64,000 nt of DNA from Natrinema halophilum (GTDB lineage Archaea > Halobacteriota > Halobacteria > Halobacteriales > Natrialbaceae). Location of the stretch: the NCBI RefSeq assembly GCF_013402815.2, contig NZ_CP058601.1, positions 3,534,001-3,598,000 of the forward strand, read 5' to 3'. Each line of letters begins with the position of its first letter. Within the stretch, counting starts at the first letter, position 1. Positions 1 through 64,000 of the stretch are shown here, in pieces. The notes under the pieces are model-generated. The model did not search any database and was not told the DNA's origin. It saw only the letters and a list, made by a program, of their open reading frames with translations. The position numbers and the translations under genes are program-made.

Positions 1-627
1 CAGACGCTCGAGGATCGATACCCGGACGTCGGAACGCTGATCGACGCGGGATACAAGCCGTACTTCGACACCCTCGAGGGTGGCGACGACGGCTGGTCGC
101 ACTGGCTCAGCCCCGATCGTATCGGCGACGCAGCGGTGCTCGATCCCGATCGCCCGGAGTCGGTTCTCGTCGACAACGAATCGTGGCGGTCGATCGGCGT
201 CATGTTCATCGCGACGAGAGACGGAGAGCCAGTCGAGCCACCGGCCGTATACGAAGCGGACGAATCTACGGGTCGGTGCTCGCCGTGGCACGCTCATACC
301 GGCTTGCCAGGCCGGTTCGCATGGTGGTACTACAGGCAAGCCTATGAGCGGGACTTCGCGGCAAATGCTCTCGACTTCCCCTGTCGAACACCCTGTATGC
401 TTCACGTCTGGTCCGTCGACCATCCGGAAAGCGTCTACGCCCACGATGCGCCACCGGCGGCGTATCGCGACCGCCAACCCGCCGACGGTCCCGGCTTCGA
501 TACCGACGCCGCGCCCGGCGAAGACGAACTCGGATGGGACGTTCTGCCGGACGATCTCGTCCCCGAACTGACGCCCGACGATTTCTCCCCGAGCGACATC
601 TTGGATCTCGCTCCGGGCCACTCATAA
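1..627 (+). CDS. Conserved protein, function unknown (5' truncated by window edge)
   Basis: The reading frame is open from base 1, so the start lies outside the window; a GTG at 136 is internal and should not be taken as the start. The visible 208 residues are rich in Trp, Tyr, His and Asp. They include a His/Trp-rich segment (WHAHTGLPGRFAWWYY, around 295-340) and a Cys pair (FPCRTPC) near 376-394, which could bind metal, followed by a strongly acidic tail ending PGHS. There is no signal peptide or membrane segment in the visible part. I do not recognise the family. It runs toward the convergent gene at 674, with a 46-base gap. Confidence 0.7.
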   Translation, partial: QTLEDRYPDVGTLIDAGYKPYFDTLEGGDDGWSHWLSPDRIGDAAVLDPDRPESVLVDNESWRSIGVMFIATRDGEPVEPPAVYEADESTGRCSPWHAHTGLPGRFAWWYYRQAYERDFAANALDFPCRTPCMLHVWSVDHPESVYAHDAPPAAYRDRQPADGPGFDTDAAPGEDELGWDVLPDDLVPELTPDDFSPSDILDLAPGHS

Positions 628-673
628 CGACGGGTCCGCCCGATACGGGGACGGTCCCAAGGACGCCGGGACG

Positions 674-1198
674 TTACATCGGCATACCGCCGTCGTCGTC
701 GTCCGTGGCCTGTCGTCCACGATTCTGGGCGTTCTCGAGCAAGGTCGCCGCCGGTCCGCGATACTCGTACCCGGGGATTATCCCCTGCGCGTACGTGCCC
801 TCGACGAACTCGATCAGGGCTTTGGCGTCTTCGACGCCCTCGGCTGCGTCCCAGGCGGTGTACTCGAGACGGACCCGAACCTCGTCGTCGTCGCGTTCGA
901 CGGCGGGTTCGGCGTGGGTACTCGTCTGGGCGACGCCGAAAACGTCCTGCAAGCGGCGTTCGAGGGTTTCGAACCAGCCGTCCTCGACGACGCCCGCAAC
1001 GATTTCGTCGGCCACGGCGGCGTCGAGCGACGGGAGAACGACCGTCACGCTGAATCGGCCGTCGCGTTTTCCCTCGGCGTCGTCGGCCGTGACGGTCGTC
1101 TCGAAGACGGTGGTCGTGAGGTCGTAGTCGCCGCCGGTTCGGGTGAACGCGCCGTGGGACTCGAGTTCGCGTTCAATGGGTCCCGGAAGGTCGGTCAT
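674..1198 (-). CDS. DUF5813 family haloarchaeal protein
   Basis: 174 residues from the ATG at 1198 (MTDLPGPIE...); an upstream in-frame start at 1210 would add only four residues and is less typical. The sequence matches what I know of the haloarchaeal DUF5813 family: an N-terminal helix (PIERELESHGAF), two alternating beta/helix units, and the family phrases EDGWFETLERRL and EYVEGTYAQGIIPGYEYR. It is cytosolic, with no catalytic motif visible; the function is unknown. The C-terminus is a short Asp/Gly/Met tail. It stands alone, convergent with the truncated gene before it. Confidence 0.85.
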   Translation of the reverse strand: MTDLPGPIERELESHGAFTRTGGDYDLTTTVFETTVTADDAEGKRDGRFSVTVVLPSLDAAVADEIVAGVVEDGWFETLERRLQDVFGVAQTSTHAEPAVERDDDEVRVRLEYTAWDAAEGVEDAKALIEFVEGTYAQGIIPGYEYRGPAATLLENAQNRGRQATDDDDGGMPM

Positions 1199-1409
1199 TG
1201 AGGAACACAACGAGCGTGGCGAAAAAGGGTGTTGCGTTGTTTCGGAAGCCGTGAAGACGGGTCACCGTAACTGGAAATACATCCGACAGAAACTGTTTCA
1301 GCGGGGGGAAATCACCGGACGGTGCGGTGATCGTTTCACGAGGGAAGTACCGCGTTTCGACCGAAAAAGACCTGCATTACAACAAGGGAATCAGTCCTCC
1401 ATCCGGGGC

Positions 1410-1619
1410 ATGAGTTTAGACAGACACGCGGCGGAACGTCGTCGGTTCGCTCGCCTCCTCGGAACGGACGACGAGTACGGCTCCGGTTTGCCGATCGGCA
1501 GGCGAGAAGACGGCGTGGCGGAGCAAGCGGACGAGGAAGACGAGCAACCTGCAGACGACGGTGACCGCGGCTGCTCGAGCGAGGAGGCCGACCCCGTCAG
1601 GAAATCTCGCGCTCGCTAA
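1410..1619 (+). CDS. Possible small acidic protein (69 aa)
   Basis: A 69-residue frame from ATG 1410 (MSLDRHAAERRRFARLL...) ending at 1619. It starts with a basic helix, followed by an Asp/Glu-rich stretch around an EQADEEDEQPADD segment and a basic end. Third codon positions are mostly G or C, as in real genes of this genome, and the acidic middle is typical of haloarchaea. It overlaps the 3' end of the convergent gene at 1597-1986 by 23 bases. No homologue is recognised and no good promoter was identified, so it may be spurious. It is the only candidate in the gap 1199-1596. Confidence 0.35.
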   Translation: MSLDRHAAERRRFARLLGTDDEYGSGLPIGRREDGVAEQADEEDEQPADDGDRGCSSEEADPVRKSRAR

Positions 1620-1986
1620 GGAACGAATCGAGTGCCGTTGCGACTTCTTCGAAATCCTTGACCGTGAGGCCGTCCGTCGTAACGAAGACGCCTTCGCGGT
1701 CGTTCGTAACGCGAACCAGAAATCCGTTTTCGAACACTCGGATCGTGTAATCGTATGCGCCGAGTTCTGACCCCTCGTAGGCCGTCTGGGTGGTCTTGAA
1801 CCCGCGCCACTCGTGGCCGATGAACGTCGCGAGGTCGGCATCGCGCTCTAAGTCCTCGCGAAGATACATCTGCTCGTAGTCGTCGCGCGTAAAGTACGTG
1901 ACCGAACGAAGGCTGTCGCCGATTGCCGTTCGACAGGTCGTAACGATCTGTTCCGACGCCTCCGACGTGAGTAGCCCTGTCGCCAT
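1597..1986 (-). CDS. Conserved haloarchaeal protein (DUF7522-like)
   Basis: 129 residues from ATG at 1986. The sequence contains the phrases GDSLRSVTYFTRDDYEQMYLR and FENGFLVRVTNDREGVFVTT, which I associate with a small haloarchaeal family (DUF7522, name recalled, moderate certainty). The fold looks like mixed alpha/beta with a C-terminal helix (VKDFEEVATALDSFL). There are no membrane segments, cysteines or known catalytic residues. Function is unknown. Similar proteins are usually annotated as hypothetical, or loosely linked with stress and two-component genes. Its 5' side faces the metY 3' repeat region. Confidence 0.75.
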   Translation of the reverse strand: MATGLLTSEASEQIVTTCRTAIGDSLRSVTYFTRDDYEQMYLREDLERDADLATFIGHEWRGFKTTQTAYEGSELGAYDYTIRVFENGFLVRVTNDREGVFVTTDGLTVKDFEEVATALDSFLSEREIS

Positions 1987-2098
1987 ACCAGAGCAGTCGG
2001 ACTCGGCGACCTTAACGACGCGGGCTATTCAACACGAATTGAAAGTACTGGGGCCGACGGAGGCAGCGGTACTCCCGCCGTGGGCACAGTCGATTCAC

Positions 2099-2171
2099 GA
2101 GTTACGCTTGCTCGATCGCTCTGGGAGTTACGCCTGCTCGATCGCTCTGGGAGTTACGCCTGCTCGATCGC
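2099..2171. repeat. 26-bp tandem repeat, about 3 copies, at the 3' end of metY
   Basis: Copies at 2099-2124, 2125-2150 and 2151-2171 (third incomplete); unit gagttacgcctgctcgatcg plus ctctgg, with one mismatch in the outer copy. The inner copy contains the metY stop codon (2154-2156) and its last codons. The two outer copies therefore duplicate the gene end into the 3' untranslated region. Confidence 0.9.
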
Positions 2172-3446
2172 CCGGTCGAGGTCGGCGATCACGTCGTCGA
2201 CGTCTTCGATCCCCACCGAGAGGCGGACGAGATCATCGGTGACGCCGCTCGCCAGTTTCTCCTCCTCGGTGAGTTGCTGGTGAGTCGTGCTCGCGGGGTG
2301 AATGATCAGCGTCTTCGCGTCGCCGACGTTCGCCAGCATGCTCGTGAGTTCGACCTCGTTACAGACCGTTTCCGCGGCGTCGTAGCCGTCCTCGAGTCCG
2401 AAGGTGATCATGCCGCCGTAGCCGCCCTCGAGGTACTCGGTGGCCTCCTCGTGGGTCTCGTGGCTCTCGAGGCCGGGGTAGTTGACCCAGTCGACGGCTG
2501 AGTGATCCTCGAGGTGTTCTGCGACGGCCATGGCGTTGTCGCAGTGTTTTTCCATCCGGAGCGGAAGCGATTCGAGTTTCTGCAGGGTGGTCCAGGCGTC
2601 GAAGGGCGCTTGCTGGTTCCCCAGGTCGCGCAGACCGCGGGTGCGAGCGACGAGCGCGAAGGCCATGTCGCCGAACGTCTCGCGGAAGTTAACGCCGTGA
2701 TAGGCCGGATTCGGCTCGGTGATCTCGGGGTAGTCGCCCTCCTCCCAGGGGAACGAACCGCCGTCGACCAGGATGCCGCCGACCGTCGAGCCCGCGCCGT
2801 GAATCCACTTGGTCGTCGAGTTCCAGACGAGGTCCGCGCCGTGCTCGAGCGGTCGGCAGAGATACGGCGTCGCGAAGGTGTTGTCGACGAACAGCGGTAC
2901 GTCGTGGTCGTGGGCGATGTCGGCGATTCGCTCGATGTCCGGCGTCACGAGCGCGGGGTTGCCGATCGTCTCGAGGTGGACGAACGCGGTGTCGTCGTCG
3001 ATGGCCTCCTCGTAGGCGTCGTAGTCCAGCGTATCGACGAACTTCGTCTCGATCCCTCGTTTCTCGACGGTGTGGGTGAGGTAGGTGTAGGTACCGCCGT
3101 ACAGCGAGGACGACGAAACGATGTTGTCGCCGACCTCTGCGAGGATGAAGGTCGCGAGGTCGAACGCGGCCATCCCGGAGGACGTGGCCAGCGCAGCGAC
3201 GCCGCCCTCGAGGGTCGCGATACGCTCTTCGAGCATCGCGTTGGTCGGGTTCATGATCCGGGAGTAGATGTTCCCGAACTCCTCGAGTCCGAACAGCGCG
3301 GCGGCGTGATCCGTGTCGTCGAACTCGTAGGACGTGGTCTGGTAGATCGGTGGCGCGCGAGCGCCCGTGGTCGGATCGGGCTCTTGGCCGGCGTGGACGC
3401 TGTTCGTTGCGAATCGGTGATCGTCGCCGCTGGAATCGTCGCTCAT
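2154..3446 (-). CDS. metY: O-acetylhomoserine aminocarboxypropyltransferase (PLP, Cys/Met metabolism)
   Basis: 430 residues from ATG 3446. The longer frame to 3557 is rejected because a TATA-like ctaaaac (minus strand gttttag) lies about 28 bases before 3446, fitting a leaderless start. It is a Cys/Met-metabolism PLP enzyme: N-terminal PIYQTTSYEF, the YSRIMNPT substrate loop, the cofactor-stacking region SSLYGGTY, the Asp of VDNTFATPYL and the PLP-binding Lys213 in NSTTKWIHGAGS. Length and motifs fit O-acetylhomoserine sulfhydrylase, which makes homocysteine from O-acetylhomoserine and sulfide. Cystathionine gamma-synthase/lyase is the main alternative. The acyltransferase metX that often follows metY is not adjacent here. 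It is preceded (110 bases upstream) by the exchanger gene on the same strand. Confidence 0.88.
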   Translation of the reverse strand: MSDDSSGDDHRFATNSVHAGQEPDPTTGARAPPIYQTTSYEFDDTDHAAALFGLEEFGNIYSRIMNPTNAMLEERIATLEGGVAALATSSGMAAFDLATFILAEVGDNIVSSSSLYGGTYTYLTHTVEKRGIETKFVDTLDYDAYEEAIDDDTAFVHLETIGNPALVTPDIERIADIAHDHDVPLFVDNTFATPYLCRPLEHGADLVWNSTTKWIHGAGSTVGGILVDGGSFPWEEGDYPEITEPNPAYHGVNFRETFGDMAFALVARTRGLRDLGNQQAPFDAWTTLQKLESLPLRMEKHCDNAMAVAEHLEDHSAVDWVNYPGLESHETHEEATEYLEGGYGGMITFGLEDGYDAAETVCNEVELTSMLANVGDAKTLIIHPASTTHQQLTEEEKLASGVTDDLVRLSVGIEDVDDVIADLDRAIEQA

Positions 3447-3557
3447 ACCTGCGCCGTTGCATCCAGCCCTCCTAAAACCACTAGACAAGCGCCCGCTGAT
3501 TGGGGCCAACCATCTCCAAACAAGATTGCCACTGGTTTCGCACAGCGTTTTCCGCAA

Positions 3558-4571
3558 TCAGAACTCGATGACGGTGACCACACGGAGACTCTCGAGAACC
3601 AACCAACAAACGAACGCCGTGTACAGCCCGAGCAACGTCCACGCTTCGCGTCGGGAGAGACGCATTTCGGTCCGCGAAATCCCGAAAAACACGATGGTCG
3701 CGAAGACCAGAAAGCTCATCATCGGGACGATGTAGGCAAAATTCACCGTCAACGTGCCGGCGGCGAGGACGCCGGCCGGGACGCAGATGAGTAAGTCGAA
3801 GGTGTTGCTCCCGAGAACGTTCGCCAGCGTAACCGTCGGCCGGTCTGCCTGGGCGGCCGCGATGCTGACGAACGTGTCGGGCAGGCTCGAGCCCGCGGCG
3901 ACAACAGTCATACCCCAGAGAAACGCCGGCGTCCCGAACGCCTCCCCGAGACCGACCGCCGACCGAACGAGGCCTTCGACGCCGATGACGATCGTGACGA
4001 GTCCGACGCCGAACCAGAGCCAGGCGCGTCCCATATCCACCGACTCGTCCACTACTCGCCCTTCGTCGGCGACGTCGAGATACTGGGTGAAGATGTAGAG
4101 CCCGTACAGGGCGACAGGGAAGAGAGCGAGCGGCCGGGAGACTGCTCCACGTATGAGTCCATCGGCCGCGGTGACCGGATTGTAGATGACTGCGAGCGAG
4201 AACGTCAACAGCAGCGACGCGACCGCGAGCATGTAAAACAGCGCTTCCTTGTAGACGAGTTCCCGCGTCGTGTCGATGCCACCGCCTATGACCACGGCCA
4301 TGCCCGGGATCGCGAGCAGGTTGAACACCGCGGAGCCGACGATCGAACCCACGCCGAGTTCGAACTCGCCGTGGACAAGCGTCGCGAGCAACACGCTCAC
4401 CAGTTCGGGCATGCTCGAGCCCACTGCGGCGATTACTGCTCCCTGAACGACCGTCGGCAGCCCGTAGCCCGCTGCGATGTCGTTCGCCGCGTCCTCGAGC
4501 CGGATGCTACCGAACCAGACGATCCCGGCTCCGACGGCAGCGAGGGCTAGCAGCCCAGCGATTTCGATCAT
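3558..4571 (-). CDS. Sodium/calcium exchanger family (CaCA) membrane protein
   Basis: 337 residues from ATG 4571 (MIEIAGLLAL...), directly beginning with the first membrane helix, which favours this start over one at 4619. About ten hydrophobic helices are arranged as two homologous halves. The alpha-1 repeat is visible as AAVGSSMPELVSV (around residues 49-61) with VGSIVGSAVFN following. The alpha-2 repeat is VVAAGSSLPDTFVSI with ANVLGSNTFDLL. These are the ion-binding signatures of the YrbG/NCX-type cation/calcium antiporters, which expel Ca2+ in exchange for Na+ or H+. The central loop is short and acidic (DVADEGRVVDESVD). The exact ion specificity cannot be read from sequence. Confidence 0.9.
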   Translation of the reverse strand: MIEIAGLLALAAVGAGIVWFGSIRLEDAANDIAAGYGLPTVVQGAVIAAVGSSMPELVSVLLATLVHGEFELGVGSIVGSAVFNLLAIPGMAVVIGGGIDTTRELVYKEALFYMLAVASLLLTFSLAVIYNPVTAADGLIRGAVSRPLALFPVALYGLYIFTQYLDVADEGRVVDESVDMGRAWLWFGVGLVTIVIGVEGLVRSAVGLGEAFGTPAFLWGMTVVAAGSSLPDTFVSIAAAQADRPTVTLANVLGSNTFDLLICVPAGVLAAGTLTVNFAYIVPMMSFLVFATIVFFGISRTEMRLSRREAWTLLGLYTAFVCWLVLESLRVVTVIEF

Positions 4572-5011
4572 GATCAGTTCGATGCAACCCGCCCACTCGC
4601 CAGCGCCGACAGCGGCCATTCCTCGCAGTCGCCCCGTGGCGCGGCGGTTCCTCGAGTGACGTCTCCGTCGGTTCTCACGTCTCGTTCGTCCACATCCAGC
4701 CGTTTGATAGCTCCCCCGTACCGACGTGTGATAGCCACCGTCTGCCGAATCTCGCGGATTCCCCAGGAGTCGGCTACCGGCGCTCCGGATCGGTTACTAT
4801 CCCGCCTTTCGGCTGTGGCGATCACACATTGAAACGCGGACGATCGGAGACGACGATGGGAGCGGAAACCGTCTCAATACTACTCGGGACCGATCCCCGA
4901 TAAAATGTACTGCTATTAGCAACACACATACCCGCCGCGGACGTGGAATCGTCGTACGTCGGTACGCTCGGGGGCCTCCACCGGCCCGTCGCCGATCGAC
5001 GTCGACAACCA
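4572..5011. other. 440-base divergent intergenic region
   Basis: This region separates the exchanger gene (minus) from the gene at 5012 (plus). An AT-rich stretch around 4899-4920 (gataaaatg, ctattagca) is the best promoter candidate for the plus-strand gene. A minus-strand frame 4574-4825 is open but Arg/Asp-rich without family resemblance, so I do not call it. Nothing else is visible. Confidence 0.5.
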
Positions 5012-5449
5012 ATGCCCTACTCAACGCCGCAGCAATCGACCGAAGAAGCAGAATCGGTCTACGAAGACTACGTTTTGGACGTCCGAATTCTCGAAGTTAC
5101 GCAGCCCGAAGGCGAGGAACCGCGGTATCGGTTCGATGCACCCCAGCACACGCCGATGACGTTCGCGGATCCGGAGACCGCCACGCTGTACGCCGACGTC
5201 TACTTCGACACGAACGGCTTCCAGGAGGACGGAACCGGCCAACGGGGCGTCCCACCGGAAGTTATCCAGGCGGGGCGTGATACGCTCGCTGCGTATTTCC
5301 TGACCATGCCCGGTACGGACCTGAACTGGGTCGCATCGTTCTACGGCAAGAAGCCCCCGAAAATCGAGCGGTACGTAGCCTCCGTTCGTCAACGCTCCCG
5401 GGAAATCCGATCGAACGCGGTCGAGCGGGGCATCGCGTCGCCGAAGTAG
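5012..5449 (+). CDS. Conserved haloarchaeal protein, function unknown
   Basis: 145 residues from ATG 5012 (MPYSTPQQSTEEAE...). A GTG at 4943 is in frame and lies 28 bases after an AT-rich box, but the 23 extra residues are basic and unlike haloarchaeal N-termini. The protein has an acidic start, a beta-rich region (YVLDVRILEVTQ, FDAPQHTPMTFADPETATLY) and helical segments. It ends with a basic, helical tail (PPKIERYVASVRQRSREI). No signal peptide, membrane segment or catalytic motif is seen. I do not recognise a function. It is a stand-alone gene. Confidence 0.75.
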   Translation: MPYSTPQQSTEEAESVYEDYVLDVRILEVTQPEGEEPRYRFDAPQHTPMTFADPETATLYADVYFDTNGFQEDGTGQRGVPPEVIQAGRDTLAAYFLTMPGTDLNWVASFYGKKPPKIERYVASVRQRSREIRSNAVERGIASPK

Positions 5450-5825
5450 ATTACTCGAGCCGTTCGACTCAGATGAGCGTGCGGGACCCGGTGCTCTCCG
5501 ACGGTTCCACCGGCCACCGCATTTGCTCACGTGGTCCCGCCGGTCGTCCGAATCGGTGGTACCCCCATCGAGTGATCGGCTTACGCCGGAGTGGTCGGAC
5601 GGTCCGAGTTCCATCCTCGGTTCGCCGAAAACCGTGTTCAGCCGTATGGCACCCGCCACGAGAGGGACGGCTTTCGGGCCAAGATTTGATCGTCGATTGT
5701 CGGCCTGATATCGGGATGGAAATCGACAGAGGGCTACATAGAGTCGAGTAGTCTCCGAACAGTGAGTTACACGTATATATCACAAATATAAACCGCCAAT
5801 ATGTCGATACGCGAGTATCGAATCG
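5450..5825. other. 376-base intergenic region upstream of the PhoX-like gene
   Basis: Frames on both strands are open here, but their translations are Arg/Ser/Pro-rich with poor third-position bias, so no gene is called. The last 60 bases are AT-rich and carry the promoter and an inverted repeat listed separately. Confidence 0.5.
5772..5821 (+). promoter_or_regulatory. Promoter with adjacent inverted repeat
   Basis: An AT-rich box (acgtatatatcacaaatataaac) gives a TATA element around 5784-5793, about 38 bases before the ATG at 5826. Just after it, tcgatac (5804-5810) and gtatcga (5815-5821) form a perfect 7-base inverted repeat with a 4-base gap, at or near the predicted transcript start. 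It could be an operator or a 5' hairpin. Regulation by phosphate is only a guess from the gene's family. Confidence 0.5.
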
Positions 5826-7982
5826 ATGGTCGAGTTAAATCGGCGGAACCTGATGGAAGCATCGGTGGCTGCGGCACTGGGCGCGAGCGTAACCGGCATA
5901 GCGACCGGGGACGGACCGGCCGACCCCGATACGCCCCTGGCGCCGCACGTAAAAGGCGAACTGAAGCGATTCTCGTCGACCGCACGCGGTGCGGAGGTAA
6001 CGGGTCCGATCGTGTTCGCAGACGGGTCGCTGTTGTATAGCCTTCAGCACCCGAGCCGAGAGAACTCAGCCCCGTACGACGAAGCGGGTATCGGGTACTT
6101 CAGTGGCTTTCGATTCCAGTTCGACGGGAGCAACGACGACTTCGACGAACTGTCGACGCCGCAATCGAACGCGGAACGGGAGACGGTCCGGGGTTCGAAC
6201 GGCGAGTTCACGTTCCTCGCACGGGCACACGAAGCGATAAACGGCGGAACCGAAGAACTCGGCGTCGTACAGACGCCCGATGGGAAGAACATCACGACGA
6301 ACGAGTTCGCCGGCACACAGTACGGTGACGCGGCGTACAATCCCGACTGCAACCAGTTCGTCGCCACGAACGACGCGGGAACCGAGGGATTTCTCTTCAC
6401 GAACTGGGAGAACAGTCCCGGAAACGTCTCGCGACTTCCGATCCGGCGCACCGACGAGGGCGAGTGGGACGCCGACCTCGAGAACGCCATCAACCTCGCT
6501 AACACGGAGCCGATGCGCGAACTCGGTGGGACGCGCATCAACTGTTACGGCGATCTGAGTCCGTGGAACACGATGATCTCCTCCGAGGAGAACTACGCCC
6601 ACCCGCGGGTATCGCTCGCCGCAACGGTGAGCGACGTTCTGGAGGCTGGAACGGGGAAGGGGCTTCGCGGTGCCCACGAGTTCTGGAACAGACCGAACCC
6701 GTCGGAGATTCAGAGCGCCGTCGAGGACTACTACGACGACTCCTGGGGCGTCCAGGGGTTCTGGGCGATGACCGGCGTCGAATTCCTCGCGTACTACCTC
6801 GGTGCCGACCCCGTCGACCAGGGATCCGACGGCACCACGACGCGACCTATCACCGACGTCTACCCGAACCCATACCGGTACGGCTACCACATCGACGTCC
6901 GCGAGCCGACGGCCGACCCGCCACAGCCCGTGAAGTACTACGTAATGGGGCGGGCCGCCTGGGAATCTCCGGATATCCAGTCCGACAGGAAGACGGTCTA
7001 CGGCTGCTCCGACGGGGACAGCAAAGGGATCTATAAATTCGTCGCCGACAGATCGATCGACTGTTACGACGATCCGATGGATCTCGCCGGCACCCTTTAC
7101 GCACCGACGGTAACCAACGAGGAGGCCGCGCGCGAGCTTCCGACGGCGGCGGTCGACCTCGAGATCGAGTGGCTGAAACTGGGCCACGCGACCAACAGGG
7201 AGGTCGAAGCGTGGATCGCCGAGTACGACGGCGTCACCCAGGAGGATTACCTCGAGAGTCACGCGGAGACCGACTGGGAGGACGACTTCGAAACCGCGCT
7301 CGAGGAGGCCGACAGGGAGGTCGTCGAGAACGGGAACCGGGACTACATCAGCGATGAGGAGATCGTTCGCTGGGCGGAGCAGTGGGAAGAGGAGGGACCC
7401 GACGGCGTTTCGACGGAACTCCGTCGCGTTCCGTTCCTCGAGACGCGGGCGGCGGCAAAGGAGGTCGGTGCGTCCATCGAGTTCAACAAGGCCGAAGGCG
7501 TCGACAGCGTCGACGGTGCCGGCCCGGGAGACCCGGTCTACTTCGCCATTTCGGAACTCAACGACGACATGTCCAACGAGGAGGGCTACGAAGACGCGGG
7601 CGACGTTCGGATCGAACGGGTCGACGGCGGGGTCGTCTACCGCGCCGAACTCGAGGGCGATTTCAACGTCTCGACGCTCGAGCCGGTTATCGTGGGACCG
7701 GACGCGAGCGACCCGGCCGACGTTGCGGACGACGCGCTCATCAACGTCGACAACGTCTCCGTGATGGACGACGGTCGCGTCCTCTGCTGTGAGGATGCGG
7801 ATCAGTTCGGCCGGTCTTATAGCAACGACTGTCTCTACGTGTACGAGCCCGCGGAAAATGACGTCTCCGGACGCGGCTGCGGCCAGCGATGGAACGACGC
7901 CGATCGACCGGGAGACGGACGCGCTCGTGGGAGAGCTGACGTCCAGGGACAAGGGGATGACGGAGATACCGGAGCCGACTGA
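5826..7982 (+). CDS. PhoX-like (DUF839) Tat-exported protein
   Basis: 718 residues. The N-terminus NRRNLMEASVAAALGASVTG looks like a twin-arginine export signal. The body is long and rich in Trp, Tyr, Asp and Gly, with repeated blade-like segments (NPDCNQFVATNDAG, LSPWNTMISSEENY, YVMGRAAWESPDIQ, VYGCSDGDSKGIYKFVAD, INVDNVSVMDDGRVLCCEDA). This agrees with the PhoX/DUF839 beta-propeller family; PhoX enzymes are Ca2+/Fe-dependent phosphomonoesterases or phosphodiesterases. An inserted acidic helical part (about residues 440-540) is lineage-specific. After about residue 680 the frame turns Gly/Arg-rich and loses third-position bias, while the +1 frame becomes better (see findings). Activity on phosphate esters is inferred from the family. 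Confidence 0.75.
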   Translation: MVELNRRNLMEASVAAALGASVTGIATGDGPADPDTPLAPHVKGELKRFSSTARGAEVTGPIVFADGSLLYSLQHPSRENSAPYDEAGIGYFSGFRFQFDGSNDDFDELSTPQSNAERETVRGSNGEFTFLARAHEAINGGTEELGVVQTPDGKNITTNEFAGTQYGDAAYNPDCNQFVATNDAGTEGFLFTNWENSPGNVSRLPIRRTDEGEWDADLENAINLANTEPMRELGGTRINCYGDLSPWNTMISSEENYAHPRVSLAATVSDVLEAGTGKGLRGAHEFWNRPNPSEIQSAVEDYYDDSWGVQGFWAMTGVEFLAYYLGADPVDQGSDGTTTRPITDVYPNPYRYGYHIDVREPTADPPQPVKYYVMGRAAWESPDIQSDRKTVYGCSDGDSKGIYKFVADRSIDCYDDPMDLAGTLYAPTVTNEEAARELPTAAVDLEIEWLKLGHATNREVEAWIAEYDGVTQEDYLESHAETDWEDDFETALEEADREVVENGNRDYISDEEIVRWAEQWEEEGPDGVSTELRRVPFLETRAAAKEVGASIEFNKAEGVDSVDGAGPGDPVYFAISELNDDMSNEEGYEDAGDVRIERVDGGVVYRAELEGDFNVSTLEPVIVGPDASDPADVADDALINVDNVSVMDDGRVLCCEDADQFGRSYSNDCLYVYEPAENDVSGRGCGQRWNDADRPGDGRARGRADVQGQGDDGDTGAD

Positions 7983-8007
7983 GACGACGGAGATACCGGA
8001 GCCGACT
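7961..8007. repeat. 20-bp direct repeat, 27-bp period
   Basis: cggagataccggagccgact occurs at 7961-7980 and 7988-8007, separated by gagacga. It lies at the 3' end of the PhoX-like gene. In the +1 frame it encodes two EIPEPT units. Confidence 0.9.
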
Positions 8008-8041
8008 CTCGAACACGGTGGTTTCGGGCCATCTCTCCCGT

Positions 8042-9976
8042 TTAGGTCATCTCTGCCATCCCCGCCATCCCCGCCATCTCTGCCATCCCCGCCATCTCCG
8101 CCATCTCTTCGGATTCCGGTTCGACGACGGAACAGCGAACAGTAACACTCGTGCCGTCCGCGTCCGTATCGAACTCGAGGTCGCCGCCGAGGGCGGTGAC
8201 GGACCACGAAACGATCCACAGACCAAGTCCGCTGCCGTGTTGGAGGGCCGTTTCCTCCCCGCGCTCGAGGACGGCGAGTTCGTGGTCCGGACTCCCGGGC
8301 CCGTTATCGCGGACGGTAAACACGGCTTTCCGATCGTCCGTGATGCGTTCGAGGCCGATCGTCACGCATGGATCGTCCGCGTCGTTGTGGGTAAGCCCGT
8401 TCTCGATGAGGTTTTCGAACGCGAGTTCGAACAGTTCGCGGTTCGATCGTATCGAGAGGTCGGCGGGAACTGACACGTCGACCCGTCCCTCCGCTTCGGC
8501 TTCGAGTTCGGCCGCGACCGACCTCAACGCGGCCAGGGCCGAGAAGGAGTCCGGCGACTGGGACGCGGATTCGATCGCGCGTTCGAACGCGCGGGCTTTC
8601 TCGCTCAGCTCGAGGACGCCCTCGACGTCGTCGTGAACTCTCGCGAGCATCGATGCGAGGTCGCCGTCGGCTCGGTCGGCGGCGATAGAGACGTAGCCCC
8701 GGGCGGCGGTCAGATCGTTCCGGAGGTTGTGGCGCAACACACGATTCAGAATCTCGAGTCGCTGCTCGCGTCGCCGTTGCTCGGTACTGTCCTGCAACAG
8801 GACGGTGTGGCCGACGATCCGGCCCGAACCGTCACGAAGTTCCGACGTCGAGACGGCGAGCTCTCGGCGAGTTCCGCCGACAGTGTCCGGAACGACCACC
8901 ATCTCGGAGAGCCTGTCGAGCGTCGAGCCGGTTACTTCCTCGAGCGGGTCGCCGAGAACGTCCGACGCCGCAACGTCGAACAGGGACTCGGCCGCCGGGT
9001 TACAGTCGACGATCCGTTCGTCCGTACCGACGGCGAGAAACGGATTCTCGAGGGCGTCGACCGCGGACTGATCGGCCCTGCGACGGACGGAGGGGCTGTA
9101 CGTGAACATGCCGCCGCCGACGAACGCGTAGGCGTCGAGGGCGACGTGAGGCAGAAACATGACCGCAGCGAGGGTTAGCTGCGGCGGGATCGGTTCGATT
9201 TTCAGGAGCCAGGCGAGCACGGCGATACCCGGCGGGAGGGTGCTGAGGCCGACGGCGAGCGCTTCTGTACGATAGAGCGGCCCGTAGCTCACGACCGTAT
9301 CGAAACGGAGTAGCGTGCCGGACGGTGCGGCCACCATCCCGAGCGAAATCGCGAAGAAAGCCCAGGCGTTGAGATCGTACGCTACTGTCGCCGCACCGAA
9401 GATCGGGTCGATTCGGAAGTTGTTCCAGACGATTTCGTGAAGCGGGTTCGTCACGACGAGCACCGTCGTAATCGCAGGGACGGTGAGGAGCGCACCGAAC
9501 CACGGCGTGCGGACGAGCGAACCGCGGCCGGTGTACTCGAGGCCGAAGGCCAGAAACGGCACACCGGTCCAGACGATGCCGATCCAGGTCAGCATCTCGA
9601 GGGCTACCCTGAGCGTCGGATCGTCGACGAACAACGAGACGCCGTAGGAGAGACACCACAGGGCCTGCGCCACGAGCACGAGCAGAAACCAGTTTGCACC
9701 CGGTTTCCCGCGGTGTCGTCGAAGATATCGGAGTAACAGGACCGTTCCGACCCCGGAGAGGAGTGATCCGGCTGCTGGCCATGGAACTGCCCCATCGTAC
9801 TCAGCGTTCGAGTACAGTGACTTCGGTTTGTGGTCCGATGGCCCGTCGATCTCGGTCACAGACGGGCGGAGACCGCCGAGAAACGCGGGGATCGGTGAGC
9901 GGAGACCGCGCTCGATGGAGCCGGTGGATTGTATAGAGGCTGGTCGCGGACGCACGAAACCGACCGCCGTGATCAA
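8042..9976 (-). CDS. 7TM-sensor histidine kinase with PAS domain
   Basis: Up to 644 residues. The frame opens at 9976, but the first 60 residues are not family-like and a GTG at 9859 or a later start may be used. The N-terminal half has seven hydrophobic helices (GSLLSGVGTVLLL ... MFLPHVALDAYAFVG), matching the histidine-kinase 7TM region. A PAS domain follows (ALENPFLAVGTDERIVDCNPAAESLFDV). Next comes a haloarchaeal-type H-box (ILNRVLRHNLRNDLTAARGY) and an HATPase domain with N-box (ENLIENGLTHN), DNGPG and GSGLGLWI. The protein ends in a Met/Ala/Glu/Gly repeat. It senses an unknown membrane or extracytoplasmic signal; no response regulator gene is adjacent. Confidence 0.88.
   Translation of the reverse strand: MITAVGFVRPRPASIQSTGSIERGLRSPIPAFLGGLRPSVTEIDGPSDHKPKSLYSNAEYDGAVPWPAAGSLLSGVGTVLLLRYLRRHRGKPGANWFLLVLVAQALWCLSYGVSLFVDDPTLRVALEMLTWIGIVWTGVPFLAFGLEYTGRGSLVRTPWFGALLTVPAITTVLVVTNPLHEIVWNNFRIDPIFGAATVAYDLNAWAFFAISLGMVAAPSGTLLRFDTVVSYGPLYRTEALAVGLSTLPPGIAVLAWLLKIEPIPPQLTLAAVMFLPHVALDAYAFVGGGMFTYSPSVRRRADQSAVDALENPFLAVGTDERIVDCNPAAESLFDVAASDVLGDPLEEVTGSTLDRLSEMVVVPDTVGGTRRELAVSTSELRDGSGRIVGHTVLLQDSTEQRRREQRLEILNRVLRHNLRNDLTAARGYVSIAADRADGDLASMLARVHDDVEGVLELSEKARAFERAIESASQSPDSFSALAALRSVAAELEAEAEGRVDVSVPADLSIRSNRELFELAFENLIENGLTHNDADDPCVTIGLERITDDRKAVFTVRDNGPGSPDHELAVLERGEETALQHGSGLGLWIVSWSVTALGGDLEFDTDADGTSVTVRCSVVEPESEEMAEMAGMAEMAGMAGMAEMT
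8048..8106. repeat. 9-bp periodic repeat encoding the kinase C-terminal MAE/MAG tail
   Basis: cat triplets recur every 9 bases (8048, 8057, 8066, 8075, 8084, 8093, 8102) within units of the type gccatccc or gccatctct. On the minus strand this encodes a Met-Ala-Glu/Gly tripeptide repeat just before the TAA stop of the histidine kinase. Confidence 0.85.
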
Positions 9977-10044
9977 ACGGCTGCTTCCCCAGGCCGCGTC
10001 TTTTAGGTCGGGACGCCGTAACGAGAAGACGTTCCGAGTGGGTC

Positions 10045-11568
10045 ATGAACGTCTGTATCGTCCTCGGCCATCCGCGAACCGATAGTTTGTGCGGCGCACT
10101 CGCCGAGGCCTATCGCGACGGAGCACTCGATGCGGGGACGGACGTTCGAGAACTCGCCGTCGCCGATCTCGAGTTCGACCCGGACGTTCGCGCGGAGACG
10201 CCCGACGACCAGGAGTTGGAATCCGACCTCGTCGAAGCCAGAGCGCGGATTCGCTGGGCGGATCACCTCGTCTTCGTCTATCCGAACTGGTGGGGGACCA
10301 TGCCGGCGCGGCTCAAGGGGTTTTTCGACCGCACGTTTACATCCGGCTTCGCGTTCTCGTTTTACGACGACGGCGAGGGGGCGGGTCACGAGAAACTGCT
10401 TGACGACAAAACTGCCGAACTGATCGTCACGATGGACGTGCCGCCGTGGGTATATCGCTGGATCTATCGCCAGCCGGGCCACAACGCCGTCAAGCGCGCG
10501 ACGCTGGGGTTTGCCGGGATTAGAACGACGCGGGTAACGAACTTCGGGCCAGTCGAGTCGTCGACGCCAGACGAACGCGAGGGGTGGCTCGAGAAAACGA
10601 CCCGGTTGGGTCGGCGACTCGCCGTCGGGCCGGAGCCTCGGCGGAGGCGCATCCGACGTCGGGTGAGGTCGTGGGCGAAAGCCCTCCGGTTGCAGTTTTA
10701 TCCGATGTCGTGGGCGGCGTACACGATCGGCGCGATGGCGGCGTCGGGTGCGAGTGGCGTGTTCTCGTCCACCGCGTACTGGTTGGGGTTCGGCTTCCTC
10801 TTCTCTCTCGAAGCGGCGACGGTGCTAAGCAACGAGTACGTCGACTATCCATCCGATCGCGAGAACGCCTTCGCTGGACCGTTCACCGGCGGCTCACGCG
10901 TCCTCGTCGACGGCGAACTGGGATTCGACGATCTGCGGCGAGGGATCGTCGTCTCGGTCGCAGGGGCCGTCGCGTTCGGCGCGTCCGTCCTTGCCGCCGG
11001 AACCGGTTCACAGTACGCCGTGGCTGCGGCGATGGTGCTCCTGAGCACCCTGGCGCTCGGATACACGATACCGCCGCTGGAACTGTCCTACCGAACGCTC
11101 GGGGAACTGGACGTCGCCGTCACCCACAGCGTCGGCGTGTTGCTGTGCGGATTTCTCGTCCAGGGCGGCGCGTGGGCCGATCCGCGTCCGTGGTTGCTCT
11201 CCATCCCGTTCCTGTTGGCTATCCTGCCGTCGATAACGCTAGCAGGCGTTCCCGACCGCGCCGCCGATAGCGCGGCCGGAAAGGAGACGGTGGCCGTTCG
11301 CGCCGGTGTCGACGGGGCAGCGAGGGTCGCGATGGCGGCCGCGATACTGGCCAGTCTGGCCGCGGTCGTCTGGGCCGCGTTCGACGTGGCCGGAGGTGCA
11401 TACGGCCCGCTCGTCGCTCTCACCGTTCCGCACGCGCTCGGGCTGGTCTGGCTCCTTCAGACCCGTTTGCGAGGACAGACGGAACCGACGCGCATCGACG
11501 GGATGATGGCAGCCTCGCTCGGGTACCTGCTCTGGTTCGGCGCCGTTCCGTTGCTCAACCTCTCGTGA
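10045..11568 (+). CDS. Fusion: flavodoxin-fold NAD(P)H quinone oxidoreductase + UbiA prenyltransferase
   Basis: 507 residues in one frame from ATG 10045. Residues 1-195 form a Flavodoxin_2-type oxidoreductase: beta1 MNVCIVLGHPRTDS, the FMN loop YPNWWGTMPARLKGFFDRTF (about 80-98) and a conserved GHEKLL segment; such enzymes reduce quinones with NAD(P)H. A basic linker follows (RRRRIRRRVRSWAKAL). Residues 215-507 are a membrane-embedded UbiA prenyltransferase with 8-9 helices. It has both Asp-rich motifs: NEYVDYPSD (N263, D267, D271) and DRAAD (D404, D408) in the MenA-like arrangement. UbiA enzymes attach prenyl chains to aromatic quinone precursors or other acceptors. The fused pair suggests quinone or related prenyl-lipid chemistry at the membrane; the substrate is unknown. 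Confidence 0.85.
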   Translation: MNVCIVLGHPRTDSLCGALAEAYRDGALDAGTDVRELAVADLEFDPDVRAETPDDQELESDLVEARARIRWADHLVFVYPNWWGTMPARLKGFFDRTFTSGFAFSFYDDGEGAGHEKLLDDKTAELIVTMDVPPWVYRWIYRQPGHNAVKRATLGFAGIRTTRVTNFGPVESSTPDEREGWLEKTTRLGRRLAVGPEPRRRRIRRRVRSWAKALRLQFYPMSWAAYTIGAMAASGASGVFSSTAYWLGFGFLFSLEAATVLSNEYVDYPSDRENAFAGPFTGGSRVLVDGELGFDDLRRGIVVSVAGAVAFGASVLAAGTGSQYAVAAAMVLLSTLALGYTIPPLELSYRTLGELDVAVTHSVGVLLCGFLVQGGAWADPRPWLLSIPFLLAILPSITLAGVPDRAADSAAGKETVAVRAGVDGAARVAMAAAILASLAAVVWAAFDVAGGAYGPLVALTVPHALGLVWLLQTRLRGQTEPTRIDGMMAASLGYLLWFGAVPLLNLS

Positions 11569-11594
11569 ATCCGCTTCGGGGAGTTCCGAATCGA

Positions 11595-13214
11595 CTACTC
11601 GAGCAGCGACTCGCCGGTCATCTCGGGCGGTTGGGCGAGGTCGATCGTCTCGAGGATTGTGGGCGCAACGTCCGCGAGCGTGCCGCCTTCGCGAACCGTC
11701 CGACCGCCGTCGGTCCCGCCGCGTACGGTTTCACCGTTCGCGTTTCCGAGGTCGCGTTGGGACCTCGCTCTCGGAGCGAGGTAGATCAGCGGAACGTCGT
11801 TGTACGTATGCGCCGTATGCGGATCGTCTTCCGTTCCCATGTCGTCTGCGTTGCCGTGATCGGCGGTGATCAGGACGTGTGCGCCGGCGTTCTCGAGCGT
11901 TTCGACGAGCCGGCCCAGCTGTTCGTCGACGGCTTCGACGGCCGCGATCGCGGCGTCGTAGTCGCCGGTATGGCCGACCATGTCCGGATTGGCGTAGTTG
12001 AGGACGAGCACGTCCGGATCGTCGGATTCGATGACGTCGATCGCTGTGTCGGTTACCTCGGGGGCGCTCATCTCGGGTTGCAGGTCGTAGGTCGGCACGT
12101 CGGGGCTCTCGACGATTTCGCGGATCTCGCCGTCGAACTCGACTTCCCGGCCCCCGTTCAGGAAGTAGGTGACGTGCGCGTACTTCTCCGATTCGGCGAT
12201 CCGGAGTTGCGTTTTGCCTGCGTCGGCGAGTACCTCGCCGAGGACCTGTGCGGGCTGATTCGGCGGATAGGCGACGGGGAGGTCGAACGTCTTGTCGTAC
12301 TGGGTCATCATCACGACCTCGACGTCCGGGGGGCTGGTTTCGAAGGTATCCGACCAGTCCGCGGGTCGAATGTCGGCCAGCATCCGCGTCAACTGCCGAG
12401 CGCGATCGGAGCGGAAGTTGAACCAGACCACCGAATCGCCGTCCTCGAGGGCGGGCCGTCCCTGCTCGCGGCTTCGCCGCTCGCTCTCCGAGTTGCTGTG
12501 GGCCTCGCCCGTAACGAGCGTCGGCTCGACGAACTCGTCAGACACGTCGCGGTCGTAGGATTTCTCGACCGCGTCGACGGCCGATTCGGCGGTCCAGTCG
12601 GCCTCGCGGTTCACGATGGCGTCGTAGGCTCGCTTTGTCCGCTCCCAGTTCTGGTCGCGGTCCATCGCGTAGTACCGGCCGGTGACCGTCGCCACGTCGC
12701 CGGTGCCGTGGTCGGCGATAACGTCCTCGAGCGTGGCCAGATACTCGCGGCCGCCGGTCGGCGACGTGTCCCGGCCGTCGGTTATCGCGTGGGTGACGGC
12801 CTCGACGTCGCGGTCGGCCGCCATCTCGATCAGTGCGTGGAGGTGTGCCTGGTCGGAGTGGACCCCGCCGTCGCTGACGAGTCCGAGGAAGTGAACCCGG
12901 CCGTCGTTCTCGCGCGCTCGATCGAACGCTCGGTTTATCGCGTCGTTCTCCCGGAACGAGCCGTCCGCGATCGAGTCCGAGATGCGGGTGTACTCCTGAT
13001 GGACGACCCGGCCGGCCCCGATATTGAGGTGACCGACCTCGCTGTTTCCCATTTGGCCGTCCGGGAGACCCACGCGCCGGCCCGCAACCTCGAGCGTGCC
13101 GTACGCACCCGATTCAGCGAGACAGTCGAAGACGGGCGTCTCGGCCGCCGCAACCGCGTCCCTGCCACCGTCTCCGAGACCCCAGCCGTCGAGGACGATC
13201 AGCGCTGCGTCCAT
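11595..13214 (-). CDS. gpmI: 2,3-bisphosphoglycerate-independent phosphoglycerate mutase
   Basis: 539 residues from ATG 13214. The enzyme interconverts 3- and 2-phosphoglycerate in glycolysis and gluconeogenesis, using two Mn2+ ions and a phosphoserine intermediate. It shows the alkaline-phosphatase-superfamily start (ALIVLDGWGLGD, D9), the nucleophile Ser58 in DGQMGNSEVGHLNIGAGR, the HLHALI helix, the ITDGRDTSPTGG loop and the second metal site ITADHGNADDM. The ending LADVAPTILETIDLAQPPEMTG is canonical. A short repetitive Gly/Arg insert (NGETVRGGTDGGRTVREGG) precedes that ending. The gene is convergent with the fusion gene, 26 bases apart. Confidence 0.96.
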   Translation of the reverse strand: MDAALIVLDGWGLGDGGRDAVAAAETPVFDCLAESGAYGTLEVAGRRVGLPDGQMGNSEVGHLNIGAGRVVHQEYTRISDSIADGSFRENDAINRAFDRARENDGRVHFLGLVSDGGVHSDQAHLHALIEMAADRDVEAVTHAITDGRDTSPTGGREYLATLEDVIADHGTGDVATVTGRYYAMDRDQNWERTKRAYDAIVNREADWTAESAVDAVEKSYDRDVSDEFVEPTLVTGEAHSNSESERRSREQGRPALEDGDSVVWFNFRSDRARQLTRMLADIRPADWSDTFETSPPDVEVVMMTQYDKTFDLPVAYPPNQPAQVLGEVLADAGKTQLRIAESEKYAHVTYFLNGGREVEFDGEIREIVESPDVPTYDLQPEMSAPEVTDTAIDVIESDDPDVLVLNYANPDMVGHTGDYDAAIAAVEAVDEQLGRLVETLENAGAHVLITADHGNADDMGTEDDPHTAHTYNDVPLIYLAPRARSQRDLGNANGETVRGGTDGGRTVREGGTLADVAPTILETIDLAQPPEMTGESLLE

Positions 13215-13382
13215 GTGAAATCGGACACGAGCACGTCGTAACTAACTATCGTTGTTCGCCGCCGCCGAGAACGGGCCTGCATGGCAGAAATGAATTATTG
13301 CTCTCATTTCTATCGGAGAACTCGAACGGACGGAACGGAAGCGGTGCAGGCGAGCGCGACAGTCGGTTCTGTCGTCGCGTCG

Positions 13383-13646
13383 TCAGTCGTCACCGCAGTG
13401 GTCGAACGTCACGCCGCAGTCACCACAGACGGTTCCGTTTCCGGGCTTGCTTCGCTGTGCGAAAACGGCACCGCATTCGTCGCAGACCATGAAGAGTCGT
13501 TTTTCCGGAGCAACGCCCGCCCGGAATTCCGCGTGGATCCAGGCCTCGGAGTTCCCCGCTTCGAAGAGGGTGACTCCGGAACTGGTCTGTCGCCAATTGA
13601 CCGCACGATCGTCGCGTTCGGCGGACCGAATTTCTCGCTCGGACAT
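13383..13646 (-). CDS. Small zinc-ribbon protein
   Basis: 87 residues from ATG 13646 (MSEREIRSAERDD...). An in-frame upstream start near 13682 is possible, and the much longer open frame to 14306 is only a shadow of nurA. The first 45 residues end in a phrase (FEAGNSEAWIHAEF) resembling small haloarchaeal proteins with an ...NPDAWI motif. The rest is a zinc ribbon with two CxxC pairs, VCDECG and VCGDCG, and a further Cys near the end. It is probably a regulatory or nucleic-acid-associated protein, but no function is established. It is divergent from nurA across a 132-base promoter region. Confidence 0.7.
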   Translation of the reverse strand: MSEREIRSAERDDRAVNWRQTSSGVTLFEAGNSEAWIHAEFRAGVAPEKRLFMVCDECGAVFAQRSKPGNGTVCGDCGVTFDHCGDD

Positions 13647-13778
13647 CGAGATATCGTAGCCTCGATGCGCCCATACATACATTTTCTGATAGTTATTTAC
13701 CCGCCTTCGAGTTATCATCCCGGCCGCCGCGACCACTGGCTTTTTGCGGGTCGGGTCGGTGCCTCTCAGCATGACGCC

Positions 13779-15056
13779 ATGACGCTCGATCCGGTCCACT
13801 TCGACGGTATCGCGCGCCTCGCGAGGCGAATCGACCACGGGACCGACGAGCGCGACCGCCGCGCCTTCGCCGAGACCGTCTGGGAGTCGTTTCTCGACCC
13901 GCTGGTTCAGGACGGTCGAACGATCCTCGAGCCGGTCGACGAGCGAGCGCGACGGCTCGTCGACTGCGAAGCTGTCGCCCTCCAGGATCGCGAATACCCG
14001 ACCGAACACGGCCTGGATGCGGGAACGATCAATCCGACGTCGTTCAAAAACGGGCTCGTAATCGATATTGCGCAGGCGGCGATGAGCACGACGCCGAGCG
14101 ATCTCGACCTTCACCGGTCGCGAACAACGGTGATGACGGTCCACTCGAACGACGAGACGATGACCGTCGACGAGACGTGGGGCAAATTCGACGGCGGATA
14201 CAGCCGGAGCCGAGCGGTCAAGATACCGCCGCTGCCTCGATTCGCCGAGGGCGTTGTCCACGCGCTGGCGCTGTACCTCGCGGAGAGCACCCACGCCCTC
14301 GACCACGCCGGCGAGGTGTCCGACCTGCTCGTCCTCGACGGGCCGCTATACCCACGCGGGCTGCTGCGCTGGGCCGACCAGCACCCGGACCTCGCCGATT
14401 TCCTGCTCGACGACCCGCGACCCACGACCGTCCTCGAGAACTACGTCCGGCTCGTCGAGGACTTCGTCGATCGGGACGTCCCGCTCGTTGGATTCGTCAA
14501 AAACCCCGCGACTCGGGTCCTGACACGTACGCTGAAATCCAAACGCGACGTCGACGTCAGCGTTCCGTGGAGCAACGATTCGGCGCTGTTTACCCGCCTG
14601 CTCGAGCGCGGTGAGTACGTCGACGACGTCGACGGCGAGCGCTGGAAACGTGATCTGTCGGCGCTTTCGTACACGAACTGGTTCCGTTCGCGCGGCGGCG
14701 TCGACCGACCGCTGTCGATCGAAGGCGATGCGTTCGGCGTCGAGCGACACCTCGAGCACGAGGCCTACGAAGTCACCTTTTTCGTCGTCTACGATCCCCG
14801 CGACGATTTGCTCTATCGCGTCGAGGCCCCCTACGCGTTCACGAAGGACCCGGACACGCGAGAACGGCTGACGTTGCAACTGCTTCAGGACGTCGCCATC
14901 GCACACGGGCCGCCGAGAATCGTCGAAAAAGCGGACGAACTGGCTCGAATCGCCAGCCCGGAGAAAGCGTCGCTCCGCGAGACCCTCGAGGACCGATTCG
15001 ACGCGGCCCAGGATCGGACCTACGACGACCATCGCTGGGACGAACAGCCCTCCTAG
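13779..15056 (+). CDS. nurA: NurA-type nuclease domain protein
   Basis: 425 residues from ATG 13779 (MTLDPVHFDGIARL...); the frame is open from 13281 but the upstream part is antisense to the zinc-ribbon gene. NurA is the 5'-3' nuclease that works with the HerA hexamer in archaeal double-strand-break end resection, alongside Mre11-Rad50. Candidate metal-binding acids are D96 (GLVIDIAQAAM) and D187 (LLVLDGPLYPRG). The YTNWFRSRGG and FFVVYDPRDDLLYRVEAPYAF segments are characteristic of haloarchaeal NurA. The C-terminus is helical and acidic. herA is not adjacent; a HerA homologue begins at 20535. Confidence 0.85.
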   Translation: MTLDPVHFDGIARLARRIDHGTDERDRRAFAETVWESFLDPLVQDGRTILEPVDERARRLVDCEAVALQDREYPTEHGLDAGTINPTSFKNGLVIDIAQAAMSTTPSDLDLHRSRTTVMTVHSNDETMTVDETWGKFDGGYSRSRAVKIPPLPRFAEGVVHALALYLAESTHALDHAGEVSDLLVLDGPLYPRGLLRWADQHPDLADFLLDDPRPTTVLENYVRLVEDFVDRDVPLVGFVKNPATRVLTRTLKSKRDVDVSVPWSNDSALFTRLLERGEYVDDVDGERWKRDLSALSYTNWFRSRGGVDRPLSIEGDAFGVERHLEHEAYEVTFFVVYDPRDDLLYRVEAPYAFTKDPDTRERLTLQLLQDVAIAHGPPRIVEKADELARIASPEKASLRETLEDRFDAAQDRTYDDHRWDEQPS

Positions 15057-15128
15057 CGGTCGGTATCGTGCCCCGCTTCTCTGATGACTCGATTCCGAAC
15101 TGTGACCCGGGCGGTTCGGGCGGTTCGT

Positions 15129-18017
15129 TCAGGACCGGTCGCGGTCACCGGCGGCTTGAAGCGTAAACGCAAACGTCGCGCCGTCACCGGGTTCGGACTC
15201 GACCCACATCTCCCCGCCGTGGCGTTCGACGATCTGCTCACAGAGTGCGAGCCCGATGCCCGTCCCCGGATGCTCGTCGCGGGTGTGGAGCCGCTGGAAT
15301 ATCTCGAAGATACGGTCCTGATTTTCGGGTTCGATTCCGACCCCCTCGTCGCGAACCGAGAGCTGCCAGTGTTCACCATCACGGTCGGCAGTGACGTGAA
15401 TCCGTGGCGGTTCGTCGCCGCTGTATTCGATCGCATTGTCGAGCAGGTTCTGGAAGATCTGTCGTAGCTGACTCCTGTCACCCTCGACGCGGGGCAGTGA
15501 CTCGACCGTGATTGTCGCGTTGCTGTCGTCGATTCGGAACTGGAGGTCTTCGAGAACCTCGTCGACGACTTGCTCGAGATCGACCGGTTCGAGGGGCGAC
15601 CCGCGGGTCGCGACCCGAGAGTACTCGAGCAAGCCGTCGATCATTTCTTTCATCCGCTCGGCGGCGTCGACCGCGAATTCGATGAACTCTCGGCCGTCAT
15701 CGTCGAATTCATCGGCGTACCGCTTTTCGAGAAGCGTCAGGTAGCTCGTGACCATCCGCAGTGGCTCCTGGAGATCGTGAGAGACGGTGTAGGCGAACCG
15801 TTCGAGTCGCTCGTTGGATTCTTCCAACCGTCGCTGGTACTCCCGGAGATCGGTCACGTCCTGTACGAGGAGCATCCCTGCAAAGATTTCGTCGTCCGCG
15901 TTCCTGACTGGAAGGGTATGGGCGTACAGGTGACGGTCGTGCAACTCGGTCTCGAACGAGTTTCTCTCCCCCTCGAGTGCGGCCTGGAAGTTCGGTTCGA
16001 TTTCAGCCACGAGGTCGTCGGGATAGATCTCGTAGACGCTGCGTCCGATCCGATCGTCCGGTGCGATGTCGATGTCGTCCAGAAGTTGCCCACCGAGGGC
16101 GGTGTATTCCAGATTCTCGTCGAACAGCCCGACAGCACCGTGGGGGAAATTCTCGACGAGCGTCCGGTACCGACGCTCGCTCTGTTCGAGTCGGCGCTTG
16201 GCCTCCGTGCGTTCGGTGATGTCCTGGGACATCCCGAGGGCGGCAAACACGTCACCGTCGTCGTCTCGAACCGGCACGGTATGGAATCTGTACGTACGGC
16301 CCTCGAACCGTATCTCGAACGTGCTTGCATCTCCGTCGAGTGCAGCCCGATACCGGGGGGCGACCTCGTCGGCCAGTGCTGTCGGGATAGCGTCCCGAAT
16401 CGGCCGATTCTCGATCACGTCGGACGTGAGGCCGACGATATCGATTGGGTTTCCGCCGACGGTCTGGTAGCGAAGATCGTCGTCGACCAGCGCGACGGCG
16501 CCGTTCGGAAAGTTCTCGACGAGCGTCCGGTACCGTCGCTCGGACTCTCGAAGCTCCTGTTCTCGCTCCTTGCGCTCGGTGACGTCGCGGAAGTACACCG
16601 AAACTCCCGTCTCAGACGGATACAGACTCGCCTCGACCCAGAAATCCAGGGGTTCGTAGTAGCGTTCGAGACTCTGGGGTTCCTGGCGACGCATCGCCGT
16701 TTGAAAGCTATCCCTGATGTCGTCGATTTCGCCTGCTTCGGGGTACAGCTCCCATAACTTCTCGCCGAGCAGTTCGTCTTCGGAGGTCTGGAGCAACTCC
16801 TCGGCTCGCTCGTTGACGTGTGTAAACCGGAATTCCTCGTCGAGCGCGTAGAAGGCGTCGGTCACCCGCCCCAGAATTTCGTCGAGTTCAGTTTCGAGAC
16901 GTTTTCGTTCGGTGACGTCGATAATAACTCCCTCGAGCACCTCCAGGTTTCCCGCTTCGTCGTACATCGCCCGGCCGCGTTCTCTGACCCATCGAACGTT
17001 CTCGTCGGCGGTTTTGATGCGGTATGTCACCAAAAATTCTTCCTCGTCCTCGAGGCCCTCCTGTACGTCTTCCCAGAGCTGCTCGCGGTCCGCTTCGAAA
17101 ATGATATCTTCTCCATAGGAGCGCTCGCCGCGTTCCAGCGCGGCAGGGTCGTAGCCGGTCAGTTCCCGGCACCCGTTGCTGACGAACTCCATGGGCCAGT
17201 CGGGTTCGTTCCGGCATCGATAGACCATACCGGGGACGTTGTTCATCAGCGTCGCAAGCCGGCGCTCGCGTTGTTTGCGCTCGGTGATATCGCGATACAC
17301 CCAGAGTCGGCCGTAGTGGGTCCCGTTCTCGCCGATGACCGGGGCGGAATACCGATCGAGCCATCGCCCGTCCGTAAGGTGAATTTCGTCCCGGCTCTCC
17401 GCTTCCGGGTTGTCATAGAGGTATTCGACCGTCGAACGAAACTCGTCCGGATCAGCGACGACATCGAGAATGTACTCGAGGATGCATTCGTCCGACCGTG
17501 TCGCCAGGACCGCTTCGGGGATATCCCAGATATCGACGAACCGTTCGTTGTACTGGACGACGGTTCGGTCCTGATCGACTACCAACTGTCCGTCGAGTGT
17601 CGTCTCCGCTTTTGCTTCCAGAAGCGCTGTTCTGAAGTCGAGTTCTCGCTGGTGTTCCTGCTGTTCGGTAATATCGCGGAAATAGATGGATAGACCGCTC
17701 TCGGAGGGATAGACACGCATACTGACCCAGATGTCGAGCGGTTCGTAGTACAGTTCGCTTTCGGCGGACTGCTGCGTCTCGAGTGCGTCGTGGAAAATGT
17801 CGTAGATAGCCGTCTCTTCGGCGTCGGGATACACGTCCCAGATTCGTTCGCCGACGACCTCCTCGGCGTCGGCTTCCAGGAGGTCTTCGGCCCGCGCGTT
17901 GAGGTAGGTGAACTGAAACGCGTTATCGAGTGCGAAAACGGCGTCGGTGATACGATCGAAAACTCTCGGCTCCGGGTCGACATCGGGTGGTTCGACTGAA
18001 CTCGGTGGCCCGGACAT
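15129..18017 (-). CDS. Six-PAS-domain sensor histidine kinase
   Basis: 962 residues, soluble, with no membrane helices. Six PAS modules can be read in order: about 18-125, 130-240, 245-375, 378-495, 497-612 and 615-735, each ending in the linker type DITE or DVTER. Modules 1 and 4 share the YYEPLDIWV/YYEPLDFWV and YPSE-G-S-YFRD phrases. Modules 5 and 6 both start with RYRTLVENFP, showing internal duplication. A HisKA domain with the H-box SYTVSHDLQEPLRMV-type sequence (AYTVSHDLQEPLRMV) follows, then HATPase with NLLDNAIEYS, DEGVGI and GTGIGLALC. It probably integrates several cytosolic redox, light or ligand signals. No receiver-domain partner is next to it. Confidence 0.92.
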   Translation of the reverse strand: MSGPPSSVEPPDVDPEPRVFDRITDAVFALDNAFQFTYLNARAEDLLEADAEEVVGERIWDVYPDAEETAIYDIFHDALETQQSAESELYYEPLDIWVSMRVYPSESGLSIYFRDITEQQEHQRELDFRTALLEAKAETTLDGQLVVDQDRTVVQYNERFVDIWDIPEAVLATRSDECILEYILDVVADPDEFRSTVEYLYDNPEAESRDEIHLTDGRWLDRYSAPVIGENGTHYGRLWVYRDITERKQRERRLATLMNNVPGMVYRCRNEPDWPMEFVSNGCRELTGYDPAALERGERSYGEDIIFEADREQLWEDVQEGLEDEEEFLVTYRIKTADENVRWVRERGRAMYDEAGNLEVLEGVIIDVTERKRLETELDEILGRVTDAFYALDEEFRFTHVNERAEELLQTSEDELLGEKLWELYPEAGEIDDIRDSFQTAMRRQEPQSLERYYEPLDFWVEASLYPSETGVSVYFRDVTERKEREQELRESERRYRTLVENFPNGAVALVDDDLRYQTVGGNPIDIVGLTSDVIENRPIRDAIPTALADEVAPRYRAALDGDASTFEIRFEGRTYRFHTVPVRDDDGDVFAALGMSQDITERTEAKRRLEQSERRYRTLVENFPHGAVGLFDENLEYTALGGQLLDDIDIAPDDRIGRSVYEIYPDDLVAEIEPNFQAALEGERNSFETELHDRHLYAHTLPVRNADDEIFAGMLLVQDVTDLREYQRRLEESNERLERFAYTVSHDLQEPLRMVTSYLTLLEKRYADEFDDDGREFIEFAVDAAERMKEMIDGLLEYSRVATRGSPLEPVDLEQVVDEVLEDLQFRIDDSNATITVESLPRVEGDRSQLRQIFQNLLDNAIEYSGDEPPRIHVTADRDGEHWQLSVRDEGVGIEPENQDRIFEIFQRLHTRDEHPGTGIGLALCEQIVERHGGEMWVESEPGDGATFAFTLQAAGDRDRS

Positions 18018-18179
18018 GTATTGCTCTCAACGTCCAGACATCACTTAGGGCTGCGGGAACAGGTCACCGTGGCGCAATTATCCGTTCGGGTAGGAGAATA
18101 GTATATGTGTTATTTCACGAACGAGAACGCTCGCGTTCGGCTTCGACGCTGGCGACGGATCCGTCAATCCCGATCCCGA

Positions 18180-18512
18180 TTAGGCGTCGTTTTTCTCGAC
18201 CTCGACAGCCACGTCCTCGGGATCGACTCCGATTCTGGCGAATTGCGTTCGAACGTGTTCCTTGGCGCCCTCGAGGGCCTGTTTGCGGGTATCGAAGCCG
18301 CGAGGCATGGGCGACTCGAACGCGAGATTGACCTCGCGGCCGTCGACGAGCTGTGTCGTTCCGCCACTATCGACCTCGTAGAACTCGTCACAGACCCAGA
18401 CGTACGCGGCGTCTTCGTCCGGGGCACCGCGGAACGTCGGGGCTCGCTCACCCCGTTCGTACAACGTCCCGGTGAGTTCAGTCCCGCCCGCGCGTCCGCG
18501 TACCATGAGCAT
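18180..18512 (-). CDS. DUF7113-like haloarchaeal protein
   Basis: 110 residues from ATG 18512 (MLMVRGRAGGTELTG...); a start at 18539 would add nine basic residues and is less likely. The sequence is compact, with GTLYERGERAPTFRGAPDEDAAYVWVCDEFYEVDSGG as a continuous conserved-looking core (given here only as its key parts: ERGERAP, RGAPDEDA, WVCDEFYEV). It has a C-terminal helix and an acidic end (DVAVEVEKNDA). I recall this family as haloarchaeal DUF7113, with moderate certainty. Cytosolic; function unknown. Confidence 0.75.
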   Translation of the reverse strand: MLMVRGRAGGTELTGTLYERGERAPTFRGAPDEDAAYVWVCDEFYEVDSGGTTQLVDGREVNLAFESPMPRGFDTRKQALEGAKEHVRTQFARIGVDPEDVAVEVEKNDA

Positions 18513-18876
18513 ACGATGCTGTAGGGCTCGTGGACGCAAAAACGTCGTGGAACGGACCCGGATTACGCGACTCGATTCGCCCGACGTTCACCGGGTATCC
18601 CTCCATCGCGACCGGTCGCGGCCCGACTCGTATCAGATGTAAGCACATTACCCCGATCCGACTGGTTCAGCCCGCGGAAGCTATCCGTTTCGCGACCGCC
18701 TGGATAGACCGACTCTCATGGCGCTATACCTTTTTATTTCCATCGGAAATTTCCTCAAACAGCCGCCAATGGCGTCGTCAACCTGTTACTCCGTGGTTAC
18801 TCCCGTAACGACTGACTTCGCGGCCCAAATCGTTTTGGAAATGGGCTTATGCCCGTTGCAGGGATTGACTTGAGTA
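18513..18876. other. 364-base divergent intergenic region
   Basis: It lies between the DUF7113-like gene and the tandem winged-helix gene. It contains AT-rich patches (ctttttatttcc near 18730) and, just before the plus-strand gene, the inverted repeat gggcttatgccc at 18843-18854. The cttat core of that repeat sits about 28 bases before ATG 18877, so it probably doubles as a TATA element and a possible operator. No gene is visible. Confidence 0.5.
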
Positions 18877-19503
18877 ATGAGTTTGGACGCTTACCTCGGC
18901 GGCGACAACACACCCGAGCCACTGGCGAACGTCCCGACGGAATGTTACGAAATTCTTCGCCATCCCCGTCGACTTCGTATTCTCGAGGTCCTCGGATCTC
19001 GGGGGTCTCGACTGCCGGTATCGGAACTGACGACGGAACTGATCGAACGATCGACGACGGACGCTTCGAACGGGCATGTCCGGCACAGCGTTCGGGTCAG
19101 CCTCGTTCACAATCACCTGCCGCGACTCGAGACGTACGACGTCGTCGACTGGAACGACGACGGTATCTCGCTCGTCGACGAACCGCCGGTCGATCCGGCA
19201 GATATCTCTCTGCTCCTCGAACTCTGCGACGCCGAAAACGCCGAACGGATGCTGGAGACGCTCGTCGATCCCGTCCGAATGCGCCTGCTATCACTACTCG
19301 AGGATGGCGATCGACCGCTGTCGCTCGAGCAACTTGCAGCCCGACTCAGCGCACTCGACACCGGTCAGTTTACCGACCAGAGCAACGCGAAAGTGGCGCT
19401 CCATCACTCGCACTTGCCCGCGATGGCGGACGTCGGCGTCATCAGCTACGACCACGAGTCGAGGCTCGTAACGCGATACGATCACGTCGCCTCGTTGATC
19501 TAG
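18877..19503 (+). CDS. Tandem winged-helix regulator (two DUF7344-type domains)
   Basis: 208 residues from ATG 18877. Two copies of the same winged-helix unit are visible. The first (about 20-105) has EILRHPRRLRILEVL and SLVHNHLPRLETYDVVDWNDDGISL. The second (about 118-208) has LVDPVRMRLLSLLEDG and ALHHSHLPAMADVGVISYDHESRLV. Each carries the hallmark HxHLP-L-D/Y-GVV motif of DUF7344, a haloarchaeal DNA-binding-like domain common in signalling proteins. The gene is preceded by a cttat/inverted-repeat promoter. The target is unknown; an autoregulatory role for the inverted repeat is possible but unproven. Confidence 0.85.
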   Translation: MSLDAYLGGDNTPEPLANVPTECYEILRHPRRLRILEVLGSRGSRLPVSELTTELIERSTTDASNGHVRHSVRVSLVHNHLPRLETYDVVDWNDDGISLVDEPPVDPADISLLLELCDAENAERMLETLVDPVRMRLLSLLEDGDRPLSLEQLAARLSALDTGQFTDQSNAKVALHHSHLPAMADVGVISYDHESRLVTRYDHVASLI

Positions 19504-19670
19504 CAGCCGCCGAGACCGTCTGAGGTCATCGATTCGACGGACACTTCGATCCGGTGTCGCTCGCTTTTTGTCCGTTGCCGACGCGCGTCCGTTCGACGGC
19601 CGCCTCGCTCTCACCGGGACGAGGACCAAACCGCTAAGAGTCTTCCATCACGTATCGAGAGCCGAGAGCG

Positions 19671-20477
19671 ATGCGCCCCGACCGCGACGACCGAAGCTAT
19701 CGGTACGAATGCCGTTCGAACGGGAGACGCACTGTCGCCATCGTCACGGGAATGACCGTCCTTCTCACGCTCTCGATCGCAGGCACCGCCGGAACAGTCG
19801 CCGCGATCGATCAAGTCGCGATCCTCTCACCCGACCGAACGCAACTCGAAGCCGGACCCGGAGAGACGATCGAGATCGACGTGACGCTGCAAAGCCGGGG
19901 CGGGCACGGTAGCGAGGGTATCACGTCCGTGAGATTAGTCGCCCAGTACAATCCTGAGTACATCGAGATTACCGACATCGAACACGGATCGTGGCTCGAG
20001 GGTGACGGCACCGAAGTCCGGACGGGAGAGGCGATCGCCCACGAGCAGGGGACGGCAATTCTCGACCGACGACGCGTGCCGCCCGCCGGGGGGACGACCG
20101 GAAACGGAACGTTCGCGACGCTGACCGTTCGAGTCGCGGCCGACGCGCCGGCCGGGGCGACGACGATTTCGTTCGGCGAAAGCGACGTCGACCTCACCGG
20201 CGACTGGCCGATCGCCGTCGTCGACGAGTCCGCGACCGTCTCGATCGACGGCGGCGACGAGCCCCTCGAGACGTTCGACCACGCTGATCCCGACGAACTG
20301 GACCTCGGACTCGAATCCCGTGGCTCGAGTCCGGAAACCGACTCAAGCGAATCAGACGAAACGTCCGAGACCGACGGTAGCTTGCCGGTTTCGGGCTTTA
20401 CGTCTCCCGTCGCGTTGACGGCTGTCGCGATCGCAGCGGTCCGTCTGTGGCTTGGCCGACACTATCACCGCGAATAA
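19671..20477 (+). CDS. Secreted cohesin-like domain protein with C-terminal anchor
   Basis: 268 residues. The order is: a basic N-terminus, a signal helix (VTGMTVLLTLSIAGTAGTVAAI), and a beta-sandwich of about 140 residues. This resembles a cohesin domain, with SPDRTQLEAGPGETIEIDVTL and later FATLTVRVAADAPAGATTISF. An Asp/Glu/Ser linker (SSPETDSSESDETSETDGS) follows. The end is a short LPVSGFTSP motif, a hydrophobic helix (VALTAVAIAAVRLWL) and a basic tail. The end looks like a cell-surface sorting signal, related in layout to PGF-CTERM but with SGF in place of PGF. Cohesin domains bind dockerins in clostridia; in haloarchaea they are surface modules of unknown partner. Confidence 0.8.
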   Translation: MRPDRDDRSYRYECRSNGRRTVAIVTGMTVLLTLSIAGTAGTVAAIDQVAILSPDRTQLEAGPGETIEIDVTLQSRGGHGSEGITSVRLVAQYNPEYIEITDIEHGSWLEGDGTEVRTGEAIAHEQGTAILDRRRVPPAGGTTGNGTFATLTVRVAADAPAGATTISFGESDVDLTGDWPIAVVDESATVSIDGGDEPLETFDHADPDELDLGLESRGSSPETDSSESDETSETDGSLPVSGFTSPVALTAVAIAAVRLWLGRHYHRE

Positions 20478-20504
20478 ACAGTCCGTCCAGTTGGAGGGAA
20501 ACGC

Positions 20505-20511
20505 GTTTTAT
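20505..20511 (+). promoter_or_regulatory. TATA box of herA-like gene
   Basis: gttttat at 20505-20511, about 27 bases before ATG 20535. It fits leaderless transcription and supports the MTDLGDFGDF start over the ATG at 20514. Confidence 0.55.
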
Positions 20512-20534
20512 GGATGGGCCCAGATGGGGATGAT

Positions 20535-22436
20535 ATGACCGACCTGGGAGATTTCGGCGACTTCACCGCCGACGCTGACGCCGATGCCGAAGACGGTGCG
20601 GCGGGCGACGGCGCCGACTCGTCGATGTCGTCTTCGGGAACCGAGAGACCGCCGAACGCGACGGCGACGACAGACGGTGCGGACGACGCGTTCGAATCCA
20701 CGCCGGTCGAACCCCGCGGCGAAGACGCTGGTATCGGCGCAATCTGTGTCTCTCAGGGGTTGCGCGTCACCGAGGACGGCGAGGAAACGACGCTGCGAGC
20801 CTACGTCACCCGCGGCAATCGATCGTCTATTCGCATCGGGAGTTACCTGCTCGCGCCCTACCCCGACGACGCGGCTTCCGCCGTGGGTCGAACGGGCGGT
20901 GGCGCGGCCGACGAGACGCTATTCTGCAGAATTACCGGTCTCGAGTACGCCCAGCAGTTCCACGCCGACGACGCGACGGAGATCCACGCCCGGCGGGCGA
21001 TGCGGTCCGACGGAATCGACGAGTCCGATTACAAGTTCGTCGCGAGCCTCGATCCGGTCGCGATTCTCTACGACGACGACGGCGAGCTCAAGCGCCGGAT
21101 GACCGATCGGGTGCCGAAACCACAGACCGTAATTCGGCAGGCGGACGACACCCGGGAGATCAAGACCGGGCTCAAAATGCCCGATAATGGTGTCTTTCTG
21201 GGCCACCTCTCCGTCGGCGGCGAGAAGGTGCGGACGGCAGCGTCGCCGCCAACAATCGATTACCGGTTAAAAGATGATTACGAGGCGGGCGACCCGCTGG
21301 TCTTCCGTCACACGCTCGTCGCCGGCGGGACGGGATCGGGCAAAACTCACGGCGCGAAAAACGTCCTGCGGCAGTATCTCGACGCCGACCGGACCTATCC
21401 GATGGACGACGGTCGACGGGTCCGACCCGCGGTCGTCCAGTTCGATCCGCAAGACGAGTACGCCCAGATGCACGACGACAACCCCGATCTGGACGACGAA
21501 TTCACTCGGCGACTCGAGCGGGAGGGGGTCGCCTACGGCGGCCACGACGACACGACCGCATTCGTTCCGAAGGTCGGTTCGGCGTCGTACGCCGCGGGCC
21601 ACCACCGCGCCGAACAGGTCGAGTTCACGATTCCGTTCTCGATGGTCCACGACAACCCGTGGCTGGTCGCGGGCAGCGGGCTGAACGACAACCAGTACGG
21701 CGCGCTGGTCGGCGTACTCCTGCCGATGTTTCGGGACGATTACGGTAACGAGGGGACGTACGAGGAGTTCACGACGTTCCTCGACGATCCGGGACTGCGC
21801 GAGCAACTCGACGAATCCGGTCGAGTCCACGAGGCGACCTTCGACGCGGTCCGCCGGCGCGTACTCGGGTTCGGCCACGTCTTCGACCAGGACGCGCGCC
21901 CGATTACGGACCTCGTCCACGAGTTCGTCCGTCCCGGCGGGCTCTCCGTCGTGCCGACCTACCACATCAACGATAGTCGGGCGACCGAAGCCGTCGTCCT
22001 CGCAGTTTCCTCGTTGATCATCGACCAGAAACTCTCGAACGACCCGACGTACGACCGGATCAAGGAAACCCCGCTCGTCCTCGGTATGGACGAGGCCCAC
22101 AACTTCCTGACCGACGCCGATTCCGTCCAGGCGGGAAAGGTCATCAAAAAGTTCACCGAAGCCGCCAAACAGGGCCGCAAGGAGCGCCTCGGGCTCTTTT
22201 TGATCACCCAGGACCCCCAGGACATTCACGACGCCGTTTTCAAGCAGATCAACACGACCATCGTCCTCAACCTCGGCGACGAAGACGCCATCAAGAGCGT
22301 CAACATCCCCAGCAATCTCGAGTCGAAAGTCCCCTACATGGAGAAAGGCCAGATGGTCGTCTACTCGCCCGACAACTCGGAACCGGTCGAATTGATCGGC
22401 CTTCCGAAGTGCGTAACTTGCCACGGCCGGGACTGA
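20535..22436 (+). CDS. herA: HerA-like hexameric DNA translocase ATPase
   Basis: 633 residues from ATG 20535, chosen from the TATA spacing. The order is: an acidic low-complexity N-terminus (about 1-60), a HAS-barrel-like beta region (65-185), then the FtsK/HerA RecA-like ATPase core. Walker A is AGGTGSGKT (263-271). Walker B/DExx is VLGMDEAHNFL. A sensor-type LFLITQDPQDIHDAV and an arginine-containing C-terminal stretch follow. In archaea HerA pumps DNA and drives the NurA nuclease during break repair. Here nurA is at 13779, so they are not in one operon. The C-terminus (GLPKCVTCHGRD) carries a CxxC. Confidence 0.9.
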   Translation: MTDLGDFGDFTADADADAEDGAAGDGADSSMSSSGTERPPNATATTDGADDAFESTPVEPRGEDAGIGAICVSQGLRVTEDGEETTLRAYVTRGNRSSIRIGSYLLAPYPDDAASAVGRTGGGAADETLFCRITGLEYAQQFHADDATEIHARRAMRSDGIDESDYKFVASLDPVAILYDDDGELKRRMTDRVPKPQTVIRQADDTREIKTGLKMPDNGVFLGHLSVGGEKVRTAASPPTIDYRLKDDYEAGDPLVFRHTLVAGGTGSGKTHGAKNVLRQYLDADRTYPMDDGRRVRPAVVQFDPQDEYAQMHDDNPDLDDEFTRRLEREGVAYGGHDDTTAFVPKVGSASYAAGHHRAEQVEFTIPFSMVHDNPWLVAGSGLNDNQYGALVGVLLPMFRDDYGNEGTYEEFTTFLDDPGLREQLDESGRVHEATFDAVRRRVLGFGHVFDQDARPITDLVHEFVRPGGLSVVPTYHINDSRATEAVVLAVSSLIIDQKLSNDPTYDRIKETPLVLGMDEAHNFLTDADSVQAGKVIKKFTEAAKQGRKERLGLFLITQDPQDIHDAVFKQINTTIVLNLGDEDAIKSVNIPSNLESKVPYMEKGQMVVYSPDNSEPVELIGLPKCVTCHGRD

Positions 22437-22470
22437 AATTTTCGGACAGAATCCGGGGGGTTTTTCGGAC
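22437..22470 (+). terminator. T-rich tract after herA
   Basis: aatttt directly at the herA stop, then ggggggtttttcgg ending near 22470. T-tracts downstream of a stop are the usual archaeal termination signal; there is no strong hairpin. Confidence 0.35.
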
Positions 22471-22656
22471 GAATTCCTCGCCCAGACGGTCGCTCACCGT
22501 CGGTGCTCGTTCTGCACTGCGCTTTTCCCCCACCGAATGCTGTGGTCGGAGTCGTGAATACGTCGTGCGCCTCTCGTGTCTGCTTCCGTTTCACTCTTCG
22601 ATCAGCGTCTGATTGCGGTCAGAACGTTTTTTGCCGAATTAATCGAACGGGTAATT

Positions 22657-23085
22657 ATGACTTCGAAAGCGACAGGCTCGTCGTCGTCAGGAACGGCCTC
22701 TCTCAGCGGTATCGCGCTATCGGGGGCGGTCGCACTCGTCCTGTCGCTTGGTGTCAACTGGCTTATCGTGTTCGGCGCGAATGCCGGCGGCATCGCCCCG
22801 AATCTGATGGCGTTGAACTATAGCCCGGTATCGCTGTTTACAGCCCTCGGCGTTGTCGGTGCGACTGTGACGTACGGTATCCTCACGCGAGTCGCCGTCG
22901 ACCCCGATCGACCGTTCGCAGCCGTAGCTGCGATCGTCCTCCTCATATCGTTGCTTCCGGATTTTATCGTCATCCCCGGTGAACCCGGTGGCAGCCTCGT
23001 CGCTGGTACTATTCTCGGTGCGATGCACGTCACGACGGCGGTCATTTGCGTGGGTACACTAACCGACCTCCGAAACCGACGCTAA
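22657..23085 (+). CDS. DUF6069 family membrane protein
   Basis: 142 residues from ATG 22657. A gttttttt-like TATA element at 22626-22632 is about 28 bases upstream, supporting this start rather than 22576. Four hydrophobic helices are visible: GIALSGAVALVLSLGVNWLIVF, VSLFTALGVVGATVTYGIL, FAAVAAIVLLISLLPDFIVI and VAGTILGAMHVTTAVICVG. The pattern with a central SLLPD and MHV matches DUF6069, a small family of four-helix membrane proteins of unknown function found in bacteria and haloarchaea. Its stop overlaps the 3' end of the FRG pseudogene by four bases. Confidence 0.8.
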   Translation: MTSKATGSSSSGTASLSGIALSGAVALVLSLGVNWLIVFGANAGGIAPNLMALNYSPVSLFTALGVVGATVTYGILTRVAVDPDRPFAAVAAIVLLISLLPDFIVIPGEPGGSLVAGTILGAMHVTTAVICVGTLTDLRNRR

Positions 23086-23891
23086 TGTCGTCGGTTAGCC
23101 GTTCGGTCTCCCCCCGATTGTGGCCGATAGTACTGCCTGAACCAGGTCGCGAGCCCCTCGAGTCCGGGGAACAGCGTCCGGTGAGTGACGTTGTGCTGGT
23201 CGAGTCTGTCGCGGAACTCGAGTTTGCGCTCGCCCGGGACGACGATTTTCCGGTGGCAGTCGGGATGCTCCTCGAGCCATCGATCGAGGGACAGACGCGA
23301 GTCCGACCGGAAGGAGAAGACGGCCGACTGGGTGACGATGCGCTCGTCGATCGCTGGCGGCCGAATAGAACACGACGTACTCGCCCTCGAGGGTCGCGTT
23401 CGAGAGGAGGTGGGTGTCGAGCATGTGCGTCTCCGTCATCTCGAGGACGTCCTGATAGTAGTCGGGAAGGCCGGCGTGTATTTGTCGGTAATCGACGGCC
23501 CATATCGCCCCGCCGCACTCGGTATCGCCGGTTCGGGTCGCGAAGTACGTCGCGACGAGCGGCGAGAACGACCAGTCGAGCAATCGCGTCGGCAGTCAGT
23601 AGTGCTGGACGACCGAGAGCAGGTGCCAGATCGATCGCGGCTCGTCGATCGCACCCGCCGCGTACTGTGCGAAGTTGCGAAGCAGCAACGGCTCGAGGTT
23701 CCACGTTTCCGAGTCGCCGACGAAGCGATCGAGGAACGTCTCGGGCTGAACGACTCGTTCGGGACCCCGCGGAACACGTCCGGTGACCGGTGTCGGCCGA
23801 TGTCCGCTGCCCACATCTCCTGGGTGACCAGTCGTTGCAGTTCGGTCCATGTTTCGGCTCGCTGGACCCGTCCGGAATCGTCAGCTGGCAT
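23082..23891 (-). pseudogene. FRG-domain protein, broken by two frameshifts and an in-frame stop
   Basis: Pieces of one FRG-domain protein are spread over two frames. The N-terminus is MPADDSGRVQRAETWTELQ with DVFRGVPNESF (from ATG 23891), the eponymous FRG motif. After a frame change near 23735-23765 it continues as VQPETFLDRFVGDSETWNLE and LLSVVQHY, then a TGA (about 23593-23595), then LPTRLLDWSFSPLVATYFAT in the same frame. A second frame change near 23350 leads to DERIVTQSAVFSFRSD, LDRWLEEHPDCHRKI and WFRQYYRPQSGG, ending at TAG 23082-23084. The stop replaces the Gly of the QHYGLPTRLLDW signature. FRG proteins often accompany phage-defence and toxin loci; this copy should be inactive. Confidence 0.85.
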
Positions 23892-24034
23892 CGGTGCGCA
23901 CGGCCGGTCCAGACTCGGTCACCCCTCGGTTCCACATCGACGGATCAACTCGCAGCACGGTGAAAACGATTCTCGCGTCAGGAGGCGGATGTCGGGATGC
24001 GGAGAGTGTGTTCGACGCCGACCGACGGGGCGAC

Positions 24035-24664
24035 TCACGCCGACTCGAGCAGCGTTCGCTCGAAAAACGTCGCGACGGACCCCGCGATCTCGTCGTGTGC
24101 GCCGAGAAAGAAGTGATCGCCGGACAGCGCCGTCACGCCGTCACCGCGATCCCGTGCCCGCTCGACGATCGGCTCCCAGTCGACGGTCGTGTCACGCTCG
24201 CCGTAGAGGACGTGCAGGGGGGATTCGAGCGCATCCAGCGCCTCGAGCGCGTCGAGGTCGTCGGCGAGTTTGACAGTCGGTGCGAGGACAGCGACCGCAT
24301 CGGGGTTGGGATCGGTCTCCGCCGCGGCGAGCAACGTCAGGCTCGCGCCGAAACTGTACCCGAAGACGCCGACCGGGAGATCGTTGGCCGTTTCCCCGTC
24401 GTATTCGTTGCGGGCCCATCGAACGGCGTTCCGAACGTCTTCCCGCTCGCCGTAGCCCTCGTCCCACGCACCGTAATCGAATCGCAGGCACGCGATGCCT
24501 GATTCCCGAAGTGCCTTCGAGACCGCGACGAGGCGCTGGTCGCTTCGCGAGCCGCCGTGTTGGGGATGGGGCGGACAGGCCACGACGATTGCATTCGTCG
24601 GTCCTTCAGGTTGCTCGAGCGTCCCCCGAACGTCGCGACTGCCGGGTAGCAAGACATCGGTCAT
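24035..24664 (-). CDS. Alpha/beta hydrolase (dienelactone hydrolase-like)
   Basis: 209 residues from ATG 24664 (MTDVLLPGSRDVRG...); the frame to 24799 adds a non-family N-terminus. It shows the oxyanion loop CPPHPQHGGSRSD, the RFDYGAWDEGYG strand and the nucleophile elbow GYSFGAS. The acid Asp sits in LYGERDTTVDW and the catalytic His in SGDHFFLG. This composition, with a short cap, fits the small dienelactone-hydrolase/KANL3-type serine hydrolases. The substrate cannot be predicted. It follows the M23 membrane gene on the same strand after 97 bases and could be co-transcribed with it. Confidence 0.88.
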   Translation of the reverse strand: MTDVLLPGSRDVRGTLEQPEGPTNAIVVACPPHPQHGGSRSDQRLVAVSKALRESGIACLRFDYGAWDEGYGEREDVRNAVRWARNEYDGETANDLPVGVFGYSFGASLTLLAAAETDPNPDAVAVLAPTVKLADDLDALEALDALESPLHVLYGERDTTVDWEPIVERARDRGDGVTALSGDHFFLGAHDEIAGSVATFFERTLLESA

Positions 24665-24761
24665 AGCGTGTCGTTGTAGATCCCCTCCCATCAACCCTCG
24701 TCGTCCGTAGGTTCGACACCGAGACGTAAACTCTCGACAATCGAAGCCCACATCCCTTTCA

Positions 24762-26405
24762 CTACGGGCCATCGACGCTATGCTCGGCAAACCTGTCACC
24801 TAAGCGCCGTCTGTTGAACTCGCCAAGAGCTCCGTAGCCGGTGAATCCGATCGAGAAAAATAGCCCTGCTATCGATTGCGGTCCGACACCGGCGAACGGA
24901 TCGGCTTGAGTGACCACGGTGAGGACACCGGCAACGAGTCCGACGCCGAGGGCAGTCCCGATCCAATTAGCCCGTCGGCCGAAATCGTTCCCACGACGGA
25001 CCGCGAATCCGACCCGAGCGGCCACCCCGATCGCCAGTCCCGCGCCGAGAAGGAGTGCAACGAAACCTCCGGATACGACGATCGACCCGAAGAACGTGAC
25101 GATGGCACCGACGCACACACCGAAGCAGGTGCGCCGTACCGTTGCGATTCCCGCACGGCTGTCGTCCGAGGAGCGTGCTAGGGGCTCGTCGGCGTCGGAC
25201 GGGACTCCCCCGCTGCGATGGCTCGAGTTGCCGTCGTTTTCACCGCCGTACGTGACTCGTTGGCCGGCAGAGATGTACGACCGAGCAGGGCCTGCTTCGT
25301 CACGGTGCGAGGAAGACTCGTCGTTCGGCCCGCCGTCACCGACGGTTGTCTGATCCCCGGTATCGGCCTCGAGTAGCCGTTCTCCCGCTCGGTTTTCGTC
25401 CAGACCGGGATGGGAGTCGATATCCGAAGCCTCGGCCCCCGGCCACTGAATCGTAATGCCGTCGAAGGCGACCGGGAGCCCGGCCGAGAGTTCGAAGACC
25501 GGATGATCCTGAATCTGGAAGTGAAGGTGGGGTTCCGAAGAGTTGCCCGAGTGACCGCACCGACCGACAAGCTCGCCGCGGTCGACGCAGTCTCCGGGTG
25601 CGACCGTCAGGCTGCCGGGTACGAGGTGGGCGAGACAGCTGTATTCGTCGGGAGCGTGCTGAATCACGACGTAGCAACCCCGGATATCCCGTTTCAACGG
25701 ATGGGAGAGCCCACCGCCGTACGAGGCTTCGAAGTCGGTCTCGAAGGCATCGACGACGACACCCGCGGCCGGTGACCGAATCGGCTCCTCGTAGCAATAG
25801 TAGTTCTCGACGCCCGCTCCGGTGTTTTCGGGCGATGTCCGACCATCATCGTCGGTGATGACGAAATCGTACGCGTACCGCTGGTTCACGGGGAACCAGG
25901 AGTGAGAATAGTTCTGATCGTGGCTTCCGTTGACGACGGTCCAGGTGCCGTCGAACGGGAGTCGATAGGGGACGCGTTGCTCGTAGCTCTCGGGGTCGGG
26001 GAACGAACCGCGGTGACGAGCGAACGCGACGGCACTGCCGAAAAGCTGGAGCAGGTCCTGGGTCATCACGAGAGGGTTGAGAAACGTCAGTGGCATCATG
26101 AGCATCCACGCGGCGTATGCACGCCAGTCTCCGAGGTGAATCCAGTCGGTCGGTTCTTCGCTGTCTTCGTCGGAACCCCGTCGCAACACCACGTCGACGA
26201 GCGGTGCGACGAACGGCCAGAAGAAAACGAGGAAGAAAAGCGCGAACACCTGCAGAAACGCCAGCGATTCGATGACGTAGCCGGGAAGCGAAAGCAGACC
26301 CAAAAGCGCGATGTGCATCGGCTCGAACGACCGGAGACGCCGCCGAAGCCGTGTGGCAAGCGATATCGTACTGCTGGGTTTCGGTTCCTCCCTCATTGGT
26401 CCCAC
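24762..26405 (-). CDS. Membrane protein with M23 (LytM-like) peptidase domain
   Basis: 547 residues (ATG 26405 or 26396). The order is: two to four N-terminal membrane helices (about 30-72 and 95-128), an M23-like domain at about 145-330, an acidic Ser/Asp/Glu linker (about 335-405), and four or so C-terminal helices (about 415-535). The peptidase part has D180 in NQRYAYDF, H260 in LAHL and the HLH pair at 293-295 (SEPHLHFQ), all expected zinc ligands. The usual HxxxD His before D180 is replaced by Arg/Tyr. M23 enzymes cut peptidoglycan cross-links in bacteria. Haloarchaea lack peptidoglycan, so the target must differ. It is divergent from a regulator across a promoter with an inverted repeat. 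Confidence 0.85.
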   Translation of the reverse strand: MGPMREEPKPSSTISLATRLRRRLRSFEPMHIALLGLLSLPGYVIESLAFLQVFALFFLVFFWPFVAPLVDVVLRRGSDEDSEEPTDWIHLGDWRAYAAWMLMMPLTFLNPLVMTQDLLQLFGSAVAFARHRGSFPDPESYEQRVPYRLPFDGTWTVVNGSHDQNYSHSWFPVNQRYAYDFVITDDDGRTSPENTGAGVENYYCYEEPIRSPAAGVVVDAFETDFEASYGGGLSHPLKRDIRGCYVVIQHAPDEYSCLAHLVPGSLTVAPGDCVDRGELVGRCGHSGNSSEPHLHFQIQDHPVFELSAGLPVAFDGITIQWPGAEASDIDSHPGLDENRAGERLLEADTGDQTTVGDGGPNDESSSHRDEAGPARSYISAGQRVTYGGENDGNSSHRSGGVPSDADEPLARSSDDSRAGIATVRRTCFGVCVGAIVTFFGSIVVSGGFVALLLGAGLAIGVAARVGFAVRRGNDFGRRANWIGTALGVGLVAGVLTVVTQADPFAGVGPQSIAGLFFSIGFTGYGALGEFNRRRLGDRFAEHSVDGP

Positions 26406-26433
26406 AGTCGACCCGACAGCATGTAATCACTTT

Positions 26434-26449
26434 GTGAAGCACATTTCAC
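26434..26449. promoter_or_regulatory. Inverted repeat GTGAA-N6-TTCAC between divergent genes
   Basis: gtgaa at 26434-26438 and ttcac at 26445-26449 form a perfect 5-base inverted repeat with a 6-base centre. It lies 28-44 bases from the start of the M23 membrane gene and about 76 bases before the regulator. Its position fits an operator for the adjacent winged-helix protein. This is a positional inference only. Confidence 0.4.
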
Positions 26450-26524
26450 GAGACACAGTACCACGATTGAGGGGGCGGTCACACGTCCCGAACGATCAAT
26501 GTGCTGTCGAAACAACGGACAATC

Positions 26525-27385
26525 ATGACGACGGCCGACGAGTCCGAACCGACCGCTCGTGAGGCGTTTTCACTGCTCGGTCACGAGATCCGACTCGAGA
26601 TCCTTCTGGCGCTACTCGACGGGTGGCGGGCCGTCTATACGGACCCCCGCTCGTATGCGGACCTGATGGATGCGGTCGGCATGCGTGACAGCGGGAAGTT
26701 CAATTATCACCTCGATAAACTACGGGGAGTCTACGTCAGGGAAGTCGAGGACGGGTATGTTCCCACGGCGAGCGTGACGGCGCTATACCGGTCCGTGCTA
26801 GCTCATCGGCCGACCGAACGAACCGAGTACGACCCAACGGCCATCGATTCGGATTGTCCACGATGTGACGCGAAGGCGGTCCTGCGGTACAACCGCGGCT
26901 TCGTCTCCATCGAATGTTCCGCGTGTGACGACTGGGCCGGCTTTACGTATCCGTTTCCGAAAAACGGGTTCGAAACACGAAACGCGGACGCGGTCGCCCG
27001 AGCGACCGTCCGTCGCGCAAGGCATCATATCGGTATGGCTCGGACGGGACAGTGTCCGTTCTGTGCGGGCGGGACTGCGGTCGACATCGATCTCGAAACC
27101 ACTGCAGCCGACGATCAGATGATCGAGATCGCCTGTGACACCTGTACGTTTCTCGTCGGCGTGGAACCGCTCCAGTCGCTGTTGACCGACAATCGCGTCG
27201 CCGGTGCACTCGCCGATGTCGGCGTCGATCTCGAGCGGTACGACTGGGAACTACCGACCCCGGCGATGCGAATCAAATCGCGAGACCCCGGCCGTGTCGT
27301 CCTTGAAGTCGACGGCGAAATGGGATCGGCAACGATTCTCGTCGACGAAACGTTTTCCGTCCGATCGGTTACCACCGACCGGTAA
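26525..27385 (+). CDS. Winged-helix regulator with zinc-ribbon domains (DUF7347/DUF7351-like)
   Basis: 286 residues from ATG 26525 (MTTADESEPT...). The N-terminal winged helix (about 10-90) includes AFSLLGHEIRLEILLALL and a recognition region GMRDSGKFNYHLDKLRGVYV. The rest holds two Cys clusters: CPRCDAKAVL ... IECSACDDW and CPFCAGGT ... IACDTCTF. These are likely zinc ribbons embedded in beta-rich domains with an acidic end. This is a widespread haloarchaeal ArsR-like architecture, named DUF7347/DUF7351 in my memory. It is divergent from the M23 peptidase gene and is a good candidate to control it. Confidence 0.82.
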   Translation: MTTADESEPTAREAFSLLGHEIRLEILLALLDGWRAVYTDPRSYADLMDAVGMRDSGKFNYHLDKLRGVYVREVEDGYVPTASVTALYRSVLAHRPTERTEYDPTAIDSDCPRCDAKAVLRYNRGFVSIECSACDDWAGFTYPFPKNGFETRNADAVARATVRRARHHIGMARTGQCPFCAGGTAVDIDLETTAADDQMIEIACDTCTFLVGVEPLQSLLTDNRVAGALADVGVDLERYDWELPTPAMRIKSRDPGRVVLEVDGEMGSATILVDETFSVRSVTTDR

Positions 27386-27477
27386 CTCACAACGCGAGGG
27401 TGGATGTGTACCGAACGTACGACGAGCGGTTACCAGCGCGTCGGTTCCGATCGTCATGGACTGTTGCTGAAGTGATG

Positions 27478-27484
27478 TTTTTAA
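27478..27484 (+). promoter_or_regulatory. TATA box of pspA
   Basis: tttttaa at 27478-27484, centred about 29 bases before ATG 27510, as expected for a leaderless haloarchaeal transcript. Confidence 0.55.
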
Positions 27485-27509
27485 GGCCGGCGAACCATAC
27501 GTTGCGAGT

Positions 27510-28352
27510 ATGGGCATCCTCTCTCGGACTTCCTACGTCATCCGGTCGAAGATCAACTCGGTGCTCAACCGGGCCGAAGATCCGACCGAAACGCTGGACT
27601 ATTCCTACGAGCAGATGCGGGATCAACTCCAGCAGGTCAAACGCGGGATCGCTGATCTGACGACGCAGAAAAAGCGCCTCGAGATGCAGAAACGCCGCCT
27701 CGAAGAAAACGTCGAGAAACACAACGATCAGGCACGAACGGCGGTTCAGCAGGATCGGGAGGATCTGGCGCGACGCGCCCTCGAGAAGAAGAAAACGAAG
27801 ATGAACCAGATCGAAGATCTGGAACGGCAAATTTCGGACCTGCAGAGCCAGCAGGACAGTTTGATCGACCAAAAGAACGAACTTCAGACCCGCATCGAAG
27901 AGTTCAGAACCAAGAAGGAGACGATGAAGGCCCGCTACGAGGCCGCTGAGGCGAGCTCTACGGTTTCGGAGGCGATGACGGCCACGGGCGAAGAGTTCGA
28001 GGACGTCGGCCGTGCCATCGAGCGCGCCGAAGAGCAGACCGAAGACATGGAAGCCCGCGCGGCTGCCCTCGACGAACTCCACGAGTCGGGGGCATTCGAG
28101 GACGTCATGTCCGACAAGGACAACATCGACCGCGAACTCGAACAACTCTCCACCGACAGCGGCGTCGAAGCCGAACTCGAGACCCTCAAGTCCGAGGTGG
28201 GACAAGACGAATCGGCGACGGAATCCGATGTCGAGACCGAGGCTACGCCCGAGACCGACGTGGATGAAGCGGAACTGACCGACCTCGAGTCCGGTGATCA
28301 GGAAGACGTCGAGTCCGAGCTCGCGGAGCTTCAGGACGAGGAGAACGCCTGA
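27510..28352 (+). CDS. pspA: PspA/IM30 family membrane-stress protein
   Basis: 280 residues. The start MGILSRTSYVIRSKINSVLNRAEDP is the family's amphipathic helix plus first coiled-coil turn. A long Lys/Glu/Gln coiled coil (about 25-185) with YSYEQMRDQLQQVKRGIADL and repeated heptads follows, then helices to about 225 and a disordered acidic tail (residues 225-280). PspA/Vipp1 proteins polymerise on stressed membranes and preserve the proton barrier. The acidic extension is common in haloarchaeal copies. It has its own leaderless promoter and no PspF-type regulator nearby. Confidence 0.93.
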   Translation: MGILSRTSYVIRSKINSVLNRAEDPTETLDYSYEQMRDQLQQVKRGIADLTTQKKRLEMQKRRLEENVEKHNDQARTAVQQDREDLARRALEKKKTKMNQIEDLERQISDLQSQQDSLIDQKNELQTRIEEFRTKKETMKARYEAAEASSTVSEAMTATGEEFEDVGRAIERAEEQTEDMEARAAALDELHESGAFEDVMSDKDNIDRELEQLSTDSGVEAELETLKSEVGQDESATESDVETEATPETDVDEAELTDLESGDQEDVESELAELQDEENA

Positions 28353-28524
28353 TCGACACCGGCGACGCTGCGGTGGGTCGTGCAAAAACGGAAACGGCAG
28401 CGACTCGCTGGACCGGGTCCTGACGTTTCACTCGTGGCGTTTTCTCTCGGTACAGACTGCATTTTTGGTTCCGTTCGAGCGCTGCCCCGGTTTCCCTCGT
28501 TTGAAACCAGGAGAAACGGTTACG

Positions 28525-28905
28525 ATGGTCCGCGTGAAACCTTCACACATGGGTGAGCGATCCGCACCGTCCGCGTTCGACTCCATCTCGGTAACCGAGC
28601 AGGCGGTCCTGCTCGGCGTCGCCGCACTCGCCCGCGATGGCGAGACACCGGCTCAGACACACGAGGTTCGAAAGCGCTGCCAGCAGCATCTCTCCGGCCT
28701 CGATACGGAGGTCGTCGGGACGATCACCGAGGCGGACGTCATCCGGTCGCTGTACAGGCTCGAGGAAGCGGGCCTCGTCGACGAGAACGAGTCGACGAAA
28801 ACGTCGCCGACCGGAAAGGGCCGACCGTCGTACACGCTTTCCGTACGGCCCGACGTGGTCTACGACGCGGTCGCTGATAGCCTTCGTAACGGATCGTCGG
28901 AGTAA
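28525..28905 (+). CDS. Stand-alone winged-helix protein resembling the Orc1/Cdc6 C-terminal domain
   Basis: 126 residues from ATG 28525; ATG 28549 (MGERSAPSAF) is an alternative. One winged-helix domain is visible: SISVTEQAVLLGVAALARDGETPAQTHEVR, a helical middle, TEADVIRSLYRLEEAGLVDEN, then the wing GKGRPSYTLSV. The layout, the VLLGVA-LA-DGETPA opening and the LE-AGLV wing match the C-terminal domain of archaeal Orc1/Cdc6 initiators, but no AAA+ part is present. It could be a transcription regulator or a DNA-binding remnant of that family. It follows pspA after a 172-base gap. Confidence 0.75.
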   Translation: MVRVKPSHMGERSAPSAFDSISVTEQAVLLGVAALARDGETPAQTHEVRKRCQQHLSGLDTEVVGTITEADVIRSLYRLEEAGLVDENESTKTSPTGKGRPSYTLSVRPDVVYDAVADSLRNGSSE

Positions 28906-28945
28906 CCGGTGGACAGGCGGCGGTCGCTTCGGTCGACCGTTTCGA

Positions 28946-29455
28946 TCACGTGGGCGTCCCCAGTACGGTGATGTCGTAATCGGCGACGGTCGTCGGCGAC
29001 TCGAGGACGACGACCACGAACTCCCACGTCGAGCCGGCGTTTAGATCGCCAGTACTGGCGAGATATCTCCCGATCTGGTTGCCGGCGTCGTCGTACACCC
29101 GCGTCCGAACTTCGACGATCTGAATCCGGTTGGTGCCCGTATTCTCGACGGTTCCCTGGACTGTCGAGCCGAGATAGCCGTCCTCGACGACGAACTCGTG
29201 AGCCGTCAGCGAGAGCGGATCGAGGGGCGTTACCGACGTGCTCGGTTGGCTCTGGGCGAGCGCCGCCGCGGTGCCCATCTGTGCCGCCGACCGGTTCGAA
29301 TAGTTGCTGGCGTTTAGATCGCCCATATTTCCGTCTTCGTAGGTCGGTTCGCCGCCGATGCCCCCGCTACCTGTACAGCCAGCCGTTGCAGTCGGTATTG
29401 CAGCCCCGATCGCCGCGAGCACCTGCCGTCTGTTGACCGTCCTCGCACGGGTCAT
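28946..29455 (-). CDS. Tat lipoprotein with FxLYD-like domain
   Basis: 169 residues. The N-terminus NRRQVLAAIGAAIPTATAGCTG combines a twin-arginine signal with a lipobox (TAGC), predicting export and lipid anchoring at the cell surface. After a short low-complexity spacer comes a beta-sandwich of about 90 residues: LTAHEFVVEDGYLGSTVQGTVENTG, then VRTRVYDDAGNQIGRYLA and an aromatic Trp-Glu-Phe strand. This FxLYD pattern is frequent in haloarchaeal surface lipoproteins. Function unknown. It is convergent with the Orc1/Cdc6-like gene. Confidence 0.8.
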   Translation of the reverse strand: MTRARTVNRRQVLAAIGAAIPTATAGCTGSGGIGGEPTYEDGNMGDLNASNYSNRSAAQMGTAAALAQSQPSTSVTPLDPLSLTAHEFVVEDGYLGSTVQGTVENTGTNRIQIVEVRTRVYDDAGNQIGRYLASTGDLNAGSTWEFVVVVLESPTTVADYDITVLGTPT

Positions 29456-29654
29456 CGTCGCCGGGCCCGCGACCTCGAGTAGTGGTTGTCATCGAGCATT
29501 TGCCACACCGACACCGCGGACGTATTTCAGTGTCGACCTTGAATCGCCAACTCTACTCTCGACTGCGCGTCGGCTTGGCGGATTCCGGTCGTTCTCGACG
29601 ATTCTCCTCCGGTTCCGAATCGATCGGGTTTCGCGTTAGTGACTGTCGCTACCG

Positions 29655-30752
29655 ATGTGTGCAACGCAGGCCCTTATTGCCGAGTCGATGGAACGGTTCC
29701 CTATGGTGTCCTCCGAGAGCGACGAGACGATCGAGTCCTACGGGGCCAGGATCGGCACTCGATCGGGGCCATTGCCGCGAGCCCGGGAGTGGCTGTTGAT
29801 CGAAGGTGATCGCATCGTCGTTACGGCTCTCCTCTCAGTCGTCATTATCTTCGTCATTCTCGTTCTCCACGAAATCGGCCTCATCTCGTTCGTTAACCCG
29901 AACTCCGTGACGCGAGTGGCAAGCGGCATGATCGCGGGAACGTTCTCACTCGTAACGCTCGTGGTTTCGATTAACCAGCTGATCCTCTCACAGGAGTTTG
30001 CGTCGGCCGGAAAGGCCCAGGAGCGCCTCGAGTCGGTCATCGGGTTCCGTGCGGACGTCGCCGACGAAGCGTCGGTTTCCGCAAGTCCCGCTTCGCCGAC
30101 CAAACTACTCGAATTGCTCGTCGAATCGATTTCTCGAGATGCAAACGCGCTCGACGACGCGGCCACCGATCACGAGGAAGAGGTGCGACGAGCGATTACA
30201 CGATACACGAACGCCGTACAAGCTGAGACTGATCGAATCGACGAAACGCTCGAACACGCTTCGTTTGGCACGTTCAGTGCCGTGTTAGCGGCGGCCGACT
30301 ACGACGAAGACTGGCAGTTGTACGTCGGATCTCACCTCCGCAGCGCACACGCCGACTCGCTGTCGCCGACCGCCACCGAGCGGCTCGACGACCTGATCGA
30401 GTCCCTGAAATTATTCCACGTAGCCGGAGAACAGTTCAAAACGACGTACCTGCAACGGGAGCTGACCCGGTTTTCACAGTTGACGGTGTACTGTGGCGTC
30501 CCGTCGATCCTGTCGGCAATCCTCATCGGACTCCTCTATGCCGACGTTACCGGCCCAAGCGTCAACATTGCCGCGCTCCCCTACGTCGCGATCGGATTGA
30601 TCGTTATCGTTCTCTCGCCGCTTGCACTTCTCGTGTCGTTTATCCTTCGGACGACGACGATCACGCGACGAACGGCATCCTCCGGGCCGATGCTCCCGCA
30701 GAAGGATCCTGAGGAAGGTCCCTTCGACGTGACGTACAGCGAGGAGGGGTAA
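29655..30752 (+). CDS. Four-helix membrane protein, function unknown
   Basis: Up to 365 residues; ATG 29655, 29688 or 29703 are all possible. Two hydrophobic helices (VVTALLSVVIIFVILVLHEI and VASGMIAGTFSLVTLVVSI) precede a cytosolic or external helical domain of about 190 residues, rich in Glu, Asp and Ala. Two more helices close the protein (VPSILSAILIGLLYADV and VAIGLIVIVLSPLALLVSF). The end is charged (RTTTITRRT ... EEG). The 2+2 topology with a large central loop recalls bestrophin-like or mechanosensing-type haloarchaeal membrane proteins, but I see no family motif. Confidence 0.75.
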   Translation: MCATQALIAESMERFPMVSSESDETIESYGARIGTRSGPLPRAREWLLIEGDRIVVTALLSVVIIFVILVLHEIGLISFVNPNSVTRVASGMIAGTFSLVTLVVSINQLILSQEFASAGKAQERLESVIGFRADVADEASVSASPASPTKLLELLVESISRDANALDDAATDHEEEVRRAITRYTNAVQAETDRIDETLEHASFGTFSAVLAAADYDEDWQLYVGSHLRSAHADSLSPTATERLDDLIESLKLFHVAGEQFKTTYLQRELTRFSQLTVYCGVPSILSAILIGLLYADVTGPSVNIAALPYVAIGLIVIVLSPLALLVSFILRTTTITRRTASSGPMLPQKDPEEGPFDVTYSEEG

Positions 30753-30932
30753 CAGCCCTCAGAAGCTCTTTTCCCCTCTGCTGGCGTGAATAAACACTGG
30801 CTACTGTCCGTCGGTGAGAACACAGCCCCAATCGCCGCTTTACGCGACGGCCGAACGTGGGGATGGCTGTTGCTTCGTCGGCAACAACAGGTCGTTCATC
30901 GCCTCGTCGAAACGATGCTTTGCGCGTCGCTT

Positions 30933-31364
30933 TCAGACCTCTTCTTGTTGTTCGTCCAGGAACTCGTGGGCCTCCTCGAGTATTTCTCGTGGACCGTCTT
31001 GGGTGACGGTGTTGACCGCCTGTTCGTAATCGCGCCACTGCAGGTCGCGGTGTTCGTTCGAGAGTTCCGCACTTGCCTCGAACGACTTCGCTATGAAGAG
31101 GTGAACGGTTTTGTGGATCGTCTTGCCGTTCGCCTCGAAGACGTAGTCGTAGTCCCTGCGAAAGCCGTCGAGTAGTCGGAACTGTTCGATACCTGCCTCT
31201 TCCGTTACTTCGCGGATCGCCGTCTGTTGTAGTTCTTCGTCCCCTTCGACACCGCCCTTGGGAAACTCCCAGTCGCCCGGGCGGCTCTTGAGTAGAAGAT
31301 ACTCGCGCCGGCCCCGCGTATCGCGGAAGAGGATCGCGCCTGCGCTCGTAGCTTCGACTGCCAT
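30933..31364 (-). CDS. Nudix hydrolase (diadenosine tetraphosphatase type)
   Basis: 143 residues from ATG 31364 (MAVEATSAGAILFRD...); the frame stays open to 32210 but that part is antisense to the uS10-like and amidohydrolase genes. The Nudix box is complete at about 37-59: GG-x5-E-x6-AIREVTEEAGI. The start EATSAGAILF and the YLLLKS ... WEFPKGGVE pattern match bis(5'-nucleosyl)-tetraphosphatases, which clear Ap4A. Haloarchaeal copies are small and stand-alone. Substrate assignment is by family only. It is convergent with the four-helix membrane gene. Confidence 0.9.
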   Translation of the reverse strand: MAVEATSAGAILFRDTRGRREYLLLKSRPGDWEFPKGGVEGDEELQQTAIREVTEEAGIEQFRLLDGFRRDYDYVFEANGKTIHKTVHLFIAKSFEASAELSNEHRDLQWRDYEQAVNTVTQDGPREILEEAHEFLDEQQEEV

Positions 31365-31547
31365 TGACTGTGCTAGTAGGTGCGACGTTAAGAGAATATC
31401 GGACTGTTCGTCCAACGTACACTGATTGCGGAGTCGATTGTCACGATGTCGGACGCTGGATCTCCACAGTCGTACACGGGACCACCCGACCCCGCCGTCT
31501 CTCAGCAAGTTTTTACGCGCCGACCGTGGAGGATCTATAACACAGCC

Positions 31548-31883
31548 ATGACCTTCGTCACGCGCCTGACGCTCCAGAGCGGCGACCGAGCCGCACTCGA
31601 TGGTATCGTCGAGGACATCAAAGACACCGCCGAGCGAAAGGGGGCGGCGCTGAAAGGCCCGCACTCCCACCCACCGGAGAAACTCTCCGTTCCCCAGCGT
31701 TGTCGACTCCACGCCGACGACGACCGGCGATTTTCCTCCTGGGAGTACACCGTATTTACCCGCGAACTCGAAATTCACGGTCACGACAACCTCGCGCGAA
31801 ACATCGCCTCGCAGAACTTCCCTGACTCGGTCCACATCGAGGCCGAAGTCGAGCAGATTCACGGCGCGGGTCGCGGGAACTGA
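31548..31883 (+). CDS. uS10/mL48-family protein (S10 paralogue)
   Basis: 111 residues from ATG 31548; the frame from 31446 adds a non-family part. The sequence FVTRLTLQSGDRAALDGIVEDIKDTAERKGAALKGPHSHPP (shown by its key parts LQSGDRAALD, AERKGAALKGPH) and a later FTRELEIHG follow ribosomal protein S10. That includes the basic GPH loop that contacts rRNA in true S10. A TATA element (gtttttac, 31509-31516) precedes it. It is longer and more acidic than ribosomal S10, which in archaea sits beside EF-1alpha. This copy is likely a specialised paralogue, possibly NusE-like in transcription or ribosome-associated. Confidence 0.82.
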   Translation: MTFVTRLTLQSGDRAALDGIVEDIKDTAERKGAALKGPHSHPPEKLSVPQRCRLHADDDRRFSSWEYTVFTRELEIHGHDNLARNIASQNFPDSVHIEAEVEQIHGAGRGN

Positions 31884-32013
31884 TAGCATCGGGTACCGCG
31901 TCTGGGTGTGGCCGAGTCGACTCGGCAACGCCATGCCATCACCCGGCCGAAACGGAGTGACAGCTGATGGCTGTCTTCCCCCGCTTCGTCTCGGTGCGCG
32001 AGCGTCGACAGGG

Positions 32014-32021
32014 CTTTTTAT
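32014..32021 (+). promoter_or_regulatory. TATA box of M20 amidohydrolase gene
   Basis: ctttttat at 32014-32021, about 26 bases before ATG 32043. It supports that start and leaderless transcription. Confidence 0.5.
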
Positions 32022-32042
32022 CGTTCCCGTCGATATCGGGGT

Positions 32043-33332
32043 ATGACCGCGGACGATCTCATCTCGCTGCGTCGAGACCTGCACCGAAAACCGGAACCCG
32101 CCTGGCGAGAGTTCTACACCACCGCGCGAATCGTCGACGAACTCGAGTCCCGACTCGGCGACGACCTCGACGGACTTTACGTCGGCCAGGACGCTATCGC
32201 GGGTGACCATCGGATGGCGGTTCCCGTCGACGTCGAGCTAACCCACTGGTACGAACAGGCTCGGTCCGCGGGCGTCGACGAAGCGGTTCTCGAGCATCTC
32301 GACGGCGGCTACACCGGCGCAGTCGCCGTCCTCGAGCGCGGCGACGGGCCGACCGTCGGTCTTCGAGTCGACATCGACGGGCTTCCGCAGGCGGAGTCGA
32401 CCGATCCGACTCACGTGCCTGCAGCCGAGGGGTTTCGATCGGAGCACGAGGGCGCCATGCACGCCTGCGGCCACGATGCCCACGCCACGATCGGAGTCGG
32501 CGTTCTCGAGCGTATCGCCGAGAGCGACTTTACCGGCACCCTGAAGGTCTTCTTCCAGCCCGCAGAGGAGGTCGTCGGCGGCGGCAAGTCGATGGCGGAA
32601 AGCGACCACGTCCGCGACGTCGACGCGCTGCTCGCGGTCCACATCGGTCTCGACCACCCGACCGGCGAGGTCGTCGCCGGTATCGACGGCTTTCTCGCGG
32701 TGGCACACCTCGAGGCGACCTTCACGGGCGAGTCGGCCCACGCCGGTGGCCATCCGGAACAGGGACGCAACGCCGTTCAGGCGATGGCGACGGGGGTACA
32801 GAACCTCTACGGGATTCCCCGACACAACGACGGGAAGACGCGCGTCAACGCGGGCGTCGTGGAGGGCGGCAGCGCCGCCAACGTCATCCCCGACGAGGCG
32901 CGGATCGTCGCCGAGGTCCGCGGCGAGACGACTGAACTGATGGAGTACGTGAAACGCAGAGCCGAGCAAGTCCTCCGGAGCGCCGCCGAGATGCACGACT
33001 GCGAGGTCGACATCGAGACCGGCGCGGAGGCGCCGAGCGCGACCAGCGACGGAGCACTCGTCTCTGTCGTCGCCGACGTTGCAGGTTCGACGCCGGGGGT
33101 CGAACGAGTCGTAGAGCGCGACGAACTCGGTGGCAGCGAGGACGCGACGTTCCTCATGCGTGCGGTCCAGCAAAACGGCGGGACCGCCTGCTACGTCGGC
33201 GTCGGTACAGACCATCCCGGCGGGCACCACACCGCGACGTTCGACGTCGACGAACGGAGCATCGGCCACGGAATCGACGTGCTCGCGGGCGTTGTCGAAC
33301 GTCTGGCCCTCGACGGAACCGGGTCCGACTAA
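32043..33332 (+). CDS. M20-family amidohydrolase (AbgA/B-like)
   Basis: 429 residues. M20 metallopeptidase family: ISLRRDLHRKPEPAWREF at the N-terminus and the metal-binding MHACGHDAHATIGVG. Also present are the catalytic/ligand segment FFQPAEEVVGGGK, the HAGGHPEQGRNAV dimerisation-domain motif and the C-terminal HHTATFDVDE ligand His. The order and the N-terminal LHR resemble amidohydrolases of the aminobenzoyl-glutamate/N-acyl-amino-acid type. It hydrolyses an amide bond of an acylated amino acid or p-aminobenzoyl-glutamate; the exact substrate is open. A pab operon lies about 20 kb away, but no link is claimed. Confidence 0.9.
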   Translation: MTADDLISLRRDLHRKPEPAWREFYTTARIVDELESRLGDDLDGLYVGQDAIAGDHRMAVPVDVELTHWYEQARSAGVDEAVLEHLDGGYTGAVAVLERGDGPTVGLRVDIDGLPQAESTDPTHVPAAEGFRSEHEGAMHACGHDAHATIGVGVLERIAESDFTGTLKVFFQPAEEVVGGGKSMAESDHVRDVDALLAVHIGLDHPTGEVVAGIDGFLAVAHLEATFTGESAHAGGHPEQGRNAVQAMATGVQNLYGIPRHNDGKTRVNAGVVEGGSAANVIPDEARIVAEVRGETTELMEYVKRRAEQVLRSAAEMHDCEVDIETGAEAPSATSDGALVSVVADVAGSTPGVERVVERDELGGSEDATFLMRAVQQNGGTACYVGVGTDHPGGHHTATFDVDERSIGHGIDVLAGVVERLALDGTGSD

Positions 33333-33395
33333 TCCGCGATACTGACCGTCAGTCCCCGTCGAATTTACAACGCTCGTGTGAGAACGGAGCGCTAG

Positions 33396-33683
33396 ATGGA
33401 GGACGTTCTGTGGTACGTTCTGGCCAGCTCTCGCGGGGGGCCGACGCGCGTGCGGATCCTCAGAGCGCTCGACGAGCGGCCACGGAACGCGAATCAGCTC
33501 GCGACCGAACTCGACATGGACTACACGACGATTCGTCACCACCTCGACGTGCTGATGGACAACAACGTCGTCCGTCGGAGCGGTGACGATTACGCGGCCG
33601 TGTATCTGTTTACGGAGCAGACGACGTCGAACTGGGACATGGTCGAGACCGTTCTCGAGACCGTCGATCCGGAGGAGAGGTAA
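33396..33683 (+). CDS. Small winged-helix regulator (ArsR-like)
   Basis: 95 residues. A single winged helix: VLWYVLASSRGGPTRVRIL, ERPRNANQLATELDMDYTTIRHHLDVL with the recognition helix TTIRHHL, and a wing (VVRRSGDDYAAVYLF). A C-terminal amphipathic helix (NWDMVETVLETV) could mediate dimers. It is followed after 55 bases by a three-helix membrane protein, a two-gene pair that recurs in haloarchaea to my knowledge. It is probably a regulator whose partner senses something in the membrane; the signal and targets are unknown. Confidence 0.85.
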   Translation: MEDVLWYVLASSRGGPTRVRILRALDERPRNANQLATELDMDYTTIRHHLDVLMDNNVVRRSGDDYAAVYLFTEQTTSNWDMVETVLETVDPEER

Positions 33684-33738
33684 TTATGGACCAATTGTGG
33701 ACAACACACACATCCGTTGCCTGGAATGGTGAGGATAG

Positions 33739-34041
33739 ATGACCGCCCTACTCACGATCGCCTGGCTCGCCGCAGCGGTAAACGTGGCGCTGTTGCTGGC
33801 TCTCGGCTCGATCTGGTTGCGAAACTACCGTCGACACGGGGCGAGTCACACGCTCGGTCTCCTCGTGTTCGCGTCGTTGCTGCTGGTCCAGAACGGGCTC
33901 TGGTTGTACTTCTATCGCCTCCACTCGTCGTACATCGGGTGGTTCGTTAATTCCGGAGCCGACATACAGGTCGGGATGACGCTTCTCTGCGGTCTGGAAA
34001 CACTCGCGCTCATCTTCGTGTTTCGCATCACGTGGAACTGA
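33739..34041 (+). CDS. Three-helix membrane protein paired with the winged-helix gene
   Basis: 100 residues from ATG 33739. Three hydrophobic segments are visible: LTIAWLAAAVNVALLLALGSIWL, HTLGLLVFASLLLVQNGLWLYF and VGMTLLCGLETLALIFVFRI, joined by short polar loops (RNYRRHGASH and RLHSSYIGWFVNSGAD). No catalytic motif is visible. Its position directly after the small winged-helix regulator suggests a sensor-regulator pair or a membrane factor under its control. Function unknown. Confidence 0.8.
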   Translation: MTALLTIAWLAAAVNVALLLALGSIWLRNYRRHGASHTLGLLVFASLLLVQNGLWLYFYRLHSSYIGWFVNSGADIQVGMTLLCGLETLALIFVFRITWN

Positions 34042-34114
34042 CGCGATCGAATTGGGTCGAATTTTGGACGGAGTTCGGAAAAATCTAATTTATCCTACCA
34101 GTGTTGGATGCTGT

Positions 34115-34705
34115 ATGCGGATACCTCGACGAACACTCCTGACCGGGGTTGCGACGAGTGCTGCAATCGCCGGCTGCCTCGGCGGCGGCGATTCGGACGA
34201 ACCCGCGGACGACGCCGGTAACGAGACGGACGACAGCGGTAATGAGACGGACGACAGCGGTAATGAGACGGACGACAGCGGTAATGAGACGGACGACAGC
34301 GAAGCCGACGCGACGGTCCGGATCCGGTCGCATTCCGAACACGGCGACGTGCTGGTCGGTCCGGACGGATTGACGCTGTACAACTTCGATCGAGATACGC
34401 AGGACGCGGCGGAAAGCGCCTGCTCCGGTGACTGTGTCGACGCGTGGCCGCCGTTGACCGTCGATCAGGAACCGACCGCCGGTGAGGGCGTCACTGCGGA
34501 GTTGACCACCTTCGAGCGAGCGGACGGAACGATGCAGGTGGCTGCTAACGGCTGGCCGCTGTACTACTTCGCTTCAGACGAAGAGCCGGGCGACGCGAAC
34601 GGTCACGGCGCCAACGACGTCTGGTGGGTTCTCGGACCCGACGGAACGCCGATGCGACCGAGCGACGGGAACGACCCGGACAACGAAACCGAAAGCAGTT
34701 CGTAG
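34115..34705 (+). CDS. Exported COG4315-type lipoprotein
   Basis: 196 residues from ATG 34115 (MRIPRRTLLTGVATSAAIAGCLGG), a Tat signal with lipobox AGC; the frame from 34052 is an extension. A low-complexity Gly-Asn-Glu-Thr-Asp-Asp-Ser repeat spacer (about 35-65) follows. The folded part has two copies of a short motif around a W-P: GLTLYNFDRDTQDAAESACSGDCVDAWPPL and NGWPLYYFASDEEPGDANGHG (key parts DGLTLYNFD, CSGDC, WPLYYFA). This is the secreted repeat lipoprotein family COG4315. Members are surface proteins with a conserved Cys pair; no activity is established. The final GPDG-P stretch closes the domain. Confidence 0.85.
   Translation: MRIPRRTLLTGVATSAAIAGCLGGGDSDEPADDAGNETDDSGNETDDSGNETDDSGNETDDSEADATVRIRSHSEHGDVLVGPDGLTLYNFDRDTQDAAESACSGDCVDAWPPLTVDQEPTAGEGVTAELTTFERADGTMQVAANGWPLYYFASDEEPGDANGHGANDVWWVLGPDGTPMRPSDGNDPDNETESSS
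34217..34300 (+). repeat. 21-bp tandem repeat, 4 copies
   Basis: Copies at 34217-34237, 34238-34258, 34259-34279 and 34280-34300 of ggtaatgagacggacgacagc (first copy has ac for at). In frame, it encodes four GNETDDS heptads in the lipoprotein spacer. Confidence 0.95.
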
Positions 34706-34921
34706 AACTCGTCCCGCTCGAGCAGCAACGCGTCTCACACGGCCGTTCGAGCCCTGCGCCTTCGATGGGCCCGGACGACCGATTTCGAACCGCGAGCGGC
34801 GGGTGGACGACTGCAGTCGAGACGGACAGTATACGCCGGAACGAAAAGCGGTGGTTTCGTCGGGAGACCCGTGTCGTGTGACGAGATATCCCCACGGCAG
34901 ACCGTAGCGCAACTGACCAGC

Positions 34922-36328
34922 CTAGTACTTCGGGTCCGCGCCAGTCGTCTCGTATACCTTCTCCATCAGCTGATCGCGTCGCTCCTGCCAGCCCGCGAAT
35001 CCCTCGGGACTCGTGGGGTAGTTCTCGTAGTGGGAGAGCAACTCGTCGGCCCGGCGCTTGGTCTGATAGAGGTTCCAGATGGTCCCCCAGTGGCCGCGGC
35101 TCTTGAGCAACGCCTCGAGTTTGAGTTTGAGACCGATATCCGTACTGCCCGAATAGAGTGCTTCGGCGAGTTTGTCGCCGGGCATCGCGGCGAGCAGCCC
35201 CATCAGGTCGTCGACGTCGACGGCGGTCGAGAGGATGTTGTAGACGTCGAGCGCGGCGTAGCGGGCCCCGAAGTGATCCATCACGCGCTGGTTGTATCGC
35301 CAGAAGGTGGCTTCGCCGTAGTTTTCGGTCTCGAGGGCTTCGATGGCCTGTTCGGCGGCGTACTTGCCGGCGTAGGCGGCGCCGGCGATGCCACCGCCGG
35401 TCGTGGGGTTTACGTGCCCCGCGGCGTCGCCGACGGCCATGTACCCCGGGTGGACGGCCGAGTCGTACGGCCGTCGGGTGGGCAAGGCGGCGCCGAGTTT
35501 GTCTTCGACCTCCGCGCCGGCGAATTCGGGTCGGTTCTCGAGGTCGCGTTTGAGGTCGTCGACCAGTTGCATGGGTTCCTCGGTCATCTGGAAGCCGAGT
35601 CCGGCGTTGATCTCAGTCTCGGTACGCGGGAAGTACCAGAGGTACCCCGCAGCCCGCTCCGTCGGTTTGAAGACGAGCGCGTCGTTCCACTCGACCGGCT
35701 CGTCGACGTGGACGATCTCCCGATATGCCGAACAGAAGTGCGTGTAGTTGACGTTCGTGTCGAACCTCGACTCCGAGAAGTCCACGTTGTCTTGCAGGAC
35801 GGAGAGCGAGCCCGCAGCGTCGATGACGACGTCGGCCTCGTACTCGACCGGATCGCCCGCGCGGATCGCTTCGACCCCAGTGACGCGGCCGCCATCGGCC
35901 TGGACGACGTTTTTGACGACGGTGTCGTAGTGGAAGTCGACGCCGGTGTCGCCCGCACCGTCGATGATCCGACGGCCGTACTCCCAGCGATCGATGACGG
36001 CGAGTTCGCCGGGGACCGGGATTTCGAGGACGGTGTTTTCCTGTGGAATCTCGAAGCGGCCGTGATCGACCCCGGTGTTCGTAAAGGCCGGTTCGAGCTT
36101 CGACTTCGGGATCGCCTCGGGAAAGGCGTCGGCACCCTTTAACGCGTCCCCGCAGGCGATGTGGCCCGCTTCGGTCTCGGATTTTCGCTCGAGGATGACG
36201 ACGTCGTACCCCTCGCGTGCGACGGTCGCGGCGGCGTAGCACCCTGCAGTTCCGGCTCCGACGACGACGACGTCCGGCGACTGTGTTCGAGTCGTCGCCG
36301 CGGCAGCCGACTGCTCCTGCGTACTCAT
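34922..36328 (-). CDS. Geranylgeranyl reductase family FAD enzyme
   Basis: 468 residues from ATG 36328 (MSTQEQSAAAATT...); the frame to 37069 is a shadow of the upstream hydrolase. A TATA-like box on the minus strand lies about 27 bases upstream (36351-36358). The FAD Rossmann motif is VVVVGAGTAGCYAAATVA, the second FAD motif is MAVGDAAGHVNPTTGGGI, and the substrate-side CGDALKG and YLWYFPR phrases fit the family. These enzymes saturate geranylgeranyl chains, chiefly of archaeal ether lipids and also of isoprenoid quinone tails. Haloarchaea carry several paralogues, so the lipid substrate is uncertain. Confidence 0.9.
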   Translation of the reverse strand: MSTQEQSAAAATTRTQSPDVVVVGAGTAGCYAAATVAREGYDVVILERKSETEAGHIACGDALKGADAFPEAIPKSKLEPAFTNTGVDHGRFEIPQENTVLEIPVPGELAVIDRWEYGRRIIDGAGDTGVDFHYDTVVKNVVQADGGRVTGVEAIRAGDPVEYEADVVIDAAGSLSVLQDNVDFSESRFDTNVNYTHFCSAYREIVHVDEPVEWNDALVFKPTERAAGYLWYFPRTETEINAGLGFQMTEEPMQLVDDLKRDLENRPEFAGAEVEDKLGAALPTRRPYDSAVHPGYMAVGDAAGHVNPTTGGGIAGAAYAGKYAAEQAIEALETENYGEATFWRYNQRVMDHFGARYAALDVYNILSTAVDVDDLMGLLAAMPGDKLAEALYSGSTDIGLKLKLEALLKSRGHWGTIWNLYQTKRRADELLSHYENYPTSPEGFAGWQERRDQLMEKVYETTGADPKY

Positions 36329-36477
36329 ACACCCACTGTGGTCGCCGCGGTAAGAAAACGTTTTATCAAGTGCCGCGATTCTCTGCCCACTCGAACGGCC
36401 GGGATTTTCGCGCTGCGAAGACGGTCGATCCGGCCCCGATACGGGCCGAACCCTCGAGTTCGGCCGTCGAGGGCCGA

Positions 36478-38229
36478 CTAGAACGGATAATGGATCGCTT
36501 GCGAGGCGACGATCAACCACGTGATCAGGAGGGCGTTGACGAACGCACCGGTCCAGATCCGTCCGGTACGGTGGAAGAAGTACGTCGACACCGCCGCGAT
36601 GACCGGCAGTAAGGCGAGGAACTGGAAGGCGATGATCGTCTGCAACGCGGTAATCGGGATCGCAAGCGCGCCCGTGGTAAACAGGACGCCGTACTGAACG
36701 ACGAGCAAGACCGCGAACCCGCCGGTCAGAACGGCCGCGTTCGTCGCTATCGCCCGCGGAAGCGACTGCGTCGTCTCCGGCGTTCGAAGTCGACCGTGCA
36801 ACAGGACCTCGAGCGCGAGGAAGAAGGCGAGAAACGCCGGCAGGTAGGTCACGAAGATCCGGGCGTGGAGTGCGGACATGAGTTTCAGACCGAGGATCCA
36901 GGCGCGGAAGTCGGTCATAAACAGCGTGTCGACGATCCACAGAAGGACGTAGAGGCCGCCGACCGTTCCGATTGCGATGGCGAGCGACCTCGCAATCGTC
37001 GCCGCGCCGTCGCCGACGTCGAGTCCGTACCGCTCGTCGAACAGCGACCGGTCGGTGTTTCGATGCCACAGGCCGAACAGTGCAGCGATGACGACGGCGT
37101 TCGCGAGCGCCCAGAGCACGATTCCGTTCGTCTCACCCTGCGGCGTCACTGCCGTTACCGGCATCGCCAGACTGCCGAGAAGCATCGTCGGATAGTAGAG
37201 CAAGACCGGGAGCAAAGCCGTAAGCAGGGCCGCGACGGTCCAGCCCCGGTCGTGCTCGGTAATCGGATCGGGTTGCGTCCGCGTCGCGTCGCCGAATAGC
37301 TCCGGTCGAGCGAGGACGGAGCCGGCGGGGAAGAGAAAGAGGAACCCGCCCAACAGAGCGATCGCCGTTCCGATCTCCTTCCAGTACCAGATGTGATCGC
37401 CGGGATCCTCGTCGGCACCGTCGAGTGTCATCTGCGTCCAACTGACGGCGTCGGAAACGGCCGCCGGCGTGTGGTGTGCGCCCGGATGCGTCGTGGTAGG
37501 CGTAAACAGCGCTCTCGCCGTTCCATCTTCGATCGATCCGTAGACGGTCTCGTCTTCGATTGCTTCGTCGGTGCCGAACACCGACTGCAGCTTCTCGCTT
37601 CCGGACGTCGCCGGTGCGGTGCCCGTCTCCCACATCAACCAGTGGAACTCGTCGTAGTCGGCGAAGACCACGCCGAGATTTCTCGGGAACGTTTCGTTCC
37701 CTTCCGGCGCGCCCTGGGATCCGGTCGACGATCCCACGAGAACGGCCGATTCGTAGCTGTCCGGATGTTCCGCTGCAGCCGAGACCACCGCCCAGCCGCC
37801 CATCGAGTGCCCCTCGAGCCCGATATTCTCTTCGTCGACGAGTTCGTGTTCGGAAAGGTACTCGAGCGCCGGCGGGCCACCCCACCCGTTCGCGAACGCC
37901 GGCGGATCGGAGTAGCCGTGGCCCGGCTGGTCGATCGCGAGGACGACGTATCCGCGTCGAGCGTATTCGATCGCGAAGCTCGACTGCGTTTCCTTGGAGT
38001 TGATGTATCCGTGGATCGCGAGAACGCCGGGTGCGGGATCGTCGGCACTGACTCCCTCTGGAACGTAGAGATAGCCGTCGATCGTCCCCCCGTTCTCCGT
38101 GTCTATTTCGACGTGTCGGACGTCGATCGATCCCCCGGCCGTTTGCCCCCAGTGGGCCAGCGCACTCCCGCTGAAGACGAGCAGTAGCGAGAGCGCGAGA
38201 AGCACCACCTGTTTCCGCGTCGTAGACAT
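36478..38229 (-). CDS. Alpha/beta hydrolase fused to a polytopic membrane domain
   Basis: 583 residues from ATG 38229 (MSTTRKQVVLLALSLLLVF). A first membrane helix is followed by an exposed alpha/beta-hydrolase domain (about 40-280). This has the oxyanion HGYINSKETQ, the GHGYSDPP loop, the nucleophile elbow LEGHSMGG and a later His-rich THPGAHHTP that may give the catalytic His. Then come about seven further helices (GGFLFLFPAG through LLPVIAAVSTYFF). The hydrolase side most likely faces outward, so the substrate may be an external ester or acyl peptide. It shares an AT-rich divergent promoter with the small Tat protein at 38346. Confidence 0.85.
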   Translation of the reverse strand: MSTTRKQVVLLALSLLLVFSGSALAHWGQTAGGSIDVRHVEIDTENGGTIDGYLYVPEGVSADDPAPGVLAIHGYINSKETQSSFAIEYARRGYVVLAIDQPGHGYSDPPAFANGWGGPPALEYLSEHELVDEENIGLEGHSMGGWAVVSAAAEHPDSYESAVLVGSSTGSQGAPEGNETFPRNLGVVFADYDEFHWLMWETGTAPATSGSEKLQSVFGTDEAIEDETVYGSIEDGTARALFTPTTTHPGAHHTPAAVSDAVSWTQMTLDGADEDPGDHIWYWKEIGTAIALLGGFLFLFPAGSVLARPELFGDATRTQPDPITEHDRGWTVAALLTALLPVLLYYPTMLLGSLAMPVTAVTPQGETNGIVLWALANAVVIAALFGLWHRNTDRSLFDERYGLDVGDGAATIARSLAIAIGTVGGLYVLLWIVDTLFMTDFRAWILGLKLMSALHARIFVTYLPAFLAFFLALEVLLHGRLRTPETTQSLPRAIATNAAVLTGGFAVLLVVQYGVLFTTGALAIPITALQTIIAFQFLALLPVIAAVSTYFFHRTGRIWTGAFVNALLITWLIVASQAIHYPF

Positions 38230-38345
38230 TACCACGATAACATCATTATTAATGATCTATAAGTACTTCGAATTTTATGAGCTATAATTTATATAATTAC
38301 CTTTTAGATAAACATTATTACTGGCCATCAGTAACGGTTACGGTG
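38230..38345. promoter_or_regulatory. AT-rich divergent promoter region
   Basis: About 115 bases of unusually AT-rich DNA (for example tttatgagctataatttata and aattaccttttagataaac) between the membrane hydrolase and the small exported protein. Several TATA-like boxes face both ways. It stands out against a GC-rich genome. Confidence 0.55.
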
Positions 38346-38687
38346 ATGACGGAGAAGCAGAATGGACGGCTTCGGCGTACTGTCTTGAAAACGACTGCCG
38401 GGACGATTGCGGCTGGTGTGGGGTCTGCTGCTGCGATCACCACTGCCGCTGCATCCGGGTCGAATATCGACACGGGCGATCAGGTGCAGGTGTGGGGTAA
38501 CGGCAGTTGGGCCCCCGGCTGGGAGAACAGTACCAGAAGCGGAGACTGGCGGAAGATCCATCACTCCTGGGCGGGGGACGTTGTGGCGTATACGAACGAC
38601 CGTGACGGAACTGACGTGTACAAGGTCGACTGGCACAGACTCGACCGAGACTGGTGGATCGCCGCACACTTCGTCAGAGAAATCTAA
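38346..38687 (+). CDS. Small Tat-exported protein, function unknown
   Basis: 113 residues from ATG 38346 (MTEKQNGRLRRTVLKTTAGT); the frame from 38277 lies in AT-rich promoter DNA. The LRRTVLKTTAGTIAAGVGSA start is a twin-arginine signal. The mature part of about 70 residues is Trp-, Gly- and Asp-rich (VQVWGNGSWAPGWENS, RSGDWRKIHHSWAGDVVAY, VDWHRLDRDWWIAAHFVREI by key parts), suggesting a small beta-barrel such as an SH3-like domain. I do not recognise the family. It may be acquired DNA, given its AT-rich neighbourhood. Confidence 0.65.
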   Translation: MTEKQNGRLRRTVLKTTAGTIAAGVGSAAAITTAAASGSNIDTGDQVQVWGNGSWAPGWENSTRSGDWRKIHHSWAGDVVAYTNDRDGTDVYKVDWHRLDRDWWIAAHFVREI

Positions 38688-38796
38688 CTCCGTCCACCGG
38701 TGACCGATTCGAGCTAGCAGCCATCGCTTCCGGTGTCCCCAGTCACCGCTACCTGTTCGGTTCGCCGGAACCGATATTCCAGTTCTCGGCACATAA

Positions 38797-38806
38797 AGCG
38801 TTTTAG
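38797..38806 (+). promoter_or_regulatory. TATA box of the ferredoxin gene
   Basis: agcgttttag at 38797-38806, about 28 bases before ATG 38830. Its spacing is right for a leaderless start. Confidence 0.5.
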
Positions 38807-38829
38807 GGACGTCCTTCGTATCACTCGGT

Positions 38830-39165
38830 ATGACAGCGTACACTATCGAGTTCGTCGGGACGGGTGAGACGATCACCTGTACCGACAAGGAAACGATCCT
38901 CAGCCGGTGTCTCGAGGAGGGGATCGCACAGGAGTACTCCTGCCGGGTCGGGATGTGCCTGGCCTGTTCCGCCGAAATCCTCGAGGGCGACGTCACCCAG
39001 CCGGCTGCTCGCGGCCTGACCGACCAGGAAGCCGAGAACTACGCGCTGACCTGTATGGCTCGCCCGCAGTCGGACCTGAAACTCGACCGGGGCAAGTATC
39101 CGCCGAGCATCGAGGCCGACATCGAGGCCGATACCGCAGGCGACGGCGCGGTTGCCGACGACTGA
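38830..39165 (+). CDS. Plant-type 2Fe-2S ferredoxin
   Basis: 111 residues. The cluster ligands are Cys38, Cys43, Cys46 and Cys75: SCRVGMCLAC followed by LTCMARP, the C-x4-C-x2-C-x(28)-C pattern of plant-type ferredoxins. It begins TAYTIEFVGTGETITC, ends in an acidic tail (EADIEADTAGDGAVADD) and is shorter than the main haloarchaeal ferredoxin, which has an extra N-terminal domain. It is probably an electron carrier for a redox enzyme; its partner is not obvious here. Confidence 0.92.
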   Translation: MTAYTIEFVGTGETITCTDKETILSRCLEEGIAQEYSCRVGMCLACSAEILEGDVTQPAARGLTDQEAENYALTCMARPQSDLKLDRGKYPPSIEADIEADTAGDGAVADD

Positions 39166-39251
39166 GCGACGCCTCGCTCGTTCGTCGTCCGCGACGGACT
39201 GGACCCGGGCCGGATCACAACGCCAATTTTTCGATACGGTGGCCGGGTTCG

Positions 39252-39365
39252 CTATAGTAGTCGTTGAAACGATTTCCCCACCGCACGCACTGCTGTGGCC
39301 AGCGAGCGCTCGTTGGCCGCGAATTCGCGAGCGGGATGTGCAATGACGGTCAACGACTACTATAG
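39252..39365. mobile_element. MITE-like 114-bp element with perfect 16-bp terminal inverted repeats
   Basis: ctatagtagtcgttga at 39252-39267 is the exact reverse complement of tcaacgactactatag at 39350-39365. The outermost ctatag is itself palindromic, so it may be a 6-bp target-site duplication, leaving 10-bp ends. The interior (39268-39349) has no coding potential. The right end overlaps the 3' end of the rhodanese-MBL gene and supplies its last codons and TGA stop. This is a short non-autonomous element of the type left by haloarchaeal insertion sequences. Confidence 0.75.
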
Positions 39366-40543
39366 TCGGCAACCGCACAGTTGTTCGGGCCAAGTTCGAG
39401 TTCGAACGCCGTCTCGGGATCGACGTCCTCGAGTCCGAGATTGATCGCGACGATCCGTTCGTGGTTTGACGGCCGGGGCGGGAGATCGTTCGTTGCGTGA
39501 GAGACGAATTCGTCTTCGGCCATCGAGAGCGCCGGGAGTTGATCGCGCAACGTCTCAAGTCGGGCGGTATAGGTTCTGGTCCCGTCTTCGTGCGGATCTG
39601 CGGCGTCGCTATAGTGGCCCGGCGCGATCACCGTCTCTGATGGCAACTCGAGAACACGCTCCTGCAGGCTCTCGTACAGTCGCCGTGCGGCGACTGCCGC
39701 CCCCTCGCTGTCGCCCTCCAGATCGGGGCGGCCGACGCCCTCGAGGAACAACGTGTCGCCGGTAAACAGGGCGGTGTACAGACTGAGGGCGATCGATTCG
39801 GTCGTGTGACCGGGCGTCGCCACCGTCGAAAGCGTCGCTTCGCCGACCTCGAATTCGTCTCCATCCTCGAGGGTGGTGGCGTCGAAGTCGAGACCGCGAG
39901 CGCGGGCGGCGCTCGGAACCATCGCTTCGGCATCGGCTTCCGACGCGAGGGCGCGGACGCCGCTTACGTGATCCGCGTGGACGTGCGTATCGACGGCGTA
40001 CGCGAGCTCGGCACCGAGGTCGACGGCGTCCGCGACGTACCGGTCCGCAAACGAAAGCAGCGGATCGATAACCGCCGCTTCACTGCCGCTGATGATCGAA
40101 TACGCGAGACAGCCGCTCGACGGGCGGTCGTACTGAAAGATCCGGACGTCCGTCTCGACCTCGAGTTCACGCAACTCATACAGGTCGGCCCAGGCGTCCA
40201 TCCCGCCGGCGAGATTGCGCGCTTCGATGCCCGCCTCGCGGAGGAGTCCGACGGCGTGGGCGCTTGCATCTCCGTGACCACAGACTGCGACGATCGGTTC
40301 CGAAAGATCGTCCACGAGGTCGTCTACCCTGCCCGTCGCCTCGGCCTGGATGAACCGAACGTGTGGGATCTGGGCGGCCTCGACGGCGTCCCCCTCCAGG
40401 TGCCAGCGTTCGAACTCGTCGCGATTGCGGACGTCGAGGACGGTCAGTGGGTCGCCGGATTGCAACCGGTCAGCCATCGCATCGGGAGCGATCGAGGGGT
40501 GGTCGTCATCTGGTCGGTCAGCGTCATCGCTCCGATCGGTCAT
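39350..40543 (-). CDS. Rhodanese-MBL fold fusion (persulfide dioxygenase-like)
   Basis: 397 residues from ATG 40543 (MTDRSDDADR...). Residues 15-125 form a rhodanese domain with the active-site loop AVCGHGDAS (C88), able to carry a persulfide. The remainder is a metallo-beta-lactamase-fold hydrolase with HVHADH (H187, H189, D191, H192), the PGHTTES and FTGDTLF segments and APGHYSD. This combination resembles persulfide dioxygenases or glyoxalase II-like enzymes of sulfide metabolism, here with rhodanese at the N-terminus. The final YSSR and stop come from the MITE-like end. Without the element the frame would read on as DYSEPGHRIEKLAL before a TGA at 39215-39217. Confidence 0.85.
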   Translation of the reverse strand: MTDRSDDADRPDDDHPSIAPDAMADRLQSGDPLTVLDVRNRDEFERWHLEGDAVEAAQIPHVRFIQAEATGRVDDLVDDLSEPIVAVCGHGDASAHAVGLLREAGIEARNLAGGMDAWADLYELRELEVETDVRIFQYDRPSSGCLAYSIISGSEAAVIDPLLSFADRYVADAVDLGAELAYAVDTHVHADHVSGVRALASEADAEAMVPSAARARGLDFDATTLEDGDEFEVGEATLSTVATPGHTTESIALSLYTALFTGDTLFLEGVGRPDLEGDSEGAAVAARRLYESLQERVLELPSETVIAPGHYSDAADPHEDGTRTYTARLETLRDQLPALSMAEDEFVSHATNDLPPRPSNHERIVAINLGLEDVDPETAFELELGPNNCAVADYSSR

Positions 40544-40647
40544 GTCTATCGATACGCGCCCGAGGTGCGTAAAGTAGCGCCTCGAGACGCCGCCGAGGGC
40601 CCTGCACGGCTGCCAAGGTTCAACACTATCGGCGGCGACGGTTCCGT

Positions 40648-41283
40648 ATGGACAGCGACGAATTCCGGTCCGCAATCGAGGAGACGATGTCTGTCGAACT
40701 CGAACGCCTCGGATCGTCCAAGACGCTCGTCGCGCTCACCGACGCGGACCTGACGGTCGAGCGGGTCGTTCGAACTGTAGCGAATAGCGAACGCGCCGCC
40801 GCGGACACCTTCGAGGCGTGGGCCGACGATGAGGATCACGAGGGTGCACGAAAAACGTTCGACGCGCTCGGAAGCCAGGAGCGCGATCACTACGACCAGG
40901 TGGTGGCCCTGCTCGAGGGTGACCACGATGCCGATGACGCGGCGGGCGGCCCGATGCACGAACGGCTTCGGTCGCTCGAGACTGCGACGGACCGCCTTGG
41001 CGGCGTCGTCGGTCGATCTCTGGTCAGCGATCGGATGCACCTGCAGGTGATAAACTTCTTCGTCAACGAAAGCGACGAGCGGCGTGCCGACGCGTTTCGA
41101 GATTTGCGGACCGAGACGGCGGCCCAGGGCGACCGAGCGAGTTCGTTACTCGAGGACGTCTGTGACGGTAGCGGAGACTGGAACCGAGCGCAGGAGAGGG
41201 CCGAGGACGTGATCGCCGTCGCCTACGAGTCGTATGCGGATTCGCTCGACGATCTGGGCCTCGATCCGAAGCCGATCTGTTGA
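40648..41283 (+). CDS. Rubrerythrin-like haloarchaeal protein
   Basis: 211 residues, all-helical and strongly acidic. ExxH-like pieces (GSQERDHYDQVVALLEG, about residues 70-90) and repeated Glu/Asp helices resemble the ferritin-like haloarchaeal proteins annotated as rubrerythrin family. The usual second ExxH is not clear, so iron binding is doubtful. It ends DLGLDPKPIC. Starting from a promoter shared with the divergent rhodanese-MBL gene (104 bases between them), it could respond to oxidative or sulfide stress. That is inference from position only. Confidence 0.65.
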   Translation: MDSDEFRSAIEETMSVELERLGSSKTLVALTDADLTVERVVRTVANSERAAADTFEAWADDEDHEGARKTFDALGSQERDHYDQVVALLEGDHDADDAAGGPMHERLRSLETATDRLGGVVGRSLVSDRMHLQVINFFVNESDERRADAFRDLRTETAAQGDRASSLLEDVCDGSGDWNRAQERAEDVIAVAYESYADSLDDLGLDPKPIC

Positions 41284-41343
41284 AGCCGTTTCCGCGCCGG
41301 TTCGACGTCAGAGCCGGTGCCGGAGGCGATACCGTGACCGAAA

Positions 41344-41455
41344 GCGAACTCGGGTGCGTACTGACTAAAACGCGAACTCGGGTGCGTACTGACTAAAACG
41401 CAAACTCGGATGCGTACCGACTGAAACGCAAACTCGAGTGGGTGCCGACTGAAAT
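41344..41455 (+). repeat. 28-bp tandem repeat, 4 copies
   Basis: Copies at 41344-41371, 41372-41399, 41400-41427 and 41428-41455. The first two are identical (gcgaactcgggtgcgtactg plus actaaaac); the third and fourth diverge at several positions. Period 28 is not a multiple of 3 and no frame runs through, so it is non-coding. It lies between the rubrerythrin-like gene and the HTH-FilR1 gene, ending 122 bases before the latter's start. Confidence 0.95.
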
Positions 41456-41577
41456 CACGGACGCGCTGTGAATTCTCGTACGCGTCTCGGGGAAAACCAG
41501 TCGTTTCTCTATTCATCCGTTGAGCATAGTTCACCTCATGAAAAGGTTTTTGACTGGTACTTTCCTTGGGGGGGTCA

Positions 41578-42363
41578 ATGAAGGGGGAGCCGCTCGAGGA
41601 CGATCTCGAAGCCGACCTGCTGGAACTGGTCCGCCGACACGAAGTTTTCGAGATTCTGACCGACGAGGCACTCGAGAAGCCCGAACTCGCCGCGGCTCTC
41701 GAGGTATCACCGGCGACGACACACCGAATTCTCGCATCGTTTCGCGACAAGGATTGGATTACACGAACTGACAGTGGATACGCGCTCACGCCACTGGGAA
41801 CGCAGATGGGACGAGCGGTGGGAACCTACCGGTCCGCAGTCGCGGAGACGCGACGGCTAGCACCGCTGTACGAGACGGTTTCGACCGCGAACCTCCCCGT
41901 CGACGTCGATATGGACTGGTTCGCGGATGCCACCGTCACGGTGATCGAACCGCGCGATCCGTACCGGCCGTTGAACCGTTTCGTCGACTTGCTCGAGGAA
42001 ACGTCGTCGCTCCGCGGGTGCGATACGACGTCAGTCGCGCCCACGTACGTCGACGATATCCACGACCGCATTCTCGACGGCATGTCGGTCGAAATCGTCT
42101 TCGAAGCGCCTGTGATCGACCGGCTCGCGTCGGAATACGCCGACCTCACCGAGGTCGCCTTCGAACGGGAGAACCTCCGTCTCTGGGCGCTCGACGAGCT
42201 CCCGTTCGGAGTAGCGCTGTTCGACGACCGGGTAGGGATCGGCGGTTACGACGCGGAGTCGGGAGTTCTCTCTGTTTTCGCAGATACGAACGACTCCGAC
42301 GCGTACGCATGGGGTGAACGGCTCTTCGAACAGTATCGGGCGGCGGCGGACCGGGTCATCTAG
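41578..42363 (+). CDS. HTH transcriptional regulator with FilR1-type (DUF1724) domain
   Basis: 261 residues from ATG 41578; a TTG at 41566 is also in frame. The N-terminal winged helix (about 10-85) has ELVRRHEVFEILTDEALEKP and SPATTHRILASFRDKDWIT. The remainder is the DUF1724/FilR1 middle-type domain: LPVDVDMDWFADATVTVIEPRDPYRPLNRF and FEAPVIDRLASEYADL, with a C-terminal ADTNDSDAYAWGERLFEQYR. This architecture is common in archaeal regulators, including FilR1 of methanogens. The ligand is unknown. A row of 28-bp repeats lies upstream and might hold its binding sites. Confidence 0.88.
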   Translation: MKGEPLEDDLEADLLELVRRHEVFEILTDEALEKPELAAALEVSPATTHRILASFRDKDWITRTDSGYALTPLGTQMGRAVGTYRSAVAETRRLAPLYETVSTANLPVDVDMDWFADATVTVIEPRDPYRPLNRFVDLLEETSSLRGCDTTSVAPTYVDDIHDRILDGMSVEIVFEAPVIDRLASEYADLTEVAFERENLRLWALDELPFGVALFDDRVGIGGYDAESGVLSVFADTNDSDAYAWGERLFEQYRAAADRVI

Positions 42364-42464
42364 AGATCAGTCGTTCGAAGGGCCACAGAGAGCAGACGAG
42401 CCAGTGTAGAGCCGGCAGCGGCGAATCGCCACGTCGGTCGTGAACCGATCCGGACGGCGACGAA

Positions 42465-43151
42465 TCATTCCTCGACGGAGACCAACGTCATCTCGTACGT
42501 TCGGTCTCCGTCTTCGTCGTAGTACGCGGTGTGCGGTGCCAGCTCGAGCTCCGGGGAGAAACAGCCTTCGTGGACCGTCTGTCCGTCTATTTCGGTCACC
42601 GATGCGAAACAGTCGACGCCCGCGTAGGATTGCCGTTCCGTGACTTCGAATCGCATCGATCCGTCCGACGAGGAGTACGACCACTCGTTGCCCACTGTGA
42701 GGGAGCGGCCCTCGTACTGGGCCATCGTCGGCGAAAAGATCGTCGTGACGATAAATGGGCCGGCCGGCGTCATGAGTAACTCGCTCTGGAGGTCGTCTTT
42801 CGTCCCGGTGACGGTCGTTTCGAATTGTGTCTCCGTCGTATCGTAGCGGACGGTAACCGTCGCACCGTCGTCGGTCACGTCGGTCACGTCCCAGACGAGC
42901 GTTCCCGCTCCATCGTCGGGCGAGTAAACGTCGTAGGTGTACGTGACCGGCCGGTCGAATTCGAACGGTTTCCAGGTCGCATCGCCACCGCCGTCTCCGC
43001 CATCCGTGTTCCCGCCCCCGCCGCCAGATCCCGACGCGCCGGACGGGGAGTCACTGGTTTCTGAACAGCCGGCCAGCAATCCCGCTGATGCGACACCGAA
43101 TGTGCGGAGCAAGCACCGTCTCGAAAACTGAGAGTTCGCTCGTGAAGGCAT
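42465..43151 (-). CDS. Exported lipoprotein, function unknown
   Basis: 228 residues from ATG 43151 (MPSRANSQFSRRCLLRTFG). A Tat-type signal (SRRCLLRTFGVASAGLLAGCSE) carries the lipobox AGC. A Gly/Asp/Ser-rich spacer follows. The mature part, about 180 residues, is beta-rich with alternating hydrophobic residues (YTYDVYSPDDGAGTLVWDVTDV, TVTVRYDTTETQFETTVTGT), two Cys (DCFASV and EGCFSPEL) and a YDEDGDRTYEMTLVSVEE ending. I do not recognise a family. It follows ftsZ1 on the same strand 248 bases downstream. Confidence 0.75.
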   Translation of the reverse strand: MPSRANSQFSRRCLLRTFGVASAGLLAGCSETSDSPSGASGSGGGGGNTDGGDGGGDATWKPFEFDRPVTYTYDVYSPDDGAGTLVWDVTDVTDDGATVTVRYDTTETQFETTVTGTKDDLQSELLMTPAGPFIVTTIFSPTMAQYEGRSLTVGNEWSYSSSDGSMRFEVTERQSYAGVDCFASVTEIDGQTVHEGCFSPELELAPHTAYYDEDGDRTYEMTLVSVEE

Positions 43152-43399
43152 TACTCCTCGTTGGTGCGTCACTATCTTGTACTCACTCCATGACAAAATT
43201 TCATCGGATGAACGGCGGATAGGACCGGGCGAAATCGCCCGTTTCGTCCCACCAGCGACGGAAAGATGAACGATCTGTCGACGTCGAATTCGAACGCCGA
43301 AACCGTCGATCCGCGGCAGTTGCGGAGCCAAAAACGACGAGAGGACGTCGAAAAGACAGACGGAAACACCGGGATCAACCGGATCGACGGAACGGAAAA

Positions 43400-44572
43400 T
43401 CAGTTGACGAAGTCGATGTCGTCTCCCTGTGCGGGCGTTTCGGGCTGGACGGTGGCCTCGCCATCGGGACGCCCGTAGATCTGGGGCGATTGAACGCCGG
43501 TAACGACGATCATCGTCCGCATACTGCCCTCGAGGCTCTCGTCGATCGAGGTTCCCCAGATGATGCGGGCGTCGGGGTCGATCCGATCGTATATTTCTTC
43601 GACGACGCCTTCGGCTTCTTCGATGGCCATGTCGTTGCCGCCGGTCACGTTGACGAGCGCGGAACTCGCGCCGGAGATGTCCACGTCGAGCAGCGGCGAA
43701 CGGAGCGCGGTCTTGACGGAGTCCTCTGCCTTGGCTTCGGAATCTGCCTCGCCGAGGCCGATCATGGCAACGCCGCCCCGTTCCATGACGGTGCGGACGT
43801 CGGCGAAGTCGAGGTTGACGAGACCGGGTTTCGTGATGAGTTCCGTGATTCCCTTGACCGAGCGCATCAGGACTTCGTCTGAGACTTTGAACGCTTGCCG
43901 GACGGGCAGTTTTCCGACAGAATCGAGCAGCCGATCGTTGGGGACGACGATGACCGTGTCCGAAACGTCGCGGAGTCGTTCGAGACCGGCTTCCGCGTTG
44001 GTGCGCCGAACTTCGCCTTCGGCGGTAAACGGCGTCGTGACGATGGAGATGGTCAGCGCGCCGGCCTCGCGTGCGGCTTTCGCGACAACCGGTGCCGAAC
44101 CGGTACCGGTACCACCGCCAAGTCCGGCCGTCACGAAGACCATGTCCGAGCCGTCGATGGCGTCGTAGATGTCCTGTTGACTCTCGAGCGCCGCTTCCTC
44201 ACCTACCTGTGGAAGCGAGCCGGCTCCCCGGCCGCCGGTCTTTTCCTCGCCCATGAGGATTTTCGTGTCGGCATCGATCTCGACTAGGTGCTGGACGTCG
44301 GTGTTGGCGGCGACGAGTTTCGCGCCGTGAATGCCCTCTTCGTGCATCCGATTGATCGTATTTCCACCGGCACCACCGCAGCCGACGACCGTGATATCAG
44401 TCTGGAGGTCCTGCAGAACGTCTTCCAGTTCGTCGTCGGTCATCGTCCCCGTTTGCTGACTGCCGGTCGCGTCACCGTCGGGTGATCGTCCCTCTGCCGG
44501 CGCGTCGTGGGGGTCCCCAGACGGGTCCCCGCTTTCAGCCTCGTCGATTGCGTCGTCGATGATAGAGTCCAT
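43400..44572 (-). CDS. ftsZ1: Cell division GTPase FtsZ1
   Basis: 390 residues from ATG 44572. The acidic N-terminal extension ([13 protein letters not shown] ... about 50 residues) is typical of haloarchaeal FtsZ1. The GTP-binding tubulin signature is GGGTGTGSA (152-160), with [19 protein letters not shown] before it, the T7 [15 protein letters not shown] loop after it, and the C-terminal domain with GGNDM and IIWGTSID. It polymerises at midcell, with FtsZ2, in haloarchaeal division. The C-terminal tail is acidic (QGDDIDFVN). A TATA-like aaaagat reads as atctttt on its strand about 15-20 bases upstream, and a strong inverted repeat lies at 44620-44639. Confidence 0.95.
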
Positions 44573-44619
44573 TCTTGGCCCTGTCTAAAAGATGGAGCAT
44601 AATTACCTTTCCCCCCACA

Positions 44620-44639
44620 CGTCAGACGTTTGTCTGACG
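44620..44639. promoter_or_regulatory. Perfect 8-bp inverted repeat upstream of ftsZ1
   Basis: cgtcagac (44620-44627), gttt, gtctgacg (44632-44639). It lies 48-67 bases before the ftsZ1 start, on the upstream side of its promoter and 92 bases after the dtd2 stop. It could be an operator for division control or a hairpin at the end of the dtd2 transcript. Confidence 0.5.
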
Positions 44640-44731
44640 CGTTAATGGTTTCTTACACAGCCACTGGCGCCGCCGGCGAGTTCGCGCGACGGGGCAGAGT
44701 ATACGATCATTACCGGAAAATACCCGGTTTG

Positions 44732-46102
44732 CTATATCGGAAATCGGCGCGTTCGCTCGGTTCGAACTCTCTCTGGTCTGACCGTTTCTCCGTCGACCGT
44801 AACCGAGTCGCCCTCGGCGAGCGCACCGAACTTCGGTCCCTCGGGCACGCCGACCTCTCGTGCCAGTTCGGGATCGAACGCCGTCTCTTCGGCGACGACC
44901 GCCTCGTCTTCGATCCGAACCGAATCGAATTTCGCCTCGAGAATTTCGGCCAGCCCCTCGACAATCGCGGTGCGCGGGTCGCTCGAATCGGCTTCGGCAT
45001 CGCCGTCGGGGCCGCCCTCGGTTCCCGTCGCAGGGACCGCCGCTTGCGAGCCGACGCGGCTACCGCCGTTGTCGGTCGCGAACGCGACCACGTTTCGTTC
45101 GACGATCGTTCTGACGCAGTCGTGATCGATTCCTTCCGCTGTCGTGACGAGGTCTGCAGGCAAGTCGACGACTGTAACCGACTCTGTACGCCGGTCGCCG
45201 AAGCGAATTCCGTCGTCGATCGCCCCGAGATCGGACTCGATCGCGTCGACGAGCGCGAGCGGGCGATCGCCGACCTCGCGCAGCCAGGTCTCGCTGACGA
45301 CGCGGCAGTCCATGCCTCCGAGGGTTTCCTCGAGGACCGGCCACTCGCCGTCGAGGAGAGCGATCCCAGCATCGCTCGCCTCGAAGGCCCGCTCGACGAC
45401 ATCGCGGTGGGCCGTCGGGTGGTCGATCGCTTCGAGGGCCCAGTCGGAGGCGATGTGGCCGACCGCCCACGGCGTCTCGCGGACGACCCGTTCGAACCGC
45501 GGAGCGTAGTGGTTGCCGCCGAAGCCGACGATCTGTCTCTCGCGACGGGGGTCGACGTCTCGAAGATCGAGAATGGCGCGGGCGACGGCCTCGGCACCGG
45601 CGGGGTCGTCCCACTGTTCGTCGCCGCTGCCGAGTTCCGCGAACAACGACGGACAGCCGACGTCGGTCGGGCCGTGGTGGGTACACTCTATGCCGACGTC
45701 GTACTCCTCAGGTCCGTACTCGTCGAACGACGCGAGCAGGCGAGCCAGGGCGTTCGGGGCGGCTTCGGCGAGCGAATCGGGTTCGCCGCCGAACTCCGCC
45801 GGGCCGAAGTTGCCCGTAAAATGGCCCGTCAACAACGCTCCAGTGTCACCAGAATGGCGCGATGCGAACACGAGCAGGTCAGGATCGCAGTCGAAGGCCG
45901 CCGCCGGGCGCTCGAGGTCGATGTGTAACTCGTCGAACGAGCGGAGTTCGGCCCCATCGGTCCGGTAGTAGGTACCACCGCCGTCGGCATCCGTTCGAAC
46001 GTCGTCTTCGTCTCGGTCCCAATCGACGCAATCACGAAGTTGATCGCAGATGTGTTCAGAGGCACGATCGGCACGGCTTTCGACGATCGCGATCGTGGAC
46101 AT
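44732..46102 (-). CDS. dtdA: D-aminoacyl-tRNA deacylase (DTD2/GEK1 type)
   Basis: 456 residues from ATG 46102 (MSTIAIVESRADRASEHIC). The enzyme removes D-amino acids (and N-ethyl adducts in plants) from mischarged tRNA. It shows ELHIDL ... LLVFASRHSGDTGALLTGHFTGNFGPAEFGG (family phrases SRHSG and LTGHFTGNFG), IECTHHGPTDVG and the hallmark GFGGNHYAPRF. A C-terminal extension (about 340-456) with an acidic linker and a small alpha/beta domain is usual in archaea. It lies immediately upstream of ftsZ1 on the same strand, a link whose meaning is unclear. Confidence 0.93.
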   Translation of the reverse strand: MSTIAIVESRADRASEHICDQLRDCVDWDRDEDDVRTDADGGGTYYRTDGAELRSFDELHIDLERPAAAFDCDPDLLVFASRHSGDTGALLTGHFTGNFGPAEFGGEPDSLAEAAPNALARLLASFDEYGPEEYDVGIECTHHGPTDVGCPSLFAELGSGDEQWDDPAGAEAVARAILDLRDVDPRRERQIVGFGGNHYAPRFERVVRETPWAVGHIASDWALEAIDHPTAHRDVVERAFEASDAGIALLDGEWPVLEETLGGMDCRVVSETWLREVGDRPLALVDAIESDLGAIDDGIRFGDRRTESVTVVDLPADLVTTAEGIDHDCVRTIVERNVVAFATDNGGSRVGSQAAVPATGTEGGPDGDAEADSSDPRTAIVEGLAEILEAKFDSVRIEDEAVVAEETAFDPELAREVGVPEGPKFGALAEGDSVTVDGETVRPERVRTERTRRFPI

Positions 46103-46262
46103 ACTCGTGGTCGCGTTTTGAGTACGTTAACGTCGCCGGTTTCCACCGGCGTGCCGGTCGTCATCGACGGTTCCGGATTTGGGGTAAAAATACGTAGCGT
46201 ATGTTGCCTATAGTTTTTCGTGTGTGGAGACAGCATACAATGGTGACCAAGCGAGCCGATCA

Positions 46263-48716
46263 ATGACCGATAATGCGTCGAAACGAACGAACTCGTCGAA
46301 CGGGACAGACCGTAGCGATAGCGCATCGTCAGACGCGCAGCCGTGCGATCTCAGCCTCGACGTCAGCGAATTGAGTGTACTGGTGACCGACTGCGCTGTC
46401 GCGATGTTCGACCCCAGCGGAGCGATCTCCGCGTGGAACGACGGTGCGAGGCAATTGATCGGTTACGACGAAGAGACGATCGTCGGATCGCACTATCGCA
46501 CGTTCTTTACGGCAGACGTCCGCGAATCCGGCCAGCCGGAGCGGTTGCTCGAGCGGTCCCGATCGACCGGAAGCGTCGAGAGCGACGGCTGGCGTGTCCG
46601 ACACGACGGGAGCAGGTTCTGGGCTCGAGAAGTGATCATCCCGGTCCGCGAGGACGGAACGCTCGCTCACGACGATGGTCTCGAGGCCGACGATATGCTG
46701 GGGTACGCGTGGTTCGTCCGCGACCGCACCGAGAGACACGATCGCGAACAGAAACTGAGCGAGGAGAAGGCCTTCGTCGAAAGCGTGTTCCAGGCACAAC
46801 CGGACGTCGTCTACGCATTCGACTCAGACGACAATCACCTCGAGTGGAACGACCGGGTTCCGGCAGTGACGGGGTACACCGAAGCGGAATTAGCCGAGAT
46901 GAATCCGCTCGAATTCATCGCACCGGAGGACCGTGATCAAATCGAGGACGTGATCCAGCAGGTACTCGAGGAAAACGAGTACGTCACCGCCGAAGCAGAC
47001 CTCCTCACAAAAGACGGGCGGCGAATTCCATACGAATTCAACAGCGCCCGCATCACCGACGAGGACGGCACCGTCCTGGGGTTTACCGGCGTCGGAAGAA
47101 ACGTAAGCGAACGAAACGCTCGCGAGCGGGCACTCCGGGAGGAGAAGGCGTTCACGGAGAGCATCCTTGAAGCTCAACCGGACGTTCTCTACGCCTACGA
47201 CACCGACGGAAACCTCATCCAGTGGAACGACCAGTTCGAATGCGCGACCGGTTACGGACCGGACGAACTCGCCGACGTAAACCCGCTCACCTTCATCGCA
47301 CCGGAGGATCGGGAGCACCTCGGCGATGCGATCGAGCGCATCCTCGAGGATGGTGAACGGGTCACCGCCGAAAGCCGGGTTCTCACCAGGACGGGAGACC
47401 GTATTCCCTACGAGTTCAACAGCGCCCGCATCACAGACGATGACGGCACCGTCCTGGGGTTTACCGGCGTCGGTCGCGATATCAGCGAACGCAAAGCCCG
47501 CGAGCGGGAACTGGAGCGCCTCGAACGTCTCAATGCGATTATTCGAACGATCGACGAGACGATGGTCGCTGCAGACACTCGCGATGAGATCGAGACGGCG
47601 ATCGTCGAGGAGTTTGCAGCCGCCGATCCGTACCGGTTTGCGGTCATCGGGCGGACCGATCCCACTTCGACGATCGATCAATATTCACTCGATCCCGTCA
47701 CCTGGGCTGGTATCGACGCTCCGACGATCGAAGACGTCTTTTCGTCGTTCGTCGACCCGCCTGCTGACGCGGGCGAAACATCGTTGTTCGAAACGCGGGC
47801 CGTCCAGCGGTATCGAAACCTCCGCGAGAGCCCCGTCGGCGAGTGGCGGGCCGATGCCCGCGAACACGGGTACGACTCGGTCGCGGTCGTGCCGATCGTC
47901 GCGACCGATCGGACGTTCGGCGCTCTCGTCGTCGGCGCCGACGAACCGGATGCATTCGCCGATCGCGAGCGAGAGGTGCTCCAGGAATTCGGCGGGACGA
48001 TCGGCCACGCCATCAACGCGATGGTAGTCCGCCAGCTCCTGTATATGGACACCGTCGACGAACTCGAGTTCGAATCGACGGACCGGGGAGATACCTGCAT
48101 CAGGTTGTCCGAGGGCCTCGATTGCGAACTGTCGCTCGACCACGTGCTGCCGCTGACCGACGAGGTGTTCGTCTATTACCTCACCGTTACCGGAGCCGCT
48201 CCCGAGCGAATTCGCGATGGCGTTCGGGAGGACGATGCAGTCACTGAATTTCGTCTCATCGACGCCACCGGCGAGGAAAGCTACTGGGAAATCGTCGTCC
48301 GTGGATCCGCGATTGCCGAACTGCTCACGGAGTACGGCGCGCGACTGCAGTCGAAAATCGTCCGCAACGGCGTCGGGAAGCTTACGGTGCAGGCGAGTCG
48401 CGATGCGGACCTGCGGGAACTCGTCGACGGAATCACGTCCGCGTACCCCGATACGGAACTCGTCTCGAAACGAACCGTCGACCGACCGGTCGAAACGCGA
48501 GGCGACTTTCGCAACACCGTCGAATCGTTGCTGACCGAGAAACAGCGCCTCGCCCTGGAGGCTGCCTACCACGGCGGTTATTTCGAGTGGCCGACGCGAA
48601 ACAGCGACGCAACCGAAGTCGCAGACCGACTCGGGATCGCCCGTCAGACGTTTCATCAGCACCTCAGAGTCGCTCTCGAGAAATTACTTTCAGCATACTT
48701 CGGGACGACTAACTGA
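46263..48716 (+). CDS. Bat-type regulator: PAS-PAS-PAS-GAF-HTH_10
   Basis: 817 residues from ATG 46263; a GTG at 46224 is also possible. PAS modules sit at about 30-150, 160-285 and 290-415. The second and third are near duplicates: both have AQPDVVYA/AQPDVLYA, FIAPEDR and FTGVGR. A GAF-like domain (about 420-600), the BAT domain (HTH-10-associated) and the C-terminal HTH follow: LTEKQRLALEAAYHGGYFEWPTRNSDATEVADRLGIARQTFHQHLR (given by its ends LTEKQRLALE and QTFHQHLR). It activates genes such as bacterio-opsin in response to oxygen or light in halophiles. Its own targets are unknown. Confidence 0.92.
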   Translation: MTDNASKRTNSSNGTDRSDSASSDAQPCDLSLDVSELSVLVTDCAVAMFDPSGAISAWNDGARQLIGYDEETIVGSHYRTFFTADVRESGQPERLLERSRSTGSVESDGWRVRHDGSRFWAREVIIPVREDGTLAHDDGLEADDMLGYAWFVRDRTERHDREQKLSEEKAFVESVFQAQPDVVYAFDSDDNHLEWNDRVPAVTGYTEAELAEMNPLEFIAPEDRDQIEDVIQQVLEENEYVTAEADLLTKDGRRIPYEFNSARITDEDGTVLGFTGVGRNVSERNARERALREEKAFTESILEAQPDVLYAYDTDGNLIQWNDQFECATGYGPDELADVNPLTFIAPEDREHLGDAIERILEDGERVTAESRVLTRTGDRIPYEFNSARITDDDGTVLGFTGVGRDISERKARERELERLERLNAIIRTIDETMVAADTRDEIETAIVEEFAAADPYRFAVIGRTDPTSTIDQYSLDPVTWAGIDAPTIEDVFSSFVDPPADAGETSLFETRAVQRYRNLRESPVGEWRADAREHGYDSVAVVPIVATDRTFGALVVGADEPDAFADREREVLQEFGGTIGHAINAMVVRQLLYMDTVDELEFESTDRGDTCIRLSEGLDCELSLDHVLPLTDEVFVYYLTVTGAAPERIRDGVREDDAVTEFRLIDATGEESYWEIVVRGSAIAELLTEYGARLQSKIVRNGVGKLTVQASRDADLRELVDGITSAYPDTELVSKRTVDRPVETRGDFRNTVESLLTEKQRLALEAAYHGGYFEWPTRNSDATEVADRLGIARQTFHQHLRVALEKLLSAYFGTTN

Positions 48717-48783
48717 CGACCATTCGGCAATACCAGAGCATGCTGGTACACATCTTTCCCCCGCTCGTTGTCTCTATCGTGTA

Positions 48784-49765
48784 ATGAGTTCGCCCCTGTC
48801 CACTGAGACGACTACCGCGGTCGACATCCTCGCGGAACCGCGACGGCGATACGTGCTCGCGGCAGTACTCGAGCGATCGGATGCAGTGCCGACGGCTCGC
48901 TCTTCGGCGTCCGAGCGGCTAACAGTCGACGCGCTCGCGACCGAGGTCGCGACCATGGAACACGGCCGCCAGATCGTTTCCGACGAGCAGTGCAGACAGA
49001 CGGCCGTTGCGCTGAGACACGTCCACATCCCCGCGTCTGACTGACGTCGGCGTCCTGTCGAAACGGGCCAGCGGAGATAGAATCGAGCTCGTCGACCACC
49101 CGATGCACGAGAATGAATGGGTTCAGTCCCTCCTCGCGGAACCGACCGGCGAAACGTTGGACATGGATGAGGAGACACTGAACCGAACGCTCAAAGTACT
49201 TCGTGCGCCGCGGAGACGGGCGGTCTGTACCGTCCTCGAGCGCCGACGCGAATCCGTTTCCGTCTCGGATCTCGCCACGGCGGTCCTCGAACTGGAAACT
49301 GACGGCGAAACTGACAATTCCGAAAAGCCTGCCGAGGAATACGCGTCCGTCACCTGTTCGCTCGTCCATTCTCATCTGCCCGCTCTGGCGGATGCGAACC
49401 TCGTGTCGTATGATGTCGACGAAAAGCGCGTTTCGTTCGCCACCGACGACCCGCAGTGGGAGGCGAACTGGTTGCTCGAGGGGCTGCTGTCCGATGCCGA
49501 AGACTCCCTCCAAACAGCCGAAGCGGACGACGATCGACTCGAGACGCCACGCATTTCGGACGAAATGGCGTCCGAGACTCCAGCGGTTGAGGGGTCGGCG
49601 ACGGTCGAACCGGTCGCTGATGACGACAGGATGCTCTGGACGCTGGCTCGGCCACCCGCCGGGCGTTCGCACAGCGGGGGACGGTCGTCGTCTCGAGAAA
49701 TCTCGACTCGTTCGGAACCGTCGTCGGCTGTGGGCGAACCGCACGACGGAACGCCTCCGACCTGA
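48784..49765 (+). pseudogene. Tandem winged-helix (DUF7344) regulator split by a +1 frameshift
   Basis: The frame from ATG 48784 encodes AVDILAEPRRRYVLAAVLE and ends ALRHVHIPASD at TGA 49042-49044. The next frame continues the same domain, LTDVGVLSKRASGDRIELVDHP, then a second domain from 49103 (LNRTLKVLRAPRRRAVCTVLE ... SLVHSHLPALADANLVSYD). Dropping one C in the ccccgcg run near 49028-49034 restores HIPRLTDVGVL, the expected DUF7344 signature. The joined product would be about 327 residues. The C-terminus of the second frame ends in low-complexity DNA. It is either a real frameshift or a homopolymer sequencing error. Confidence 0.8.
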
Positions 49766-49854
49766 CTCGTCGCTGTGGACCGAGGGGGTGGGTCGACGTC
49801 TTCACGTTCGAGCCAGACCGATTATAGTCTCGCCGCTCGGAATGGGAGCAAACG

Positions 49855-50664
49855 ATGGCTATGGACGTATACGGTCTGCTCGGCAATCCGGTAGGACACT
49901 CGCTGTCCCCGCCGATGCACGAGGCGGCCTACGACGAACTCGAACTCGAGGCTCGCTACGCAACCTTCGAACCCGACCGGGAGTCGCTCTCGGACGCGAT
50001 TCACGGCGCTGATGCGCTCGGCATCGCGGGGCTGAACGTGACGATTCCATTCAAGCGAGACGCCCTCGAAATCGTCGCGCCCGAAGATCTGGCTGCCCGG
50101 ATCGGCGCCGTCAATACCATCGACTTCTCGGGATCCGGACCGCCAACGGGGTACAACACGGACGCTGTCGGTGCGTTACGCGCGTTGCGCGATCACGACG
50201 TGGCGATCGAGGGGGCACGAGCGGTCGTCGTTGGCGCCGGCGGTGCCGGTCGAGCGATCGCATTCGGTCTCGCCGACGCCGGTGCGACCGTCGCGATCGC
50301 CAATCGGACCGAGCAGAAAGCACACGAACTGGCCGCGGAGGTGCCACGCGCAACCGGCTACGGGCTCGCGGAGATCGACCAACTGGTGGCGAACGCCGAC
50401 GTGGTGGTCAACGCGACGAGCGTCGGCATGGAAAATGACGTCTCGCCGGTACCAGCTGACTCGCTTCACGCGGAACTCGCCGTTCTGGATGCCGTCTACC
50501 GCCCGCTCAAAACGCGATTATTGCGTGACGCCGCCGCCGCCGGGGCGACGACCGTCGATGGCGCGTGGATGTTGCTCTACCAGGGCGTCGAGGCGTTCGA
50601 AATTTGGACCGATCGGGACGCGCCCGTTGGGGCCATGAACGATGCACTACGGACGCGGTTGTGA
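49855..50664 (+). CDS. aroE: Shikimate dehydrogenase
   Basis: 269 residues from ATG 49855. It reduces 3-dehydroshikimate to shikimate with NADPH in the aromatic pathway. Shikimate-binding residues appear in [17 protein letters not shown]. The catalytic Lys is in [11 protein letters not shown], and the Asn-Thr-Asp region is GAVNTIDF ... [12 protein letters not shown]-binding is [29 protein letters not shown], with the C-terminal VNATSVGM and [12 protein letters not shown]. Length and order are canonical. It lies about 1.1 kb upstream of the pab operon, with which it shares the chorismate route. Confidence 0.97.
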
Positions 50665-50704
50665 AGTGGCCACGAACATGTCCTTCTTGACAGTATCAGG
50701 CGAA

Positions 50705-50710
50705 TTTAAG
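50705..50710 (+). promoter_or_regulatory. TATA element of the HhH-domain gene
   Basis: tttaag within cgaatttaagtg at 50705-50710, about 28 bases before ATG 50736. Confidence 0.5.
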
Positions 50711-50735
50711 TGTCGGAGACGACTACACCGGGATA

Positions 50736-51602
50736 ATGGCAATCCTCCAGAAGCTAAAGTCCCTGTTGGGGTTCGATGGGTCGGACTCGGATCGCGGGGG
50801 CACTCGAGATGTCGGGGTAACGGTCGAGCGAGAAGGATCGACGGACGACGGTACGAGAGCGTCCGTTGGTGCTGATCGGGACGAACAAGCGGAAAAGCGG
50901 AGCGTCGAGCCGCCGCAGTCGGCCGCAGCCGGTTCCGGAACAGCAGGCTCGACGGAGTCGCTGACGGAGTCGACGGACACCACGGAGGAGGCCGCCGAAC
51001 CAGCGGAAGCGACGGGTCCAGAGACGGAAGATGCCTCACCGACGACGGAGAAAACGCCCGATCGCTCCGACGGAGAGTCACCCGTTCAGGAGGCCGAACC
51101 CGACGCACCCGTCGATGCGGACGCTGCAACAGAAGCCCAAACCGAAACCGAGACAGCGTCCGATGATGCCGAGGACGGGTCGGAATCGACAGTGGCACCA
51201 ACTGACGGCGATACGACCGACTCGGCAGTCGACGTGACGGACGACGAGTCAGCGGTCGGTGCAGATACCAAACCGGAGACCGGTCCGACGGACGATGAGA
51301 CTAAGTCGGAACCGGAAACGAAAACGGACACCGAAACGGAAGCAACATCGGAGACGGACGATTCTGCATCCGAATCCGAATCCGAATCCGAATCCGAATC
51401 CGAATCCGAACCAGAGTCGACCACCCAGGAGCCGGTCGATTCGATCAAAGGTATCGGCCCGGCCTACGCCGACCGTCTCGCTGGTGCAGGCGTCGATACC
51501 GTCAGCGAACTTGCCGACGCTGACGCCACCGACCTTGCCGAGCAGACCGACATCTCCGAAACGCGCATTCAGGGCTGGATCGACCGCGCCGAAGTCAGGT
51601 AA
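50736..51602 (+). CDS. Acidic disordered protein with C-terminal helix-hairpin-helix domain
   Basis: 288 residues. A short amphipathic start (MAILQKLKSLLGFDG) is followed by about 200 residues of Glu, Asp, Ser and Thr with little order, including a seven-fold Ser-Glu run. A compact helix-hairpin-helix domain ends the protein (about 233-288): SIKGIGPAYADRLAGAGVDTVSEL and LAEQTDISETRIQGWID. HhH domains bind DNA without sequence preference. The amphipathic start could tether it to a membrane or partner. Function unknown. Confidence 0.8.
   Translation: MAILQKLKSLLGFDGSDSDRGGTRDVGVTVEREGSTDDGTRASVGADRDEQAEKRSVEPPQSAAAGSGTAGSTESLTESTDTTEEAAEPAEATGPETEDASPTTEKTPDRSDGESPVQEAEPDAPVDADAATEAQTETETASDDAEDGSESTVAPTDGDTTDSAVDVTDDESAVGADTKPETGPTDDETKSEPETKTDTETEATSETDDSASESESESESESESEPESTTQEPVDSIKGIGPAYADRLAGAGVDTVSELADADATDLAEQTDISETRIQGWIDRAEVR
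51369..51410 (+). repeat. 6-bp microsatellite, 7 copies
   Basis: tccgaa repeated seven times at 51369-51410. In frame it encodes alternating Ser and Glu in the HhH-domain protein. Confidence 0.95.
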
Positions 51603-51764
51603 CGGACTGTCCTCACGATCGACGGACCCACGCCTCGAATCGTCCGCCTGGACTGGAGTTTCGATTCGATAGCAGATCACGTCTCGTACTCGATCTCCTT
51701 GCCCGCCGTTCTCGGTGGATTCAAAAACGCAAAAGGATTACCTACCCGTCACCTGTTTGGAGAC

Positions 51765-53375
51765 ATGAGCGATCCGCGCGTCGTCACGACGCTCGACTCG
51801 TTTCGCACCACCGCCGATCGCGCCAGCAACGCATCGGCCGTGGACCGCGTCGAGTCGGCGACGCGCACCGACCTTCGAATTCCCGTTGAGGTGCGTTTGG
51901 GCGTTGACGATCCGTTTCTCGCTTACCGTCGAGCACGCGACGGCGACGGGTCCGTCTTTCTCGAGACGACCGGCGGCCAGCCCGGTTGGGGCTACTTCGG
52001 CGTCGATCCAATCGATCGGCTTACCGTCAACGCCGCTGCGGCGTCGCGAAGCCAAGACGAGGATCGGTCGCCGACGCTCGCCGCGCTCGAGGGGATGCTT
52101 GCCGCCGATCGACTCGCCCGCGGCGATTGCGACGTGCCTTACCCCTGCGGGGCTATCGGGTGGCTCTCCTACGACGTCGCTCGCGAACTAGAGGACCTGC
52201 CCGAATCCTCCGTCGACGACCGGAGGCTTCCGCGACTCGAGGCGGCGGTTTACGACCGACTCGCCGCCTGGAAAGCGACGACCGACGGCGACGTGACGCT
52301 TCGAATAACGGCCTGTCCACGGATTGACATCGATGCTCTCGCCGGCAGCGAGCCCGTGGATTCCGAAATCGATGCCGCCTACGAACGGGGCCGCGATCGC
52401 GCGCTCGACCTCGCCCGGGTGGTCCGCGATGGCGATTCTAGGATCGACGACCCTCCCGTCTCGAGCCCGCACGCGACGTTCGAAAGCGACTGCGGTCGCG
52501 AGGCGTTTGCCGAACGCGTCCGTCGGGTCAAAGAGTACGTCCGCGACGGCGACACGTTTCAGGCGAACATCTCACAGCGACTGGTCGCGCCGGCCGCGGT
52601 TCATCCCGTTGCGGCGTACGGCGCCCTCCGTCGGGTCAACCCGGCACCCTACTCCTGTCTCCTCGAGTTCCGGGCGGCCGATCTGGTGAGCGCGAGTCCG
52701 GAACTTCTGCTCGAACGCGACGGGGACTTCGTCCGAACGGAGCCGATTGCGGGAACGCGACCGCGTGGGAAAACGCCCGCGGAGGACGCCGACCTCGAGG
52801 ACGACCTGTTGACCGACGAGAAAGAGCGAGCGGAACACGCGATGTTGGTCGATTTAGAGCGCAACGACCTCGGGAAGGTCTGCGAGTACGGCTCCGTCGA
52901 CGTTTCAGAGTACCGCCGCATCGACCGCTACGCCGAAGTAATGCATCTCGTCTCGAACGTGACGGGCACACTCCGCACCGACGAAACGCTTGCCGACGCC
53001 ATCGCAGCGGTCTTTCCCGGCGGCACGATCACCGGCGCGCCGAAGCCACGGACCATGGAGATCATAGACGACCTCGAGGCGACTCGGCGCGGTCCCTACA
53101 CGGGCAGTGTCGGTATTTTCGGCTTCGACGGCCAGGCAACGCTGAATATCATTATTCGAACGCTGGTTCGTAACGCCGACGAATACCACCTCCGAGTCGG
53201 TGCGGGCATCGTCCACGATTCGGACCCGTTCCGCGAGTACGACGAAACCCTCGACAAGGCCCGGGCGCTCATCACGGCGGTCGACGAGGCACTCGGCGAT
53301 CGGGCCGACCTCGGTCTCGAGTCGGACGGTGAGACCGCCACTGAACGGGCCGACGGAGGTGAGGCTAGTGACTGA
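51765..53375 (+). CDS. pabB: Aminodeoxychorismate synthase component I (PabB; chorismate-binding)
   Basis: 536 residues from ATG 51765; the frame from 51699 is an extension. It converts chorismate to 4-amino-4-deoxychorismate with ammonia from PabA, toward p-aminobenzoate and folate. Family motifs are [64 protein letters not shown] and [14 protein letters not shown]. The PIAGT motif has Ala where E. coli PabB has Lys, as anthranilate synthase TrpE does, so TrpE is the main alternative. The PabC-like gene downstream argues for PabB. Its stop overlaps pabA by 8 bases. Confidence 0.85.
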
Positions 53376-54051
53376 ACTCGCTCGGCTCCTCGTCGTCGAC
53401 AACTACGATTCGTTCGCCTACAACCTCGTCCAGTACGTCGGAGAAATCGCAGACGAAGTCGTCGTCCGCCGAAACGACGAGATCGACCTCGACGGAGTTC
53501 GCGCCCTCGAACCGGCGGGAATCGTCGTCTCGCCGGGACCGGGAACCCCACGGGAAGCTGGTATTTCGATCCCGTTGTTCGCGGAAACCGATTACCCCAT
53601 TCTGGGCGTTTGCCTCGGTCATCAGGCGCTCTGTGCGGCAAACGGCGCACCCGTTGTCCATGCACCCGAAGTAGTCCACGGAAAGCCATCGACGATCAGC
53701 CACGACGGTGATGGAATCTTTCGGGGCCTCCCGTCTTCGTTTCAGGTTGGGCGCTACCATTCGCTTTCAGTCGACCGCGCGGATCTCCCAGCCATGCTCG
53801 AGGAAACCGCCTGCACGATCGATGAACGCAGCGTCCTGATGGCAGTTCGTCACCGACAAAAACCCCACATCGGGGTGCAATTCCATCCCGAGAGCATCCT
53901 TACGCGAACGCAGCCTGGTGTGGCAACTGAGACGGATGCCGACTGCACTGGGGAAGACATTTCGCTGGCTGTCGGCAAGCGAATGCTTGCGAACTTCTAC
54001 CGGTTTGCCACCGCAACCGACTCGAACACGGAGGTCACCGATGCCCGATGA
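53368..54051 (+). CDS. pabA: Glutamine amidotransferase subunit (PabA/TrpG)
   Basis: 227 residues from GTG 53368, which overlaps the pabB stop in the sequence gtgactga. This is the class I glutamine amidotransferase that hands ammonia to Pab[17 protein letters not shown], the oxyanion [10 protein letters not shown], nucleophile Cys82 in [11 protein letters not shown], and the catalytic His-Glu in [10 protein letters not shown]. The VGRYHSLSV strand is also conserved. The frame from 53200 is longer but overlaps pabB too far. The 3' end overlaps pabC by 11 bases, so the three genes form one transcript. Confidence 0.95.
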
Positions 54052-54913
54052 CTTGTTCTATCACGTCGACGGCGATCTCGTTCCGGCCGACGAGGCGACC
54101 GTCAGCGTCGACGACAGGGGCTTTCGCTACGGCGACGCAGCCTTCGAGACTCTGCGGGCGTACGGCGGGACGATCTTCGCGTGGGAGGCACACCGCAAGC
54201 GCCTCGAACGAACCTGCGATACCCTGTCACTCGACCACGGACTGTCGGCCGCCGAACTGCACACGCGGATCGACGAGACGCTCACGGCGAACGGTCTTTC
54301 GGACGCTTACGTCCGTCTTTCGATCACTCGCGGCGTCCAGCCCGGAAAGCTCACCCCTCGATCCGTGACCGACCCGACCGTCGTCGTCTACGTGAAACCC
54401 CTTCCTCGAGGCGGTCTCGATGGCGAACCGGTTTGGGACCATCCTGTGACGGTCGAGACGGTCGAGACCCGTCGGGTGCCAGACGAGGCGATCCCGGCCG
54501 CTGCGAAGACCCATAACTACCTAAATGGAATTCTCGCACGCGCGAACCTGAGTTCCGATGCGGACGAGGCGCTCATGTGCGGGCTCGACGGACGAATCGC
54601 AGAAGGTGCGACGAGTAACCTGTGTTTCGTCCGCAACGGCGAGCTACACACGCCGACGACGGACGGACCGGTCCTCCCTGGTATCACCCGGAAGATCGTG
54701 CTCGAACTGGCTCGAGAAGCAGGGATTTCGGTCATCGAAGATCGCTACGAGCTGAGCGACGTTCTCGAGGCCGACGAGGCGTTTCTGACGAACAGAACCT
54801 GGGAGCTTCGGCCGATCGAGACGCTGGACGAGGAGTCGGTCGGCAGCGGCCCGGTCACCGAGCGACTCTCGCGGCTGTACGACGAACGCGTCGAGCGATC
54901 GTGTTATCAGTAG
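54041..54913 (+). CDS. pabC: Class IV aminotransferase, likely aminodeoxychorismate lyase
   Basis: 290 residues from ATG 54041, inside the end of pabA. It is a fold-type IV PLP enzyme: SVDDRGFRYGDAAFETLRAYGGT at the N-terminus, the PLP-Lys in AAAKTHNYLNGILARANL, and EGATSNLCFVRNG as phosphate-binding loop. The PGITRKIVLELAREAGI segment closes it. The family includes branched-chain and D-amino-acid aminotransferases. Position behind pabB and pabA makes aminodeoxychorismate lyase (releasing pyruvate and p-aminobenzoate) the best call. Confidence 0.88.
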   Translation: MPDDLFYHVDGDLVPADEATVSVDDRGFRYGDAAFETLRAYGGTIFAWEAHRKRLERTCDTLSLDHGLSAAELHTRIDETLTANGLSDAYVRLSITRGVQPGKLTPRSVTDPTVVVYVKPLPRGGLDGEPVWDHPVTVETVETRRVPDEAIPAAAKTHNYLNGILARANLSSDADEALMCGLDGRIAEGATSNLCFVRNGELHTPTTDGPVLPGITRKIVLELAREAGISVIEDRYELSDVLEADEAFLTNRTWELRPIETLDEESVGSGPVTERLSRLYDERVERSCYQ

Positions 54914-55588
54914 TGGACGTCCTCCGCCACGAAATAGGTGTTCGGATGACGGCGACGAACTGTCGCGAGCGTGGTTCGATTCGACGAGTCCGTCACTCCG
55001 CGTCCACGTACTGAGCAAAACCGAATTACGGGAGCTGCAGTGTCTTGTATACGCCGCTGTCCGTCGCCTCGCTTTCGCTTGAGCCGACCCTCAGAACCGA
55101 ACCGCGGAGCCGGTGGTAGATCTTTCGGTCCCTCGTCGAAAACCAGCGGCTGGGAATGTTCGGCCGTTAAAATCGGGCTCTGTTGCGGTAATCTCGGGTC
55201 GTCAGCTATCCTCTCGTTTGGGGGATCGCTTACTTTCATTTGCGTTTCGTCGGTGCGCAAACGGCTCCGATGCCGCGTGTTCGGTCCCGCGTGGGTTCGG
55301 TGCCGAACCGTGAACACCGAACGTTTGTCAGACGTGAAACCGTTTTATTCCGCCCAACTCGCCCCCAGTCGGGCGAGAAAAACAGCCAGTTTCGATTAGA
55401 ATGTACTGCAAGCGCCGAGAGGGGCATTTTGCGCATCGAGTCCAGGTATCGAGATCCGGTTGACTTCTCGTCGAGTGTCGGGCGTGAAACTGACGACATG
55501 TGTGTCATACACCCTCTATAGGAAAATTTCAAACAGCTTAATTAGAGGATTATAACATGCGGTGGGTGACTCGAAAGCCACACTGTCT
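54914..55588. other. 675-base region between the pab operon and a surface-protein gene
   Basis: Open frames exist on both strands (for example 54971-55399 plus and 54907-55317 minus). Their translations are Arg/Ser/Pro- or Thr-rich, lack the usual acidity and match no family I know. AT-rich DNA from about 55520 (aatttcaaacagcttaatta, ggattataac) is the promoter of the next gene. Otherwise I see nothing. Confidence 0.5.
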
Positions 55589-56788
55589 ATGATCGGTCCA
55601 AAACGACTCGGGAGTGGTGTTGTGGTAACGGTGATAATGTTGTCAATCGTCGCCGGAGGTGGTGTACTTGCAGCGGGGGGGAGTTCTACCGTGTCGCCTG
55701 ACGACGTCTCCGTTACGAGCCAGGGAGTGGATTATTACGATGATATCGCCGTCTTTGAGGTGTCGAACGATGGCGATCAGGCGGTCACCTTGACGTATAC
55801 CAACGAATCGGGAACCGAGTCAACAGTGACGGTCGATGCGAATTCAGCGACGAACGTGACGACGGGTGTGACCGGGAATACCGCTGGCGAGATTACACTG
55901 ACGAAGGATGGAACGACCTACGCCCACGACTTCGCTGGTCACCCCGTGGATCTCGGCCCTGCTAACCCGAATCCTGGAAAAATCACCATCGAAGCCGTCA
56001 GTTACGACGAACAACACGGTCTAGTCGAATATACAGTATCGAATGGCAACGACAGACCCGTCGACGGCCACATCAGTCACGTCCCAGTAGGTGCCGAAAA
56101 TAGCAACCTCACGATTTCGCCCGACGGATCCACGACCATTCTCGTGGAAGACAACGAGTCTCGAGTTGGAGACATCTATCGTACCACTTCTGCGCTTCAG
56201 CTCGACTTCTTCGAGGATGTCGAGGATACCATGGAACCTGGCGATCCTGTCCCGCTACTCTCATCCGGTGAAGTGACTGACGAAACGCCGCGAAAAACCC
56301 TCGAGCAGACTGACTCAGCCAATTCTGACCGGTCCTCCGCTAGCTCGGACGGAAACGAGGACGCGTCCGATGACGGCTCCAGTGGCGACGACGGGCCGGA
56401 CGATTCCAGTGGCGACGATGGGTCGGACGATTCCAGTGGCGACGACGGGTCGGACGACTCCAGTGGCGACGACGGGTCGGACGACTCCAGTGGCGACGAC
56501 GGGTCGGACGACTCCAGTGGCGACGACGTCTTCGGCAATGAATCCGCTGCTGACGACGACAGCGCCAGTAACGAATCCGCTGCTGACGACGACACCTCGG
56601 GTGGCGATTCTACTGCCAGCGACGATACTACCAACACCGATGACGGTGCCTCGACTGACTCCAGTAGCGACTCAGAGACCGATTCTACGTCGTCTGAAGG
56701 AACGCCCGGCTTCACTGCTGGTACTGCCCTCGCCGGTGGCATGATCTCTCTCGAGTGGATCCGACGTCGAGCGCGCGCTGGGGAGTAA
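55589..56788 (+). CDS. Repeat-rich secreted surface protein with PGF-CTERM-like end
   Basis: 399 residues from ATG 55589 (MIGPKRLGSGVVVTVIMLSIV), a signal peptide followed by a mature part; GTG 55562 would add nine residues. About 200 residues of beta-rich sequence with Asn/Thr/Asp (VSPDDVSVTSQGVDYYDDIAVFEVSNDGDQ, key part VSVTSQGVDYYDD) are followed by an Asp/Ser repeat of about 150 residues. The end PGFTAGTALAGGMISLEWIRRRARAGE has the PGF motif, a hydrophobic stretch and a basic tail, as in archaeosortase-processed proteins, though the helix is short. It is likely a glycosylated cell-surface protein. Confidence 0.82.
   Translation: MIGPKRLGSGVVVTVIMLSIVAGGGVLAAGGSSTVSPDDVSVTSQGVDYYDDIAVFEVSNDGDQAVTLTYTNESGTESTVTVDANSATNVTTGVTGNTAGEITLTKDGTTYAHDFAGHPVDLGPANPNPGKITIEAVSYDEQHGLVEYTVSNGNDRPVDGHISHVPVGAENSNLTISPDGSTTILVEDNESRVGDIYRTTSALQLDFFEDVEDTMEPGDPVPLLSSGEVTDETPRKTLEQTDSANSDRSSASSDGNEDASDDGSSGDDGPDDSSGDDGSDDSSGDDGSDDSSGDDGSDDSSGDDGSDDSSGDDVFGNESAADDDSASNESAADDDTSGGDSTASDDTTNTDDGASTDSSSDSETDSTSSEGTPGFTAGTALAGGMISLEWIRRRARAGE
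56378..56527 (+). repeat. 27-bp tandem repeat, five full copies plus a partial
   Basis: Copies start at 56378, 56405, 56432, 56459, 56486 and 56513 (last partial) with the unit tccagtggcgacgacgggtc plus ggacgac. Each encodes a nine-residue Ser-Ser-Gly-Asp-Asp-Gly-Ser-Asp-Asp-type unit in the surface protein. A second pair, aatccgctgctgacgacgac, follows at about 56540-56595. Confidence 0.95.
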
Positions 56789-56978
56789 CGACCGCTGTCC
56801 GAAACCGAGTGACGTTTCGACCTCCGGTATAACGGAGCAGAACCGCTCACTTACTCGCTACGAAGCGTTCTACGAACTGATTCTGTAGTCTGTTCGGAAA
56901 CACAGATTCGACGATTGATAGATTCCGACGACGTATCACGCCTCCGCAGCCAGGGGCAGACGCTCCGATTGCGTTCCG

Positions 56979-58088
56979 TCAGTCGTCGAGTTCGACGGCT
57001 GACCGATTCGGCCTGTCGGAATCGGGCGGCGACTCGAGGAGTTCACGCTCCGATCCCGGAAGGTCGAGTGCGAACTCGCTCCCGAAGGCCGATGCGGGGG
57101 TCTGAAATCCCGTCGGAATTCGTTTTCGCCCCTCGAGGATGTGCTCGGCGGCCGATACCGCCGACTTGGCAGTCAGTGCGTAGGGATTCGGCGTGTGTAA
57201 TCGAGCGCGTGCCCGTCGCCCGGTGGCTTCGTCCGTGACTTCCCCCCAGACGATGGCGCTGCCGATCGCCAGAGATCGTTCGTCCGGACCATCGAGTCGG
57301 GCATCGATTATCCGTTTCAGCAGCTGTTTGGTCGTCTCACGCTCGAGGACCCACCCCAAGGAATCGACGATCGGTAACACCTTGGTCGCCCATGGTGGCG
57401 CGGCGGCGTACACCTCGACAGATTCGATGCCCGTACTCTGGGCCGCAGTCACGACGTCGCCCCAGGGAATCGTCACGGCGTGTTCGGGCCCGTTGCCGAA
57501 ATCGATCTCCCGCGTTCGGAAGGCGGTCGGCACCTGAATGAGCCGCCCGTTTCGCCGCACGACGCCGCCGTCGCCGAGGTGCTCGACGAGCGTTCTGGCA
57601 GTCCCTCGAGAAAGCCCACCACCGCCTTTGATCCCGAGTACGAGCTGGTCTGCCTCGGGGACCCGTTCCTCGAGAAATGCCGCCAGACAGTCCGTCGGAA
57701 CGACGTCGAAGCCGACGCCCGGAAGCAGCGTAATGCCAGCATCGCGAGCCGCCCCATTTTGCTGGCGAAGCCGCTCGAAAACGGGGAATTCGCCGGTGAT
57801 GTCCAGATAGTCCGTCTCGGTCTCGAGGCAGGCCGCGACCATCGGTTCGGCCGTCTCGCCGAACGGTCCTGCACAGTTGAGGACGGCGTCGAAGCTCTCG
57901 ATGTGTGATTCGATATCGTCCGACTCGAGGTCGAACGTGCGGCCCTCGACGCCCAGTTCGTCGGATTGACGGGCGACCGAGCGGCCGTCGCGGCCCGCGA
58001 TCGCGGGTGACCCTCCCCGTTCGACGGCGTGATGTGCGATCAGTCGACCGGTGTAGCCGTACGAGCCGTAGATGAGAAGGGAGTCCAT
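56979..58088 (-). CDS. Saccharopine dehydrogenase-like reductase
   Basis: 369 residues from ATG 58088. The Rossmann start is LLIYGSYGYTGRLIAHHAVERG. SpeA/saccharopine-type features follow: VLNCAGPFGETAEPMVAACLETETDYLDITGE and LLPGVGFDVVPTDCLAAFL (key parts NCAGPFG, DYLDITGE, GVGFDVVPTD). This is the family that includes trans-acting enoyl reductases of bacteria and many NAD(P)-dependent dehydrogenases of unknown substrate. Haloarchaeal copies are stand-alone. It is divergent from the Rieske-type gene by 95 bases. Confidence 0.85.
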   Translation of the reverse strand: MDSLLIYGSYGYTGRLIAHHAVERGGSPAIAGRDGRSVARQSDELGVEGRTFDLESDDIESHIESFDAVLNCAGPFGETAEPMVAACLETETDYLDITGEFPVFERLRQQNGAARDAGITLLPGVGFDVVPTDCLAAFLEERVPEADQLVLGIKGGGGLSRGTARTLVEHLGDGGVVRRNGRLIQVPTAFRTREIDFGNGPEHAVTIPWGDVVTAAQSTGIESVEVYAAAPPWATKVLPIVDSLGWVLERETTKQLLKRIIDARLDGPDERSLAIGSAIVWGEVTDEATGRRARARLHTPNPYALTAKSAVSAAEHILEGRKRIPTGFQTPASAFGSEFALDLPGSERELLESPPDSDRPNRSAVELDD

Positions 58089-58183
58089 GGGTCACGTTGG
58101 TCGGTCAGGGGGTTAAATGTCCGTCAGACACTCCCACGTGCCTATCACAACGGACGGGGCGACCGAGTGACAACGGAGGAGAA

Positions 58184-58636
58184 ATGGATGCAACACGAAT
58201 CACGGCGCTCGCGGACGTGCCGACGGACTCGACCGTACTCTTTCGCGTGACTGATGAATCGGGCGACAGACGGGAGGCGATCGTCGTCAGAGACGCCACA
58301 GCTCAAACCGACGGCGGTAATCCGTCGGACGGAACCGACTGTCTCTCGTGCTGGCTCAATTACTGTCAACACCTTACGCATATCAAACTAGATAAGGGGT
58401 CGGGCGCGCCGATGTGAGACGGCGAGATCGTCTGTGCAAACCACGGTGCCTATTTCGAGGCTCGTTCCGGTCGCTGCACGTTCGGTCCCTGCGAGGGTGC
58501 GTCCCTCACCGAACTCGAAATCGAGGTCGCTGACGGTGACGTCTATCTAACCGACGGCGACTACGAGTTCGTCGGTACGGGTCCGATCGAGAAGGACGAT
58601 CTCGATCGAACGTCGACCTCGAACGTCGAGTTCTAG
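58184..58636 (+). pseudogene. Rieske-type [2Fe-2S] protein gene interrupted by an in-frame TGA
   Basis: From ATG 58184 (MDATRITALADVPTDSTVLF) the frame runs to TGA 58415-58417. It then continues unbroken in the same frame to TAG 58634-58636 with coding-quality sequence. The first part holds the first ligand motif NYCQHLTH (C61, H63); the second holds VCANHGAYF (C84, H87), the other half of a Rieske cluster. Family proteins read through here with Arg, so CGA to TGA is the likely change. The truncated product of 77 residues could not hold the cluster. The end TSTSNVEF is typical of the family. No UGA recoding is known in haloarchaea. Confidence 0.85.
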
Positions 58637-58992
58637 ATGGCATCCGGGGCGACCAGATCTCGTTCTTGGTCGTACTCGAGTAGGCCTGCATCGACCAACC
58701 TCGGGAGATGGTCGTGATAGAGCGAGAGGTAGACCTCCGTGACCCGCTCGGCCGGAATGTTGGTCACGGTGTGGCCCGTTTCCCGGATAGCGACTTCCTC
58801 CGCCGCATCCGGGAGCGTCAGTTCCTCCTCGTAGGTACGCATGACCTCGAGCAGGAGCCGTCGGCGACGGTCGGACAACAGGGCGAACGCGTCGGTCAGC
58901 GCCTCGGTTGACACGTCGTCCTCGTCGAGCCAGTCGAGCAACTTCTGTACGAACTCGACGACGTCGAGGTCCGAATCGGATCTGGAAGTCAT
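58633..58992 (-). CDS. Winged-helix protein with DUF7344-type domain
   Basis: 119 residues from ATG 58992. An acidic start (DVVEFVQKLLDWLDEDD) is followed by one winged-helix unit: FALLSDRRRRLLLEVMRTY, EEVAIRETG and the signature LYHDHLPRLVDAGLLEYD. This matches the haloarchaeal DUF7344 family seen twice elsewhere in this window. It probably binds DNA or acts as an output domain in signalling; targets unknown. It is convergent with the Rieske pseudogene, overlapping its stop by four bases. Confidence 0.85.
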   Translation of the reverse strand: MTSRSDSDLDVVEFVQKLLDWLDEDDVSTEALTDAFALLSDRRRRLLLEVMRTYEEELTLPDAAEEVAIRETGHTVTNIPAERVTEVYLSLYHDHLPRLVDAGLLEYDQERDLVAPDAI

Positions 58993-59151
58993 GGATTGTC
59001 CGTAGTCCTCGTGCGAACGGCGTGACGCGTAGCGGAGAACGGGCCCGACTTACTACCGAAGAGACGGACGCCGTTCACCCGAGGGTTCGTATCAGGGTCT
59101 TGCCTGCTGCCTAAATATTAGTGTCGAATCCGGTTCAGAATTTGCATTTAA

Positions 59152-59166
59152 CGCTGACAGTCAGCG
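59152..59166. promoter_or_regulatory. Perfect inverted repeat near the zinc-ribbon regulator
   Basis: cgctgac-a-gtcagcg at 59152-59166, 21-35 bases beyond the stop of the zinc-ribbon regulator. It could be a terminator hairpin for that gene. The promoter region of the winged-helix gene starting at 58992 lies on its other side, with an AT-rich ctaaatatta near 59111-59120. Confidence 0.45.
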
Positions 59167-59186
59167 ATCGATGCAGGTTCGGGGGA

Positions 59187-59477
59187 TCACTCGATCGTAA
59201 AGGTCGGCTCGTCGATGGATTCGCTTTTGCAGTCGGGGCACCGCGAGGGAAGGTTCAGGAGGTCGTCGTAGTCGTCGAAGCCGCAGTCCCGACACGTCGG
59301 TGGCGCGACGAGTAGCTGTTCGTCCGATCCGTCGACGGAGCGGGAGACGTGCTCGACGTGGCGGATCACGGCATGAGGAGTCAGATCGAGTCGGACGGCC
59401 AGTTCGCTCGGCGTCGCCGGCTCGTTGCGAAGGGAATCGGCGAGCCGTTGTCGCGTCGTTTCGTCGGCCTCTCGCAT
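59187..59477 (-). CDS. Winged-helix/zinc-ribbon transcription regulator
   Basis: 96 residues from ATG 59477 (MREADETTRQRLADSL). The first 50 residues are a winged helix (LRNEPATPSELAVRLDLTPHAVIRHVEHV). The remaining part is a zinc ribbon with PTCRDCGFDDYDDLLNLPSRCPDCKSE, i.e. two CxxC pairs (CRDC and CPDC). This compact HTH-plus-ribbon type is known in archaea as a predicted transcription regulator (COG3357-like). Targets are unknown. Confidence 0.88.
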   Translation of the reverse strand: MREADETTRQRLADSLRNEPATPSELAVRLDLTPHAVIRHVEHVSRSVDGSDEQLLVAPPTCRDCGFDDYDDLLNLPSRCPDCKSESIDEPTFTIE

Positions 59478-59726
59478 ACGTTTGCTCACGGTGCTTGCGG
59501 TTTTATACTGTCGGCTGAAACGGCGTGTCGGATATACCGGGCCCCGGGCCCGCCGAGCGACGGTATCGATCTGACCTTTCACAGCCTGTCCTCCCTGGCG
59601 TTGCACATCGCAGTCATCGCTGTCGCGCTGTCTCTGTTCCAAGAGCGATTTCCGACGCAGTCGAGAGTCGGTTGCGGATTCCGTGAAAGGGTAAGGAACT
59701 TAGACCCCGCTGATGAAGACGGAACC

Positions 59727-60701
59727 ATGAAGGCCGTCGTCCTTGCAGGCGGGTACGCGACGCGTATGTGGCCAATCACCAAACATCGGCCCAAGATGTT
59801 CCTCCCGATCGGCGAATCGACCGTGATCGATCGCATCTTCGCGGAACTCGAGGCGGACGATCGGATCGACGCGGTGTACGTCAGCACGAACGAGCGGTTC
59901 GCCCCCGACTTCGAAGCCCACCTCGCCGAGAGCGACTTCGACAAGCCCCGTCTCTCCGTCGAGGATACGACCGAGGAAGAAGACAAGTTCGGCGTCGTCG
60001 GCGCCCTCGCCCAGTTGATCGACCGCGAGAACATCGACGACGATCTTCTGGTCATCGCCGGCGACAACCTGATCAGTTTCGCCGTCTCGGATTTTCTCGA
60101 TTACTTTCAAGACCACGACGCTCCCACGCTCGCCGCCTACGACGTCGGCTCCCGCGAGAAGGCCAAATCCTACGGGCTGGTCGATATCGACGGGGACCGC
60201 GTCGTCGACTTCCAGGAAAAACCGGACGACCCGAAGAGTACACTCGTCTCGATCGCGTGCTATGCCTTCCCGCGAGATTCGCTCGATCTCCTGGCGACCT
60301 ACCTCGAGGACGGCAACAACCCCGACGAACCGGGCTGGTTCGTCCAGTGGCTCCAGAACCGCGAGGCGACCTACGCCTACACGTTCGAAGGCGCGTGGTT
60401 CGACATCGGCACTCCCGAGAGCTATCTCGACGCCGTCGCCTGGCATTTAGATGGCGAGTCGATGGTCGCCGAGTCCGCGACGCTCGAAGACGCAACGATC
60501 GGTGAGAACGTCCACGTCATGGATGCCGTCACCCTCGAGGATACCGACCTCGAACATACGGTCATCTTTCCGGATGCAACGGTCCAGAACGGTGACATCC
60601 GACGTTCGATAATCGATCAGGGCACCCATATCGAAGACCTCGACCTCGCCGGGGCTCTCATCGGGGCTCACACGACGATCACGAACGGCCACGAACAGTA
60701 A
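59727..60701 (+). CDS. Sugar-phosphate nucleotidyltransferase
   Basis: 324 residues from ATG 59727; the frame from 59349 is an extension. A cttagac box about 27 bases upstream supports this start. The NTP-transferase signature is VVLAGGYATRMWPITKHRPKMFLPIGES. The sugar/metal region is LLVIAGDNLISF ... VDFQEKPDDPKST. The Trp-rich part GAWFDIGTPESYLDA is typical of glucose-1-phosphate thymidylyl- or uridylyltransferases. A C-terminal left-handed beta-helix (ATLEDATIGENVHVMDAV and following) resembles a partial hexapeptide repeat. It makes an NDP-sugar for glycans or S-layer glycoprotein; the base is not determined. Confidence 0.92.
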   Translation: MKAVVLAGGYATRMWPITKHRPKMFLPIGESTVIDRIFAELEADDRIDAVYVSTNERFAPDFEAHLAESDFDKPRLSVEDTTEEEDKFGVVGALAQLIDRENIDDDLLVIAGDNLISFAVSDFLDYFQDHDAPTLAAYDVGSREKAKSYGLVDIDGDRVVDFQEKPDDPKSTLVSIACYAFPRDSLDLLATYLEDGNNPDEPGWFVQWLQNREATYAYTFEGAWFDIGTPESYLDAVAWHLDGESMVAESATLEDATIGENVHVMDAVTLEDTDLEHTVIFPDATVQNGDIRRSIIDQGTHIEDLDLAGALIGAHTTITNGHEQ

Positions 60702-60788
60702 CGCCGTTGAAATCCGTCTTCTCGGCCGTCGCGTCGAACCGGTCGATACAGATATCAGTCCGCCGTGTGATATGTGTGGACAACGGTC

Positions 60789-61496
60789 ATGCAATCCGAA
60801 CAGGCGGCTCGAGACGCACTCGAACCGCACGCCGACGGTGTCCCGTTCGAGGAACTCGCGCGAGATTTCCTCGAGTACCGGCGCTGGACCGGTGACGACC
60901 CGCTGTTGCTGGTCGCCGAGGCTGCCGCCGCATCCACCGGCCAGCGCTTCGTCGACGGAATCAAGCCGGCCGTCGAGCGCTTTCGAGACGCCTTCGTCGC
61001 GGCCGACCGCGTCACCTCGTTTGCGTCCCTTGCGGCACTCGACGTCGAGGACGAAGACCTCGTCGCGGCTTTCGGTGCGGAGCGCAAGCGGCGTGTTCTC
61101 TGCGAGATCGCACACATTTTCGCCGACAGTTCGATCGACGACGATCTCCACGCACTCGTCGACTGGGCACAGTCGGCAGACCACTATCGATACGTCGATG
61201 ACCCGATCGGGGCGGTTTCAGGCGTCGGTCCGGCGACGTTCCAGTATCTTCGCCAACTGGCCGGGGTCCCGACCGTCGCGCCTGACCCGACGATCGAACG
61301 GTTGCTTTTGGCCGTCGACGACGACCTCGACGCATCCCCGATCGAAACGACGACCGATCTCAGGACGATCGCCTCCTGCGAGTGGCTGGCGTTCATTTCG
61401 GATTTCAGTCCCCTCGAACTCGACTGCATCGCGTGGTGGACGGCCACCGATCCGGACGAACGCGACGCCGTCCTCGAGGCCGTTCGTGACGCGTGA
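60789..61496 (+). CDS. Helical protein with helix-hairpin-helix motif, function unknown
   Basis: 235 residues from ATG 60789 (MQSEQAARDALEPHADG). Nearly all-helical and acidic. A GVGPATFQYLRQLAGVPTVAPDPTIERLL segment (about 140-170; key part GVGPATFQYLRQLAG) looks like a helix-hairpin-helix motif of the HhH-GPD type, as in base-excision glycosylases. The catalytic Lys/Asp pair is not clear, however. It may be a DNA-repair-related protein of a haloarchaeal family. The gene ends 29 bases from the convergent DUF892 gene. Confidence 0.7.
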   Translation: MQSEQAARDALEPHADGVPFEELARDFLEYRRWTGDDPLLLVAEAAAASTGQRFVDGIKPAVERFRDAFVAADRVTSFASLAALDVEDEDLVAAFGAERKRRVLCEIAHIFADSSIDDDLHALVDWAQSADHYRYVDDPIGAVSGVGPATFQYLRQLAGVPTVAPDPTIERLLLAVDDDLDASPIETTTDLRTIASCEWLAFISDFSPLELDCIAWWTATDPDERDAVLEAVRDA

Positions 61497-61525
61497 CAAC
61501 CATCGAACGTGCGTCAGTTGCTGGG

Positions 61526-61993
61526 TCAAGCGGCAGTCAGTTCCTGGACTCGCTCGAGGCCGGTTTCGGCCTCCGTCTTGGTTCGCTCCAGCGGATCGGT
61601 GATCTCGCTCGGGAAGCCGATCCGGTCGGCGAGTGCGAGCAACGTCTCCAGTTTCGTGATCTCGAGGCGTTCGATACCCCGGCCCAGTTCCGTCTCGATC
61701 AGATCACCCAACACCGGGTCCTGCAGGTCGCCCACGATATCCTCGCGGTCCGTTTGCAATCCATCGAGAACCGGATTCTCGACCGGCGCGGGATCGGCTT
61801 CGATCGCGTCGAAGATCGGCTCGAGCCGTCTCAGTTGTTCCGTCATCCGCTCGCTGTGGGCCATAAAGAAGTCCTCGAGTTCCTCGTCGGTCGCGGCCTC
61901 GGCTAGATCCGACTGCAGGTCTTCGAGTTCGCGCTCGATGTGATGGAGTTCGCGCAGTTCCCGAACGAACAACTCACGATCGTTCTCGATCAT
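61526..61993 (-). CDS. DUF892 (YciE-like) ferritin-fold protein
   Basis: 155 residues from ATG 61993 (MIENDRELFVRELRELHHIERELEDL); the frame to 62245 adds a basic extension not found in the family. All-helical, with the family opening LFVRELRELHHIERELED and FFMAHSERMTEQLRRLEPIFDAI. DUF892 proteins form ferritin-like four-helix bundles and are linked to oxidative and desiccation stress in bacteria. The exact iron ligands are weak here. It is a stand-alone gene. Confidence 0.85.
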   Translation of the reverse strand: MIENDRELFVRELRELHHIERELEDLQSDLAEAATDEELEDFFMAHSERMTEQLRRLEPIFDAIEADPAPVENPVLDGLQTDREDIVGDLQDPVLGDLIETELGRGIERLEITKLETLLALADRIGFPSEITDPLERTKTEAETGLERVQELTAA

Positions 61994-62251
61994 GTCGGAG
62001 TCGTCAGCGTGAACGCGCAAAGCGGTTCGCCCGTCACTCGAAACGTCGTGAGGAATCGGGCCGGTATCTCTGCCGTGCGTTCGTACTCCGGACTCGCCCG
62101 CACGTTTCCCCACTGGCGTTCGTCTCCGAGGCCGATCCACGTACGACCCGTCCGCGACGACCATCTCAGGAACCACCTTTTTCCGCTCGGGTCGCCGTCG
62201 GCGACCGCTCGCGCAAAAATCTGGGCCAAAAAACCGATCGCTCACGGGTCA

Positions 62252-62977
62252 TCACTCGAGGTGCGCGTCGGTAATCCGTACGTGGCCGCGCATTCCGTCC
62301 CACTCGGTTTCGTACTCGAGAGCGATCCGCCGGGCCATGTGGGGCCCATCGACGACGAACGTCTCGAACTCCCCTCCCTCACCGAGGATGTGAACGCCGT
62401 ACTCCTCGTGTAGCGCCTCGAGGTCGGCTATCGCTTCACGGTCGAGCGTTCGACCTAGCCACGATTCGTCCAGTCCGTGTGCCGCAACCTGGATGATCGT
62501 AATCTCGAAGCCTGCTTCGAGCATTGCGTCGGCGAGTTCCCGCGGCTCCTGTTGCCAAAGCGGGGCGTAGAGGTCGCAGCCGAGACGGTCGCACATCCCC
62601 CGAATGCGGCTGGTCTGGTACTCGCTCTCGACGGCGCCGGCAGTCACGCCCGCGAGTCCGCCGTCGAGTTCGCGACCGAGTTCCTCGAGAGCCGCTTCGA
62701 GCGGCTCGAGTTCGTCGTCTCCCCGGGCACTCGAGTCGACTCCCCCGTCGGCTCCGAAGGCATCGGGTTCGACGTCGACGAGTTCGATCCCGAGGCTTTC
62801 GGCCGCCAGCGCGGCGAGTTCCGTCGCGGGGACGTGATACATGTACGAGTCGCCTTCGGGATGGACTGTGACGAGTCGTTCGACTGGCAACCCGCGCTCG
62901 AGGGCGCGATACAGCGCCCACGAGGAGTCCTTGCCGCCGGAAAAAAGGCTCACCCACGCGCCGTCTCCATCGCTCAT
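62252..62977 (-). CDS. dph6: ATP-pyrophosphatase of the Dph6 (diphthine--ammonia ligase) family
   Basis: 241 residues. PP-loop SLFSGGKDSSWALYRALERG (residues about 10-29), SEYQTSRIRGMCDRLGC and the family motif EGGEFETFVVDGP. This is the Dph6/adenine nucleotide alpha-hydrolase type: it adenylates diphthine and amidates it to diphthamide on elongation factor 2, the target of diphtheria toxin in eukaryotes. The length is close to archaeal Dph6. Cofactor-free PP-loop proteins of unknown function are the main alternative. Confidence 0.88.
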   Translation of the reverse strand: MSDGDGAWVSLFSGGKDSSWALYRALERGLPVERLVTVHPEGDSYMYHVPATELAALAAESLGIELVDVEPDAFGADGGVDSSARGDDELEPLEAALEELGRELDGGLAGVTAGAVESEYQTSRIRGMCDRLGCDLYAPLWQQEPRELADAMLEAGFEITIIQVAAHGLDESWLGRTLDREAIADLEALHEEYGVHILGEGGEFETFVVDGPHMARRIALEYETEWDGMRGHVRITDAHLE

Positions 62978-63027
62978 GGTCAGTCGTGGGTTCAGACGGG
63001 TAAATGGCTACCGAGTTCGGGAACGGA

Positions 63028-64000
63028 TTATCGATCGTGGTCCCGTTCCCTGGACGGGTCCGGATTCGCGTTCGAATCGGCTCCGCCGTCGGTGAGTTCG
63101 GGATCTGATCCATCCGCTAGCAGCCCGGCCTGACGATTAGCAGTCCCGTCGGCCGGTGTACCACGTTCGACGCTGCTGTCTGGTCCGTCACCGCCGGCGT
63201 TGCGATCCGCGTCTGAGCCGCCGTCCCGACGCTCGTTACCACTGGACCCGGAAACGATCGATGCGATCTGCGCGCCGACGAGGCTCACTACGATCGCGGT
63301 GACGACGAACAGTGCCAGCCGTTCGCCGGCCCCCATCACGAACCGTTCGTTCGAGAGAACGCCGAGTTCGGCCGCTGGGACGACGAACGGATCGATCACG
63401 TTCTGTTGTTCCAGAAAATACGCGGAGAATCCGCGGACGACCAGACTGACGGCGAGGACGATAAACGGCAGGTTCAGAAACGAACTGCGAATCGGCGCCT
63501 CGCCGATCGCCTCGTCGAGTAGTCGGCCGGCGCTTGCAGTCAACGCGGCCATCGCGAGCCAGGGGATGCTGTCGAAGGCGAACTGCGTTGCCGGGATCAC
63601 CACGCCGGGCGTCTCACCGAGATTCGAGACGCCGAGCGCACCGACGAACAGGCCGACGAACGTCAGTCCGGCCGCAACCACGTACGTGACGACCGACACC
63701 TGGCCGGAGTAAAGCGACTCTCGCGTCTGGTGTGCGAGCCGGGTCAACAGTTCGTCGACGTTGAATCCCTTGTAAAGCAAGAAGAGACCGATGACGGTCG
63801 TGATTGCGGCCGCACCCGTCGCAGGGCCGACGGAGGTCGCGAGCAGCGGGAAGACGAGCAGTGTTAATCCGATCGGGACCAGCACCGTCTGACGGAGTTC
63901 CTCGTCCGCGAGGAACTGTTTGAGCAGGTAGTACGTCGACTCGATGTCGCGGGCCTGGCGAACGACGACTCGATCCACGGAATCCACCCGCACGCGACTC
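63028..64000 (-). CDS. DUF373 family membrane protein (N-terminus outside window)
   Basis: The frame is open past the window edge at 64000; a GTG at 63993 is internal. The visible part begins with SVDRVVVRQARDIESTYYLLKQFL, the end of the cytosolic domain of DUF373, and continues with six or so membrane helices (VLVPIGLTLLVFPLLA ... LALFVVTAIVVSLVGAQIASI). It ends in a disordered Gly/Asp/Arg tail. DUF373 proteins are widespread in archaea and have no proven function. The missing N-terminal domain would be on the neighbouring sequence. Confidence 0.88.
   Translation of the reverse strand, partial: SRVRVDSVDRVVVRQARDIESTYYLLKQFLADEELRQTVLVPIGLTLLVFPLLATSVGPATGAAAITTVIGLFLLYKGFNVDELLTRLAHQTRESLYSGQVSVVTYVVAAGLTFVGLFVGALGVSNLGETPGVVIPATQFAFDSIPWLAMAALTASAGRLLDEAIGEAPIRSSFLNLPFIVLAVSLVVRGFSAYFLEQQNVIDPFVVPAAELGVLSNERFVMGAGERLALFVVTAIVVSLVGAQIASIVSGSSGNERRDGGSDADRNAGGDGPDSSVERGTPADGTANRQAGLLADGSDPELTDGGADSNANPDPSRERDHDR

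Follow-up and report, generated by a model that had tools for sequence, protein, structure and literature searches.

UBIAD1, the human/vertebrate menaquinone-4 synthase (8djk), attaches its prenyl chain to a naphthohydroquinone, an acceptor that has to be brought into its reduced state beforehand (PMC4398444). It relies on a separate reductant, DTT in the assay; no MK-4 was synthesized without it, and the authors concluded that menadione needs prior reduction (PMC4398444). This requirement gives a chemical reason to fuse a quinone reductase with a prenyltransferase. The protein described here shares with UBIAD1 the UbiA fold, both Asp-rich motifs and, by profile match, a place on the MenA-like side of the UbiA superfamily, but the two are only 19% identical and UBIAD1 has no reductase domain. 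MenA (TIGR00751 / PRK06080) has the same type of Asp-rich motif and is the sister clade in our UbiA tree; however, the fusion falls far below MenA cut-offs, and its carriers have either their own MenA or no menaquinone route. On the reductase side, NQO1/NQO2, SMU.1420 (3lcm) and the M. marburgensis NAD(P)H:quinone oxidoreductase (4r81) share the flavodoxin-like fold, 23-29% identity over the domain, and the motif P-x-[WY]-W-x-x-x-P-A-x-L-K-G-x-x-D-R. These are soluble stand-alone enzymes, whereas the fused domain belongs to a separate subfamily marked by a TMDxP motif. UbiA domains with a fused partner also occur in carrier genomes as HAD-UbiA (PRK08238, NF006088) and CtaA-CtaB proteins (L109; L081, L082), but these have other partners and sit on other branches of the UbiA tree. 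Both halves of the protein come from known families, while their combination is undescribed in the open-access papers searched, where we found no account of a Flavodoxin_2-UbiA fusion, and the UbiA half forms a clade of its own.

The window (the whole 64,000-nucleotide stretch of Natrinema halophilum DNA that was analysed) encodes this combination in a single frame, with the following features.

10045..11568, + strand: whole gene for the Flavodoxin_2-UbiA fusion protein, 507 aa (ATG start, single open reading frame, full-length homologues)
10045..10638, + strand: N-terminal NQO-like flavodoxin-fold quinone reductase domain, aa 1-198 (Pfam PF02525, 1.1e-33)
10066..10101, + strand: first FMN loop GHPRTDSLCGAL, aa 8-19 (H9, P10, R11 and S14 invariant in 22 fusions)
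10282..10332, + strand: FMN loop PNWWGTMPARLKGFFDR, aa 80-96 (P80, W82, W83, P87, K91, D95 and R96 invariant in 22 fusions)
10429..10458, + strand: third active-site loop TMDVPPWVYR, aa 129-138 (M130, D131, P133 and R138 invariant in 22 fusions)
10639..10686, + strand: Arg-rich linker / amphipathic helix RRRRIRRRVRSWAKAL, aa about 199-214 (10 K/R against 1 D/E before TM1)
10687..11565, + strand: C-terminal UbiA prenyltransferase domain with nine TM helices, aa about 215-507 (Pfam PF01040, 3.7e-17)
10831..10866, + strand: first Asp-rich motif NEYVDYPSDREN, aa 263-274 (N263, D267, D271 and N274 invariant in 22 fusions)
11251..11289, + strand: second Asp-rich motif PDRAADSAAGKET, aa 403-415 (P403, D404, A407, D408, K413 and T415 invariant in 22 fusions)

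Both Pfam matches (Flavodoxin_2 at residues 1-174, UbiA at residues 228-473) lie above the gathering cut-offs, and codon-position GC is even across the junction of the two domains. The original prediction, that one protein joins a flavodoxin domain through a basic linker to a membrane UbiA domain, was borne out by the single 507-aa frame, these matches and homologues with the same domain order. It had asked whether that order recurs in other genomes and had held that a frame error in this one strain would overturn it. A scan of species genomes recovered at least 27 full-length relatives of the same order besides the window gene, together with a few incomplete ones, at 45-75% identity. The haloarchaeal fusions (64-75% identity) come from Haloterrigena, Natrialba, Halovivax, Natronococcus, Natronorubrum, Natronolimnohabitans, Natronomonas and Halococcaceae MAGs, and the proteobacterial ones from Salinisphaera, Litchfieldella, Lutibaculum, one Burkholderiaceae MAG and two gammaproteobacterial MAGs. 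Two Gemmatimonadota MAGs also have the fusion, and a Roseinatronobacter plasmid bears another copy, annotated there only as 'NAD(P)H-dependent oxidoreductase'. The domain order is therefore conserved across two domains of life. Because homologues in other species share its length and order, a sequencing frame error or strain-specific join is ruled out. Whole-genome searches found an intact copy in 39 of 125 Natrialbaceae genomes; these copies, together with those of other haloarchaea and of bacteria, make it extremely improbable that annotation or sequencing artefact joined two genes through a frame error, a reading for which we found no supporting evidence.

The distribution of the fusion is patchy. 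In a sample of 293 genomes from the order, three carriers belong to another haloarchaeal family; gammaproteobacterial carriers are rare, at 4 of the 274 genomes sampled with the centre genome included. Two of the 125 Natrialbaceae genomes, G072 and G098, have broken copies. The match in G072 is split between frames (G072:C3:2955795-2957311), and G098:C56:203713-204885 and L027:6001-7182, also from Natrialbaceae, show internal deletions across the linker and the early part of UbiA. Leaving aside two defective copies (one with a frameshift, one with an internal deletion), the two domains are never found apart in this family. Judging from the broken copies (L027, G098, G072), the gene is dispensable in some Natrialbaceae lineages. 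The patchy occurrence over two domains of life points to horizontal transfer of the fusion, mostly, judging from record titles, among saline or soda habitats.

The active-site residues of both halves are strongly conserved. As had been predicted, the flavodoxin domain has a complete FMN loop and the UbiA domain retains both Asp-rich motifs, with every residue listed above unchanged in the 22 aligned fusions, from archaea to bacteria. At the level of sequence, the invariant FMN-loop residues speak against a general loss of FMN binding among homologues, which the prediction had named as a second point of failure. The UbiA motifs follow the patterns N263-xxx-D267-xxx-D271 and D404-xx-A-D408; with these two putative Mg2+/prenyl diphosphate-binding motifs, the C-terminal half can be assigned to the UbiA superfamily. 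Many flavodoxin residues extend beyond the fusions: H9, P10 and S14 are kept in standalone relatives, P80, W82, W83, P87, K91, D95 and R96 are invariant also in the 10 standalone relatives aligned, and nearly all close standalone relatives have the TMDxP motif. The FMN loop PNWWGTMPARLKGFFDR aligns with PIWWSGMPAILKGFIDR of 3lcm and PLYWFSVPAILKGWMDR of NQO2.

An AlphaFold2 model built from the family alignment minus one row (a plasmid-collection sequence) reached a mean pLDDT of 90.5 and a pTM of 0.77, and was compared with solved structures using Foldseek and VIA-align. Residues 1-198 matched 3lcm (Z 23.6), NQO2 (Z 22.9), 4r81 (Z 22.8) and NQO1 (Z about 22), and azoreductases were also among the matches; a phmmer comparison of this domain with 3lcm gave 5.5e-20. 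As modelled, the domain has the flavodoxin-like fold with FMN loops that characterizes Flavodoxin_2. Residues about 203-507 matched UBIAD1 (8djk; Z 23.6 over 268 residues, 3.0 A), and the UbiA half also matched A. pernix UbiA (Z 23.4), A. fulgidus UbiA (Z 22.9) and DGGGP synthase (Z 22.8). Matches to these UbiA folds span Z 20.9-23.6 overall, and the model has their nine-TM alpha-helical fold. By sequence, too, UBIAD1 ranked first among the PDB entries that the UbiA profile matched (1.3e-10). The linker RRRRIRRRVRSWAKAL is modelled as a helix that continues into TM1. Lys and Arg counts in the loops (+10, +2, +1, +3 and +2 inside, 0 outside) follow the positive-inside rule and predict a cytosolic location for the flavodoxin domain as well as for the two Asp-rich loops.

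We propose that the fusion is a bifunctional, membrane-anchored enzyme that reduces an acceptor and then prenylates it, a reading to which we give an even chance. The cytosolic FMN domain would take a hydride from NAD(P)H and convert a quinoid aromatic into the corresponding hydroquinone. The UbiA domain, with its catalytic loops predicted to face the same side of the membrane, would then join this hydroquinone to a polyprenyl diphosphate, which in haloarchaea is probably all-trans C20 or longer, and the product would be a prenylated, membrane-bound (hydro)quinone. The substrate may be an accessory quinone or one obtained by salvage, and not the DHNA used in standard menaquinone synthesis. We infer the use of FMN and NAD(P)H, and reduction before prenylation within the same complex. 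The proposal is favoured because a fused NQO-type reductase would supply the reduction step that a UBIAD1-like enzyme needs, within one compartment and one polypeptide. It is consistent with the invariant FMN loops and Asp-rich motifs, with the resemblance of the two halves to 3lcm/NQO and UBIAD1, with the predicted cytosolic location of the flavodoxin domain and the Asp-rich loops, with the single clade formed by the fused flavodoxin domains, and with the near-constant pairing of the two domains in Natrialbaceae. Counting against it, many UbiA enzymes use phenol acceptors, for which no reduction is required.

Phylogenies of the two halves bear on the origin of the fusion and on its acceptor. 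In the flavodoxin tree all fused domains fall into one clade (SH-aLRT 100), in which L036 is a fusion cut off by a contig end; the nearest kin of this clade is a widespread bacterial TMDxP subfamily. The UbiA-domain tree (51 rows, eukaryotic UBIAD1 not among them) sets off a clade made up of the fusions and four standalone archaeal UbiAs, with 100/99 support (100/100 in another tree). This clade is sister to MenA and MenA-like proteins, not inside the MenA clade, and is distant from UbiA (4-hydroxybenzoate), CyoE/CtaB, DGGGP synthase and HAD-UbiA. A single fusion event followed by spread would account for both trees.

The acceptor cannot be read from the family, as the UbiA domain of the fusion lies below every NCBIfam equivalog cut-off. 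This fact, the position of the clade beside rather than inside MenA, and the azoreductases among the structural matches would all suit an enzyme in which the acceptor of the UbiA domain is a non-quinone aromatic or some other compound and the flavodoxin domain carries out a reduction that is unrelated or comes later (for example of the acceptor ring, an azo/nitro compound or the isoprenoid). We regard such an enzyme as unlikely: the nearest solved structure, UBIAD1, and the sister clade, MenA, both use naphthohydroquinones.

The four standalone UbiAs (L120:6257-7198, L121:4049-4981, L122:2492-3523 and L123:3073-4038) come from four genomes in a different archaeal family within the phylum and have no flavodoxin domain. 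No flavodoxin match was found beside any of these genes, and in three of the genomes, which are 75-87% complete, nothing matched Flavodoxin_2 above the cut-off. They show that a close UbiA type can exist without a fused reductase, which weighs against reduction followed by prenylation. A constraint grouping all fusions together, apart from the standalone UbiAs, was not rejected (AU p 0.41), and these proteins may be fusions that lost the flavodoxin domain, or a sister group. The genes around them suggest a quinone or lipid role; among these are a TspO-family gene in L120, a UbiB-like ABC1 kinase plus a small conserved gene in L121, and a geranylgeranyl reductase in L122.

The sister relation to MenA, together with the presence of MenA (PRK06080) among the best NCBIfam UbiA-model matches, raises the question of whether the fusion is a redundant or replacement MenA that prenylates DHNA for menaquinone. 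The fusion scored only 39.8 bits against PRK06080, the best MenA-type model (cut-off 277). Furthermore, the window's genome has ten UbiA-family genes, and a true MenA lies elsewhere among them (228.5 bits, cut-off 102), so the fusion is not the organism's menaquinone MenA; others are a DGGGP synthase, a carotenoid-type prenyltransferase (PRK12875), a DPPR-synthase-like protein and two CtaA-CtaB-type proteins. MenA is present in the Gemmatimonadota and haloarchaeal carriers, whereas no MenA above the cut-off was found in the proteobacterial carriers tested (Litchfieldella, Salinisphaera, Lutibaculum, the Burkholderiaceae MAG and one gammaproteobacterial MAG); 4-hydroxybenzoate UbiA and CyoE models matched in those proteobacterial carriers whose other UbiA genes were classified. 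DHNA is also already a hydroquinone, which would make a reductase superfluous. Scores, tree position and genome content rule out a replacement MenA, and we consider a MenA role of either kind, redundant or replacement, very unlikely. With MenA or a ubiquinone UbiA separately present in carriers, the fusion is, from gene content, an additional enzyme on top of either pathway in menaquinone and ubiquinone organisms alike. In one Gemmatimonadota MAG a MenA-type UbiA ends a 602-codon open frame (L105:529-2337); the N-terminal 300 residues of this frame match no Pfam family, and this part may be just an open frame.

These results divide the functional part of the original prediction. That the enzyme may reduce an acceptor and then prenylate it at the membrane holds up as an interpretation of the domains, conserved signatures and nearest structures. 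The implied link to menaquinone synthesis is weakened by the separate MenA in this genome and by the proteobacterial carriers with no MenA above the cut-off, and the menaquinone level of a deletion mutant, proposed as a check, would probably not reveal the function of the fusion.

Neighbouring genes did not reveal a pathway. We clustered the neighbours of 29 fusion loci and of a further 50 loci (L030-L079), almost all of which hold standalone flavodoxin relatives, and found no gene conserved beyond close relatives; the absence of conserved neighbours pointing to a pathway counts against the proposed two-step enzyme. At the loci examined, no conserved split pair of adjoining flavodoxin and UbiA genes was seen. 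In nine haloarchaeal loci, and only there (L006, L008, L011, L013, L014, L016, L026, L027 and L028), the fusion is directly preceded by a small same-strand gene, possibly co-transcribed with it; the L008 copy encodes a Cupin_2 protein, and this cupin-type gene is missing in the window.

The plasmid-borne Roseinatronobacter fusion lies near catalase, superoxide dismutase and ferritin-like genes, which would fit a tethered stress-protection NQO, in which the FMN domain acts on the product, keeping a membrane quinone (menaquinone or ubiquinone) or prenylated product reduced (antioxidant), while UbiA makes or merely holds the lipid. NQO-type folds agree with this reading, and so does the finding that some carriers have the machinery for menaquinone and others that for ubiquinone, a mixture that would fit a reductase making no distinction between head groups. 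However, the UbiA catalytic motifs are invariant in all fusions and would be needless for a mere anchor, and the vicinity of stress genes is a single instance, absent at the other loci looked at; this role is therefore improbable, if worth keeping in mind.

Returning to reduction followed by prenylation, the fullest form of our proposal is plausible yet falls somewhat short of an even chance: a single polypeptide would reduce a free quinone and prenylate the hydroquinone, either to make an accessory membrane quinone or to tether one that is toxic and redox-active, on top of menaquinone or ubiquinone metabolism, and would represent a previously undescribed enzyme class shared horizontally by haloarchaea and halophilic bacteria. 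If true, the single-chain pairing would show that reduction and prenylation are functionally coupled, provide a compact model for hydroquinone handling at the membrane, and point to an uncharacterised prenylated quinone in archaea and bacteria.

Elsewhere in the window, a tandem repeat (9/27 bp) at 8048-8108 occupies the 3' end of a 7TM histidine kinase gene (8042-9976, - strand) and encodes a Met/Ala/Glu-rich C-terminal tail (EEMAEMAGMAEMAGMAGMAEMT). Further tandem arrays lie at 34206-34301 (21-bp x 4.6), 41347-41454 (28-bp x 3.9) and 56372-56528 (27-bp x 5.8).
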